Part shown: positions 1 through 40,353 of the stretch, in pieces | Numbering within the stretch: the stretch's first letter is position 1 | How the letters are laid out: each line of letters starts with the position of its first letter | Origin: Lachnospiraceae bacterium | Lineage (GTDB): Bacteria; Bacillota; Clostridia; Lachnospirales; Lachnospiraceae | DNA length: 40,353 nt | NCBI GenBank assembly: GCA_017472605.1 | Contig: JAFUPV010000018.1 | Span: 1-40,353 of the forward strand | Direction of reading: 5' to 3' | Translations under genes and position numbers: made by a program | The notes under the pieces: model-generated | Database searches by the model: none | Seen by the model: only the letters and a program-made list of their open reading frames with translations | What the model was told of the DNA's origin: nothing

Positions 1-1
1 G

Positions 2-647
2 GATAAAACTTCAATTGATATTGAAATTCAGGTCGTTAATCAGTATAATATGGATAAGAGAAGCATTTATTACGTCTCAAAGCTTTGCGCTCAGCAGCTG
101 GACAGCGGTGACGAGTACGCGATTTTGAGACCTTCCATCGGCTGAACCTGCTCTGTTTATTGGAGGAGGAAGGCAAATGCGAAGCATTTCTCTCATGCCT
201 TCCGACGAACTGCCGCCGAACCTTTAGGTGAGGGGGCACTACCATTCGAGAGACGAGGAGGTGTTGAAGATGTTGACAACGCAGAATGAAGCGATCCGAA
301 ACGCTTATGAACGGCTGCAGCATGTCAGCAGCGATGAGAAGATGCGCGCCCAGGCAATTTCACGGGAGAAGGCGCTTCGGGACTGGAACAGTTCCATCAA
401 TGGCAGCTATCGCGCTGGGTTTGAACAGGGAGAAAATGTTGGCTTTGAGCGTGGGGAAAGCGTTGGTGCCCAAAAGGAACGGGATGCCGTTGCTGCCAGC
501 ATGGTTTCCTTTATGAAATCCAGAAACGACAGCGATGAAGTAATTCTGGATTTTCTGATGAACACATTTCCGATTACCGCAAAAGAAGCTGCTAAGTACC
601 TGAAACGCGAGGAATCAAAAGACATGAAGCAGGAGATTAACTCCTGA
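2..647 (+). pseudogene. Rpn-family (PD-(D/E)XK) nuclease remnant, internally deleted
   Basis: Two pieces of one gene are readable. Positions 2-145 (open at the window edge) encode DKTSIDIEIQVVNQYNMDKR and then YYVSKLCAQQLDSGDEY, the conserved N-terminal nuclease core of Rpn recombination-promoting nucleases/transposase-like proteins, and end in TGA. Positions 228-647 encode the typical family C-terminus: a helical stretch (EEVLKMLTTQNEAIRNAYER), a Gly/Glu repeat (GFEQGENVGFERGESVG) and a final helical hairpin. About 110 residues of the usual middle are missing between them, so the gene is not functional as a whole. The 3' piece alone could still be translated from a GTG near 228, but no good ribosome binding site is seen. 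A similar C-terminal relic lies at 38267-38473 in the same orientation. Confidence 0.75.
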
Positions 648-655
648 TGTACACA

Positions 656-714
656 AAAGAGACGGGATCCCACATCTTCCTACGATTGGGAATCCGTCTC
701 TTTCTGCTCTTTTT
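656..714. terminator. Bidirectional intrinsic terminator between convergent genes
   Basis: Arms AAAGAGACGGGATCCC (656-671) and GGGAATCCGTCTCTTT (688-703) pair with one small internal mismatch around a 16-nt loop. A T-rich run follows on the plus strand (709-714) and an A-rich run precedes the left arm. It lies between the Rpn remnant (+) and the end of the large glycosidase (-), so it can serve both. Confidence 0.75.
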
Positions 715-715
715 T

Positions 716-3700
716 CTATTTTACCAACGGTGCCGTCAGCACACCCATCGGTTTCACCTGATACTGATCTGTCCAGGAGTTTCCATGTGTCCGCCAGGAA
801 TCCGGCCCCATCCAGTTCACATCATCTCCGATCATGTGCAGCTGTCCAAACCCGTTGTAACGATTTCCAAGACAGGTAATTGTCAATCGGATTTTTCCCG
901 GAGTCAGATTTTCAAACCGACATTCATACGGAAGGAATGCCACCAGTTTTTCTGATTCTGGCTGATATCCCATTTCCTCTCTGTTTCTGATTGCCGCATC
1001 GTCTCCCAATGCCTTCTTGCTGCAGGATTCTGCCGTCAGTTTCACTGCCGCTCCGGAAAAATATGGCACCCGTACCTGCAAACTGCTGCCCGCATTCGGA
1101 ATTTGTACCACATATTTCATGTTGCCGGTATAAAACGGAAATCCCTGTCTTGTGTAATCGCCCCAGCTCAGCTGCTTCGGTTTTTCAACAATGTACGGGC
1201 GACTGCCCTCCAGTCTGACACCAAATTCACCCAACAGATACATCCACTCCAGATTTGTTCCCTTTCCAAAGGAAACTTCCAGGAGCAGTTCATTTTTCCC
1301 GGCTTTCAGCGGCGGCAGATTAACTGTTTTTATGCCCTTGTCCACGTAATAGCCCACCGGTTCCATGGAAATGGCTTCTCCGTTCAGTGTTCCGCTGTAG
1401 AACTGCGGTTCCTCCAAAGCGAGACGACAGCCTTCACAGCTGATTTCCGAATCAATCGTTGTCCGGATCCACAGTTTATGCTCTCTGGTATCTGCTTCTT
1501 TTCTCACATAAGGCTGCTCCACTGATTCGCAGCGCAGCGGATATCCATACTGTCTGCGCAGTAAATTGTCCAACCGGAGCAGTTCACAGGATGGCTTCCA
1601 AAGTTCCTGACTGGTATTTCTCCTGCGAATGGAGTCTCCCTGACTGAGCTTTTGCTCCCCGGTTTCATCTGCCGGCTCTGTCCAATCGGTCCGATATTCA
1701 AAGCGATCCAGAATCAGCACATTCGGCTCATCTGTCTCATATGCAATCGGTTCTCCAAACGGAGTTCCAATCCATGTTCCTGCATCAGATCCAAGTCCGT
1801 GGCTTCCTGCTGTCGCACTGCTGTACTCATTTGTGCGGTTTGTTTCCGTACACTCAGGTATCTCTCCCCCTGCCTCTTCCGTTTTCCAGGGAATCAGATG
1901 AAGAAGCAGACTGTCGTGTCCATACATGTTCCAGGATAAAACGGTCCAGTTCTCCATAAATTCCGGTTCCAACGCAAGGATCTCGCCGCTGATGGTATCA
2001 TAGTGCTCCAGCTTCCATTTCCCCCGAAGCCGTATCAGCAGCTGCTCCGGTTCATGAAGCGCACGCCGGCTCCAGACATTACCGGATCGACTCTCCCGTC
2101 CCTTCTTTGCCTGTGCCAGGAATACCCAACGCTCTTCTCCTTCCTGCCGGATCTGATGCAGATACAGATCGCTGCGCGCTCCATTCCTGTGGCGGATGTC
2201 AATTTCACGCTGCGTCTCCAGCGCCTCAAGAAGCCGGTTTCTGGAGAGAGAAACAGTTTCGCAGCCATCAAAGAACTGGTTTGCATCCTGTGAAGGTTCG
2301 CAGGAAACATATCTGGGAGCCTGTCCGCAGACGAGAATCCGTCCGCCGGATTTTTTCATCTCCTGCAGCAGGTGCAGAGATGACGGACGAATGGTTTCCA
2401 TTTCCGGAATCAGTATAACCTGATACCTCATCTTTCCGCAGATCAGTTCCCCATTTTCCGCATAGCAGTCGTCCTCCGCCAGAAAATCTTCGGAAAGATA
2501 ATCGAAATCAATTCCTCCGGTCAGCAGCCAGTTTGTCAGATTCTGAAAATCTTCTTCCAGCTGATCCCGCCTGCTGCCAAACTGCTCCGCCACACCCTGA
2601 TACAGCCACATGGACTCAATCGGATGAAGAAGTGCCACACGGACAACAGGAATACCTCTTGTCAGGCAGCTGGAAACCCTGGCAAAATGATCCTCAATGC
2701 AGGAAAACTCCCGGTACCACGGCGATTGCCAGCCAATTGCCGCCGGATAGTCACGTTTCGCCTCGCCTTCCATGGAGGCCCATGCCAGATGGGGAACTCT
2801 TGTTGTAATGCCCAGAGCCATCTGCCAGTCCCCCGCCAGCTTATAGCCTTCAAAGTTGAAATCCCACTGGGTCACTCCATAGAGTTCGCTGACCGCTCCT
2901 TCCCAGCCCATCTGATGAACAGCACTGGATACCTGTTTCGCAGCTGAAAACTCACGAAAATCGCAGAGATTATCCATTCCTGGAAGCTGGAATTCCCGGT
3001 AGCAGCGCATTGCTTCACCGACTGCAGAGGTCTGCGACCCAAGTGATTCCTCTCCAAGAATATGGCCTGTAGAAGCAATTCCATGCTCGCTGCACCACTC
3101 ACCGATGGTTTTGCAGTATGCGTCAACAAACATCTGGCAGCAGAGATTCCGATACCGGTAACGTTCCACGGACACGTCCTGTCCCTTCCTGTTCCAGACA
3201 AAGAACGGCATTTCTTCCAGGAAGTCCCGTCCGTTTACCTTCCGGTACTTCTCCGGCATCCGGTCTGTGTATGCAAGAAGCACGTCTGAGCAGTCATCCG
3301 CCCGGTCCGGCAGACGCATCCCCTTGAAATTCGGCTCGTCCGTAAAGATCGCCGGAACGGTACTGCCAAACGCATCACCAAGCACAGCTGCATATTTCTC
3401 ATGCGTTTCCTGAATGAAGCACCGGATTGCATCCGGGTTCAGCGTATCCACATAGGTCTGGTTGTTGCACCACGGAGATTCCCAGTCCAGTTCCTCATAC
3501 AGATACCACTTCATTCCTCTGGCTTCCTCATCCGGTCCGATCTGCCGACAGTCCGCCAGGTATCCGTTTTCCAGTGTCAGATCGTAGGCGGCAAGAAGGC
3601 AGCCGGATGGTTTCCCGCTGTCATTTTTTACACTGCCATCTTCCGCGCTGTCGTTTTCCGCGCTGTTATTTTCCGCGCTGCCATTTTCTACGCTGCCATT

Positions 3701-4264
3701 TTCTGCGCTGCCATTTTCTGCTCTTCCATTTTCTGCGCTGTCGTTTTCCGTGCTTCCATTTTCTGCGCAGCGCTCTTCTGCAGCGGCACCTTTCCCCTCT
3801 TTGTTCAACGGTGCCGTCAGAATTGACTCATATCTGTCAGACTCTTCCTCCTGGCAGCGAAGAAATTCTTTCAGCGGCATCATCAGCTCCGGATACACGC
3901 TCCTGCTCAGACGCATTTTTCTTGCACGGAAGCGGATTTGCTTTGTTACTTTTCCACCTGCAATTCCGGATGCGTAGCGATCCTCATCATAGAGCCAGCA
4001 GAGCATGCCGTTTTCCCTGGCTTTCTCCACACAGTAGCGGACCAGCTCCAGGAAATCCTTATCCATATACTGATTTTTCAGACCGACACGGACATGAACA
4101 TGAAAACCGCCCATTCCCATTTCTTTGAAATACGCAATCTGCTCGTCGATCATTTCTTTTGTTATGTAACAGTTCCAGGACCAGAAGGGAGCACCACGGT
4201 AACAGGACGGCGGATTTCGAAATTTCTCCGGCGAAAGAAACTGTTCTGAGTTCTGATATAACAT
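716..4264 (-). CDS. Large cytoplasmic glycoside hydrolase, GH106-like (putative alpha-L-rhamnosidase)
   Basis: A protein of 1182 aa. The start at 4264 is preferred over upstream ATGs because GAGGTG sits 4 nt before it and MLYQNSEQFLSPEKFRNPP is a normal family N-terminus. The opening RGAPFWSWN and the TIM-barrel-like block with FKEMGMGGFHVHVRVGL and YDEDRYASG resemble GH106/unclassified large Clostridial glycosidases. The C-terminal third looks like beta-sandwich and galactose-binding-like modules (LPPLKAGKNELLLEVSFGKG). There is no signal peptide, so it should act in the cytoplasm on imported oligosaccharides. Rhamnosidase activity is inferred from the family and the adjacent GH28, not shown. 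It has its own promoter at 4333-4361 and lies downstream of the sugar-permease genes. An unusual AENGS pentapeptide array interrupts the N-terminal part. Confidence 0.72.
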   Translation of the reverse strand: MLYQNSEQFLSPEKFRNPPSCYRGAPFWSWNCYITKEMIDEQIAYFKEMGMGGFHVHVRVGLKNQYMDKDFLELVRYCVEKARENGMLCWLYDEDRYASGIAGGKVTKQIRFRARKMRLSRSVYPELMMPLKEFLRCQEEESDRYESILTAPLNKEGKGAAAEERCAENGSTENDSAENGRAENGSAENGSVENGSAENNSAENDSAEDGSVKNDSGKPSGCLLAAYDLTLENGYLADCRQIGPDEEARGMKWYLYEELDWESPWCNNQTYVDTLNPDAIRCFIQETHEKYAAVLGDAFGSTVPAIFTDEPNFKGMRLPDRADDCSDVLLAYTDRMPEKYRKVNGRDFLEEMPFFVWNRKGQDVSVERYRYRNLCCQMFVDAYCKTIGEWCSEHGIASTGHILGEESLGSQTSAVGEAMRCYREFQLPGMDNLCDFREFSAAKQVSSAVHQMGWEGAVSELYGVTQWDFNFEGYKLAGDWQMALGITTRVPHLAWASMEGEAKRDYPAAIGWQSPWYREFSCIEDHFARVSSCLTRGIPVVRVALLHPIESMWLYQGVAEQFGSRRDQLEEDFQNLTNWLLTGGIDFDYLSEDFLAEDDCYAENGELICGKMRYQVILIPEMETIRPSSLHLLQEMKKSGGRILVCGQAPRYVSCEPSQDANQFFDGCETVSLSRNRLLEALETQREIDIRHRNGARSDLYLHQIRQEGEERWVFLAQAKKGRESRSGNVWSRRALHEPEQLLIRLRGKWKLEHYDTISGEILALEPEFMENWTVLSWNMYGHDSLLLHLIPWKTEEAGGEIPECTETNRTNEYSSATAGSHGLGSDAGTWIGTPFGEPIAYETDEPNVLILDRFEYRTDWTEPADETGEQKLSQGDSIRRRNTSQELWKPSCELLRLDNLLRRQYGYPLRCESVEQPYVRKEADTREHKLWIRTTIDSEISCEGCRLALEEPQFYSGTLNGEAISMEPVGYYVDKGIKTVNLPPLKAGKNELLLEVSFGKGTNLEWMYLLGEFGVRLEGSRPYIVEKPKQLSWGDYTRQGFPFYTGNMKYVVQIPNAGSSLQVRVPYFSGAAVKLTAESCSKKALGDDAAIRNREEMGYQPESEKLVAFLPYECRFENLTPGKIRLTITCLGNRYNGFGQLHMIGDDVNWMGPDSWRTHGNSWTDQYQVKPMGVLTAPLVK
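3616..3765 (-). repeat. In-frame 15-bp minisatellite (10 units) in the glycosidase gene
   Basis: Ten consecutive 15-bp units (plus-strand consensus CGCTGCCATTTTCTG) run without interruption. They encode ten degenerate pentapeptides of consensus A-E-N-G-S, including variants TENDS, VENGS, AENNS and VKNDS. The block is highly hydrophilic and acidic and must form a flexible loop between the ends of the catalytic-domain sequence. Because units are 15 bp, changes in copy number keep the frame. Confidence 0.95.
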
Positions 4265-4332
4265 TCTGCACCTCATTTCTGTCGGAATAATGAACACCAT
4301 TATTTCAATATGATTTCTGTCTCGTTTCTCAT

Positions 4333-4361
4333 ATTGTAACATATTTCGGATATCAAAACAA
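4333..4361 (-). promoter_or_regulatory. Sigma-A promoter for the GH106-like gene
   Basis: On the minus strand TTGTTT is followed after 17 nt by TACAAT, which is preceded by TGT (extended -10). It is about 70 nt upstream of the start at 4264. The 21-nt element found at the other locus promoters is not present here. A direct repeat GAACCTTATC occurs twice between this promoter and the upstream permease gene (about 4413-4440), meaning unknown. Confidence 0.55.
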
Positions 4362-4495
4362 TCCTACACGTCGATTTCTGCCGACAATCCTGATACCTGT
4401 CTTTGAATAAACGACTAAGAACCTTATCCTTGCGGAACCTTATCTTCTCCGTTCTTCGCCCCCTATCGTACGTCATGATCTCTTCCGTCTTCGTA

Positions 4496-5380
4496 TTAGC
4501 CCTTTACACTTCCTAATGTCAGTCCGCTGGTAAAATAACGCTGAAGAAACGGGTAAACCACCATAAGAGGAACGATTGAAATAAAAATCTGAGCAGACTG
4601 CATGTTTGTTTCGTTCACATTTCTCAATGCCAGCATTGTATCAACATCCATGTTTTCCATGGTGCTTGTACTGGATACAACCAACGTCTGAAGATACGAC
4701 TGCAGCGGATAATTCTCTGTATGATTGGAATAAATCAATCCATCAAACCAGGAATTCCAGTGTGTAATCAGGCTGAACAAAGTTACTGTCGCAACCGATG
4801 GCTTCGAAATCGGCAGATAAATTCTTGTCAGAATCTGCAGCGGATTTGCTCCGTCCAAGACTGCCGACTCTTCCAGTTCCTCCGGTACTCCCCGGAAAAA
4901 ATTCATCAATACGATAACAGAGAAAATCGGTACTGCATCGGGAAGAATCATGGACCAGATTGTATCAATCAGATTCGTCCTGGCAACAATAAAATAGGTC
5001 GGCATCATGCCACCGCTGAACAACATCACACATAGCATGAATGCCACATAATACTTTCTGGCCGGGAACATTTTTTCTGACTTAGAAAGCGGATATGCAG
5101 CAAGAATCAACAGAATCAGGTTGATGCTCACGCCCAGAATAACACGCTTCAACGTAACAGCCATCGATGTCCAGAACCGACTATTGCTCATAACAAATTC
5201 ATATGCCTGCAGTGTAAAATCAACCGGAATCAGTGTTACACGATTTTCAATAATTGCCTGAGAAGAACTGAACGAATATGCCAGAATATTCAAAATCGGT
5301 ACAATACAGCTAATTGTCAGAAACCCAATGACAATGGTATTAAAAATGTTAAATACCAGCCTTCCTCTTGAAATCTTCAT
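4496..5380 (-). CDS. Carbohydrate ABC transporter permease (YtcP/MalG-like)
   Basis: A 294-aa integral membrane protein with about six hydrophobic segments. The EAA loop that contacts the ATPase reads EELEESAVLDGANPLQI, followed by ...IYLPISKP, as in MalG/YtcP permeases. The start is set at 5380 because AAGGAGG lies 6 nt upstream. That ribosome binding site overlaps the stop codon of the preceding permease (11-nt gap), which implies translational coupling. It forms the membrane channel together with the LplB-like permease. No ATPase gene is present in the locus, as usual for this type, which relies on a shared MsmX-like ATPase encoded elsewhere (family knowledge). Confidence 0.9.
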   Translation of the reverse strand: MKISRGRLVFNIFNTIVIGFLTISCIVPILNILAYSFSSSQAIIENRVTLIPVDFTLQAYEFVMSNSRFWTSMAVTLKRVILGVSINLILLILAAYPLSKSEKMFPARKYYVAFMLCVMLFSGGMMPTYFIVARTNLIDTIWSMILPDAVPIFSVIVLMNFFRGVPEELEESAVLDGANPLQILTRIYLPISKPSVATVTLFSLITHWNSWFDGLIYSNHTENYPLQSYLQTLVVSSTSTMENMDVDTMLALRNVNETNMQSAQIFISIVPLMVVYPFLQRYFTSGLTLGSVKG

Positions 5381-5391
5381 CTTCTGCCTCC

Positions 5392-6333
5392 TTACCATAC
5401 ACGATAGCCGGCAAGCTTATCTGCCAGTTTATAGCTGATGAGCACCAGTGTACATGAAACAATCGATTTCAGCAATCCTACCGCTGCTGAAAGAGAAAAC
5501 TGTTTGTTAATCAGTCCAAGACGATATACAAGCGTATCAATGATATCACCGGACGCGTATACTGCCGGATTGTACAGATTGAAAATCTGATCAAATCCCG
5601 CATTCAGAACCTTACCAATAGCCAGTACCGTTGTCAGCGCAATAATCGGAGCGATTCCCGGCAGTGTTATGTGAATTGTCTGCTTCCATCTTCCTGCACC
5701 ATCAACAGCAGATGCTTCATACAGAGTCGGATCAATACCTGTCAATGCAGCAAGATAAATGATTGTATTGTATCCAAAATTCTTCCACACATCACTAATT
5801 ACAATGGTCTGCTGGAATGTTTGATTACTTCCAAGAAAATACACCGGCTCGTCAATGATTCCCATATTTACCAGCAGCGTATTAAGAAATCCAGGAGATG
5901 ACGCCGAACTTCCCGGAGACAGAAATTTGATCAGAATGCCTGCCAGAATAACCCAGGACATAAAATACGGAAGATATGTAATCGTCTGCACTGCGCGTTT
6001 AAACCACTTTACTTTTACTTCGTTCAGCAAAAGAGCAAATGCGATCGGAATAACCAGGTTGCAGATAATCTTTTCAATTGCAATGATCAGAGTGTTACGT
6101 AATGCCGGCAAAATATCCGGATGAATCAACAGTTTTTCAAAATTTTTAAATCCAACAAATTTTGATTCAAAAAATCCCTTACCGGGCTGAAAATTTTCAA
6201 ATGCCATCAGAATTCCGGCAGGAATTGGTAAGAAATGATAAATAAACAGAAACAGAACCGGCAGAAAAAGCATTGCGTGATAATAGCGGGAATCTCTTCT
6301 TCTTGCCATGTTTCTTTTTTTCTTCGCTTTCAC
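5392..6333 (-). CDS. Carbohydrate ABC transporter permease (LplB-like)
   Basis: A 313-aa permease with a basic N-terminus (KAKKKRNMARRR) followed by about six membrane segments and an EAA motif EASAVDGAGRWKQTIHITLP. The most plausible start is GTG at 6333, with AGGAGGG 7 nt upstream; the longer reading from a TTG at 6360 would include the ribosome binding site. It is the second gene of the binding protein-permease-permease operon and pairs with the YtcP-like permease downstream. LplB/YteP-type permeases import complex oligosaccharides such as pectin or rhamnogalacturonan fragments. The substrate here is inferred from the neighbouring GH28 and GH106-like genes. Confidence 0.9.
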   Translation of the reverse strand: MKAKKKRNMARRRDSRYYHAMLFLPVLFLFIYHFLPIPAGILMAFENFQPGKGFFESKFVGFKNFEKLLIHPDILPALRNTLIIAIEKIICNLVIPIAFALLLNEVKVKWFKRAVQTITYLPYFMSWVILAGILIKFLSPGSSASSPGFLNTLLVNMGIIDEPVYFLGSNQTFQQTIVISDVWKNFGYNTIIYLAALTGIDPTLYEASAVDGAGRWKQTIHITLPGIAPIIALTTVLAIGKVLNAGFDQIFNLYNPAVYASGDIIDTLVYRLGLINKQFSLSAAVGLLKSIVSCTLVLISYKLADKLAGYRVW

Positions 6334-6431
6334 AATTGTTCCCTCCTGATTGTTCCCCAAATGCCTTTTTGCATTTCAGGTCATTTCGATTTTTACTTAC
6401 ATCGGACGCATTTAAGCAAATCTTGGATAAA

Positions 6432-6457
6432 GAGAGGAGGCAACAGATGTTCCTCTC
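6432..6457 (-). other. Intercistronic hairpin after the binding-protein gene
   Basis: On the minus strand GAGAGGA and TCCTCTC pair around a 12-nt loop, followed by TTTAT. It lies in the 152-nt gap between the solute-binding protein and the permeases. A weak terminator or RNA-stabilising stem here would give more binding protein than permease, a common arrangement. A second small stem AAATGC/GCATTT (6359-6376) precedes the permease ribosome binding site. Confidence 0.4.
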
Positions 6458-6485
6458 CATTACCTCCCCAAAGTCTTTCTGATAA

Positions 6486-8165
6486 TTATTTTCCGTTCGC
6501 CTCATCGAGAGCATCCTGTCCGCCGAGGGCATACCAGGTCTCCAGGAAGGAGTCATAGCTGTCAACACTGTCGGCACCGGTGATAATTTTCACAATTGTC
6601 TCAACAAGAAGCTTCTGCAGAGTACCGGATGCATTGGATACCGTCTCAGACGGAAGTGCATTGTAAGCAGAAAGCACAAAACTGTCGTTCGCAAGCATTT
6701 CATTCAAAACTGTCCATGCACACTGTGGATCTGAGTAAACGGTGTACAGAGAATGTCCTCTCTGATGAGTGGTGTCAAACGGATCATAAGTTCCGTCAGC
6801 AACCGCATCCATGTAAGTTTTAATGCTGGTATAATTTTCAAGCTGCTTTGTGTTCAGAGCGCTCGGATCTCCATTTTCAATTGCAGAAGTCAGCGCTGCT
6901 GCTGTCTGTCTTCCTGTCGGAATCGATACATGGCAAAGTGTCATCTTCCAGCCGGAATAATTCGCACTGTCACCGTAGTACATGTTATATTCTTCTGCTG
7001 TACACTTTTCCGGATTCATATACTTGGCGGTCAGGTTCAGAAGCTTAATCAGAACCTCCGGATTCTCACATTCACTGCTTACACAATATACTTTGCTCGG
7101 AGTCGCTGATACATAGCCAAGTCTTTCCTGTCCTTCAATGCCGGATGGAACAGCTGCTGCGATTACATGTGCATTGATGTCGTTCATCGCGGCATCTGCT
7201 GCCGGGTTCATTGCACCCCAGTTCGGCGCGAACCAGATTCCGGCGCGTCCTGCTCCTGTCTCTGCAAAAATGCTCTCTGCATCCATTGTGATGAAGTCTC
7301 TTGCAATGGAGCCATCCTCATACATCTCATTCAGAAGTGTCAATGCAGCTTTCATACCTTCGGCATTTGCACCACCCCATACGATTTCTCCATCTTCATT
7401 TTCAAGATAGCTCAGTCCGGTCTTTCCAAGATAAACACCAAATCCTTCAAAGAATGCTCCCATATTTCCAACAGAATCATTCAAAACATTAACTCCGTCA
7501 AATGCCAGGCCGTAGGTATCGTTTACTCCGTTTCCATCCGGATCGTTGTGGGTAAATGCATGTGCAACTTCTTTCAGCTGTTCCATGGTTGTCGGAACCT
7601 CAAGTCCCAGATTATCCAGCCAGTCTTTTCTGATAAACATGACATGAACTGAAGTATACGGATCACTGATAGTCGGCAGACCATAAATCTTTCCATCGAC
7701 CTCAAGACCTCCAAGAGCCATTCCGCCGTCATATTCCATAATCTCCCTCAGATCATCACTCGCATATTTCTCATACACTTCAGAAATATCTGCCACAACA
7801 CCGGAGTCTACATAGTTCTGGTACTCTGCCGCAGTTGTGGAAATGATATCCGGATAATCACCAGACATAATTGCGGTTGCCAGCTTTGTCTCTGCCTGTG
7901 ACGGATCTACATCGTACAGGACATCCAGAAAAATGTTATTCGCATTGTAAAGATCTACCCACGCATTATCATCCACAGTCTCACCGCCGTAGAATGTAAA
8001 GTCAGATGCTGCTGCATAGCTGAGACCTACCTTGATGGTCACCGGCTCGTCAAATCCGTAGTAGTTCACCTCACCGTTCTCTTCTGCCATGACAGCTGCA
8101 GCGCCGGATACCATGGTCATTGCCATTACACCGGCCATCAGTAATGATGTCATTCTCTTCTTCAT
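6486..8165 (-). CDS. Extracellular sugar-binding protein of ABC transporter (LplA-like), without lipobox
   Basis: A 559-aa protein with a signal peptide (KKR, hydrophobic core, then AAAVMA-EENGE). There is no cysteine in the first 60 residues, so it fits signal peptidase I cleavage rather than the lipoprotein anchoring usual for Gram-positive binding proteins. The body resembles large LplA/YtcQ-type family 1 binding proteins (GGLEVDGKIYGLPTI, MFIRKDWLDNLGLEVPTT). The start at 8165 is fixed by AAGGAGG 6 nt upstream. It is first in an operon with the two permeases and is driven by a promoter carrying the element shared by three promoters in this locus. The substrate is unproven but probably pectin-derived oligosaccharides. 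Confidence 0.88.
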   Translation of the reverse strand: MKKRMTSLLMAGVMAMTMVSGAAAVMAEENGEVNYYGFDEPVTIKVGLSYAAASDFTFYGGETVDDNAWVDLYNANNIFLDVLYDVDPSQAETKLATAIMSGDYPDIISTTAAEYQNYVDSGVVADISEVYEKYASDDLREIMEYDGGMALGGLEVDGKIYGLPTISDPYTSVHVMFIRKDWLDNLGLEVPTTMEQLKEVAHAFTHNDPDGNGVNDTYGLAFDGVNVLNDSVGNMGAFFEGFGVYLGKTGLSYLENEDGEIVWGGANAEGMKAALTLLNEMYEDGSIARDFITMDAESIFAETGAGRAGIWFAPNWGAMNPAADAAMNDINAHVIAAAVPSGIEGQERLGYVSATPSKVYCVSSECENPEVLIKLLNLTAKYMNPEKCTAEEYNMYYGDSANYSGWKMTLCHVSIPTGRQTAAALTSAIENGDPSALNTKQLENYTSIKTYMDAVADGTYDPFDTTHQRGHSLYTVYSDPQCAWTVLNEMLANDSFVLSAYNALPSETVSNASGTLQKLLVETIVKIITGADSVDSYDSFLETWYALGGQDALDEANGK

Positions 8166-8207
8166 AATTGCCCTCCTTGTATTTGGTTCTCTTTGTTTTG
8201 TGATTTC

Positions 8208-8251
8208 ATTATAATACAGGCACCGGAGCTTTTCCATATACACGTTTTTAC
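8208..8251 (-). promoter_or_regulatory. Promoter and putative response-regulator site of the transporter operon
   Basis: On the minus strand the -10 TATAAT (8208-8213) and -35 TGGAAA (8231-8236) are 17 nt apart. The 21-nt block 8231-8251 reads GTAAAAACG, then TGTATA, then TGGAAA, so it overlaps the -35. The same block at exactly the same distance from TATAAT precedes the GH28 gene and the kinase gene. Confidence 0.75.
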
Positions 8252-8277
8252 ATCCGGTGCGCAGGATTACCAGTTCA

Positions 8278-9795
8278 TCATTCGCAGATGGCAACGCCTT
8301 TTACATTCTTAAACCGCATATCATCGCCTTCTCTGGCGCTGACCTGTACGTCCTTCAGAGACAGTCCCTCGACGCTCTGGGCAAACAGACCGTTCTGACC
8401 AATGCCGCGGATGTGCTCGAAGGTTATGTTTCTCAGCGGACTTTCCGGAAGACCGGCCATGTAAATCGCATGACCTTCTTCCGTATCGATGGTCAGATTC
8501 CGGAAATGAATGTCCTGAATCACCGGTGTTCCCTCGTCAATCGGCCGTTCCTCCTGGTGGTCATATTCCTTCTCTCCATAGTAGCAGTCCACATAGACAG
8601 CTCCCTTGAACCAGATGGTGCTGGAAATTGTCCGGTCACGGTTGATCAGACTGCAGTTGTCATAGAGAACATTTTCAATAAACGCGCCTCTTCCTCTCGG
8701 TGCCTTGACGCTGGCAATGCTGAAGGAGTCCTCAAACACACAGTCCTGAACCAGCACATTGCGGATGCCTCCTGCCATCTCACTTCCCATTGCAACACCG
8801 AAGCCGGACTTAAAGCGGCAGTTGGTAATGCGGATATCCTCCGATGGGATTCCCACGGCTCTTCCCTCTGCGTCACGGCCCGATTTTACTGCAATGCAGT
8901 CGTCCTGGCTGGAAATATAGGAATGGAACAGGCAGACATCGCGGCAGGAATCCGGATCAAATCCGTCTCCGTTGAAGATATGTCCATAGATGTTTCCATT
9001 CTCATCATATTTGGTATGGATTGTAATCCGGTTCATGCTGATGTGACTGCAGTAGATCATGTGAACACACCAGAAGGGAGACTGGCGGACGGTAATGTCT
9101 TTCATGTAGATGTTGTCTGTGTTCTGGAGACAGATCAGGTTTCCACGTCTTCCCTTTCCGCCGTCCAGCTCTGCACGAAGCAGGTGGTTTCCGCTTCCAT
9201 TAATGGTTCCCTTTCCGGCAATGGTGATGTCGGTGCAGAACGCTCCATCCATTCCGGAGCTGATCAGGCTGGCATGGCAGCGTCTGACATAACCTTCATA
9301 CAGATAGGAAATCAGCGGATAATCCTCGGGATCCTCACTTCCAAGAAGGGTTGCTCCCTCCTCTACAAAAAGAGTCATCCGGCTCTTTAAAAACAGGGCA
9401 CCACTTTTGTAAATTCCTTTCGGCAGATAGACCATGCCGCCGTCACAGCAGGCATCGATGGTCTTCTGAATGGCTTCCGTATCCATGGTGATTCCATCAC
9501 CGGCTGCGCCGTAATCCCGGACGGAAAAGACCTGCGGAACCGGTTTTGTTCTGCCCTTCACCAGATTGCTTTCCGGAATGACAATTCCCGGCTTTACAAC
9601 CGCTCTTACCCGGAAGCTGTACTCGGTATCCGGTTCCAGATTCTCAAAGGTGTAGTCCGTATCTTTTACCCGAACCGCTTCTTTTCCATTGAGAAAAATC
9701 TGATATTCTTCGACCTGCTCTGCAAGCATCGGCTTTTCCCACACGATCGCAATGCTGTCTGACGTCTGTGCCGCTGGGGCTACTCGTAATTTCAT
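8278..9795 (-). CDS. FN3 domain plus GH28 glycosidase (polygalacturonase/rhamnogalacturonase superfamily)
   Basis: A 505-aa protein. Residues 1-82 form a fibronectin type III domain (ending NLEPDTEYSFRVRAV). Residues 90-505 are a right-handed beta-helix of the pectate-lyase-3/GH28 type (FSVRDYGAAGDGITMDTEAI). Catalytic motifs seen are NGDGFD (Asp277) and SSQDDCIAVKSG (Asp298, Asp299). The usual GHG histidine motif reads GFG (residues 331-333) and the RIK motif reads SVK (362-364), so specificity may differ from classical polygalacturonases. No signal peptide is present, so hydrolysis should be cytoplasmic. The start at 9795 has AGGAGG 5 nt upstream. The gene has its own promoter with the shared 21-nt element. 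Confidence 0.9.
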   Translation of the reverse strand: MKLRVAPAAQTSDSIAIVWEKPMLAEQVEEYQIFLNGKEAVRVKDTDYTFENLEPDTEYSFRVRAVVKPGIVIPESNLVKGRTKPVPQVFSVRDYGAAGDGITMDTEAIQKTIDACCDGGMVYLPKGIYKSGALFLKSRMTLFVEEGATLLGSEDPEDYPLISYLYEGYVRRCHASLISSGMDGAFCTDITIAGKGTINGSGNHLLRAELDGGKGRRGNLICLQNTDNIYMKDITVRQSPFWCVHMIYCSHISMNRITIHTKYDENGNIYGHIFNGDGFDPDSCRDVCLFHSYISSQDDCIAVKSGRDAEGRAVGIPSEDIRITNCRFKSGFGVAMGSEMAGGIRNVLVQDCVFEDSFSIASVKAPRGRGAFIENVLYDNCSLINRDRTISSTIWFKGAVYVDCYYGEKEYDHQEERPIDEGTPVIQDIHFRNLTIDTEEGHAIYMAGLPESPLRNITFEHIRGIGQNGLFAQSVEGLSLKDVQVSAREGDDMRFKNVKGVAICE

Positions 9796-9901
9796 ATGAA
9801 CCTCCTGCCTGGCCCGATTCGGGCGGATTTTGAATGTCTTTTCAGACTGACAGGGGCAATGAGCCAGGCCGGTATGCCTTGTACTCACGCCCCTGTATCC
9901 T

Positions 9902-9945
9902 ATTATAGATGCAGCATTCTGCATTTTCTATAAACATCTTTTTAC
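9902..9945 (-). promoter_or_regulatory. Promoter and putative response-regulator site of the GH28 gene
   Basis: On the minus strand TATAAT (9902-9907) is 17 nt from the -35 TAGAAA (9925-9930). The block 9925-9945 begins GTAAAAAGATGT and ends TAGAAA, matching the transporter-operon block at 17 of 21 positions with no gap. The leader to the start codon is about 100 nt. Confidence 0.7.
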
Positions 9946-10004
9946 TTTCATTGCCTGTAATTACCAGTTTTCCTTTCACAGCTGAATTACCGGCATTCTC
10001 CCTG

Positions 10005-11831
10005 TCATCCTTCTCTCTTTCCGCGGCTCACCTCCCGGTACTCCGCCGGAGAAAGCCCCGTGTAGTTTCGGAATGCCCGCGCAAAGGACTGAGAGGAAAT
10101 GTAACCGGTCTCTGCCGAAACGGTCAGAATTTTTTCATCGGTTTCCGCCAGCAGCTTCTTTGCTTTTTCCATCCGCTTGTTGCAGACATATTCGGTAATT
10201 GTCTGGTTACAGGTCTGGCTGAACAGACGGGAGAGATAGCTGGCATTAAATCCCCCCACCTCTGCCAGGGTTTTTAACGGCAGATCTTCGGACAAGTGCT
10301 CCTCGATGTAGCGGATTACCCGGCTTAACGCCCGCTCAGTCAGCGTATTCTCCCGATCCCCCAGAAGATCAAAAATAGCCGCTGACACTTCAAACAGGAA
10401 CTGAACTGCCTCCGTCCAGTTTCCATGTTCATCAACCTTCATCAGATTGTACAGGCCGATTTTAAATGCCATCTGCCGATAAATATCGGTTTCATTGATG
10501 AACTGCAGAATCATGGTCGCAATGCTGTAATAGATTTCCATTGCATAGACATCATGGGTGCTTCTTCCCTTCACTGCACAGGTACATTCATCCAGCAGAT
10601 CAAAATATTCTTTCTGTTTTCCCAACTCCAGCAGTGATTTCAGAAGCGGCACCTGCGTGATCATGTTCTGTCCCTGCGCACGTTCTTCTGCCGGTTCCAC
10701 CAGCGTGTCCTGGATGACCATTCCCTGATTTTTCCCGACATATCCCACCATGACCTGCTTCATATGGGCCGCTGCATCCGAAAGACCGGCAAAGGAAACC
10801 GGTGCCGTCCTGACAACGGTTGAAAAGGTGATTCCATAGGTACGGCGGAACATTTCCTGGGAATCCTCCACGGTTCCAAGTCCGACTGTCTTCAGCCGCG
10901 CCCAGTCCGGCTTTCCCGAGGTTTCCGGGGCGTTGATCCGGCCGGCTCCCGGTTCATTAATCCGGCTGGCTCCCTGCCCGTTGATCCGGCTGGCTCCCGG
11001 TCCGCTCATCCCGCTGGCTTCCTGCCCGTTAATCCGGCTGGCTCCCTGTCCACTTATCCATATCTCTCCCGGAACGCTTATCCGGTTATCGTCGGATTCG
11101 CTCCGTTCGGCCTCCGGCTGCAGAAACAGATAGAAATGCCGGTTCTCCTGCACATGAACGCATGCCGATACATGGTCCGGAAGATTTTCCAGAAGTACGG
11201 TCGTTAAATACTCGGCAGGATGCGGATAACCCTCTTTCCAGCCGCTTTCCGCGTCATCATCCATGCGCAGCAGAAAAAGCAGAAATTCCCGGTCCGGATC
11301 AATGGGCAGAGACAGCTCCTTTGCGGCAGCTTCCATCTGCCCAGCCGTCATCCGGCCTGTCAGCGCATCCTGCAGGAAGCTTCTTTTCAGCCAGATATCC
11401 GCATGAATCAGCTTCTCATTCTGAATCTGCCGAAGCCGCTCTTCTTCCATCTCCCGTTCAATGTCCGAAAATGCATCGGAAACTGCTTTCATGATGGTTT
11501 CATCCCGCTCACTTTTTAAAACATAACGGACATCCCGGTGCTGAAAGACCTTATAGACATCATCAAAATTCTGATAGCCGGTCAGAAACACGGTTTTGCA
11601 GCGGGGCCAGTTTTCCTTGATTTTCTGGAACAGTGTGATTCCGTCCATCTGCGGCATGTGAATGTCCGTCAGAACTACATCAAACTTGATCTGATTGAGC
11701 AGCTCCAGCGCCGCTTTTCCCGACCGTGCCGTGTAGACATCCACCTCACGGTCAAAATCATAGCGAAACAGCTCTTCCAGCCATCCTACGATTTCCAGTT
11801 CATCATCAACGATCAGCAAATTCCGTTCCAT
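10005..11831 (-). CDS. Response regulator with AraC-type DNA-binding domain (YesN-like)
   Basis: A 608-aa protein. Residues 1-120 are a receiver domain (acidic pair Asp9/Asp10, phospho-acceptor Asp56 in VVLTDIHMP). A long variable middle follows, then an AraC-type double helix-turn-helix at about 505-605 (ending GYISSQSFARAFRNYTGLSP). The start at 11831 has AGAGGTGG upstream and lies inside the kinase gene: the two genes overlap by 26 bp, so translation is coupled. By family it is phosphorylated by the adjacent kinase and activates sugar-uptake and hydrolase genes. The 21-nt element at three promoters of this locus, including its own operon, is its likely site. The linker contains an 8-residue repeat array. 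Confidence 0.92.
   Translation of the reverse strand: MERNLLIVDDELEIVGWLEELFRYDFDREVDVYTARSGKAALELLNQIKFDVVLTDIHMPQMDGITLFQKIKENWPRCKTVFLTGYQNFDDVYKVFQHRDVRYVLKSERDETIMKAVSDAFSDIEREMEEERLRQIQNEKLIHADIWLKRSFLQDALTGRMTAGQMEAAAKELSLPIDPDREFLLFLLRMDDDAESGWKEGYPHPAEYLTTVLLENLPDHVSACVHVQENRHFYLFLQPEAERSESDDNRISVPGEIWISGQGASRINGQEASGMSGPGASRINGQGASRINEPGAGRINAPETSGKPDWARLKTVGLGTVEDSQEMFRRTYGITFSTVVRTAPVSFAGLSDAAAHMKQVMVGYVGKNQGMVIQDTLVEPAEERAQGQNMITQVPLLKSLLELGKQKEYFDLLDECTCAVKGRSTHDVYAMEIYYSIATMILQFINETDIYRQMAFKIGLYNLMKVDEHGNWTEAVQFLFEVSAAIFDLLGDRENTLTERALSRVIRYIEEHLSEDLPLKTLAEVGGFNASYLSRLFSQTCNQTITEYVCNKRMEKAKKLLAETDEKILTVSAETGYISSQSFARAFRNYTGLSPAEYREVSRGKREG
10933..11076 (-). repeat. In-frame 24-bp minisatellite (6 units) in the response regulator linker
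   Basis: Six 24-bp units (plus-strand consensus TTAATCCGGCTGGCTCCCTG plus CCCG) are tandem and encode degenerate octapeptides such as R-I-N-G-Q-G-A-S. The sequence is Gly/Ser/Asn-rich and probably a flexible linker in the region between receiver and DNA-binding domains. The last unit is the most diverged. Confidence 0.92.
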
Positions 11832-13572
11832 GCTCCACCTCTTCTTTTGCAATCCGGACTGTCACACACAGTCCGCCCAGCTCGCTTCTTCTGATTTCCA
11901 GCCCTCCCTTTCCTTTGAAGTAAAAGTTCAGACGTTTATGAATATTAATAATTCCTGTAATCTCTTCCCCGTCGTCCCCGTTTCTCAGACATTCTTTCAT
12001 CCGGTTCAGTCCTTCTTCTGTCAGCTCGTCTCCGTTATCCTCAACCAGAACCAGCACGTCCTCTTCGTTCTCGCAAAAAGAAACTCTTGCGATTCCATTT
12101 TCCTCTTTGTTATACAGTCCATGACCAAAGACGTTTTCCAGAAGCGGCTGCAGAATCAGACGGGGCACCTTAATTTCTTCTGCGTCCTTTGGCAGTTCTG
12201 CAAATTGAACCTCGATTCTGCCCGCAAAACGCGCCGCCTGAATCTCACAGTAGCATCTGGCATGATCCACTTCCTTTTTCAGCGGGATATAGTCGGATTC
12301 ATTTCTTGTCAGGAAACGGAAATATTCTCCCAGATGATCCGCAATGGTTCTTGCATTTTCATAATCCTCCCGCTTAATTCTCCGGCTCAGAATGAAAAAG
12401 CTGTTGTACAGAAAATGGGGATTAATCTGTGCCCGAAGCTGTTTCAGCTGCGCGCGCTGGGTCAGGTTTTTCTGAACATATACTTCCTCAATCAGGTTGC
12501 TGATCCGCTCCTTCATGTGGTTAAATCCAACATAGAGGCGCCCGAACTCATCGTTTCCGATGTGTCGGATGTTCACGGACCAGTCGCCCTCCTCCAGCTT
12601 CGCGAAAGCGCTCAGCAGAATCCGGATTGGACGATGAATCAGCCGTCTCATGTACCAGATAAATACCACGGACATCAGAATCATCAGAACAACAATGACA
12701 ACCATCATATAGCGGAAGTAGTTAATGTTTTCCATGATGGGAGCCTCTTTTGCGTACTGGATGAAAACGCCCATCTCACTGGTTTTTGCGGAACAGATCA
12801 GATACCACTCCCCATTCGCTTTCAGACGCTGAACCGGAAGATATTCCCCGTCCTCATCCTTCTTCAGCTGACGGCAGATTTCCGTCTCCAGCTCATTCTG
12901 CCCGCCGGACAGGATGTAGGCAGAATCTTCCCGATAGAAAAACGCACCGTTATGGATATCCGTATTCAATGCAGAAAGCTTTTCCTGAATGGCTTCCGGG
13001 GAAAATTTGATCACGAGGATATGCCTTGGAAGGTCTTCCACCACGTTGCTGATCATTCCTGTCTCCGCAATATAGAATTCGCTTCCGTCATCGTACAGCT
13101 TTCCGGTTGGAAGTGAAAGATAATGTTCCATCAGCTCCAGATCTTCCTCCTCCATCCGCCGGATTCGGCTGGATGTGATCCAGTAGTCCGTCTCCGGCAG
13201 GCAAAGAATTCCTTCCTCTACCAGACTGCTGACACCTGTTATGGTCTGCAGCCGTTCCTTTACGGAAAGCAGCGCCTCACGCCTCTCATAATCATCGATC
13301 TGGATCAGTGAACTTTCCAGGAAAGTCAGTTTCCGGTCACTGAAAAAATTCATCTGCAGTTGATGCACATGTGCCATTTCTGACTCAAATGCCTCTACGA
13401 AATATTCCGCATTTGCCTTCATCTTTTCATAGGTTGTCTCTGCTGCCAGATCCACCGCCCCAGTCTGCAGGATCAGACTGGAGATGATCATAAATATGAT
13501 AATGACAGAAAATCCAATGGTCTGCCTTGTCTGGATGGAATTCTTCCACGATACATTCTTTTCCTTTTCCAC
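11806..13572 (-). CDS. Sensor histidine kinase (YesM-like, HPK7-type)
   Basis: A 588-aa membrane kinase. One membrane segment lies at about 21-40, an extracellular sensor region at 41-285, a second membrane segment at about 287-308, and HAMP at 309-362. The phospho-acceptor motif is LRAQINPHFLYNSFF (His386), followed by a HATPase domain with N-box LQPLLENVFGHG. The start is GTG at 13572 with AAAGGACGGGG upstream; no nearby ATG fits. It heads the two-gene operon with the AraC-type regulator (26-bp overlap). The extracellular sensor presumably detects a pectin-derived oligosaccharide, directly or through the binding protein; this is inference from the locus. Confidence 0.92.
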   Translation of the reverse strand: MEKEKNVSWKNSIQTRQTIGFSVIIIFMIISSLILQTGAVDLAAETTYEKMKANAEYFVEAFESEMAHVHQLQMNFFSDRKLTFLESSLIQIDDYERREALLSVKERLQTITGVSSLVEEGILCLPETDYWITSSRIRRMEEEDLELMEHYLSLPTGKLYDDGSEFYIAETGMISNVVEDLPRHILVIKFSPEAIQEKLSALNTDIHNGAFFYREDSAYILSGGQNELETEICRQLKKDEDGEYLPVQRLKANGEWYLICSAKTSEMGVFIQYAKEAPIMENINYFRYMMVVIVVLMILMSVVFIWYMRRLIHRPIRILLSAFAKLEEGDWSVNIRHIGNDEFGRLYVGFNHMKERISNLIEEVYVQKNLTQRAQLKQLRAQINPHFLYNSFFILSRRIKREDYENARTIADHLGEYFRFLTRNESDYIPLKKEVDHARCYCEIQAARFAGRIEVQFAELPKDAEEIKVPRLILQPLLENVFGHGLYNKEENGIARVSFCENEEDVLVLVEDNGDELTEEGLNRMKECLRNGDDGEEITGIINIHKRLNFYFKGKGGLEIRRSELGGLCVTVRIAKEEVEHGTEFADR

Positions 13573-13632
13573 GTTCCCCGTCCTTTCTCAATTTCCGTTC
13601 CACAAACCGACACATTTCTTTCTATTACAACT

Positions 13633-13676
13633 ATTATAGGAAAAAAACGGATGCGTTTCCACGTACCCGTTTTTAC
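13633..13676 (-). promoter_or_regulatory. Promoter and putative autoregulatory site of the kinase-regulator operon
   Basis: On the minus strand TATAAT (13633-13638) and -35 TGGAAA (13656-13661) are 17 nt apart. The 21-nt block 13656-13676 starts GTAAAAACGGGTA and ends TGGAAA, matching the transporter-operon block at 18 of 21 positions. It is immediately preceded by GTGCGCAGGAT, also similar to the GCGCACCGGAT before the transporter block. Confidence 0.72.
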
Positions 13677-13691
13677 ATCCTGCGCACAGTT

Positions 13692-15482
13692 TTACCGTTT
13701 CTCACGGTACTTTTTTCCTCTTCCGCCTGCAACCCATCTGGGATACCAGTTCTGGAACCAGCCGGTAAAAATTCCCATGATAACCGGCATCGCCTGATTC
13801 AGCACCACAAGCCACGGTGCAAAATCCGTTTTTGATAAAAACCAGTTCCAGACGGCAATCGCAAGATAGAGGATTCCCCATCCGCCAGCCAGAATGTAGT
13901 TTGCTCTCATGAAAATCGGATTTTTCAGCGCATCATCACCGCCGTAACTGTATTTCACATAGCAGGCACACAGCGGTTCTTTTGTCAGACAGGAGACCAG
14001 CCACATCAGGCCAAACACCAGATAGCCCAGACTGATAGCCAGTGTTCCCGGATTCAAGGCAGAAGCATTGGAACCGGCTGCCAGAACAGTCTCAGCCGAT
14101 GAAGCCGGATTCATAGTCAGTACAAGGACAGAAAGAAGAGCCGTTGCCGCGATGGACAGTTTGTCATAAATGGTAAATTCATACCGGTACATCACAAGCG
14201 GCAGAATCGCACCAACCGCCAATGTAATCAGAGAGCCGATTCCCGCATCGCAGGACACAGCCGCCCAGAAAACGATCCATGCAAGCAGCATTGTTGTCAT
14301 GACCGGCGGCTTTTTCTTTTGTTTTGCAGATTCTTCACCGTTTCGTGCGCTGCTTCCGCCCGTAGCCGCGCTGCCGATTCCCTGGGATCCGTCAAACGTT
14401 TTTTGGTTCTCCCTGTTTTCCTCTGCTTTTGTTCCGCCAAAGAACCGGTCCCAGTTGATCATCAGGGAAAAATCGCCGATAACCCGGTACATCTGCTTTG
14501 CCAGCGCCTCATCCCCCCGTATCTCGTTCTGTGCAATGGCCAGCCAGACGGAAAATGGTGTTTCGATTTTTGTCGTATAATTCAGATGGCCGTCTGTGAC
14601 AACTTCACTTCCATCCTTTGTCAGCGCAATCTGATAGGTTTTACCAAGATCCGTATAGCAGATTTCCAGAACCCGGTCTTTGCCGTCATAGCTGCTTTTC
14701 CGGTATAATGCCGCCATCTGCTTTGTAAAAACAAGGCTGTCATCTTCTTTTTCTCCGCCATCCCGACTCACACCCCAGCTGGCATCTGCCATCTTTTCAA
14801 AGATTTCCTTCGGGTACAAAAGCTGATCCAGTTTCTCTCTTGTTTTGCTCTGAATTCCTCCTTCTGCATACTCATAGCCTGCCTGCTCTGCATAGCTTCG
14901 GTATTCATCCGTCCGCTGTGCCAGCTCTTTCACAGAAAACAGTTCTCCCTGACCGCAGAAAATCGTCTCATACCGGTCCTTTCCGCAGATGTGATCAAAC
15001 ATCCGGCACACGCTGTCATAATTGCCTTTTGCCGAGTAGAATCCGCAGGTGGAAATCAGCACATATTTTTTTGCGCTCATATCATATCTGGCTTCATGGC
15101 TGCCGCTTCCCACACCATCCGTCCGCTCGCTCATAAATGGGAGAACCATGGGAAGCTGCCGGTCAATGAGGTTCTTCATCGCGCCGGGAATGTTGAAATA
15201 GTAGAGCGGAAAGCTGTAGAGGATCAAATCCGCCCAGAGCAGTTTTTCGATGATCATCGGCATGTCATCATGGATGCAGCAGGTTCCGGGAGTCGCTTTC
15301 CAGCAGGCAAAACACCCTTTGCAGCTGTCGATTTTCATTTTGCAGACTTCCATCTGCTCCATTTCAACGGTTTCTCCGTTTTCCCCGCACTTTCTCTGAA
15401 TTCCCTGAAGAAATGCCTCCGTTACCCGCAGAGAATTGCTCCGTTTTCCTTTGGGGCTTCCATTGATTACAAGAATTTTCAT
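13692..15482 (-). CDS. Flavodoxin-like NAD(P)H/FMN reductase fused to SCP2-like and six-helix membrane domains
   Basis: A 596-aa fusion. Residues 1 to about 200 are an FMN-reductase/iron-sulfur-flavoprotein-like domain (KILVINGSPKGKRSNS; CKGCFACWKATPGTC; SFPLYYFNIPGAMKNLIDR). Residues of about 240-345 resemble an SCP2-type hydrophobic-ligand domain (ALTKDGSEVVTDGHLNYTTK, VIGDFSLMINWDRFFGG). After a low-complexity linker, residues of about 400-590 contain roughly six hydrophobic helices. The start at 15482 is chosen from the flavodoxin signature and GGGGAGAGG upstream. The frame stays open upstream to a GTG at 15725 through a 45-bp repeat array. It is presumably an electron-transfer flavoprotein at the membrane; substrate and partners are unknown. 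Confidence 0.8.
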   Translation of the reverse strand: MKILVINGSPKGKRSNSLRVTEAFLQGIQRKCGENGETVEMEQMEVCKMKIDSCKGCFACWKATPGTCCIHDDMPMIIEKLLWADLILYSFPLYYFNIPGAMKNLIDRQLPMVLPFMSERTDGVGSGSHEARYDMSAKKYVLISTCGFYSAKGNYDSVCRMFDHICGKDRYETIFCGQGELFSVKELAQRTDEYRSYAEQAGYEYAEGGIQSKTREKLDQLLYPKEIFEKMADASWGVSRDGGEKEDDSLVFTKQMAALYRKSSYDGKDRVLEICYTDLGKTYQIALTKDGSEVVTDGHLNYTTKIETPFSVWLAIAQNEIRGDEALAKQMYRVIGDFSLMINWDRFFGGTKAEENRENQKTFDGSQGIGSAATGGSSARNGEESAKQKKKPPVMTTMLLAWIVFWAAVSCDAGIGSLITLAVGAILPLVMYRYEFTIYDKLSIAATALLSVLVLTMNPASSAETVLAAGSNASALNPGTLAISLGYLVFGLMWLVSCLTKEPLCACYVKYSYGGDDALKNPIFMRANYILAGGWGILYLAIAVWNWFLSKTDFAPWLVVLNQAMPVIMGIFTGWFQNWYPRWVAGGRGKKYREKR

Positions 15483-15585
15483 GCGCGATTCCTCTCCCCG
15501 TTCCCTTTTTCCCAAATACCATCTGTTCCGCAGACTTCTGGCCACGGTCGTTTCCTTGTTTCCATATCCGTCTGCATGGGCCGTA

Positions 15586-15738
15586 ACACGTTCGGTCGGA
15601 TTATCTCTGCATCCTGGCGTATGTGTCGTGACACGTTCCGTCGGATTATTTCTGCATCCTGGCGTATATGCCGTGACACGTTCCGTCGGAGTATTTCTGC
15701 ATCCTGGCGTATGTGCCGGTGACACCTTTCGTCAGGTT
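15586..15738. repeat. 45-bp tandem repeat (3.4 units) in the leader of the flavoprotein gene
   Basis: Units begin at 15586, 15631 and 15676 (45, 45 and 46 bp), with a partial fourth at 15722 and a degraded partial copy upstream around 15570. Unit ends are ACACGTTCCGTCGGATTATT and TCTGCATCCTGGCGTATGTG. On the minus strand the units read open and in frame with the flavoprotein (TPGCRNNPTERVT repeated), but the likely start codon is downstream of them. Confidence 0.92.
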
Positions 15739-15745
15739 TACATGC

Positions 15746-15775
15746 AGTATACCATGTCACAGCAGGAAAATCCAT
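15746..15775 (-). promoter_or_regulatory. Possible extended -10 promoter for the flavoprotein gene
   Basis: On the minus strand TGGTATACT gives TATACT (15746-15751) with the TG dinucleotide of an extended -10; the -35 is weak (GGATTT). Transcripts from here would carry the whole 45-bp repeat array in a leader of about 250 nt. Confidence 0.4.
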
Positions 15776-15781
15776 ATCCAC

Positions 15782-15810
15782 TTGACGATTGCTGAGCCAA
15801 AACTTATAAT
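15782..15810 (+). promoter_or_regulatory. Strong sigma-A promoter for the MATE gene
   Basis: TTGACG (15782-15787), a 17-nt spacer and a perfect TATAAT (15805-15810). The start codon at 15861 follows about 43 nt after the predicted transcription start. Confidence 0.8.
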
Positions 15811-15860
15811 AGAATCATATACATACTGAATTATTTCTAACGAACAGGAGACATTTCACC

Positions 15861-17246
15861 ATGGACAATCAGAAATCCACCCAGCAGGAACAGCGCCGGA
15901 TGATGATGCTCAATGATCCGATTGCAAAGGTCATTCCAAAAATGGCAATCCCTACCATCGTCGCTTTCCTGATCAATTCCATTTACTCCCTTGCAGACAC
16001 GTTTTTCGTAAGTTCGCTCGGCACCAACGCAACCGCTGCCGTCAGCGTCAACGCTTCTCTGGACCAGCTGATCATGATGTGCGGATCGATGCTGGCAATG
16101 GGCGCCAACAGCTACATCGCACGCCTTTTGGGCAAAGGTGACGACAAAAAAGCCAGTCAGGTTCTTTCCACTGCCTTTTTCCTGGCAGGCGGACTGGGCA
16201 CAATTCTCATGATCGTCGGCCTTACCTTCATGACACCGATGGTTCGTCTTCTTGGCGCAACACCGACCTGTGAGCAATACTCCATCGACTATGCCACCTA
16301 TGTGCTTCTTGCCGCGCCGTTCATGGCAACCAGCTTTGTCATGAATCAGTGCCTCCGTTCCGAAGGAAGCGCAACCCGCTCCATGATCGGAATGGGATTC
16401 GGCGGCATTTTAAACTGCATTCTTGACCCAATCTTCATTTTCGGCCTGGACATGGGTGTTGCCGGAGCTTCTCTTGCCACCGCAATCTCCAAGTGGGTCA
16501 GCTTCGCGATCCTGATTTATCCGTATATCCGCCGCAAGAGTCTTCTTCACCTTTCAATCCGGAATTTCCACTGCTCCAAAGACATTATTAAGGAGATTGT
16601 TACCGTCGGTTCCTCTTCCATGTTCCGTTCCGGTCTGGCTGTCGTTGCCGGTATCATGCTCAACGACATCGCCGGAAACATTTCCGATTCTGTCCTTGCA
16701 GGCATCGGTGTTTCCACCAAGATCATGATGTTCCCGTTCAGCATCATCCTCGGATTCGGAAGCGGATTCCAGCCGGTTGCCGGGTTCAACTGGGGCGCTA
16801 AACGTTATGACCGTGTCAGTCAGAGCTATCGTTTCTCATCTATGCTGGCGCTGGTCGGATCCGCGGTCATGGCAGCTATCCTTGCACTGTTCTCCGATCC
16901 GATCATCATTCTGTTTGCCGGATCCGATCCGGAAATGCGGGAAATCGGCTCTCTCTGCATCCGCCTGCAATGCCTTGCGCTGCCGATCCACGCCTGGGTT
17001 GCTATTGTAAACATGCTCTGTGCCGGCCTTGGCAATGCTGCCGGCGCATTTCTTCTGGCAACGGCAAGACAGGGCAGCTGCTTTATTCCGATTCTGTATC
17101 CTCTGGCACACTTCTTCGGCGCCAACGGCGTTTCCTCCGTTCAGGCGGCAGCGGATGTGCTGACCCTGCTCCTGGCTGTTCCGATCATGATTTACATGAC
17201 GAAAAAAATCAGGCATGCGGCAAGTCAGTCGGCGGAAGCCACGTAA
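15861..17246 (+). CDS. MATE family efflux transporter
   Basis: A 461-aa polytopic protein of the length and pattern of MATE exporters (about 12 membrane segments). The N-terminus carries the family signature around PIAKVIPKMAIPTIVAFLINSIYSLADTFFV (residues of about 17-47), and later blocks include GFGGILNCILDPIFIFGLDMGVAGAS and GFGSGFQPVAGFNWGAKRYDRV. MATE proteins export cationic or hydrophobic drugs and metabolites using an Na+ or H+ gradient; the substrate cannot be told from sequence. AGGAG lies upstream of the ATG, with a strong promoter at 15782-15810 and a terminator at 17285-17328, so it is a single-gene unit. It is divergent from the flavoprotein gene. Confidence 0.93.
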   Translation: MDNQKSTQQEQRRMMMLNDPIAKVIPKMAIPTIVAFLINSIYSLADTFFVSSLGTNATAAVSVNASLDQLIMMCGSMLAMGANSYIARLLGKGDDKKASQVLSTAFFLAGGLGTILMIVGLTFMTPMVRLLGATPTCEQYSIDYATYVLLAAPFMATSFVMNQCLRSEGSATRSMIGMGFGGILNCILDPIFIFGLDMGVAGASLATAISKWVSFAILIYPYIRRKSLLHLSIRNFHCSKDIIKEIVTVGSSSMFRSGLAVVAGIMLNDIAGNISDSVLAGIGVSTKIMMFPFSIILGFGSGFQPVAGFNWGAKRYDRVSQSYRFSSMLALVGSAVMAAILALFSDPIIILFAGSDPEMREIGSLCIRLQCLALPIHAWVAIVNMLCAGLGNAAGAFLLATARQGSCFIPILYPLAHFFGANGVSSVQAAADVLTLLLAVPIMIYMTKKIRHAASQSAEAT

Positions 17247-17282
17247 AATGAGAAGAAACACGCTGCTCGCGTAAATGAAAAA
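17244..17282 (+). repeat. 3' end element, copy 1 (after MATE stop codon)
   Basis: Starting exactly at the stop codon, TAAAA, AGAAGAAA, GCTGCTC, CGTAAA and GAAAAAA occur in order and at nearly the same spacing as behind the AAA+ ATPase gene (copy 2, 19510-19547). The two genes are unrelated, so this is a shared 3' non-coding element. Confidence 0.65.
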
Positions 17283-17284
17283 AG

Positions 17285-17328
17285 CGCAGCAGACAACGAT
17301 TCAACCTTCGTTGTCTGCTGCGTTTTTT
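17285..17328. terminator. Intrinsic terminator, bidirectional
   Basis: Perfect 15-bp stem CGCAGCAGACAACGA (17285-17299) with TCGTTGTCTGCTGCG (17308-17322), 8-nt loop, then TTTTTT. An A-run on the left gives the mirror signal for the minus strand. It separates the convergent MATE and acetyltransferase genes. Confidence 0.93.
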
Positions 17329-17340
17329 ATCACTCCCTGT

Positions 17341-17862
17341 TCACAGAAACGAAAATCGGGCAAATGTTTCATAGCCCAGCTTCGCATACCAATGATCTAC
17401 ATGGGTGTAATGAATGTAGACTTTGTCAAAGCCCTCCTTCTTCAGATGAACCGTTGCCAGATCCACCATCCGCAGCCCGATGCCGCGGCAGCGAAACTCC
17501 GGAACGGTTCCTACACAGCCAATGCTTCCCACCCGGCTTCCCGGAACAGCCAGCATACATCCAGAGTCTTCTTCCACCAGACAAAAGGATGCGATCCGAT
17601 TTCCCAGGTATGCGCAGAAAACCGGACTCTCCTCATCAAAATACTGCACCCAGTCTTCGTCAACAAGGGCAACCGCCTTTTTCAGCTCCTGAACATCACC
17701 GTGATAAAAACCGAAGGTTACTGACGCAATCGGTTCTGTTTTTTCCTCATACTTCTCCAATGTCAGACTCATCTCCGCAAATTCGCCGTCCTCACAGAAC
17801 CGGCAGCCCATCTGTACTTCCATTTCCTTCATTCGTTCCTGATTTACCTGCTCCTGTTTCAT
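17341..17862 (-). CDS. GNAT family N-acetyltransferase
   Basis: A 173-aa protein. The acetyl-CoA binding motif A reads VGTVPEFRCRGIGLRMVDLA (the R-x-x-G-x-G core is RCRGIG), followed by the family's C-terminal HYTHVDHWYAKLGYE strand-helix. The start at 17862 is set by GGAGG 4 nt upstream; the longer reading frame adds only a basic stretch without a ribosome binding site. The acceptor substrate is unknown. The gene stands alone and converges on the MATE gene, sharing its terminator. Confidence 0.88.
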   Translation of the reverse strand: MKQEQVNQERMKEMEVQMGCRFCEDGEFAEMSLTLEKYEEKTEPIASVTFGFYHGDVQELKKAVALVDEDWVQYFDEESPVFCAYLGNRIASFCLVEEDSGCMLAVPGSRVGSIGCVGTVPEFRCRGIGLRMVDLATVHLKKEGFDKVYIHYTHVDHWYAKLGYETFARFSFL

Positions 17863-17927
17863 AGGTCCTCCATTTCTTTTTCTCATTCTCTTTTCTCTTT
17901 GCATCCAGCCGTGTGCTGAAAATATTC

Positions 17928-17956
17928 TTTCTTTTTTCGCTGTCCTATGTTACAAT
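17928..17956 (+). promoter_or_regulatory. Candidate extended -10 promoter for the AAA+ ATPase gene
   Basis: TGTTACAAT gives a TACAAT -10 (17951-17956) with a TG extension; the -35 (TTTCTT, 17 nt upstream) is weak. The gene starts 72 nt downstream with AAAAGGAG before the ATG. Confidence 0.45.
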
Positions 17957-18027
17957 GACAGCGGTTTCTATCGTTATCCTACCACACTCATCGAATTGTT
18001 ACAACCACTTGAAAAGGAGTATCTGTC

Positions 18028-19512
18028 ATGCCAGTATTTGATTTCAGCGATGCGCCAAAGGAAAAGGCCCAGGCCATCTGTACCTATACAACGTTCCGTT
18101 CCAACGAGGAAACTGCCGCACCGGAAAAACCAATCCTGATCCTGGACAATCAGAAGCGGAAATGGCAGCACCATTCCTGCGGTATTTTCACCAACCCGAA
18201 AAAACGTTCCTCCTTCGAATTTGATGAACCGGGCGGAACGGTCAGCGCAGACATTCTTCAGATTGACTCCCGCTTTGTCAGCCTGATCCGCTGGCTTGGC
18301 GAAAGTCATATCAATGTGCGTCTGTCTGGCGAGAACCGGGAGGACGGCTATGCCGTGTATAAAATCCGCGAGATTGCTTTCGGCGGCGGAACCAAGCTTT
18401 CTGCCGAGGACGGCTTCCTTCAGTTCATGATTGGCCGTCTCTTCGCCAGCAGTGCACCGGCGGAAGAAGCAGAGGATGAAGACCGTGCAGAAGAAGGCGA
18501 TGACATGAAGCTGACCAGCATCCAGAGCATCACCGACTTTCTGACCTGCGCCGGCAGAACACTCCCGGACAACATCCGTCTCTGGGCACGCAGAAACCTG
18601 GCAGTTGCCCGCTCCCACGAGGTAACACCGGAAGAAAGACGCCATGCCCAGCGCGCCCTTTCCATCATGATGAACATTCAGTGGAAAAGCAACTATTTTG
18701 AATCCATCGACCCAACGGAAGCCCGCCGGATTCTGGATGAGGAACTTTACGGCATGGAGCGGGTCAAGCAGCGCATTATTGAGACCATCATCCAGATTAA
18801 CCGAACCCACACTCTTCCGGCTTACGGCCTTCTTCTGGTCGGTCCTGCAGGAACCGGAAAATCCCAGATCGCCTATGCCGTTGCGCGGATTTTAAAGCTG
18901 CCGTGGACCACGCTTGACATGAGCTCTATCAATGACCCGGAACAGCTGACTGGAAGCTCCCGCATCTACGCCAACGCAAAACCGGGAATTATCATGGAGG
19001 CCTTCTCCATGGCCGGTGAATCCAACCTGGTATTCATCATTAACGAGCTGGACAAGGCCAATTCCGGCAAGGGCAGCGGCAATCCGGCAGACGTTCTTCT
19101 GACTCTGCTGGACAACCTGGGTTTTACCGATAACTACATGGAATGTATGATTCCGACCGTCGGTGTCTATCCGATTGCCACAGCCAACGATAAGAGCCAG
19201 ATCAGTGCGCCGTTAATGTCCCGTTTCGCAGTCATCGACATCCCGGACTATACCGCAGAAGAGAAGAAGATCATTTTCTCCCGCTTTGCACTTCCGAAGG
19301 TGCTCAGGAGAATGGGACTGCGGGAGGACGAGTGTGTCGTTTCCGACGAGGCGCTGGACGCAGTGATCGAAACCTTTGCAAATACCACGGGAATCCGTGA
19401 CCTGGAGCAGGCTGCGGAACACATGGCAGCAAATGCCCTGTACCAGATTGAAGTAAATCACGTTTCCTCCGTTACCTTCGACGGGGAAATGGTTCGGAAT
19501 CTGCTGGCATAA
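18028..19512 (+). CDS. Lon-like AAA+ ATPase without protease domain
   Basis: A 494-aa protein. Residues 1 to about 230 form an uncharacterised N-terminal region with an acidic linker near 148-160. Residues of about 235-494 are a AAA+ module with Walker A GPAGTGKS (272-279), a Lon-like stretch LDEELYGMERVKQRIIETI before it, sensor and arginine-finger region ISAPLMSRFAVIDIPDY, and a C-terminal lid helix bundle. The Walker B reads VFIINELDKA: the usual Asp before the catalytic Glu is Asn339, with Glu340 kept. No peptidase follows, so it is more likely a remodeller than a protease. It is a single gene with its own terminator; no partner gene is next to it. Confidence 0.8.
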   Translation: MPVFDFSDAPKEKAQAICTYTTFRSNEETAAPEKPILILDNQKRKWQHHSCGIFTNPKKRSSFEFDEPGGTVSADILQIDSRFVSLIRWLGESHINVRLSGENREDGYAVYKIREIAFGGGTKLSAEDGFLQFMIGRLFASSAPAEEAEDEDRAEEGDDMKLTSIQSITDFLTCAGRTLPDNIRLWARRNLAVARSHEVTPEERRHAQRALSIMMNIQWKSNYFESIDPTEARRILDEELYGMERVKQRIIETIIQINRTHTLPAYGLLLVGPAGTGKSQIAYAVARILKLPWTTLDMSSINDPEQLTGSSRIYANAKPGIIMEAFSMAGESNLVFIINELDKANSGKGSGNPADVLLTLLDNLGFTDNYMECMIPTVGVYPIATANDKSQISAPLMSRFAVIDIPDYTAEEKKIIFSRFALPKVLRRMGLREDECVVSDEALDAVIETFANTTGIRDLEQAAEHMAANALYQIEVNHVSSVTFDGEMVRNLLA

Positions 19513-19547
19513 AACAAGAAGAAAAATGCTGCTCACGTAAAGAAAAA
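19510..19547 (+). repeat. 3' end element, copy 2 (after AAA+ ATPase stop codon)
   Basis: TAAAA, AGAAGAAA, GCTGCTC, CGTAAA and GAAAAAA follow directly from the stop codon, as behind the MATE gene at 17244-17282. About 34 of 40 aligned positions agree. Confidence 0.65.
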
Positions 19548-19626
19548 ACAGGTTCAGCCAAATGAAGCGAACATTCTCTGATTTCCAGAGAGTTTGAATC
19601 ACTCATCAGGCGTGAACCTGTTTTTT
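19543..19626. terminator. Bidirectional terminator with long loop
   Basis: Perfect 14-bp inverted repeat: AAAAAACAGGTTCA (19543-19556) and TGAACCTGTTTTTT (19613-19626). The loop holds a second small stem CTCTG/CAGAG (19575-19589). It lies between the convergent ATPase (+) and lipoprotein (-) genes. Confidence 0.8.
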
Positions 19627-19656
19627 CTTATGTATTCTCTCGCAGATTGCTCCTGC

Positions 19657-20283
19657 TTAATCCAGAAGATCTTTATCAATGATCTGGAAATTGGCCCGGT
19701 GAATGTAGAGCGCGTTTCCGTCGATCATCAGCTTTGTCATCTTTGGCAGATCCTCCGGAATCTCCCAGTAAACATCCTTGCCGGAAAAAGCCATGATCGG
19801 CTGACCAAGCTGAGACTTTATAACCACAACCCGCTCTTTACCAAATTCGTTTTTGTATTCATTGAGCTTGGCCGACAATGATGTGACATCCAGAATCGAA
19901 CTGGAGCTGGCTTCAATCACCTCTGTGGAAAAATCCACATCCGGCTCCAGTCCTTTTTCAATGAAGATGCAGGTATCGCCGCAGGACTGAATCTCGTCAC
20001 CGTCAATGGTAATTGTAATTACGGAAGACAATTCATAGCCGGTAATCACATTCCCTTCGCTGTCATAGCTGGTGGTTCGAACCGGATTGCCGGAAATATC
20101 AATCTTCTTTCCGCTTGTCTCCAGCACCTGATTGCCAAAGTTATCGTAGGTATAGATTGTGTATTCATTTCCAATCAGACTGCCCTTGATGTCATTCAAA
20201 GTTGACGCCAGCTTAGCGCAGCCGCCAAAAAGCAAAATGGCAGAGAGGGAAAGCGTTAACAAAATTGCTTTTCTTTTGTTCAT
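19657..20283 (-). CDS. Secreted lipoprotein, DUF5052-like
   Basis: A 208-aa protein with a clear lipoprotein signal (KRK, hydrophobic core, lipobox LFGGC; Cys22). The mature part is beta-rich with NEYTIYTYDNFGNQVLETSG and a motif-rich middle. It resembles the uncharacterised DUF5052 family of Bacillota surface lipoproteins, judged by memory rather than by a search. GGAG lies upstream of the ATG, and the gene follows the Cys-rich secreted protein by only 29 nt, so the two probably form one transcript. Function is unknown. It shows that the organism uses lipobox anchoring, unlike its two ABC binding proteins here. Confidence 0.75.
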   Translation of the reverse strand: MNKRKAILLTLSLSAILLFGGCAKLASTLNDIKGSLIGNEYTIYTYDNFGNQVLETSGKKIDISGNPVRTTSYDSEGNVITGYELSSVITITIDGDEIQSCGDTCIFIEKGLEPDVDFSTEVIEASSSSILDVTSLSAKLNEYKNEFGKERVVVIKSQLGQPIMAFSGKDVYWEIPEDLPKMTKLMIDGNALYIHRANFQIIDKDLLD

Positions 20284-20312
20284 TACAGCACTCCATTTCT
20301 GTTAAATATGGT

Positions 20313-20783
20313 TCACCCCTGCATCGCTGCCAGCTCACGGATCAGGCGGATCAGTTCACTGACAAATCCTGCGATGGAACTCACACTTCTTCCCATTCCC
20401 GCAGCATCCAGTCCATTTTCCAGCGCCTCCTCATCTGACAATCCCGAAGATTCCCCATCTGTCTGGTTGTTGTTTTCTGCCGCATCGGCGTCTGCCTCTG
20501 TCAGTACTTCTGCCGCCTGTGTTTCACCGCACATGGTGCATCTTCCGTCTTCAAACGTATGAGGTTCCGGTCCGTAGGTAATTGGACTGTTACCGTTCTC
20601 ATCCTCATGAGCCCAGCACTCACACCAGTGCTCCGTGGAATTGTTGTTCCACCACAGTTCGCACTCGTCCTCAATGTCATCGGTTCCATAACCGCATTCG
20701 CCGCCGGCCATGACCGGCACGCAAAGCATCATTGCTGCCAGCAATCCTGCCGCTCCTTTTTTCATCATTCCTTTTACTCTCAT
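20313..20783 (-). CDS. Small secreted cysteine-rich protein, unknown function
   Basis: A 156-aa protein with a signal peptide (VKGMMKKGAAGLLAAMMLCVPVMAGG). The mature N-terminal half is rich in Cys, His and Trp: ECGYG, ELWW, HWCECWAHED, then HTFEDGRCTMCGE, a His plus CxxC pattern that looks like a metal-binding knuckle. The C-terminal half is acidic (EADADAAENNN) and ends in a short amphipathic helix (SELIRLIRELAAMQG). I do not recognise a family. It precedes the DUF5052-like lipoprotein in a probable two-gene operon. Upstream, TATACT (about 20826-20831 region, minus strand) lies within an inverted GATATG/CATATC pair, a possible promoter-operator. Confidence 0.65.
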   Translation of the reverse strand: MRVKGMMKKGAAGLLAAMMLCVPVMAGGECGYGTDDIEDECELWWNNNSTEHWCECWAHEDENGNSPITYGPEPHTFEDGRCTMCGETQAAEVLTEADADAAENNNQTDGESSGLSDEEALENGLDAAGMGRSVSSIAGFVSELIRLIRELAAMQG

Positions 20784-20947
20784 TCTTCCACCCTTTCCTG
20801 TTCTGGTCTGATATGAGAAAGTATATCATATCTATACCTTTTTGTACATGAAAAACTTACCGTGCGGGACTGCATTTTGCGGCCACGCAGCCATTGACAA
20901 TACGATCAGGGTTTCTGTGAATGCTTTATTTTGAATCACTGCGACCT

Positions 20948-22549
20948 TCATTTCCTGATACTGTCTGCTATCTTCCATGTTCCTGCGCGCCTGCTTCCTG
21001 AACGAAGCAGAATCCCCTTCTGCTGCAGTCTCGGAAGAATCCGCTTTATCGTTCCCAGGGAAATTCCTGAAGTCACTTCCAGTTCTTTCTGTGTAATTGC
21101 CGGATTCTGATGTACCAGACGGAGAATTCTTCTCTCTTTCTCCGTTAAATCACTCGAACTGATGTTCATTTCAGTCGCACTCTTCGCCGAATTAGTCGCA
21201 CCTGCACTCGTTTCAGTCGCACTTTTCGCCGAATCAGTCACATTCTTCACCAAATCAGTCGCAATCACACTCGTTTCAGCCGCACTCCTTCTCCAATCCG
21301 TTTCGTACTTCTTGAAATAAGTCCGCTCATCCATCACATAGTATGTTCTTTCCTGATCCATATAGTCCACGGAATAATTATCATTAAGCGGAACAGTAAT
21401 CCGAAACACATCTCCTTCCGCAAATTCAGGATCCTTTCCGGAATACAGCTTCGTATATCGAAACAGATTCCGCACACCGGAGCCAAGCTGATCTGCATAA
21501 CCAATGTTGCGAAAAAAAGAAGCGATCACCGGATTTTTCGGATTGGATTCCAGATTTTCCGGTGTAATGATTCCTTCCCGCCCTGCCCGGTTCGCATTTT
21601 CCACATACATTCGATTCGTTTCAATCACAAATTTCGCAGTATAGGAACTGGTAAATTCCCGATGGATCAGGGTATTTCCAATCATTTCTCTGACAATCGT
21701 GTTTCTGAGACTCTTCCGGTAGGTGTCTTCCAGATAAAACTTATCCGGCAGATGTTTTCTGCCAAACTCCATCAGACGGTCATAGCTTTCGACAAGATTT
21801 GTCTGAATCCTTTCACGGTCATCATAGCGGTCCACATTCACCTTTCGAAGCAGGGCATCGGCCACATAGGCAGGAACAATATCCCTGATTACATCATCTT
21901 TTCCCAGCAGCATCACCGCCGCCAGATTATATCCCCGCTCTCCGATCGCTCTGTCCACTCCAAACAACCCGGCACTCCGCAGCAATTCCCCGTCTGTCAT
22001 ATTTTTCCACGGATGGCTGCCCATTGAATGGTTTACTGCCATCACACGAAGCCCCGGGAGCAGGTCAAGCCGTAAATCTTCCATTGCGACATAGGGATAG
22101 ATTCGCTTTTCCGTGAAAATATTCTGTTTCCGGATATACATTGCAGCAATCTGACTGGTAGAAGTCACCTTTACATCCGCATCATCGACGCGATCGTAGA
22201 TTACTTTTTTGAAACTGTGCACTTCCGCGCTTGGCGGGATATGAATATGGATCATTACAGAACCTTCATATTTCAGAATCTCCGGTTCCAGATAGACAGT
22301 TGGTGAAAATAAATCCGGATTGCTGATCACACGGATAAAATTCCTGATCATATCAGGAACCGCTTTGGACGGAACGCCAATTACCTCTCCATTATCCTTC
22401 ACACCAAGCAGAATATCCCCACCGAAACGATTCAGAAACGAGCACACGCTCTCATATACATCATGTTCCATTCCATTGCCGCAGCGTTTAAATTCCACAG
22501 CAACGTTTTCTCCGATTTGTAAGATGGCTTTCAACGATTTTTCGTTCAT
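20948..22549 (-). CDS. AlbA/Schlafen-domain ATP-binding transcriptional regulator (COG2865-like)
   Basis: A 533-aa protein. Residues of about 10-125 are an AlbA_2 domain (ENVAVEFKRCGNGMEHDVYE; GGDILLGVKDNGEVIGV). Residues of about 260-400 match the HATPase_c_4 region (REMIGNTLIHREF; FFRNIGYADQLGSGVRNLF). After a repetitive Ser/Ala/Thr linker, residues of about 475-530 form a winged helix (LTEKERRILRLVHQNP, ITQKELEVTSGISLGTIKR). GGAAGGAG precedes the start at 22549, and a good promoter lies upstream. Such proteins are widespread and poorly characterised; a DNA-binding regulatory role is inferred from the domains. It has no evident partner gene. Confidence 0.85.
   Translation of the reverse strand: MNEKSLKAILQIGENVAVEFKRCGNGMEHDVYESVCSFLNRFGGDILLGVKDNGEVIGVPSKAVPDMIRNFIRVISNPDLFSPTVYLEPEILKYEGSVMIHIHIPPSAEVHSFKKVIYDRVDDADVKVTSTSQIAAMYIRKQNIFTEKRIYPYVAMEDLRLDLLPGLRVMAVNHSMGSHPWKNMTDGELLRSAGLFGVDRAIGERGYNLAAVMLLGKDDVIRDIVPAYVADALLRKVNVDRYDDRERIQTNLVESYDRLMEFGRKHLPDKFYLEDTYRKSLRNTIVREMIGNTLIHREFTSSYTAKFVIETNRMYVENANRAGREGIITPENLESNPKNPVIASFFRNIGYADQLGSGVRNLFRYTKLYSGKDPEFAEGDVFRITVPLNDNYSVDYMDQERTYYVMDERTYFKKYETDWRRSAAETSVIATDLVKNVTDSAKSATETSAGATNSAKSATEMNISSSDLTEKERRILRLVHQNPAITQKELEVTSGISLGTIKRILPRLQQKGILLRSGSRRAGTWKIADSIRK
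21170..21286 (-). repeat. In-frame minisatellite (42/63-bp units built on 21 bp) in the AlbA regulator linker
   Basis: On the plus strand TTCAGTCGCACTCTTCGCCG opens a 42-bp unit at 21170. A 63-bp unit starts at 21212 and a partial one at 21275. Units encode SATETSAGATNSAK-like peptides between the ATPase-like region and the winged helix, probably a flexible tether. All unit lengths are multiples of 21 bp. Confidence 0.85.
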
Positions 22550-22622
22550 GTACAGCTCCTTCCATGCCGGACAATACGACATCTTACCTTTCAAACACAC
22601 AGTTTTCTCACTGTTTGTATTA

Positions 22623-22651
22623 ATCATAGCAGAAATCAGGAAGGGTTTCAA
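22623..22651 (-). promoter_or_regulatory. Sigma-A promoter for the AlbA-type regulator
   Basis: On the minus strand TTGAAA, 17 nt, TATGAT with an upstream TGC (extended -10). Just upstream, about 22665-22700, three spaced CTGTCGG/CTGTCAG/CTGTCGA copies occur and could be an operator. Confidence 0.6.
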
Positions 22652-22729
22652 CAAAATTCATCCCACAAATTTCGACAGCAGATTCTGACAGTTTCCGACA
22701 GTTCCTTTGGTCGGAACCGCCTCTTTCCC

Positions 22730-23248
22730 CTATTTCTCCGCCAACAGCTCCCTGCACACCGGATACAGTTCCCCCAGTTCAATCGCAATGGGAAACAGCT
22801 CCTCCCGCTCCCAGTCATCCATGCCGATGGCATAGAGAACTTTATAGAAAAACCGGATAATCTTCTTGTTTTGGACTCCCCGCTGCGCCGCCGGATAGGC
22901 ATAGACTGTCATGTCACGGATTCCGGCCAGAAGCAGTGTCCGAAGCGCACGGGGCTCCTCTTTTGCTTCCCAGAGATGCTTCATGTCATAGTTGTCATTT
23001 CTGCCGCAGGAGGCGGTACATGCATAGCAGTTCGGCACAAGGAGCCGCTTCTGTCCGTCGATCCGGTCAGCCAAAGCGGAAAACACCTTTGCCCCGGCAG
23101 TCATTCCGGCACGGGTCATGAACAGGCCCTCCATCATCACCAGATCGGTTTCTTCTGTTACCAGATCCTCATTTCCTTCTGTGGCGCGGGCAAGACCGAT
23201 CAGAAGTCCGGTCAGCTGATCCTGCAGCGCTGCGATATTCTCCCTCAT
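22730..23248 (-). CDS. Small protein resembling the helical domain of hybrid-cluster protein (Hcp)
   Basis: A 172-aa protein. Residues of about 100-150 (RTLLLAGIRDMTVYAYPAAQ, then FYKVLYAIGMDDW) resemble the three-helix-bundle part of hydroxylamine reductase/Hcp, where the pattern is LLxGLKGxAAYAxHA. A cysteine cluster CYACTASC (C-x2-C-x3-C) sits before it. The large domains that bind the hybrid cluster in full-length Hcp (about 550 aa) are absent. GGGGGAATGGG precedes the ATG. It follows the ferredoxin gene by 18 nt and so lies in an operon divergent from a Crp-type regulator, the context in which many Clostridia carry hcp. The role may be electron transfer or NO/redox sensing, but this is inference. 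Confidence 0.6.
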   Translation of the reverse strand: MRENIAALQDQLTGLLIGLARATEGNEDLVTEETDLVMMEGLFMTRAGMTAGAKVFSALADRIDGQKRLLVPNCYACTASCGRNDNYDMKHLWEAKEEPRALRTLLLAGIRDMTVYAYPAAQRGVQNKKIIRFFYKVLYAIGMDDWEREELFPIAIELGELYPVCRELLAEK

Positions 23249-23266
23249 TTTCCCATTCCCCCAATT

Positions 23267-24037
23267 TTACTCTTTGATTCGGCCATCGGTGGTGATCGTT
23301 ACCACCTGCCACGGCAGAAACTTTCCGCTTGCCATCATGGCACGCTTCGCCGCCTGCTCAATACCGCCGCAGCACGGCACTTCCATGCGTACAATCGTCA
23401 CGCTCTTAATGTCGTTCTGCGCAATGATTTCTGTCAGCTTCTCCGCATAATCGCCGGAATCCAGCTTCGGACAGCCAATCAGCGTGATCCGGTTACGGAT
23501 GAAATCCCTGTGGAAATTTCCATAGGCATATGCGGTACAGTCGGCAGCGATCAGCAGGTTCGCGCCATTAAAATAGGGCGCTCTGGTGGGAACCAGCTTA
23601 ATCTGAACCGGCCACTGGGACAGCTGACTTTCCGCTGTGCCGCTGCCGTGACAGCAGCCCTCCGACGCGTTTTCATCCTTTTTACCTTCCGAATTCGCAT
23701 TGCGTGCAATTGCCTTCGCCTGGGTTCCCGGACATCCGCAGGGCAGCGTGTGCGGCACAGCGGCATCCTCCCCCGATTCCTTTGCGCAGCTTCCATGCTG
23801 CTTTTGTTTTGCCCGCAGAACAGCCGCCTCGTCATAGGCAGGTGCCTCCCGCTCTTCAAAGGTAATGGCTCCGGTTGGACAGGCCGGCAGACAGTCACCC
23901 AGGCCATCGCAGTAATCCTCTCTCATCAGCTTCGCCTTGCCGTCCACCATCGCAATGGCGCCCTCATGGCATGCTTCCGCGCACAGGCCGCAGCCGATGC
24001 ATCTGTCTTCGTCTATTTTTATAATTCTTCGAATCAT
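23267..24037 (-). CDS. 4Fe-4S dicluster ferredoxin-like protein with cysteine-rich linker
   Basis: A 256-aa protein. Two [4Fe-4S] motifs at the N-terminus: CIGCGLCAEACHEGA and CDGLGDCLPACPTGA. Next is a linker with extra cysteines (LPCGCPGT; EGCCHGSG). The C-terminal region of about 150-256 contains ANLLIAADCTAYAYGNFHRD, RITLIGCPKLD and VPCCGGIEQAAKRA, as in ferredoxins found beside Crp-type regulators and hcp in Clostridia. AGGAGG lies 6 nt before the start at 24037. It is the first gene of the operon with the small Hcp-like protein and is divergent from the regulator across a 125-nt region holding a perfect palindrome. Confidence 0.85.
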   Translation of the reverse strand: MIRRIIKIDEDRCIGCGLCAEACHEGAIAMVDGKAKLMREDYCDGLGDCLPACPTGAITFEEREAPAYDEAAVLRAKQKQHGSCAKESGEDAAVPHTLPCGCPGTQAKAIARNANSEGKKDENASEGCCHGSGTAESQLSQWPVQIKLVPTRAPYFNGANLLIAADCTAYAYGNFHRDFIRNRITLIGCPKLDSGDYAEKLTEIIAQNDIKSVTIVRMEVPCCGGIEQAAKRAMMASGKFLPWQVVTITTDGRIKE

Positions 24038-24090
24038 ATGTTGCCTCCTGTTCTTTTGGATAATCGTTATGATACAGGGATAAAAAACCT

Positions 24091-24119
24091 TTGACCCCTG
24101 CATCTTATTATAGTATAGT
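24091..24119 (+). promoter_or_regulatory. Sigma-A promoter for the Crp-type regulator
   Basis: TTGACC (24091-24096), 17-nt spacer, TATAGT (24114-24119). A minus-strand TATAAT (24107-24112) lies within it and could serve the divergent ferredoxin operon, with its -35 reaching into the palindrome. Confidence 0.72.
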
Positions 24120-24133
24120 ACAGGAAGAATGTC

Positions 24134-24149
24134 TGTTGAAATTTCAACA
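24134..24149. promoter_or_regulatory. 16-bp perfect palindrome, candidate Crp/Fnr-family operator
   Basis: TGTTGAAATTTCAACA is fully symmetric. It sits downstream of the regulator's predicted transcription start and upstream of the divergent ferredoxin promoter, so one bound dimer could control both directions. The half-site TTGA resembles Fnr/HcpR-type half-sites, but the 2+2 centre differs from classical TTGAT-N4-ATCAA. Confidence 0.6.
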
Positions 24150-24162
24150 AATGGAGTGTTTT

Positions 24163-24831
24163 ATGAACAAATTTTTTGATGTACTGCGATCCTGTCATCT
24201 CTTTGATGACATTTCTGATGAAAATCTTCTTGCCATGCTTGGCTGTCTTCAGGCCCGTGTGCTGCACTATGACAAAAACCAGACCATTTTCATGGAAGGG
24301 GAACCGGCAGTGAGGATCGGAATCGTGCTTACCGGCAGCGCGCAGATTGTGCGGGTCGACTACTATGGAAATCGAAGTATCTTGGCAAAACTGGAACCAT
24401 CCAGTCTGTTTGGGGAATCCTTTGCCTGTGCGCAGGTAAAAGCGCTTCCGGTCAGCGTAGTGGCTTCTGCCGACAGCGAGATCATGCTGGTGGACTGCAT
24501 GCGTGTCATGCGTTCCTGCGGCAATGCCTGCGGTTTTCACAATCAGATGATTTTTAATCTGATGAAGGTAGTCGCCACCAAAAACCTGATTTTCAATCAG
24601 AAGCTGGAGGTCACTTCCAGACGGACAACACGTGACAAGCTGATGGCGTACCTTCTTCTTCAGGCGAAGCTGCAGAATTCCAGCAGCTTTGTCATTCCGT
24701 TTAACCGCCAGGAACTGGCGGATTTCCTGGAAGTGGACCGCAGCGGTCTTTCTACGGAAATCGGAAAATTGCAGCGGGATGGGATCATCCAGTGCAGGCG
24801 AAACCGGTTCACGTTGTTATCGCCACTTTGA
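24163..24831 (+). CDS. Crp/Fnr family transcriptional regulator
   Basis: A 222-aa protein. The effector-binding jelly roll spans about residues 15-125 (GEPAVRIGIVLTGSAQIVRVD; LEPSSLFGESFAC), followed by the dimerisation helix and a Crp-type helix-turn-helix at about 150-218 (PFNRQELADFLEVDRSGLST). There is no Fnr-type N-terminal cysteine cluster. The start at 24163 has GGAG upstream; the longer reading frame begins at the -35 and is not credible. Divergent ferredoxin and Hcp-like genes suggest an HcpR-like regulator of nitrosative or redox stress. Its last 23 bp overlap the antisense end of an alcohol dehydrogenase pseudogene. Confidence 0.88.
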   Translation: MNKFFDVLRSCHLFDDISDENLLAMLGCLQARVLHYDKNQTIFMEGEPAVRIGIVLTGSAQIVRVDYYGNRSILAKLEPSSLFGESFACAQVKALPVSVVASADSEIMLVDCMRVMRSCGNACGFHNQMIFNLMKVVATKNLIFNQKLEVTSRRTTRDKLMAYLLLQAKLQNSSSFVIPFNRQELADFLEVDRSGLSTEIGKLQRDGIIQCRRNRFTLLSPL

Positions 24832-25181
24832 TTACACCATCCTTCTTTCCCTCAAACAGCTCATAAGCCGCGTCAATGTCTTTCAGCGCATAGGTATGCG
24901 TGATCAGCGGCGTCGATCCGACAGCCCAGAGCCCAGCCGCCATTGGGATCGGTGCAGTTATTCACATAGCCATGTTTACAGAAAAAGCATTCCCCGCAGA
25001 ACGTCTCCACATTGACGGTTACCCGGTCTCCCGGCCTGACCTTCGTTACCGCAGAGCCAACGGTTTCCACAATCCCCACCATTTCATGGCCCACCGTAAT
25101 GCCGGGAACGGCCCGGATCACCGGCTTTGGCTTCTCCTGCAGCTGAAAGGTTCCGTGTTCCATATAGGTATATGCAAGCAT
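24809..25181 (-). pseudogene. Collapsed zinc-dependent alcohol dehydrogenase
   Basis: Two ends of one gene are joined. From ATG 25181 (GGAGG upstream) the first 105 or so residues are the GroES-like domain with zinc-site features (GHEMVGIVETVGSAVTKV; CGECFFCKHGYVNNC; GGWALGCRID). At about 24912-24918 the sequence jumps, in another frame, to the family C-terminus (TPLITHTYALKDIDAAYELF, then GVIKVAITT, stop at 24809). About 200 codons including the whole NAD-binding fold are deleted and the frames do not match, so no enzyme can be made. The C-terminal remnant overlaps the 3' end of the Crp-type gene on the other strand. Confidence 0.88.
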
Positions 25182-25276
25182 AAAAATGTCCTCCGTCCAC
25201 AAATCATTCGGTATCGATTCCAGTATATCCCCTTTTTCCGTTGATTTCAAGAACAGAATCCGACAGTTCCGGACGC

Positions 25277-25328
25277 AAAACAGGTGCTATCCCCGATGTA
25301 CATTCACACCGGCAATAACACCTGTTTT
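25277..25328. terminator. Terminator between HD gene and the dehydrogenase pseudogene
   Basis: AAAACAGGTG (25277-25286) and CACCTGTTTT (25319-25328) form a 10-bp stem with a 32-nt loop. The T-run is strong on the plus strand (TTTTTT) and shorter on the minus strand (TTTT), where it would end the metB-malY-HD operon. Confidence 0.6.
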
Positions 25329-25383
25329 TTCTCTTTGCTCATTTGTTCCTTCCGTTTCGATTCTGCCGTCCGCTTCCATCCCG

Positions 25384-25941
25384 TTACTCCACAACGTCCG
25401 TTGCTCTCATTGCCAGAATGGTTCGTCCAATCAGATCATCCAGCTCCCAGCCCAGCATCTGAGCGCCCCGTTCAATAACCGGTCTGGAGCATCCTGCCGC
25501 AAAGTTGGCATTCTTATACTTTTTCTTTACAGACTTCACTTCCAGATCGGACACACTTTTCGAAGGACGCATCAGCGCCACTGCGCCGATCAGACCGGTC
25601 AATTCATCCACTGCATAGAGAACTTTTTCCATCTCATGCTCCGGTTCGATGTCCACGGTCAATGCGTAACCGTGACTGGCTGTGGCATGGATGATCCGCT
25701 CATCAATCCCCCGGTCACGCATAATCTCCTGTTCTTTGATACAATGCTGATCCGGATACAATTCGAAATCCAGATCATGAAGCAAACCGACAATTCCCCA
25801 GAACTCTTCTTCTTCTGCATAGCCAAGTTCTCTGGCAAAGTAACGCATGACACCTTCTACGGTCAGCGCATGTTTGATATGAAAGGGTTCTTTGTTATAT
25901 TCACTCAAAAACGAAAACGCGTCCTCTCTTGTCAGCTCCAT
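25384..25941 (-). CDS. HD-superfamily phosphohydrolase-like protein
   Basis: A 185-aa protein with HD-domain signatures: His in HIKHALTVEGVMRYF, the HD pair in GIVGLLHDLDFELYP, and later HATASHGYALT and YAVDELTGLIGAVAL. The family hydrolyses phosphate esters of nucleotides or related molecules with bound metal; the substrate is unknown here. The start at 25941 is preferred because AGGAAG lies 8 nt upstream, within the end of the malY-like gene, 5 nt away. It is the last gene of the metB-malY-HD operon. The C-terminal RTILAMRATDVVE is typical of the HD proteins often annotated 'hydrolase' in Clostridia. Confidence 0.82.
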   Translation of the reverse strand: MELTREDAFSFLSEYNKEPFHIKHALTVEGVMRYFARELGYAEEEEFWGIVGLLHDLDFELYPDQHCIKEQEIMRDRGIDERIIHATASHGYALTVDIEPEHEMEKVLYAVDELTGLIGAVALMRPSKSVSDLEVKSVKKKYKNANFAAGCSRPVIERGAQMLGWELDDLIGRTILAMRATDVVE

Positions 25942-25946
25942 GTTCT

Positions 25947-27125
25947 TCACTTCCTTTGCTCAACCGCTTTCTTCAGCTGATCCAGTGCCTGCTTCAGTAT
26001 GCTGCGTGGGCATGCCAGAACCACACGCTGAAACTGACTGGAATTCTCTCCAAACACATGGCCCGAATCCAGCCACAGCTTCGCGCCATTGACAACCAGA
26101 TCATCCAGCTGGTCACGGGGTAATCCCAGTCCGCTGCAGTCCAGCCATGCAAAGTAAGTTCCCTGCGGCTCTGCCAAACGGATCTGTGGAAGATTCTCCT
26201 GCAAATAGCTTCTCAGGAAATCCAGGTTTTCCCGCATATATGCTTTCACCGCTTTCAGCCAGTCCTCACCGCCCTGATATGCGGCTTTGCAGGCAGCCAG
26301 TCCCAGCATGTTCAGCTGGGAGTAGCCGCAGCGGTCAATTTCTTTTTTTACTTTCTCCCGAAGCGCTCTGCCCGGAATAAAGATATTGGATACCTGCAGA
26401 CCGGCAAGATTGAAGCTCTTGCTGACGGAGGTGCAGAGAATCGTCTTTTCCGCCAGGGACGGACAGGCCGCCGCAAATGGTGTGTGGGGATGCTCATCGA
26501 AGGCAAAATCACAGTGGATCTCATCGGAAACAACGGTTACATCGTATTTTTCACAGATCGCTCCCATCTTCTGCAATTCATCCAGCTTCCATACCCGTCC
26601 TACCGGATTATGAGGGCTGCACAGCAGGAACAGCCGAACCTTATTTTTTGCGATTTTGCGTTCAAAATCGTCGAAGTCAATGTGATACTGACCATTTTCA
26701 TAGATCAGCTCATTTTCAACCACGCTGCGGTCATTGTCCCGTATGACTTCAAAGAAAGGGTAATAGACCGGCGGCTGAATCAGAACGGCCTCTCCCGGCT
26801 CTGTGACAGCTTTCACTGCCATGGCGATAGCAAATACGACCCCCGGCGTTTTTACCAGCCATTCCTTTTGAGGTTTCCAGTTAAAATGGACGGAAAACCA
26901 GTCAGTCACTGCCTGGACATAATCCTCCTTGCTGTCGCTGTATCCAAAAATTCCCAGTTCCACGTTTTTTTTCAGCGCATCCAGAACACACTGGGGAGCC
27001 CGAAAATCCATGTCAGCTACCCACAGCGGCAGAACGTCGGAAGGACGCCCTCTTTCCACCGCAAAGTCATATTTCAGGCAGTCTGTGCCGCGGCGTTCAA
27101 TCACCTGATCAAAATCATATGTCAT
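25947..27125 (-). CDS. MalY/PatB-type pyridoxal-phosphate C-S lyase (cystathionine beta-lyase-like aminotransferase)
   Basis: A 392-aa fold-type I PLP enzyme. The family opening LPLWVADMDFRAP, the ring-stacking region PPVYYPFF, Asp201 in VVSDEIHCDF and the Schiff-base Lys236 in TSVSKSFNLAGLQ are all present. MalY/PatB proteins cleave C-S bonds in cystathionine, cysteine or related thioethers to give a thiol or sulfide, ammonia and a keto acid. It is the second gene in the metB-malY-HD operon. Its ribosome binding site (GAAGGAG, 9 nt before the ATG) lies in the last unit of a 42-bp repeat made from the 3' end of the upstream gene. Confidence 0.9.
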   Translation of the reverse strand: MTYDFDQVIERRGTDCLKYDFAVERGRPSDVLPLWVADMDFRAPQCVLDALKKNVELGIFGYSDSKEDYVQAVTDWFSVHFNWKPQKEWLVKTPGVVFAIAMAVKAVTEPGEAVLIQPPVYYPFFEVIRDNDRSVVENELIYENGQYHIDFDDFERKIAKNKVRLFLLCSPHNPVGRVWKLDELQKMGAICEKYDVTVVSDEIHCDFAFDEHPHTPFAAACPSLAEKTILCTSVSKSFNLAGLQVSNIFIPGRALREKVKKEIDRCGYSQLNMLGLAACKAAYQGGEDWLKAVKAYMRENLDFLRSYLQENLPQIRLAEPQGTYFAWLDCSGLGLPRDQLDDLVVNGAKLWLDSGHVFGENSSQFQRVVLACPRSILKQALDQLKKAVEQRK

Positions 27126-27129
27126 CGTT

Positions 27130-27290
27130 CGATTCTCCTTCCAGCGCCTGTTCCAGATTCACGAGCCAGGCTCATTCCCATTCCAGCGCCCGTTCCAAAT
27201 CCGCAAGTCAGGCTCATTCTCCTTCCAGTGCCTGCTCCAAATTCGCGAGTCAGGCTCATTCTCCTTCCAGCGCCTGTTCCAGATCCGCGA
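27130..27290 (-). repeat. 42-bp tandem duplication of the metB-like gene end (about 4 units)
   Basis: The last 35 or so bp of the metB-like gene with its stop codon and GGAAGGAG motif are repeated three times downstream at exact 42-bp steps (units at 27256, 27214, 27172 and 27130 on the plus strand). Ends such as CTGGAACAGGCGCTGGAAGG recur with few changes. Each copy carries a purine-rich ribosome-binding-like motif. The copy nearest the malY-like ATG provides its ribosome binding site, and there the stop triplet is changed. Confidence 0.93.
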
Positions 27291-28407
27291 TCAGATCCTC
27301 CACGCCTTCCAGACCGACCGAAAGGCGAAGAAGCGTCTCCGTAATTCCAAGATGCTCCCGTACCTCCTTGGGAACATCCGGATGAGTCTGAAGGACCGGA
27401 TAGGTAAGAAGGGATTCCGTGCCGCCAAGGCTTTCTGCAAATGTGATTACTTTCACGTTTTTCAGCAGCTTCAGCGCTGTTTCTTTGCTGTCAACGGAAA
27501 ACGAAATCATGCTGCCTGCGCCCCGTGACTGTGCCGAATTGACTGCAAAACCAGGATGGTCTTTTAATCCGATATAATAAACATGAGATACATGAGGATT
27601 TTTCAGCAGCCACTCTGCCAGCGCCTCTGCATTCTCCTGCTGGCGCTCCATGCGGACAGAAAGTGTCTTGATTCCGCGGAGGACAAGCCAGCTGTCAAAG
27701 GGAGCAAGCGTATTGCCCACTGTCTTTGCAATCAGTCTGACTTTTGCTCCCCACTGCGGATCCGCGCTGCTTAAAAATCCGGCAATGGTGTCATTGTGTC
27801 CGGCCAGAAATTTCGTACCGCTGTGCAGGACAAAGTCCGCGCCGAGAGCAATGGGATTCTGCCAGTATGGGGACAGGAACGTATTGTCCACAGCCAGCAG
27901 TGCGCCATGGCGGTGAGCCAGTTCGGCACAGGCACGGATATCCGTTACATTCATCATCGGATTGCTTGGCGTTTCGATGTAAATCGCTCTTGTCTCTGGG
28001 GTAATTGCTGCTTCCACCTTATCAGGATTGGTCGTATCCACAAAGGATATGGTCAGTCCATTCTTTTCCTCCACATTGTGGAGCAGGCGAACGGTGCCGC
28101 CGTAAAGATCCTCGGAGCAGATAATCTGGTCGCCAGGGTGAAACAGTTCAAAAAACGCGGTAATTGCTGCCATTCCGGAACTGAATGCGGTTGTGTCCGC
28201 CGCTCCCTCCAGAGAAGAAACGGTTTCTTCCAAATGCTGACGGGTCGGATTGGATTCCCGGGTATAATCGAATCCACTGGTATTATGTCCAAGCTCAACA
28301 TGGCTAAAGGATGCGGTCTGGTAAATCGGTATGCTGATTGCCCGGCTGCCCTCCTGATACTTATGGGTATCGCCGTGAATACACCGGGTCTCCAAAGAAT
28401 TTTTCAT
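27256..28407 (-). CDS. Cystathionine gamma-synthase/lyase family PLP enzyme (MetB/MetC-like)
   Basis: A 383-aa trans-sulfuration enzyme. Motifs: TRCIHGD at the N-terminus, YTRESNPTRQHLEETVSSLE, Asp174 in LAVDNTFLSPYWQNPI, and Schiff-base Lys199 in HSGTKFLAGHND. The family includes gamma-synthase, beta- and gamma-lyase and O-acetylhomoserine sulfhydrylase; sequence alone does not settle which. AGGAGG lies 9 nt before the start at 28407. It is the first gene of the metB-malY-HD operon and its promoter shares a 45-bp upstream block with that of the methyltransferase-peptide-transporter operon. The gene's 3' end has been tandemly duplicated. Confidence 0.9.
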   Translation of the reverse strand: MKNSLETRCIHGDTHKYQEGSRAISIPIYQTASFSHVELGHNTSGFDYTRESNPTRQHLEETVSSLEGAADTTAFSSGMAAITAFFELFHPGDQIICSEDLYGGTVRLLHNVEEKNGLTISFVDTTNPDKVEAAITPETRAIYIETPSNPMMNVTDIRACAELAHRHGALLAVDNTFLSPYWQNPIALGADFVLHSGTKFLAGHNDTIAGFLSSADPQWGAKVRLIAKTVGNTLAPFDSWLVLRGIKTLSVRMERQQENAEALAEWLLKNPHVSHVYYIGLKDHPGFAVNSAQSRGAGSMISFSVDSKETALKLLKNVKVITFAESLGGTESLLTYPVLQTHPDVPKEVREHLGITETLLRLSVGLEGVEDLIADLEQALEGE

Positions 28408-28475
28408 AAACAGTTTCCTCCTGCATTTCCTTTGCATTTTTATTTCCTGTAATTCCTATTTGTATTGCAGTAATT

Positions 28476-28544
28476 ATTATAGTTCATTCTGCCAAAACCG
28501 TCCAATTCCTGTTATCTATAACCGGTTATAAAACATTCCTATAG
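28476..28544 (-). promoter_or_regulatory. Promoter and upstream operator of the metB-like operon
   Basis: On the minus strand the -35 TTGGAC (28500-28505), 18-nt spacer and TATAAT (28476-28481). Upstream, 28500-28544 contains (plus-strand reading) GTCCAATTCCTGTT, the palindrome TATAACCGGTTATA, and TTCCTATA. Blocks and spacing recur at 36785-36829. The position just upstream of -35 fits a LysR-type activator. The leader is about 60 nt, too short for a riboswitch. Confidence 0.75.
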
Positions 28545-28585
28545 AAGCTTTGTTTTCTGTTTCTTTCCCTTTCATCAAACGGGTT

Positions 28586-30043
28586 TTACAGTTCCAGCTG
28601 ATCTAATTTCAAAATGGAATGAATATAGATTCGGAAGCCAATCAACCAGCTTTCAATATTCAATGTTTCATCCGGTCCATGGGCATTTCCATGGCCTTCC
28701 GGAAGGAAATCAGGACGCACGTTCCGATAGCGGAGTCCAGGTCCATAGCTGATGGCATTTGGCACAACGCGGCTATACGTTCCGCCGCCCATGGTATATG
28801 GCTTTGCATCGTCACCGGTAATCTCTTTGTAAATCTGCATCAGAGCCGTAACCTTCGGGTCAGACGGATTAATGTAATAAGGATTGGAAATGTCTTTCTC
28901 TGTAATCTGTACCTGATTCTCTGCCAGAACCTGATCCAGGATTGCCGTAATCTGCTCTGCTTTCACCGTTACCGGATAGCGGATGTCAATATCCACTTTC
29001 AGATGACCGTCCTCTTTTTTGATCACACCGGCATTCAGCGTCAGCTTTCCGGATTCCTGGTCCTCAAAGTCAATGCCCAGACCGCTGCCGTACGGAGAAA
29101 TAAATGCATCTGCGAGAAATGAAATACCGGCAAGATCCAGCTTCTGAATCAGTTCACTGGAGCGGACAGCCTCTGCCAGTCTGCGGATGGCATTGTCCCC
29201 GCCTTCCGGAAATGCCGCATGACCGGATTTTCCTCTGGCAGTAATCGCGACACAGGAACCTGCCGCTTCCACTTCAATTCCAATCTGACCTGCCAGTGCT
29301 TCTTCTGCTTCTTTTACCGTTACACCTTTTATGGTAAGGACGGCTGTGTCCGGAATGATGTTTCTCACGCTTCCCGCAGAAAAATCCACAATATCTGAGC
29401 CGGCCGGAATCAGAAGCGCCGCATTATAACCGCCTTTCTGTCCATAGCAGACCGGAAATCCCGCATCCGCCACAATGCTGACTGCCGGAACCGTTCCATT
29501 CAGTTCATTGAGATAGTGCCGATAATCAGCCATTCCTGTTTCTTCCGCGCAGCCCAGCATCAGTCGGATTGTCTTCTTCAAAGAAATCTGTGTTTCCTTC
29601 AAAAATTTCATTGCTGACAGCACAAGAACCGCAGATCCCTTGTTATCACCAACACCGCGCCCGATCAGAAAACCATCTTTTTCTACCGGTTTGTAAGGCT
29701 CATAGATCCAGTGATCACCCTCCGGCACCACGTCCAGATGGCAGACAAAGCCGATTTCATTCGGTTCCGGATTTGCTCCTTCTTCCCCTGCCAGCTGTCC
29801 GTCCAGAAAAATGTCTCCGCAGTATCCGGAATTATCACGAACCCGAAATCCCAGCTCTTCTGCGCGCAGCAGCGCGAAATCCAGCATCTTTCTGCAGTCC
29901 GGACCATAGGGCGCTCCTTCTTCTGCCAGATCCGCCCTGGATACGGACGGGTGAGATACCCACTGCTTCAGTTCTTCTACCATCCATGTTTTATTTGTTT
30001 CCAGCCACTGATCCAGCTTCTGATCCAATTGATTTGTTGTCAT
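28586..30043 (-). CDS. M20 family dipeptidase (PepV/Sapep-like)
   Basis: A 485-aa zinc/manganese peptidase. Metal ligands and catalytic residues can be placed: CHLDVVPEGD (His102, Asp104), GRGVGDNKG (Asp133), CAEETGM (Glu167/Glu168), VADAGFP (Asp193) and the C-terminal EGHGNAHGPDE. The lid domain carries ARGKSGHAAFPEGGDNAI. PepV-type enzymes split dipeptides in the cytoplasm. GGAGG precedes the ATG. It is the last gene of the operon with an Opp-type transporter, so it probably hydrolyses the imported peptides; a 16-bp hairpin separates it from oppF. Confidence 0.9.
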   Translation of the reverse strand: MTTNQLDQKLDQWLETNKTWMVEELKQWVSHPSVSRADLAEEGAPYGPDCRKMLDFALLRAEELGFRVRDNSGYCGDIFLDGQLAGEEGANPEPNEIGFVCHLDVVPEGDHWIYEPYKPVEKDGFLIGRGVGDNKGSAVLVLSAMKFLKETQISLKKTIRLMLGCAEETGMADYRHYLNELNGTVPAVSIVADAGFPVCYGQKGGYNAALLIPAGSDIVDFSAGSVRNIIPDTAVLTIKGVTVKEAEEALAGQIGIEVEAAGSCVAITARGKSGHAAFPEGGDNAIRRLAEAVRSSELIQKLDLAGISFLADAFISPYGSGLGIDFEDQESGKLTLNAGVIKKEDGHLKVDIDIRYPVTVKAEQITAILDQVLAENQVQITEKDISNPYYINPSDPKVTALMQIYKEITGDDAKPYTMGGGTYSRVVPNAISYGPGLRYRNVRPDFLPEGHGNAHGPDETLNIESWLIGFRIYIHSILKLDQLEL

Positions 30044-30085
30044 TGCATTTCCTCCGTTCTCTGATCCATTGTTGCGAACTGATGC

Positions 30086-30129
30086 GCAGCGGCAGATTCC
30101 GCCATGAAATGACCGGAATCTGCCGCTGC
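30086..30129 (-). other. Perfect 16-bp intercistronic hairpin without T-run
   Basis: GCAGCGGCAGATTCCG (30086-30101) and CGGAATCTGCCGCTGC (30114-30129) pair perfectly around 12 nt. No T-run follows on either strand. It lies just after the oppF stop, in the 90-nt gap before the dipeptidase gene, so an RNA-stability, processing or attenuation role is likelier than termination. Confidence 0.8.
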
Positions 30130-30133
30130 CTGC

Positions 30134-31132
30134 TTAAATTCCCTGGCCCGCATATTTCGTATATTCATGATGACATGCACACCAGTGATTTTCACCGATC
30201 TGTTCAAATTTCGGCATCTCCTGACAGCACCGAACTGTCGCATAGGGACAGCGGGTATGAAACGGACATCCGGCCGGCGGGTTCAGCGGACTTGGAATTT
30301 CTCCCTGCAGAACCTGATGGGTACGCTTCACACCGGTCTGGGGAAGAGGAATTGCCGAAAGCAGCGCCTGCGTGTACGGATGTCTTGGATTTTCATACAG
30401 TTCCTTCTTGTCCGCCAGCTCCACAACATGGCCCAGATACATGACAGCCGCCTTATTGCAGATGTATTTCACCACACTCAGATCATGGGATATGAACATG
30501 GATGTAAACTGCAGTTCCTTTTTCAGATCATCCAGCAGATTCAGCAGCTGGGAGCGAACTGACACATCCAGAGCAGATACCGGTTCATCAAAAACAATGA
30601 ATTCCGGCTTCAGAATCAAAGCCCTTGCAATCACAATTCGCTGTCTCTGTCCGCCGGAAAATTCATGAGGATAACGATTCTGAAATTCTTTTTTCAAGCC
30701 GGTCAGCTCCATGATCTCGTCGATCTTTTCCTGCCGCTCCTTCGGCGTTCCAATCTGGAACACCCGCAGCGGCGATTCGATGATCTCCCGCACCGTCATT
30801 CTCGGATTTAAGGAAGCATAGGGATCCTGAAACACCATCTGCATCTTCTGTCTCATCTTTCGCATCTGCTCCCGGTCAAGAGTGGTCAGATCCGTTCCCT
30901 TATAAATCATCGTTCCGGATTCCGGCTCCACCAGTCTGAGAACCGTCCTTGCCAGCGTGGACTTTCCGCATCCGGACTCTCCTACGATTCCCAGCATGTC
31001 GCCTTTCTCCAGTGTCAGGCTGACACCATTTACGGCACTGACTTTTTTGACCGGTTTTCCAAGCATACTTTTTTCTGTCACATAGGAAGTATGTACATCT
31101 TCCAGCTGTAAAATTGGTGTTTCCTGACTCAT
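30134..31132 (-). CDS. Oligopeptide/dipeptide ABC transporter ATPase (OppF/DppF-like)
   Basis: A 332-aa ATPase. Walker A GESGCGKST (51-59), signature FSGGQRQR (159-166), Walker B FIVFDEPVSALD. The C-terminal oligopeptide-transporter domain has the cysteine pattern GCPFHTRCPYATVRCC...WCACH, which in Dpp-type ATPases can ligate an iron-sulfur cluster (family knowledge). The start overlaps the oppD stop by 4 bp, so the two ATPases are translated together. It energises import of the peptide substrate together with OppD and OppBC. Confidence 0.93.
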   Translation of the reverse strand: MSQETPILQLEDVHTSYVTEKSMLGKPVKKVSAVNGVSLTLEKGDMLGIVGESGCGKSTLARTVLRLVEPESGTMIYKGTDLTTLDREQMRKMRQKMQMVFQDPYASLNPRMTVREIIESPLRVFQIGTPKERQEKIDEIMELTGLKKEFQNRYPHEFSGGQRQRIVIARALILKPEFIVFDEPVSALDVSVRSQLLNLLDDLKKELQFTSMFISHDLSVVKYICNKAAVMYLGHVVELADKKELYENPRHPYTQALLSAIPLPQTGVKRTHQVLQGEIPSPLNPPAGCPFHTRCPYATVRCCQEMPKFEQIGENHWCACHHEYTKYAGQGI

Positions 31133-32118
31133 AAGAACTCCTCCATTACCGATTCATACTGCCAGCATTTTACCTGTTTTCCGCTGAAGCGGAATGCCGG
31201 CGGTTCCTGCTGTCTGCATTTTTCCGTTGCATAGGGACAGCGGTTGCAGAAGCGGCAGCCCTGGCGGATGGTTCCGGGAAGCGGCACACTTCCCGGAATC
31301 GAATACAATCGCTCATTGTCCGGCTGATCCAGCCTTGGAATGGATTTTAACAATCCTTTTGTATATGGATGCAGCGGCGCTTCAAAAATATCTGCTGTCG
31401 TTCCTGTTTCCACCACATGTCCGGCATACATGACATAAACACGATCCGTCATTTCCGCCACAACGCCCATGTCATGGGTGATCAGCAGAACCGACATATC
31501 CGCCTCATCCCGGACTGTTTTGATCAGCTGCAGAATGTGATCCTGAATGGTCACATCCAGTGCCGTTGTCGGCTCATCGGCAATCAGCAGATGGGAATGA
31601 TGGAGCATTGCCAGCGCAATCATGACACGCTGTCTCATACCTCCGGACAGCTGGTGGGCATACTCATTGATTCTCACCTCCGGCGCGGGAATTCCTACGC
31701 TTGCCAGCATGGAAATGCTCTCCTGAAGGGCTTCTCTCTTTGAAACATTCCGATGGGAACGGATGGCTTCCACCATGATCTTGCGAAGGGGAAGTACCGG
31801 ATCCAGTCCTGTCAGGGAATCCTGAAAGACCACCGAAATTTCCTTTCCTCTGATTGCTCGGAGTTCTTTCGGACTTTTCTTCAGAAGGTCTTCTCCTTCA
31901 TAAAGGATCTGGCTGTCTGCCCCATACACGGTATTGGACGCGTTCAGCTGCAGAAGAGACATGGCTGTCACACTTTTTCCGCAGCCGGATTCTCCTACGA
32001 TTCCAATGATTTCCCGTCTGTCAATATGAAAATCCACACCATCCACAACAGGAACCGTTCCCTTTTTATTCTGAAATGAAATCTTTAAATTTTTGACATC
32101 AAGAAGCCTTTCATTCAT
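31129..32118 (-). CDS. Oligopeptide/dipeptide ABC transporter ATPase (OppD/DppD-like)
   Basis: A 329-aa ATPase with Walker A GESGCGKSV (42-50), signature LSGGMRQR, Walker B LLIADEPTTALDVT and the H-loop ITHDMGVVAEM. The C-terminus again has the cysteine set GCRFCNRCPYATEKC. It lies 12 nt after the peptide-binding-protein gene and overlaps oppF by 4 bp. The heterodimer with OppF drives the OppBC channel. Confidence 0.93.
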   Translation of the reverse strand: MNERLLDVKNLKISFQNKKGTVPVVDGVDFHIDRREIIGIVGESGCGKSVTAMSLLQLNASNTVYGADSQILYEGEDLLKKSPKELRAIRGKEISVVFQDSLTGLDPVLPLRKIMVEAIRSHRNVSKREALQESISMLASVGIPAPEVRINEYAHQLSGGMRQRVMIALAMLHHSHLLIADEPTTALDVTIQDHILQLIKTVRDEADMSVLLITHDMGVVAEMTDRVYVMYAGHVVETGTTADIFEAPLHPYTKGLLKSIPRLDQPDNERLYSIPGSVPLPGTIRQGCRFCNRCPYATEKCRQQEPPAFRFSGKQVKCWQYESVMEEFL

Positions 32119-32130
32119 TGATCATCCCTC

Positions 32131-33693
32131 TTATTCTTCTACTTTCCAGGTCCAGGAAAGCTTATTGTTCCAGTAATCAACCGTCGAAATCGGCAGATTG
32201 GAAATTCTGTTGTTATACGCAACCAGACGGTCTGAGAAATACAGCATTACAAGCGGATGCTCCTGTACAAAATACAGCTGGTATTCATCATAAATCGGCT
32301 TTCTCTCTTCGAAGCTCAGACCAGCCTTACCGGCATCGCCCAGTTCTTTAAACTTTGGATCGGTTGTGTGGGAGAAATAATCCACAGCGCCTGCGCCTGC
32401 CGGATCATAAGTTCCCGCTGCGCCCATCAGAAGCAGATCATATTTATTATCTCTCATGTTCTGGAGAGCGGTTGCAAAGTCATAGGTTACGATTTCTGTC
32501 TGAATGCCTACTGCGGCCAGATTCTGCTGGATCAGGATTGCGGAACGCTCTCTTGCCTGATTTCCCTTTGGTACAGTCAGGTTCAGCACCCGGTCAAAAT
32601 CCCATCCCTCTTCTTCCAGAAGCTGTCGTGCATACTCCGGATCATAGGTCTGTTCCGTGATTTCTTCATTATAATAAGGATGTGTGCTTGGAAGAACGGT
32701 GATCGCCGGTTCACCATAGCCCTTCAGCAGCTGATCGACAAGAAGCTGCTTGTTGATTGCCGCGTCAATGGCTTCACGAACCTTTGTGGTAAATGCCTCA
32801 TCTTCCAGATTGATTACCAGAGTCTGGAACTGGTTGGAGGTAACGGATTCCAAAGTGATGGCATCGCTTTCCTGGATGATGTCCAGGTCAGAAAGAGAAA
32901 TATCGCTGGTAATATCCACTTCACCGTTTAACAGACCTGCAGCCAGTGTGGAAGCGTCCATGAAACGGATGACCAGACGGTCGAAATCCGGCGCGCCAAG
33001 ATAGTAATCTTCATTTGCTGTATACTCAACGCGTTCACCATCGATCTGGCTGTCAAATTTGAATGGACCGGAGCCAATCGGCGCATCCCAGAAGTCTGCA
33101 TCGGCCAGCTCCGTATCCGGAATATCAGCCAGCAGATGAGCAGGAAGAATGAAGCTGTTGAGACTGGTCAGTACCAGATCCGGATCACGCTCTGTCTTTA
33201 ATGTCATTTCAACCGTATGGTCATCCACAGCGGTTACTGCGATGGAATCCTCGGATAATTCATATCCGGTATCGTCGGTTCCCTCCACATAGGGGGATGT
33301 TCCCGCCAGCCATCCTGCTTCCTTGTTGGTCTTTACCTGGAATGTATAAACGACATCCTCGGCAGTAACCGGCACGCCATCATGCCATGTGGCATCCTCA
33401 TTGAGGTGGAAGGTGACCTTCGTTCCGTCAATTTCCCAGCTGTCTGCCAGTCTCGGGCTGTAGCTTCCATCGTTGTTTCCGATCAGCAGCTTATCAAAAA
33501 TCTCTTCAATGACCACATGGGTCGGTGTACTTGTTGTTGCCATGAAATTAAAGGTTTCCCAGAGGGTTGACACGCCAAGAGTAACGGTCTTTTCTTCCTC
33601 TTCTGCCCTTACTGCAGACGGAGCTGCCAGTGAGGAAAGGACAAGGGCTGCGGCTGCTACTGCAGCAGATACGGTTTTTGCAAATTTTCTCAT
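32131..33693 (-). CDS. Family 5 peptide-binding protein of ABC transporter, without lipobox
   Basis: A 520-aa SBP_bac_5 protein: GVSTLWETFNF, ATTSTPTHVVIEEIFDKLLIGNNDG, the family motif around WEIDGTKVTFHLNEDATWHDGVPVTAEDV, and QTYDPEYARQLLEEEGWD. The signal peptide (MRKFAKTVSAAVAAAALVLS, cleavage near SAVRA-EEEE) has no cysteine, so lipid anchoring is not predicted. The start at 33693 has AAGGAGGAG 8 nt upstream. It captures the peptide (or other family-5 ligand such as nickel chelates or opines) for OppBCDF. The accompanying dipeptidase favours peptides. Confidence 0.9.
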   Translation of the reverse strand: MRKFAKTVSAAVAAAALVLSSLAAPSAVRAEEEEKTVTLGVSTLWETFNFMATTSTPTHVVIEEIFDKLLIGNNDGSYSPRLADSWEIDGTKVTFHLNEDATWHDGVPVTAEDVVYTFQVKTNKEAGWLAGTSPYVEGTDDTGYELSEDSIAVTAVDDHTVEMTLKTERDPDLVLTSLNSFILPAHLLADIPDTELADADFWDAPIGSGPFKFDSQIDGERVEYTANEDYYLGAPDFDRLVIRFMDASTLAAGLLNGEVDITSDISLSDLDIIQESDAITLESVTSNQFQTLVINLEDEAFTTKVREAIDAAINKQLLVDQLLKGYGEPAITVLPSTHPYYNEEITEQTYDPEYARQLLEEEGWDFDRVLNLTVPKGNQARERSAILIQQNLAAVGIQTEIVTYDFATALQNMRDNKYDLLLMGAAGTYDPAGAGAVDYFSHTTDPKFKELGDAGKAGLSFEERKPIYDEYQLYFVQEHPLVMLYFSDRLVAYNNRISNLPISTVDYWNNKLSWTWKVEE

Positions 33694-33759
33694 AATCAAA
33701 ACTCCTCCTTTATCTCATCACCGCAGAGGATTGCCTGTTCCTGCGGCTCTGTTATCGAT

Positions 33760-34659
33760 TTATCTGTGATAGCTGACATCCAGCGCGTCTCTTAATCCGT
33801 CTCCGACAAAGTTGATGGCAGATACGGTGATCAGAAGCAGAATGCCTGCCGGAATCCAGCGCCATGGCTGATAGGTAAGAACGGATATGCTCTGTGCTCC
33901 GTTGAGAATGTTTCCCCAGGATGCCTGAGGCGGCTGTACGCCAAGACCAAGAAAGCTTAATCCGGATTCCTGAAGGATGGCGCTGGCAATGTGAAAGGTA
34001 AAGGAAATCAGGATCGGCGTTACTGTGTTTGGAAGAATGTATCGGACCAGAATGGACCGGTCCTTCTCACCAATGGCACGCGCCGCCTCGACATATTCCT
34101 TTTCCCTTGCGGAAAGAACACTTCCATAAATCATCTTGGTAAATCCGGTCCATCCCATGACTCCCATGACGCAGGTCAGGGTTACAATGGAGGTTCCGGT
34201 GATGGAAACCACAACCAGGATCAGGATCATGGATGGGATTGCCGAAAAAATTTCTGACGCCCGAAGGATGATGATCTCTGCGGCGCCCCGGTAATAGCCG
34301 GCAATCAGTCCAAGCGGAACTCCTATCAGAAGACTGATGATGGAGGAACAGAAACCAACGGACAGGGAAACTCTTCCGCCGTAAACAAGACGGGCAAACA
34401 CATCTCTGCCCACATCATCGGTTCCAAGAATGTGTCCTTTTCCCGGTGCTGACTCAAATGCCATGAAGTCACTGGTAATTGGATCCAGCTTTAATATCAT
34501 CGGCAGGAAAATGATCAGAAGCACTTCGATCACTAAAAGCACTGCACTGACAACTGCCAGCTTATGCTGGACAAAACGCTCCGCCACATCCCGCAGGAAG
34601 GAACGCTTTTTCTCTTCTTTCTTTGTTTCTGCCGCAGCTGCGGCTGTATCAATCTGCAT
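33760..34659 (-). CDS. Peptide ABC transporter permease (OppC/DppC-like)
   Basis: A 299-aa permease. The cytoplasmic N-terminus (KKEEKKRSFLRDVAERF) precedes the first membrane segment. The OppC signature HILGTDDVGRDVFARLVYGGRVSL and the EAA loop EYVEAARAIGEKDRSILVRYILPN are present, as is the late motif GLSFLGLGVQPPQASWGNIL. AAAGGAG precedes the ATG. It pairs with OppB in the membrane. Confidence 0.93.
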   Translation of the reverse strand: MQIDTAAAAAETKKEEKKRSFLRDVAERFVQHKLAVVSAVLLVIEVLLIIFLPMILKLDPITSDFMAFESAPGKGHILGTDDVGRDVFARLVYGGRVSLSVGFCSSIISLLIGVPLGLIAGYYRGAAEIIILRASEIFSAIPSMILILVVVSITGTSIVTLTCVMGVMGWTGFTKMIYGSVLSAREKEYVEAARAIGEKDRSILVRYILPNTVTPILISFTFHIASAILQESGLSFLGLGVQPPQASWGNILNGAQSISVLTYQPWRWIPAGILLLITVSAINFVGDGLRDALDVSYHR

Positions 34660-34693
34660 TTGCTGTATTTACTCCTTTCCCGAATTTTCTCAC

Positions 34694-35674
34694 TCAGGAA
34701 CGATTGCGGCTGTGGCGGATTCGCGGATCCGCGATTCCGTAAGCGACATCCAGAAGCAGGTTGCTGAGAAGTACAACTGCTGAAATGAAAACGGTCATTC
34801 CCATGATCACCGGATAATCTCTGGAATTGATGGACTGAACCATCAGGCTTCCAAGACCAGGCCAGGAAAAAATCTGTTCTGTGATTACCGCGCCGCTGAT
34901 GATGAAGGGGAGCATTCCCATCAGAACTGTCAGGATGGGGATCAGCGCGTTGCGAAGTCCGTGGCGAAGAACGACCAGTACCTCTCCCACGCCCTGTGCT
35001 CGCGATGTCCGGATGAAATCACTGCCCAGAACATCCAGCATGCTTCCTCTTGTCTGGCGCAGGATGCTTCCGATCTGCTGGAAACACAGCGTCGTCATCG
35101 GAAGGATCATGTGCTTCAGCAGACTGGGAAGACTGGTGTCCCTGGCGGAATCATACATGCCGCTGCTGGGAAGAATCTTCACCTTAACAGCGAAGAAGTA
35201 GATCAGAAGCATGCCGATGAAAAAGTTTGGCATGCTTGCTCCGATGAAAGAAAAAGCGGATGAAATGTAGTCCCACAGGGAGTAGGGTTTGTATGCGGAC
35301 ATAATTCCAAGAACAATCGCAATCACTGCAGACAGGCAGGTTGCCGACAATGTCAGAAGAACGGTGGATCCAATTCTGCTCATGATCATCTCCAGCACCG
35401 CATCTTTCGTTCGGTAGGAGGTTCCCAGGTTTCCCTGGAGCAGCTGCAGGAGCCATTTTCCATATTGGACGATGACCGGCTGGTCCAGTCCCAGCTTCGC
35501 TTCTACCTCCACATATTTCTCAGGCGTCATCTCCGAAAGATCATTGACCTCGCCGCCCATCAGCATTTCCGCCGGACTGCCTGGAGCACAGCTGGCAAGT
35601 ACGTAAACCAGAAGTGTAATTCCCAGGAAGACCGGAATGGATATCAGAATCCGCTTAATGATGAATTTTTTCAT
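34694..35674 (-). CDS. Peptide ABC transporter permease (OppB/DppB-like)
   Basis: A 326-aa permease. The first membrane helix (KRILISIPVFLGITLLVYVL) is followed by the periplasm-side DPP/OPP loop (PGSPAEMLMGG, LGLDQPVIVQYGKWL), the EAA region DFIRTSRAQGVGEVLVVLRH and the late motif VITEQIFSWPGLGSLMVQSI. It follows the methyltransferase gene by 21 nt and precedes oppC by 34 nt in one operon. Confidence 0.93.
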   Translation of the reverse strand: MKKFIIKRILISIPVFLGITLLVYVLASCAPGSPAEMLMGGEVNDLSEMTPEKYVEVEAKLGLDQPVIVQYGKWLLQLLQGNLGTSYRTKDAVLEMIMSRIGSTVLLTLSATCLSAVIAIVLGIMSAYKPYSLWDYISSAFSFIGASMPNFFIGMLLIYFFAVKVKILPSSGMYDSARDTSLPSLLKHMILPMTTLCFQQIGSILRQTRGSMLDVLGSDFIRTSRAQGVGEVLVVLRHGLRNALIPILTVLMGMLPFIISGAVITEQIFSWPGLGSLMVQSINSRDYPVIMGMTVFISAVVLLSNLLLDVAYGIADPRIRHSRNRS

Positions 35675-35695
35675 GTCAGGATCCTACCCTTTCTA

Positions 35696-36700
35696 TTATA
35701 AAGAAGCTGCTTTATCTCTGACCCATCTGAGACGTTCGATGTCAATATCACTTGGAACGGTGCAGTCAGCGCCGATGATCACGCCCTTCTTTCCCGCCTC
35801 CGCAACGATTTTCTCTACATAGGCTTCGATTTCTTCTTTTGTTCCGGAATAGAGAAGTCCTTCCTTCACATTGTCGAAGCCGCCGATTACCGCCCGGTTT
35901 CCAAAATATGCTTTGCCGTCCTTCAGGCTTGTTTCCTCTGCATGTACCGCCCAGTTGACAACGGATACATCATAATCTCTGTATACAGAGAGGATATTTT
36001 TGTTTCCGGCATAACCGCAGATGTGGAGGATGTTGTCCTGTGCCAGTTCCCTGGCCGCTTTGAGGATCTTCCTGTCTGCCGGTGAAAGGAAGGTGGAGTA
36101 GATCTGTGCCGGAATGGTACGGTTCGGATTGCTTACGCTTAAATAAAGTCCATCCGCAAGTCCCGGTTTGATTACCAGCTTCAGCAGTTCGATGATGCTG
36201 TCCGCAATCACGTCCAGTGCCGCCGCAACTGCTGCCGCGTCTTCCGTCAGGAACTCCTTCAGCTTCTCAAGACCGGAGCGGAACTGTCCTGGCTTTGCAA
36301 GTCCGCCTGACAGCTGATTAAACGGGGAGAACGCATTAAAGAAAAGAAGTCTGTCTTCTCCTGCCAGCTCACGGATCCTTCGAACCAGCTCCACATTTTT
36401 TTCAAAAAACGGATGATCTGCCGGGATTGGCTTCAGGTTTTTCAGATCCTGAACGGTTTTCACCGACGAAAAATCAAATGGCAGGTAGAAGAAGCCGTCT
36501 GTCATGATCTTTACAAAATCCGGATCGAATTCTTCCAGGAATTTTTTGTGTCCGGCAAGGTTCTTTTCCAATACCTCCGGATCCTTCAGTCCTGCGTTGA
36601 ACTCGCTGCCCTCAAGGAAATGGAACCAGAAACCGACCGGGATTCGCTCGGTCTCCTCATTATGAAATGCCTTTAATACCAGTTCTCTCTTTGTACTCAT
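35696..36700 (-). CDS. UroD/MtaA-superfamily zinc methyltransferase-like protein
   Basis: A 334-aa TIM-barrel protein of the uroporphyrinogen decarboxylase superfamily (MSTKRELVLKAFHNEETERIPVGFW opening). It lacks the arginine-rich N-terminal substrate motif of true HemE. Instead it has the zinc-thiolate set of the MtaA/MtbA/CmuA methyltransferases: His226 and Cys228 (LHICGYAG) with Cys313 (IGADCTVPSD). It is therefore more likely to move methyl groups to or from a thiol or corrinoid than to make haem. No corrinoid protein is encoded nearby. AAGGAGG precedes the start. It leads the operon with the peptide transporter and dipeptidase and shares its promoter element with the C-S lyase operon, which hints at S-methyl or thiol metabolism. 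Confidence 0.85.
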   Translation of the reverse strand: MSTKRELVLKAFHNEETERIPVGFWFHFLEGSEFNAGLKDPEVLEKNLAGHKKFLEEFDPDFVKIMTDGFFYLPFDFSSVKTVQDLKNLKPIPADHPFFEKNVELVRRIRELAGEDRLLFFNAFSPFNQLSGGLAKPGQFRSGLEKLKEFLTEDAAAVAAALDVIADSIIELLKLVIKPGLADGLYLSVSNPNRTIPAQIYSTFLSPADRKILKAARELAQDNILHICGYAGNKNILSVYRDYDVSVVNWAVHAEETSLKDGKAYFGNRAVIGGFDNVKEGLLYSGTKEEIEAYVEKIVAEAGKKGVIIGADCTVPSDIDIERLRWVRDKAASL

Positions 36701-36760
36701 ATCTATGTTCCTCCTTATTCCACATTTCCTATCTGTTTAGTATGTTTTGTTGTGTGACCT

Positions 36761-36829
36761 ATTATATTTCCAATCCGGTCAGTTGTCCAATTCCTGTTCT
36801 TTATGGCTGGTTATAGGTTTTTCCTATAT
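36761..36829 (-). promoter_or_regulatory. Promoter and upstream operator of the methyltransferase-peptide transporter operon
   Basis: On the minus strand the -35 TTGGAC (36785-36790), 18-nt spacer and TATAAT (36761-36766). The block 36785-36829 has GTCCAATTCCTGTT, GGTTATA and TTCCTATA (plus-strand reading) at offsets 0, 24 and 36, exactly as at the metB-like promoter (34 of 45 identical). Confidence 0.75.
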
Positions 36830-36911
36830 TTCTCCTGGAAAATCTGATGCATCCGATATCCGGTTCTCGCATTCTGTCCTGCGAGCGCCTTCGCCCGACT
36901 CACTGCTCGCA

Positions 36912-36954
36912 TACATCCGACTAATCATGTCACCGGCATGATTGCCCGGATGTA
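36912..36954. other. Inverted repeat of unknown role
   Basis: TACATCCG (36912-36919) pairs with CGGATGTA (36947-36954), and inside it AATCATG (36923-36929) pairs with CATGATT (36937-36943). No T-run follows. It lies in the non-coding stretch between the operator above and the esterase terminator; otherwise nothing is seen in 36830-36962. Confidence 0.5.
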
Positions 36955-36962
36955 CAGGCAAC

Positions 36963-36997
36963 AAAAAAAGAGACTACCGCTCATCAGCAATAGTCTC
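36963..36997 (-). terminator. Terminator of the SGNH esterase gene
   Basis: On the minus strand GAGACTA (36991-36997) pairs with TAGTCTC (36970-36976) around 14 nt and is followed by TTTTTTT (36963-36969). Confidence 0.8.
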
Positions 36998-37063
36998 CAG
37001 GCATGTTTCTCCGGCAAACCGAATCATCATATTCAACGGCGGATGATCATCACTTTCATCCAT
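36974..37063 (-). CDS. Possible 29-aa leader-like ORF overlapping the esterase stop
   Basis: An ATG overlaps the esterase stop codon (TAATG), so ribosomes could reinitiate. The peptide begins MDESDDHPPLNMMIRFAGE and ends in TIADER, stopping inside the terminator stem. Translation through the stem could modulate termination, but the overlap may also be chance. No family is recognised. Confidence 0.25.
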   Translation of the reverse strand: MDESDDHPPLNMMIRFAGETCLETIADER

Positions 37064-38115
37064 TACAGAATCTCCTTAATGAATTCGGCCAGCAGCTTCG
37101 CATCCTTTTGATGAGTCACCGGACTCGGATGAAAATCGGTTCCCATTCCATCAGCCGGATCCTGCAGCGGCACATGGAAGAAAAAGAGCTTTTCATCACC
37201 TTCTGCTGCCAGCATTTCCACTGCACAACGGATCTGATCCGTCAGTCTCTGATCCATCATGCCAAACATGCAGATCAGTTTTGCGTCAGGGTTCGCTTCC
37301 CGGATACCGGAAATGAATCTGCGGTATTCCACTTCAAACACATCGTTTCGCTCGGAAATGCATCTGGTATAGCTGCAGTCATTGGTACCAAGGTTCACAA
37401 CAACAAGATCCGGCTTTTTCTCCGGCTGCCACAGAGTCCCGGTCTCTTTCCCAAGTCTCTGTTCCAGTGTCAGCGCGCTGTATGGATAAAGCTGCGGCAT
37501 CAGCGGCTCATCGTTTCTTGGTGTGTTGACCGTATCCGGAACCCAGTGAGAAATGATTCCGTTTCCGCTCCAGCTGATCAGGGTGAAATCCATGTCCAGA
37601 AGCCGCGCCGTTCTGCATGCATAAGCTTCCCACGGATTTTCCTGGGCAGTCGTGAACACATCCTTTTCCGCAATTCCCTCAATGCCGTAACCGCAGGTAA
37701 TGGAGTCGCCGACAAATTCAATCAGCGGTTTCTTCGTTTCCGGCACCGCAAACACGCCGCTTCCTTCCACGTCGATGGATTTCACACCAAAGGAAGCGAA
37801 TGCCGCCTCCGAATACTTCATCAGACGCAGTTCGATTTCCTGCTCCTCATCACTTTCAAAAAGTACATAGGTATGGCATCCCTGTTCCAGGAAGAAACGG
37901 CCGGACGGCGTCTCTGCACCGTTGATGAAAACAGCGGCCCATGCTTTGAATTCCTCCCCCTCCGGAATCCGGTCGCTGATCAGGTCTGCCGTTACCTTTC
38001 TTCCGCAGAATCGAAACTCAATATAGGATGCGGAATAGGCAAGGTAAAGCACATCATCCTGGATAACATATCTTCCCTGAATGCGATAGTTGCTGTTGTC
38101 TTTTAAAATGTTCAT
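37063..38115 (-). CDS. SGNH/GDSL esterase, CE2-like (N-terminal jelly roll plus SGNH domain)
   Basis: A 350-aa protein. Residues 1 to about 125 look like the small beta-sandwich of carbohydrate esterase family 2. Residues of about 130-350 are SGNH: block I EFVGDSITCGYG (Ser138), block III VNLGTNDCS (Asn245/Asp246) and block V GTDFHPSPVTH (Asp327, His329). CE2 enzymes remove O-acetyl groups from sugars. There is no signal peptide, so the substrate should be imported or internal. GGGGAGAAG precedes the start at 38115, and a promoter lies at 38240-38268. The nearby cytoplasmic GH18 gene suggests joint work on acetylated oligosaccharides; this is inference. Confidence 0.88.
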   Translation of the reverse strand: MNILKDNSNYRIQGRYVIQDDVLYLAYSASYIEFRFCGRKVTADLISDRIPEGEEFKAWAAVFINGAETPSGRFFLEQGCHTYVLFESDEEQEIELRLMKYSEAAFASFGVKSIDVEGSGVFAVPETKKPLIEFVGDSITCGYGIEGIAEKDVFTTAQENPWEAYACRTARLLDMDFTLISWSGNGIISHWVPDTVNTPRNDEPLMPQLYPYSALTLEQRLGKETGTLWQPEKKPDLVVVNLGTNDCSYTRCISERNDVFEVEYRRFISGIREANPDAKLICMFGMMDQRLTDQIRCAVEMLAAEGDEKLFFFHVPLQDPADGMGTDFHPSPVTHQKDAKLLAEFIKEIL

Positions 38116-38239
38116 GTTTCTTCTCCCCATATCATCTGCAGCGCCTTTCTTCTTTTGTCCGGCAGCTGATTCTTGTCATTTTCCTTTTTTTCAAGGAAAC
38201 GCGGAATTGAAGATTCCGCATTTCAAGGCTGCTTTCATC

Positions 38240-38268
38240 AGTATACACATATTTTCTATTTTTTTCAA
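38240..38268 (-). promoter_or_regulatory. Sigma-A promoter of the SGNH esterase gene, abutting an Rpn relic
   Basis: On the minus strand TTGAAA (38263-38268), 17 nt, TATACT (38240-38245). The -35 hexamer straddles the left end of the Rpn relic, which starts at about 38267, so the relic's junction supplies part of the promoter. Confidence 0.65.
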
Positions 38269-38473
38269 TGGCAGCTATCACGCTGGATTTGAGCAGGGAG
38301 AAAGCATCGGTTTTGAAAACGGAGTTAGACAAACCCTGAACACAGCTGCTGCCAACATGACATCTTTTTTAAAATCGCAGAATAAGAGCGACGAAGAAAT
38401 CATTCATTTTCTGATGAATTCTTTTTCCTTCACCTACGAGGAAGCTGTTAATTTTCTGAGCAGACATGATTGA
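38267..38473 (+). pseudogene. C-terminal relic of an Rpn-family nuclease
   Basis: Sixty-eight codons (NGSYHAGFEQGESIGFENG, then SFLKSQNKSDEEIIHFLMNS, ending FLSRHD) match the tail of the remnant at 2-647 in protein and in DNA (AATGGCAGCTATC identical start). No nuclease core is present upstream; the frame only stays open by chance to 38090. It is oriented against the flanking esterase and GH18 genes. Confidence 0.8.
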
Positions 38474-38533
38474 GTAAATCACAAGGTCTGTAAGATAAAT
38501 TTTCTTCCCTGGTATGTCACCGGCATGTTCTTC

Positions 38534-39544
38534 TTATTTCATTCCGTTCCCGATTGCCTTCAGCAACGCCCCCGACCGGTCGTTGCTGTGGTTCCAGTAA
38601 AAGATTCCGCCGATTTCTTCTCTGTTTACATATGCACACTTACATGCAATGGAAGTCTCATCATCATAGCTGATAAAAGTAGAACCGTTAAACAGATACG
38701 GTGCCTTTGCCTCATCGTCCCAGTACCGCACATACCCGTTTTTATCAATATAGTCTGCCGCCAGTTCATGATATTCCGGACCATAACCGCCGCCGGACTT
38801 TGTATACTGCAAGAATCCATGGCAACGATCCCGCACTTCCTTCCATTGTCTGGAGTAGAATGCCGCTCCCATCAGCAATTTGTCCTTCGGGAAACCGGCC
38901 CCCTCAAACAGACGCAGCGCCTGATCGCAGCTGTTTCGGAAAATGTCTCCGGTGGAGGAATAGAGCGCGGTATGATGTCCGGTCAGCGCATGGAATCCGC
39001 ACTTGAGATCATAGGTCATCAGGCAGACATAGTCCAGGACTTCTGCCAGCGGCTTCGGTTCTACGCTTTCGATGTAATAAATGTCTGCTCCGGCAGCGAT
39101 GGAAAGAAGTCCTCCGCCAGCTTCATCCAGTCCCTTTCTTGCGGCCCGGCACAGCAGCGTAAAATTATGCCTGTCATCCGGACAGCAATTTACATTATTG
39201 GACGGCACACAGGGATATTCCCAGTCAAAATCAACACCGTCAAATCCCTCTTCCTCTACCAGCCTCCTGCAGGATTTCGTCACATTGGCACGCAGCTCTT
39301 CTGACGCGCTTACCACCGTAAACGCATCCGGCACCCGCGGGACGATCGACAGCAATATCTTCAGCTCCGGATTCCACTGACGCAGCTGCTCCATCTGCGC
39401 CTTAAACGGATGATTGTTGGAAAGAAGTTCTCCCTCCATCGTAATATGGCCAAATGCGACATGAATGTGGGTCAGGATTCTTGCCTGCTCCTCGGTGACA
39501 ATCGAATCACCCACGACATATGCTAATACTTTCTTTTCTCCCAT
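38534..39544 (-). CDS. GH18 family glycoside hydrolase (chitinase/endo-N-acetylglucosaminidase-like), cytoplasmic
   Basis: A 336-aa TIM-barrel protein with the GH18 catalytic signature EGFDGVDFDWEYP (acid Glu109, supporting Asp105 and Asp107) and later family blocks LDYVCLMTYDLK and GIFYWNHSNDRSG. No signal peptide or carbohydrate-binding module is present, so it should act on imported GlcNAc-containing oligosaccharides or on cell-wall fragments. The start at 39544 has GGAGG 10 nt upstream. A TGTTATAAA extended -10 lies at 39562-39567. It precedes the SGNH esterase in transcription order, separated by the Rpn relic. Confidence 0.88.
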   Translation of the reverse strand: MGEKKVLAYVVGDSIVTEEQARILTHIHVAFGHITMEGELLSNNHPFKAQMEQLRQWNPELKILLSIVPRVPDAFTVVSASEELRANVTKSCRRLVEEEGFDGVDFDWEYPCVPSNNVNCCPDDRHNFTLLCRAARKGLDEAGGGLLSIAAGADIYYIESVEPKPLAEVLDYVCLMTYDLKCGFHALTGHHTALYSSTGDIFRNSCDQALRLFEGAGFPKDKLLMGAAFYSRQWKEVRDRCHGFLQYTKSGGGYGPEYHELAADYIDKNGYVRYWDDEAKAPYLFNGSTFISYDDETSIACKCAYVNREEIGGIFYWNHSNDRSGALLKAIGNGMK

Positions 39545-39567
39545 GATTTGTTTTCCTCCCATTTATA

Positions 39568-39905
39568 ACATGCGTCCATGGAGTCATTCATTAGCGGTAT
39601 ATTCCGACCGCGATCTTATTGCCAAACTGAAATTGAACAAAATCGCTGCGCGATGGCCTGCCAAGGCTGTAGCGCAGTTTTTCTATTCCTTCAAAAATAG
39701 GCAGTGACAGGATTGTCCCAAGATAGTATTGTTAAAGTACCACCAATAACAAACTTCACAAACGGGCTTAGTCCCGACAACTTCCTATGAAAATAATACC
39801 ACCTTCAGGCTGCTTTCACAAGCGGTTTTATTTTGCAAATGCACCTCCGTGATGGGTAGTTTCTATCTTTACTGTTACTATTTTTTATTTCATGGAGGTT
39901 ATTTT
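39568..39905. other. Intergenic region, no gene seen
   Basis: No credible coding sequence. A CTGCTT/AAGCGG stem (39810-39825) followed by TTTTATTTT could be a weak plus-strand terminator, and CGGG/CCCG at about 39764-39777 is a small stem. The region is probably mobile-element border sequence given the integrase fragment that follows. Confidence 0.4.
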
Positions 39906-40265
39906 ATGTACGAAACTTATCTTAACAAAATCGAAGATGTTGGCAAGCTTAGAAATCTGAAGCCCGGCACTATTCGAACCTACAAAAATAATGTCAGCGA
40001 TTTTCTGAAATTTATCAATAAACACCCTGACGATCTCACTTGTGAAGATGCAAGAGATTTCCTTTTGTATCTCAAAAATAAAGGAGATAAAGCTTCCACT
40101 CTCAACAACAAAAATGGAGCACTTGTATTTTTCTACAAGCGTGTTCTGGGAAAACTTTGGGATGATAACCTTGTTCCCAGCGCCATTAATGATTATGCTG
40201 TTCCGAAAGTGCTTTCGATGCTGACACTGTCACCAAAATTTTCATCATCACGGCTTAATCTGTAA
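39906..40265 (+). pseudogene. Truncated tyrosine recombinase/integrase (N-terminal SAM-like domain only)
   Basis: From ATG 39906 (GGAGG 7 nt upstream) the product starts YETYLNKIEDVGKLRNLKPG and continues TIRTYKNNVSDFLKFINKHP, the core-binding domain of XerC-like integrases, including KASTLNNKNGALVFFYKRVL and a VPKVLS end where the catalytic domain should begin. Family similarity stops at about 40210. The last 15 or so residues come from antisense sequence of a serine recombinase gene. The R-H-R-Y catalytic domain is missing. Confidence 0.82.
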
Positions 40266-40294
40266 TATAGTGCGGTATTGTACGGTTGCTTCAT
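40193..40294 (-). pseudogene. N-terminal fragment of a large serine recombinase (Tn4451/TnpX-type)
   Basis: From ATG 40294 (AGGAGG upstream) the reading MKQPYNTAL followed by YYRLSRDDENFGDSVSIES is the start of conjugative-transposon serine recombinases, with the catalytic serine (Ser14). After about 28 codons, at about 40211-40216, the family match stops and the sequence becomes the antisense of the tyrosine integrase. The remaining recombinase (more than 450 residues) is gone. Confidence 0.85.
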
Positions 40295-40325
40295 TAAATC
40301 CTCCTTCTGTAAAACAACCCACGCT

Positions 40326-40350
40326 TACAATACTTCGTACTCGTATTGTA
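40326..40350. other. Inverted repeat upstream of the serine recombinase start
   Basis: TACAATAC (40326-40333) and GTATTGTA (40343-40350) form a perfect 8-bp inverted repeat around 9 nt. It lies about 30-55 nt before the recombinase start and could be an operator or part of an element end; the window stops here. Confidence 0.45.
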
Positions 40351-40353
40351 CTA

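Follow-up and report, generated by a model that had tools for sequence, protein, structure and literature searches.

The stretch of DNA analysed here, called the window throughout, is 40,353 nucleotides of contig JAFUPV010000018.1 from a gut-type Lachnospiraceae bacterium, and it carries two neighbouring operons on its minus strand. The longer of these begins with UroD1 (35696..36700), a UroD-fold protein and putative zinc S-methyltransferase, and continues with an OppB-type permease (34694..35674), an OppC-type permease (33760..34659), an Opp/Dpp-type substrate-binding protein whose best PDB match is a dipeptide-binding protein (32131..33699), the OppD-type (31129..32118) and OppF-type (30134..31132) ATPases, and a Sapep-family M20 dipeptidase (28586..30043; TIGR01887, 307.8 bits against a cut-off of 207.95). 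The second operon opens with a metB-like Cys/Met PLP enzyme (27256..28407), for which the nearest NCBIfam model, cystathionine gamma-lyase/homocysteine desulfhydrase, scores below its cut-off. Its start is most likely at 28407, behind AGGAGG, rather than at the first in-frame ATG at 28437. A PatB-family C-S lyase follows (25947..27125; TIGR04350, 467.5 bits against a cut-off of 340), and the last intact gene encodes an HD-domain hydrolase (25384..25950; models below cut-off). A search of the window against Rfam at gathering thresholds gave no riboswitch, the sole match being a GA-cis RNA at 161-247.

The first-pass annotation had proposed that the two operons share a 45-bp operator, at 28500-28544 and 36785-36829, and the likeness it described is real: 34 of the 45 positions are identical, in the blocks that it named. 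The runner-up match to the 28500-28544 site elsewhere in the window reaches 28/45, and in 50 shuffled windows (blocks of 2-6 bases) the maxima were 23-28 of 45. Sequence and promoter scoring also bear out the common promoter, TTGGAC and TATAAT with an 18-nt spacer, both copies lying on the minus strand. At metB, the -35 is at 28500..28505 and the -10 at 28476..28481; a predicted LysR site resembling a MET box (28527..28543, minus strand) reads TATAG-N7-TTATA, with one mismatch, 21 nt from the -35; and a candidate second leader element, ATAGGAATT, lies at 28451..28459 on the same strand. The UroD1 promoter repeats this arrangement on the minus strand, with a perfect TATAG-N7-CTATA as the predicted site (36812..36828), the -35 at 36785..36790, the -10 at 36761..36766 and its own candidate leader element, ACTAAACAGATAGGAAA, at 36725..36741.

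Scans of the strain's own genome (3.68 Mb in 75 contigs) show how restricted the element is. When only the two window sites went into the search pattern (≤3 mismatches), a single additional site came up genome-wide, with 3 mismatches, against 0 in the reversed control. It precedes a second UroD-like/dipeptidase/ABC operon, UroD2-AKR-Sapep-ABC. The fourth site, whose box is perfect, is the promoter of metY and lies between that gene and an adjoining LysR gene (G000:C66:212503-213411). A pattern built once all four sites were known (≤3 mismatches) recovers those four and no others, with a control of 0; the four match by construction, and the informative part is the absence of other sites. The UroD2 copy is degenerate, with 3 mismatches among its ten half-site bases, which makes it doubtful that the same protein regulates it. 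A more general 44-bp pattern (≤2 mismatches) gave 4 matches, 3 of them perfect, against 20 in the reversed control, so that weak matches to it are meaningless; its only addition was one of these, at C72:54203. No element was found by weight-matrix scans near two UroD paralogues, C63:6739-7698 (which has an AKR neighbour) and C66:155081-155914.

Beyond this genome, conservation of the element holds in part: it recurs in some relatives as a short inverted repeat, and its longer form does not stand up as a family-wide operator. In 97 other genomes (98 were searched, including the strain's own) the 28-bp core, at ≤3 mismatches, was absent upstream of UroD, Opp, metB and comparable genes. Its 11 stray matches, spread over 10 genomes, lay within long open reading frames in 9 cases and outside them in 2 (L012, L022), and the 28-bp pattern had no match in the two other genomes of the host genus. 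The unit that recurs in other genera is the 17-bp inverted repeat TATAG-N7-CTATA. At the best 30 LysR loci, a perfect TATAG-Nx-CTATA occurs in 14 at x=7, and nine other spacings within x=3-12 give 0 or 1 perfect box each; these counts include L089 and L102, which were left out of the LysR locus annotation. Similarly, 18 named UroD loci hold 6 boxes at x=7 (that of L048 inside an open reading frame) and 0 at other spacings. Box and -35 are separated by a fixed distance of 21 nt, which together with the 18-nt spacer is found exactly in 24 of 30 scored box-promoter pairs, where the scoring permitted 24 offsets and 4 spacers. Judged from the spacing, the centre of the box would lie at about -66.

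Homologues of the LysR protein are present in 180/299 genomes of the family (E≤1e-70), and within Lachnospiraceae the box recurs beside their genes. In Enterococcus malodoratus, a LysR gene whose product is 48% identical diverges from metEF and is accompanied by the box. A member of another genus (L120) has the box followed by a complete oppBCADF-Sapep-UroD1 operon, and in two deer-gut relatives (L042, L043) metB-patB and the UroD1 operon each have a box of their own in front, with the LysR gene adjacent. One locus (L126) runs LysR, box, metB, patB and then substrate-binding protein, UroD and permeases; another (L122) has LysR-UroD2-Sapep, the box and metY, found only in a looser scan. The association has its limits: a strict scan of UroD loci found the box in only 5/36, most being without it, stand-alone UroD1 homologues (L044-L047, L049) have a different upstream sequence, and one genome of the same genus (G001) has no box within 1.5 kb of its LysR gene. 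In relatives an amino-acid ABC transporter takes the place of the Opp-dipeptidase module. In L042, UroD1 is paired with an ABC binding protein whose nearest solved structure is YtmK, a distant match (E 4.2e-13), and the substrate of UroD1 is therefore probably a sulfur amino acid, which this strain would take up in peptide form.

The fold of UroD1 is that of HemE and of a Methanosarcina mazei methyltransferase, with MetE next; when the UroD alignment was compared by sequence with solved structures, the one match, a weak one, was to a HemE. Despite the common fold, the function of HemE can be set aside (22.4 bits against a hemE cut-off of 302.95), and the score against the MtaA/CmuA model TIGR01463, 41.5 bits, is far under its cut-off of 235.4. 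The zinc-thiolate type of site that had been proposed for this enzyme is supported, with H226, C228 and C313 invariant in 22/22 aligned homologues, as would be expected of a putative zinc S-methyltransferase. His-Cys-Cys is described in PMC10418091 as the mark of S/Se-methyltransferases within the UroD superfamily. No corrinoid protein was found on the contig of UroD1; three genes with B12-binding domains lie on other contigs (C19, C33, C52), one of them beside a different UroD-like gene. Over 36 UroD loci, the neighbours include MetB in 9, PatB in 8 and CysK in 6. In open-licence PubMed Central literature, we found nothing on the 'uroporphyrinogen decarboxylase family' together with sulfur, methionine and ABC transporters; searches there for UroD with S-methylcysteine, or with dipeptidase, operon and sulfur, returned only items that were off topic by title and abstract.

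Taken together, we think it likely that the element is the site of an MtaR/CmhR-like LysR activator of methionine and sulfur supply, which would couple both operons with metY. The first-pass annotation had placed a LysR-type sulfur regulator elsewhere in the genome, a prediction that is supported: the LysR gene lies beside metY, the fourth copy is in the promoter of that gene, and the core has the form of a known LysR methionine-regulator box. When methionine or cysteine is low, this protein would activate the metB, UroD1, metY and perhaps UroD2 promoters. Opp would then bring peptides in and the Sapep dipeptidase would release amino acids from them; PatB and the MetB-like enzyme would break or rebuild C-S bonds, MetY would fix sulfur into homocysteine, and UroD1 would most likely either add a methyl group to sulfur or take one away from it, turning an imported methylated sulfur compound into methionine or a free thiol. 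The arrangement suggests that peptide uptake, C-S cleavage and a putative zinc-thiol methyltransferase are switched on jointly for methionine and sulfur supply.

A plainer reading is that these are general peptide and amino-acid nutrition operons in which UroD1 performs no methyl transfer, being for example porphyrin-related or a structural paralogue. Opp and Sapep systems are indeed broad, and UroD1 falls below both the hemE and the mtaA_cmuA cut-offs; nevertheless, the invariant His-Cys-Cys in 22/22 homologues, the S/Se-methyltransferase mark according to PMC10418091, and the sulfur genes MetB, PatB and CysK as recurring neighbours make this reading unlikely. We consider it quite unlikely that the element belongs to another binder, either an AraC-family protein (C66:48147-49139), whose gene diverges from the UroD2 operon directly opposite the third site, or a Rrf2/CymR-like repressor, Rrf2 genes standing beside LysR in L042 and L043. 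In favour of such a binder, a second leader element, ATAGGAA, does occur downstream of 12/30 box promoters against about 0.7 expected. The box, however, accompanies LysR genes, and its inverted repeat sits at the position of a LysR activator site; the AraC gene is not near any of the genome's three remaining sites; and the strain's own Rrf2 gene adjoins iscS/nifU-like genes, its product scoring nearest IscR, below cut-off. The leader pattern ACTAAAnnGATAGGAAA is likewise without genome-wide enrichment (11 matches against 17 in the control), and with the Rrf2 model scores this leaves CymR/Rrf2 unsupported as binder of the main element. AGGAA direct repeats, taken as an AraC site in a first alignment, were abandoned after the box was seen beside LysR genes.

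Membership in a type 1 mlp (methyl-selenide/methyl-sulfide) corrinoid system is very unlikely: the superfamily and the His-Cys-Cys site are the same, and sulfur and methionine genes lie near some such clusters (PMC10418091), yet a type 1 mlp cluster combines Mlp2, Mlp3 and a corrinoid protein, whereas the operon here has one UroD-family gene and its contig no B12-binding protein. Weakest of all, and to our minds most improbable, is that one promoter arose recently by duplication of the other and that their similarity has no regulatory meaning, since the box recurs with the same geometry and lower identity at homologous operons of other genera (L120, L042, L043) and beside LysR homologues, even if AACAGGAATTGGAC, beyond the box, is common to 3/4 sites of this genome and the longer form is absent at comparable genes elsewhere.

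If the methyl-transfer reading of UroD1 is true, dietary methylated sulfur compounds would supply methionine or methanethiol in the gut, and whether a strain has an amino-acid ABC transporter or Opp with a dipeptidase would be a readable sign of what it scavenges. Most UroD-like genes, which are common, have no assigned role, and a regulon that sets one among sulfur amino-acid transport genes shortens the list of its substrates. An orphan enzyme group with a UroD fold and a thiol-type zinc site is thereby tied to methionine and sulfur supply in gut anaerobes, with a candidate regulator named. Going further, we offer as a tentative and rather doubtful proposal that UroD1 founds a group of corrinoid-independent zinc S-methyltransferases, which would pass methyl groups from an imported methylated sulfur amino acid, such as S-methylcysteine or S-methylmethionine (from dietary peptides, via Sapep), to homocysteine or another thiol. 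This would be a methionine-salvage branch of gut Firmicutes, under an MtaR-like LysR switch and with interchangeable uptake modules, either an amino-acid ABC transporter or Opp with a dipeptidase.

The closest described counterpart of the switch is streptococcal. According to PMC2627894 and PMC5359408, MtaR/CmhR is a LysR-type activator that acts at a MET box, TATAGTTTnAAACTATA, and its targets include metB-csd as well as, in group B streptococci, a metQ cluster that contains an M20 peptidase. The half-sites and spacing found here, TATAG-N7-CTATA, are the same as in the MtaR/MetR/CmhR MET box, and the targets are alike: metB-patB and an M20 (Sapep) dipeptidase, if csd may be equated with PatB. 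The differences are that an Opp operon and a UroD-fold protein would also be under the control of the box here, that its centre varies rather than reading TTTnAAA, and that a second leader element is present; in addition, the host is a Lachnospiraceae-type relative of Clostridium and not a streptococcus. Among the best 25 NCBIfam matches to the LysR protein there is no MtaR model, and other LysR models score below their cut-offs. A search of open-licence PubMed Central literature gave nothing joining MtaR to Lachnospiraceae or the MET-box to clostridia.

UroD1 shares its superfamily, its His-Cys-Cys site and its sulfur-gene neighbourhood with the soluble coenzyme M methyltransferases (MtaA, MtbA, MtsA) and the Mlps of type 1 mlp clusters (PMC10418091). 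Unlike them, the window operon is without a corrinoid protein or a second Mlp, and UroD1 is below the MtaA/CmuA cut-off; predicted control through a LysR box and a setting of peptide or amino-acid transport further set it apart. The order of events would resemble the Cys-Gly-3M3SH route of Staphylococcus hominis, in which a transporter, a PepV-type dipeptidase and a C-S lyase are reported to act one after another on an S-substituted cysteine peptide (PMC11742315, PMC7385124, PMC6059767). The window differs in having an Opp ABC transporter, PatB in place of the staphylococcal lyase, an added UroD-type methyltransferase (putative) and promoters that would be co-regulated. The route in the window had been put forward as possibly undescribed, and the word fits its cargo and not its switch, because the type of regulator has a described counterpart in MtaR/CmhR. 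YtmK is a sulfur amino-acid ABC transporter type of the ytmI operon of Bacillus subtilis, and the window strain differs in having Opp and a dipeptidase in that place. The new part is the cargo: a UroD-fold enzyme linked either with amino-acid ABC genes or with Opp and a dipeptidase.

The paired 45-bp elements that the first-pass annotation placed ahead of two operons are indeed there. Site 1 (28500-28544) shares 34 of its 45 positions with site 2 (36785-36829), against 28 of 45 for the best match to site 1 elsewhere in the window and 23-28 of 45 for the best matches in 50 block-shuffled windows. Each reads, on the minus strand, box, 21 nt, TTGGAC, 18 nt, TATAAT. Downstream of site 1 are metB-like, patB (C-S lyase), and HD-domain hydrolase (HD) genes, and downstream of site 2 is UroD1-oppB-oppC-oppA-oppD-oppF-Sapep, where UroD1 (35696..36700) is a putative zinc S-methyltransferase, opp denotes a peptide transporter, and Sapep is an M20-family dipeptidase. 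A short zinc alcohol-dehydrogenase-like ORF (24873-25250, 125 aa), truncated in appearance, immediately follows the HD gene, and a GA-cis RNA (RF02987; 65.2 bits vs. gathering 34.7) lies at 161-247, close to the contig end.

Within the 3.68 Mb source genome, a pattern from both window sites (43 positions, ≤3 mismatches) gave a single extra match, at 47774-47816 of contig C66, and its reversed form gave none. This third copy is upstream of a second, similar operon: UroD2 (another UroD-like protein), aldo/keto reductase, Sapep, ABC binding protein, two permeases, and a second Sapep. An AraC-type gene diverges from it across the copy; the operon's genes were called by translation, the UroD and AraC calls also by further comparison. 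The ABC genes of this operon (C66:38818-47704; L004) are sugar-type and its element copy is degenerate; UroD2 is again accompanied by Sapep and/or aldo/keto reductase in a number of genomes of the family (L122, L123, L127-L130). Contig C19 of the same genome carries a more classical methyltransferase pair (L113, 52-1881), in which an MtaC-like corrinoid protein adjoins another UroD-like gene.

The fourth copy (C66:212477-212521) lies between a LysR gene (212503-213411) and metY (211036-212343). That gene, located not through its proximity to the site but as a homologue (68% identity) of the LysR beside UroD1 clusters in the nearest relatives, is probably the LysR-type regulator of sulfur metabolism predicted to be encoded elsewhere. 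A four-site pattern, composed once all four were already known, matched exactly those four in the genome (reversed control, 0).

The same shape recurs beside LysR in the 30 best-scoring loci (from matches in 180 of 299 family genomes at E<=1e-70), often ahead of metY, metN, or metQ, and its conserved core is TATAG-N7-CTATA. When the spacing was varied from 3 to 12, perfect boxes occurred in 14 of these 30 loci at spacing 7 and in 0 or 1 at every other; with one mismatch there were 21 boxes in 19 loci at spacing 7 and 1-7 boxes at other spacings. The 18 named UroD loci held six perfect boxes in four loci at spacing 7, one of them (L048) within an ORF, and none at all other spacings. With 24 offsets and four spacers allowed and the metY site entered once, 24 of 30 scorable box-promoter rows had exactly 21 nt to the -35 and an 18-nt spacer; the other six comprised two rows each from L050 and L042, plus L087 and L096 read on the opposite strand. 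This spacing would center the box near -66, around which LysR activators usually bind.

Conservation in relatives, also expected, held in part. In L120, from another genus of the family, oppB-oppC-oppA-oppD-oppF-Sapep-UroD1 (48-63% identity) is preceded by a box with one mismatch and the complete promoter geometry. L042 and L043, from deer-rectum metagenome genomes (UroD1 identity 77% and 69%), have their own boxes before metB-patB and before the UroD1-containing operon, with LysR and Rrf2 genes adjacent, and L126 runs LysR, box, metB, patB, binding protein, UroD, permeases, ATPase. However, a strict scan found the box in just 5 of 36 UroD loci (these four and L056, where it precedes metEF), and the 28-bp pattern had no match in two genus-mates (G001, G002). 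In L122 (genome G214), LysR is followed directly by UroD2 and Sapep, and a looser scan alone places a box before metY downstream. Stand-alone UroD1 homologues (L044-L047, L049) have a different upstream sequence, which points to another regulator; they share sequence around TTATTAATCATATTAGT, with promoter-like TATAGTA/TATAATA further down. Given the pairing kept in some relatives and this scarcity, the element is real and shared, yet no fixed companion of UroD genes.

Gene company within 7.5 kb of the 36 UroD loci, where several contigs end early, comprised amino-acid ABC genes (17, L046 and L137 only via weak ATPase matches), MetB (9), PatB (8), CysK (6), Sapep (6), LysR (5), aldo/keto reductase (5), and Opp (1). 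UroD sits inside the ABC operon in eight (L042, L051-L053, L124, L126, L134, L135). The L042 binding protein is nearest to YtmK (E 4.2e-13), and the window OppA to dipeptide-binding proteins. That an amino-acid ABC transporter and Opp plus dipeptidase replace one another hints at an amino acid as the substrate, one that the window strain would import as peptide.

A second leader element, around ATAGGAA (window 36725-36741 and 28451-28459), follows within 130 nt of 12 of 30 scored box promoters (~0.7 expected); a fuller pattern showed no genome-wide enrichment (11 matches vs. 17 for the reversed control). Its binder may be the Rrf2 protein encoded beside LysR in L042/L043, whose nearest equivalog model is CymR (139.7 of 195 bits).

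Most likely, an MtaR/CmhR-like LysR protein would activate metY, metB-patB, and UroD1-opp-Sapep at methionine or sulfur shortage, a regulatory proposal with several kinds of sequence evidence beneath it. For the chemistry we infer that peptides would be imported and then cut, C-S lyases would act on sulfur amino acids, and UroD1 would add a methyl group to sulfur or take one from it. Searches of open-licence papers yielded nothing relevant on this combination.

The MET box of the streptococcal LysR activators MtaR/CmhR is TATAGTTTnAAACTATA (PMC2627894, PMC5359408); compared as DNA elements, its half-sites and spacing are identical to those here. Among the targets in streptococci is metB-csd, and a metQ cluster that carries an M20 peptidase gene is down in an mtaR mutant. 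Enterococcus malodoratus has a box in the gap between metEF and a divergent LysR gene, the latter 48% identical to that of the source genome; another of its LysR genes (36%) lies between metB and UroD1. The switch is of a known kind; what is new is its cargo.
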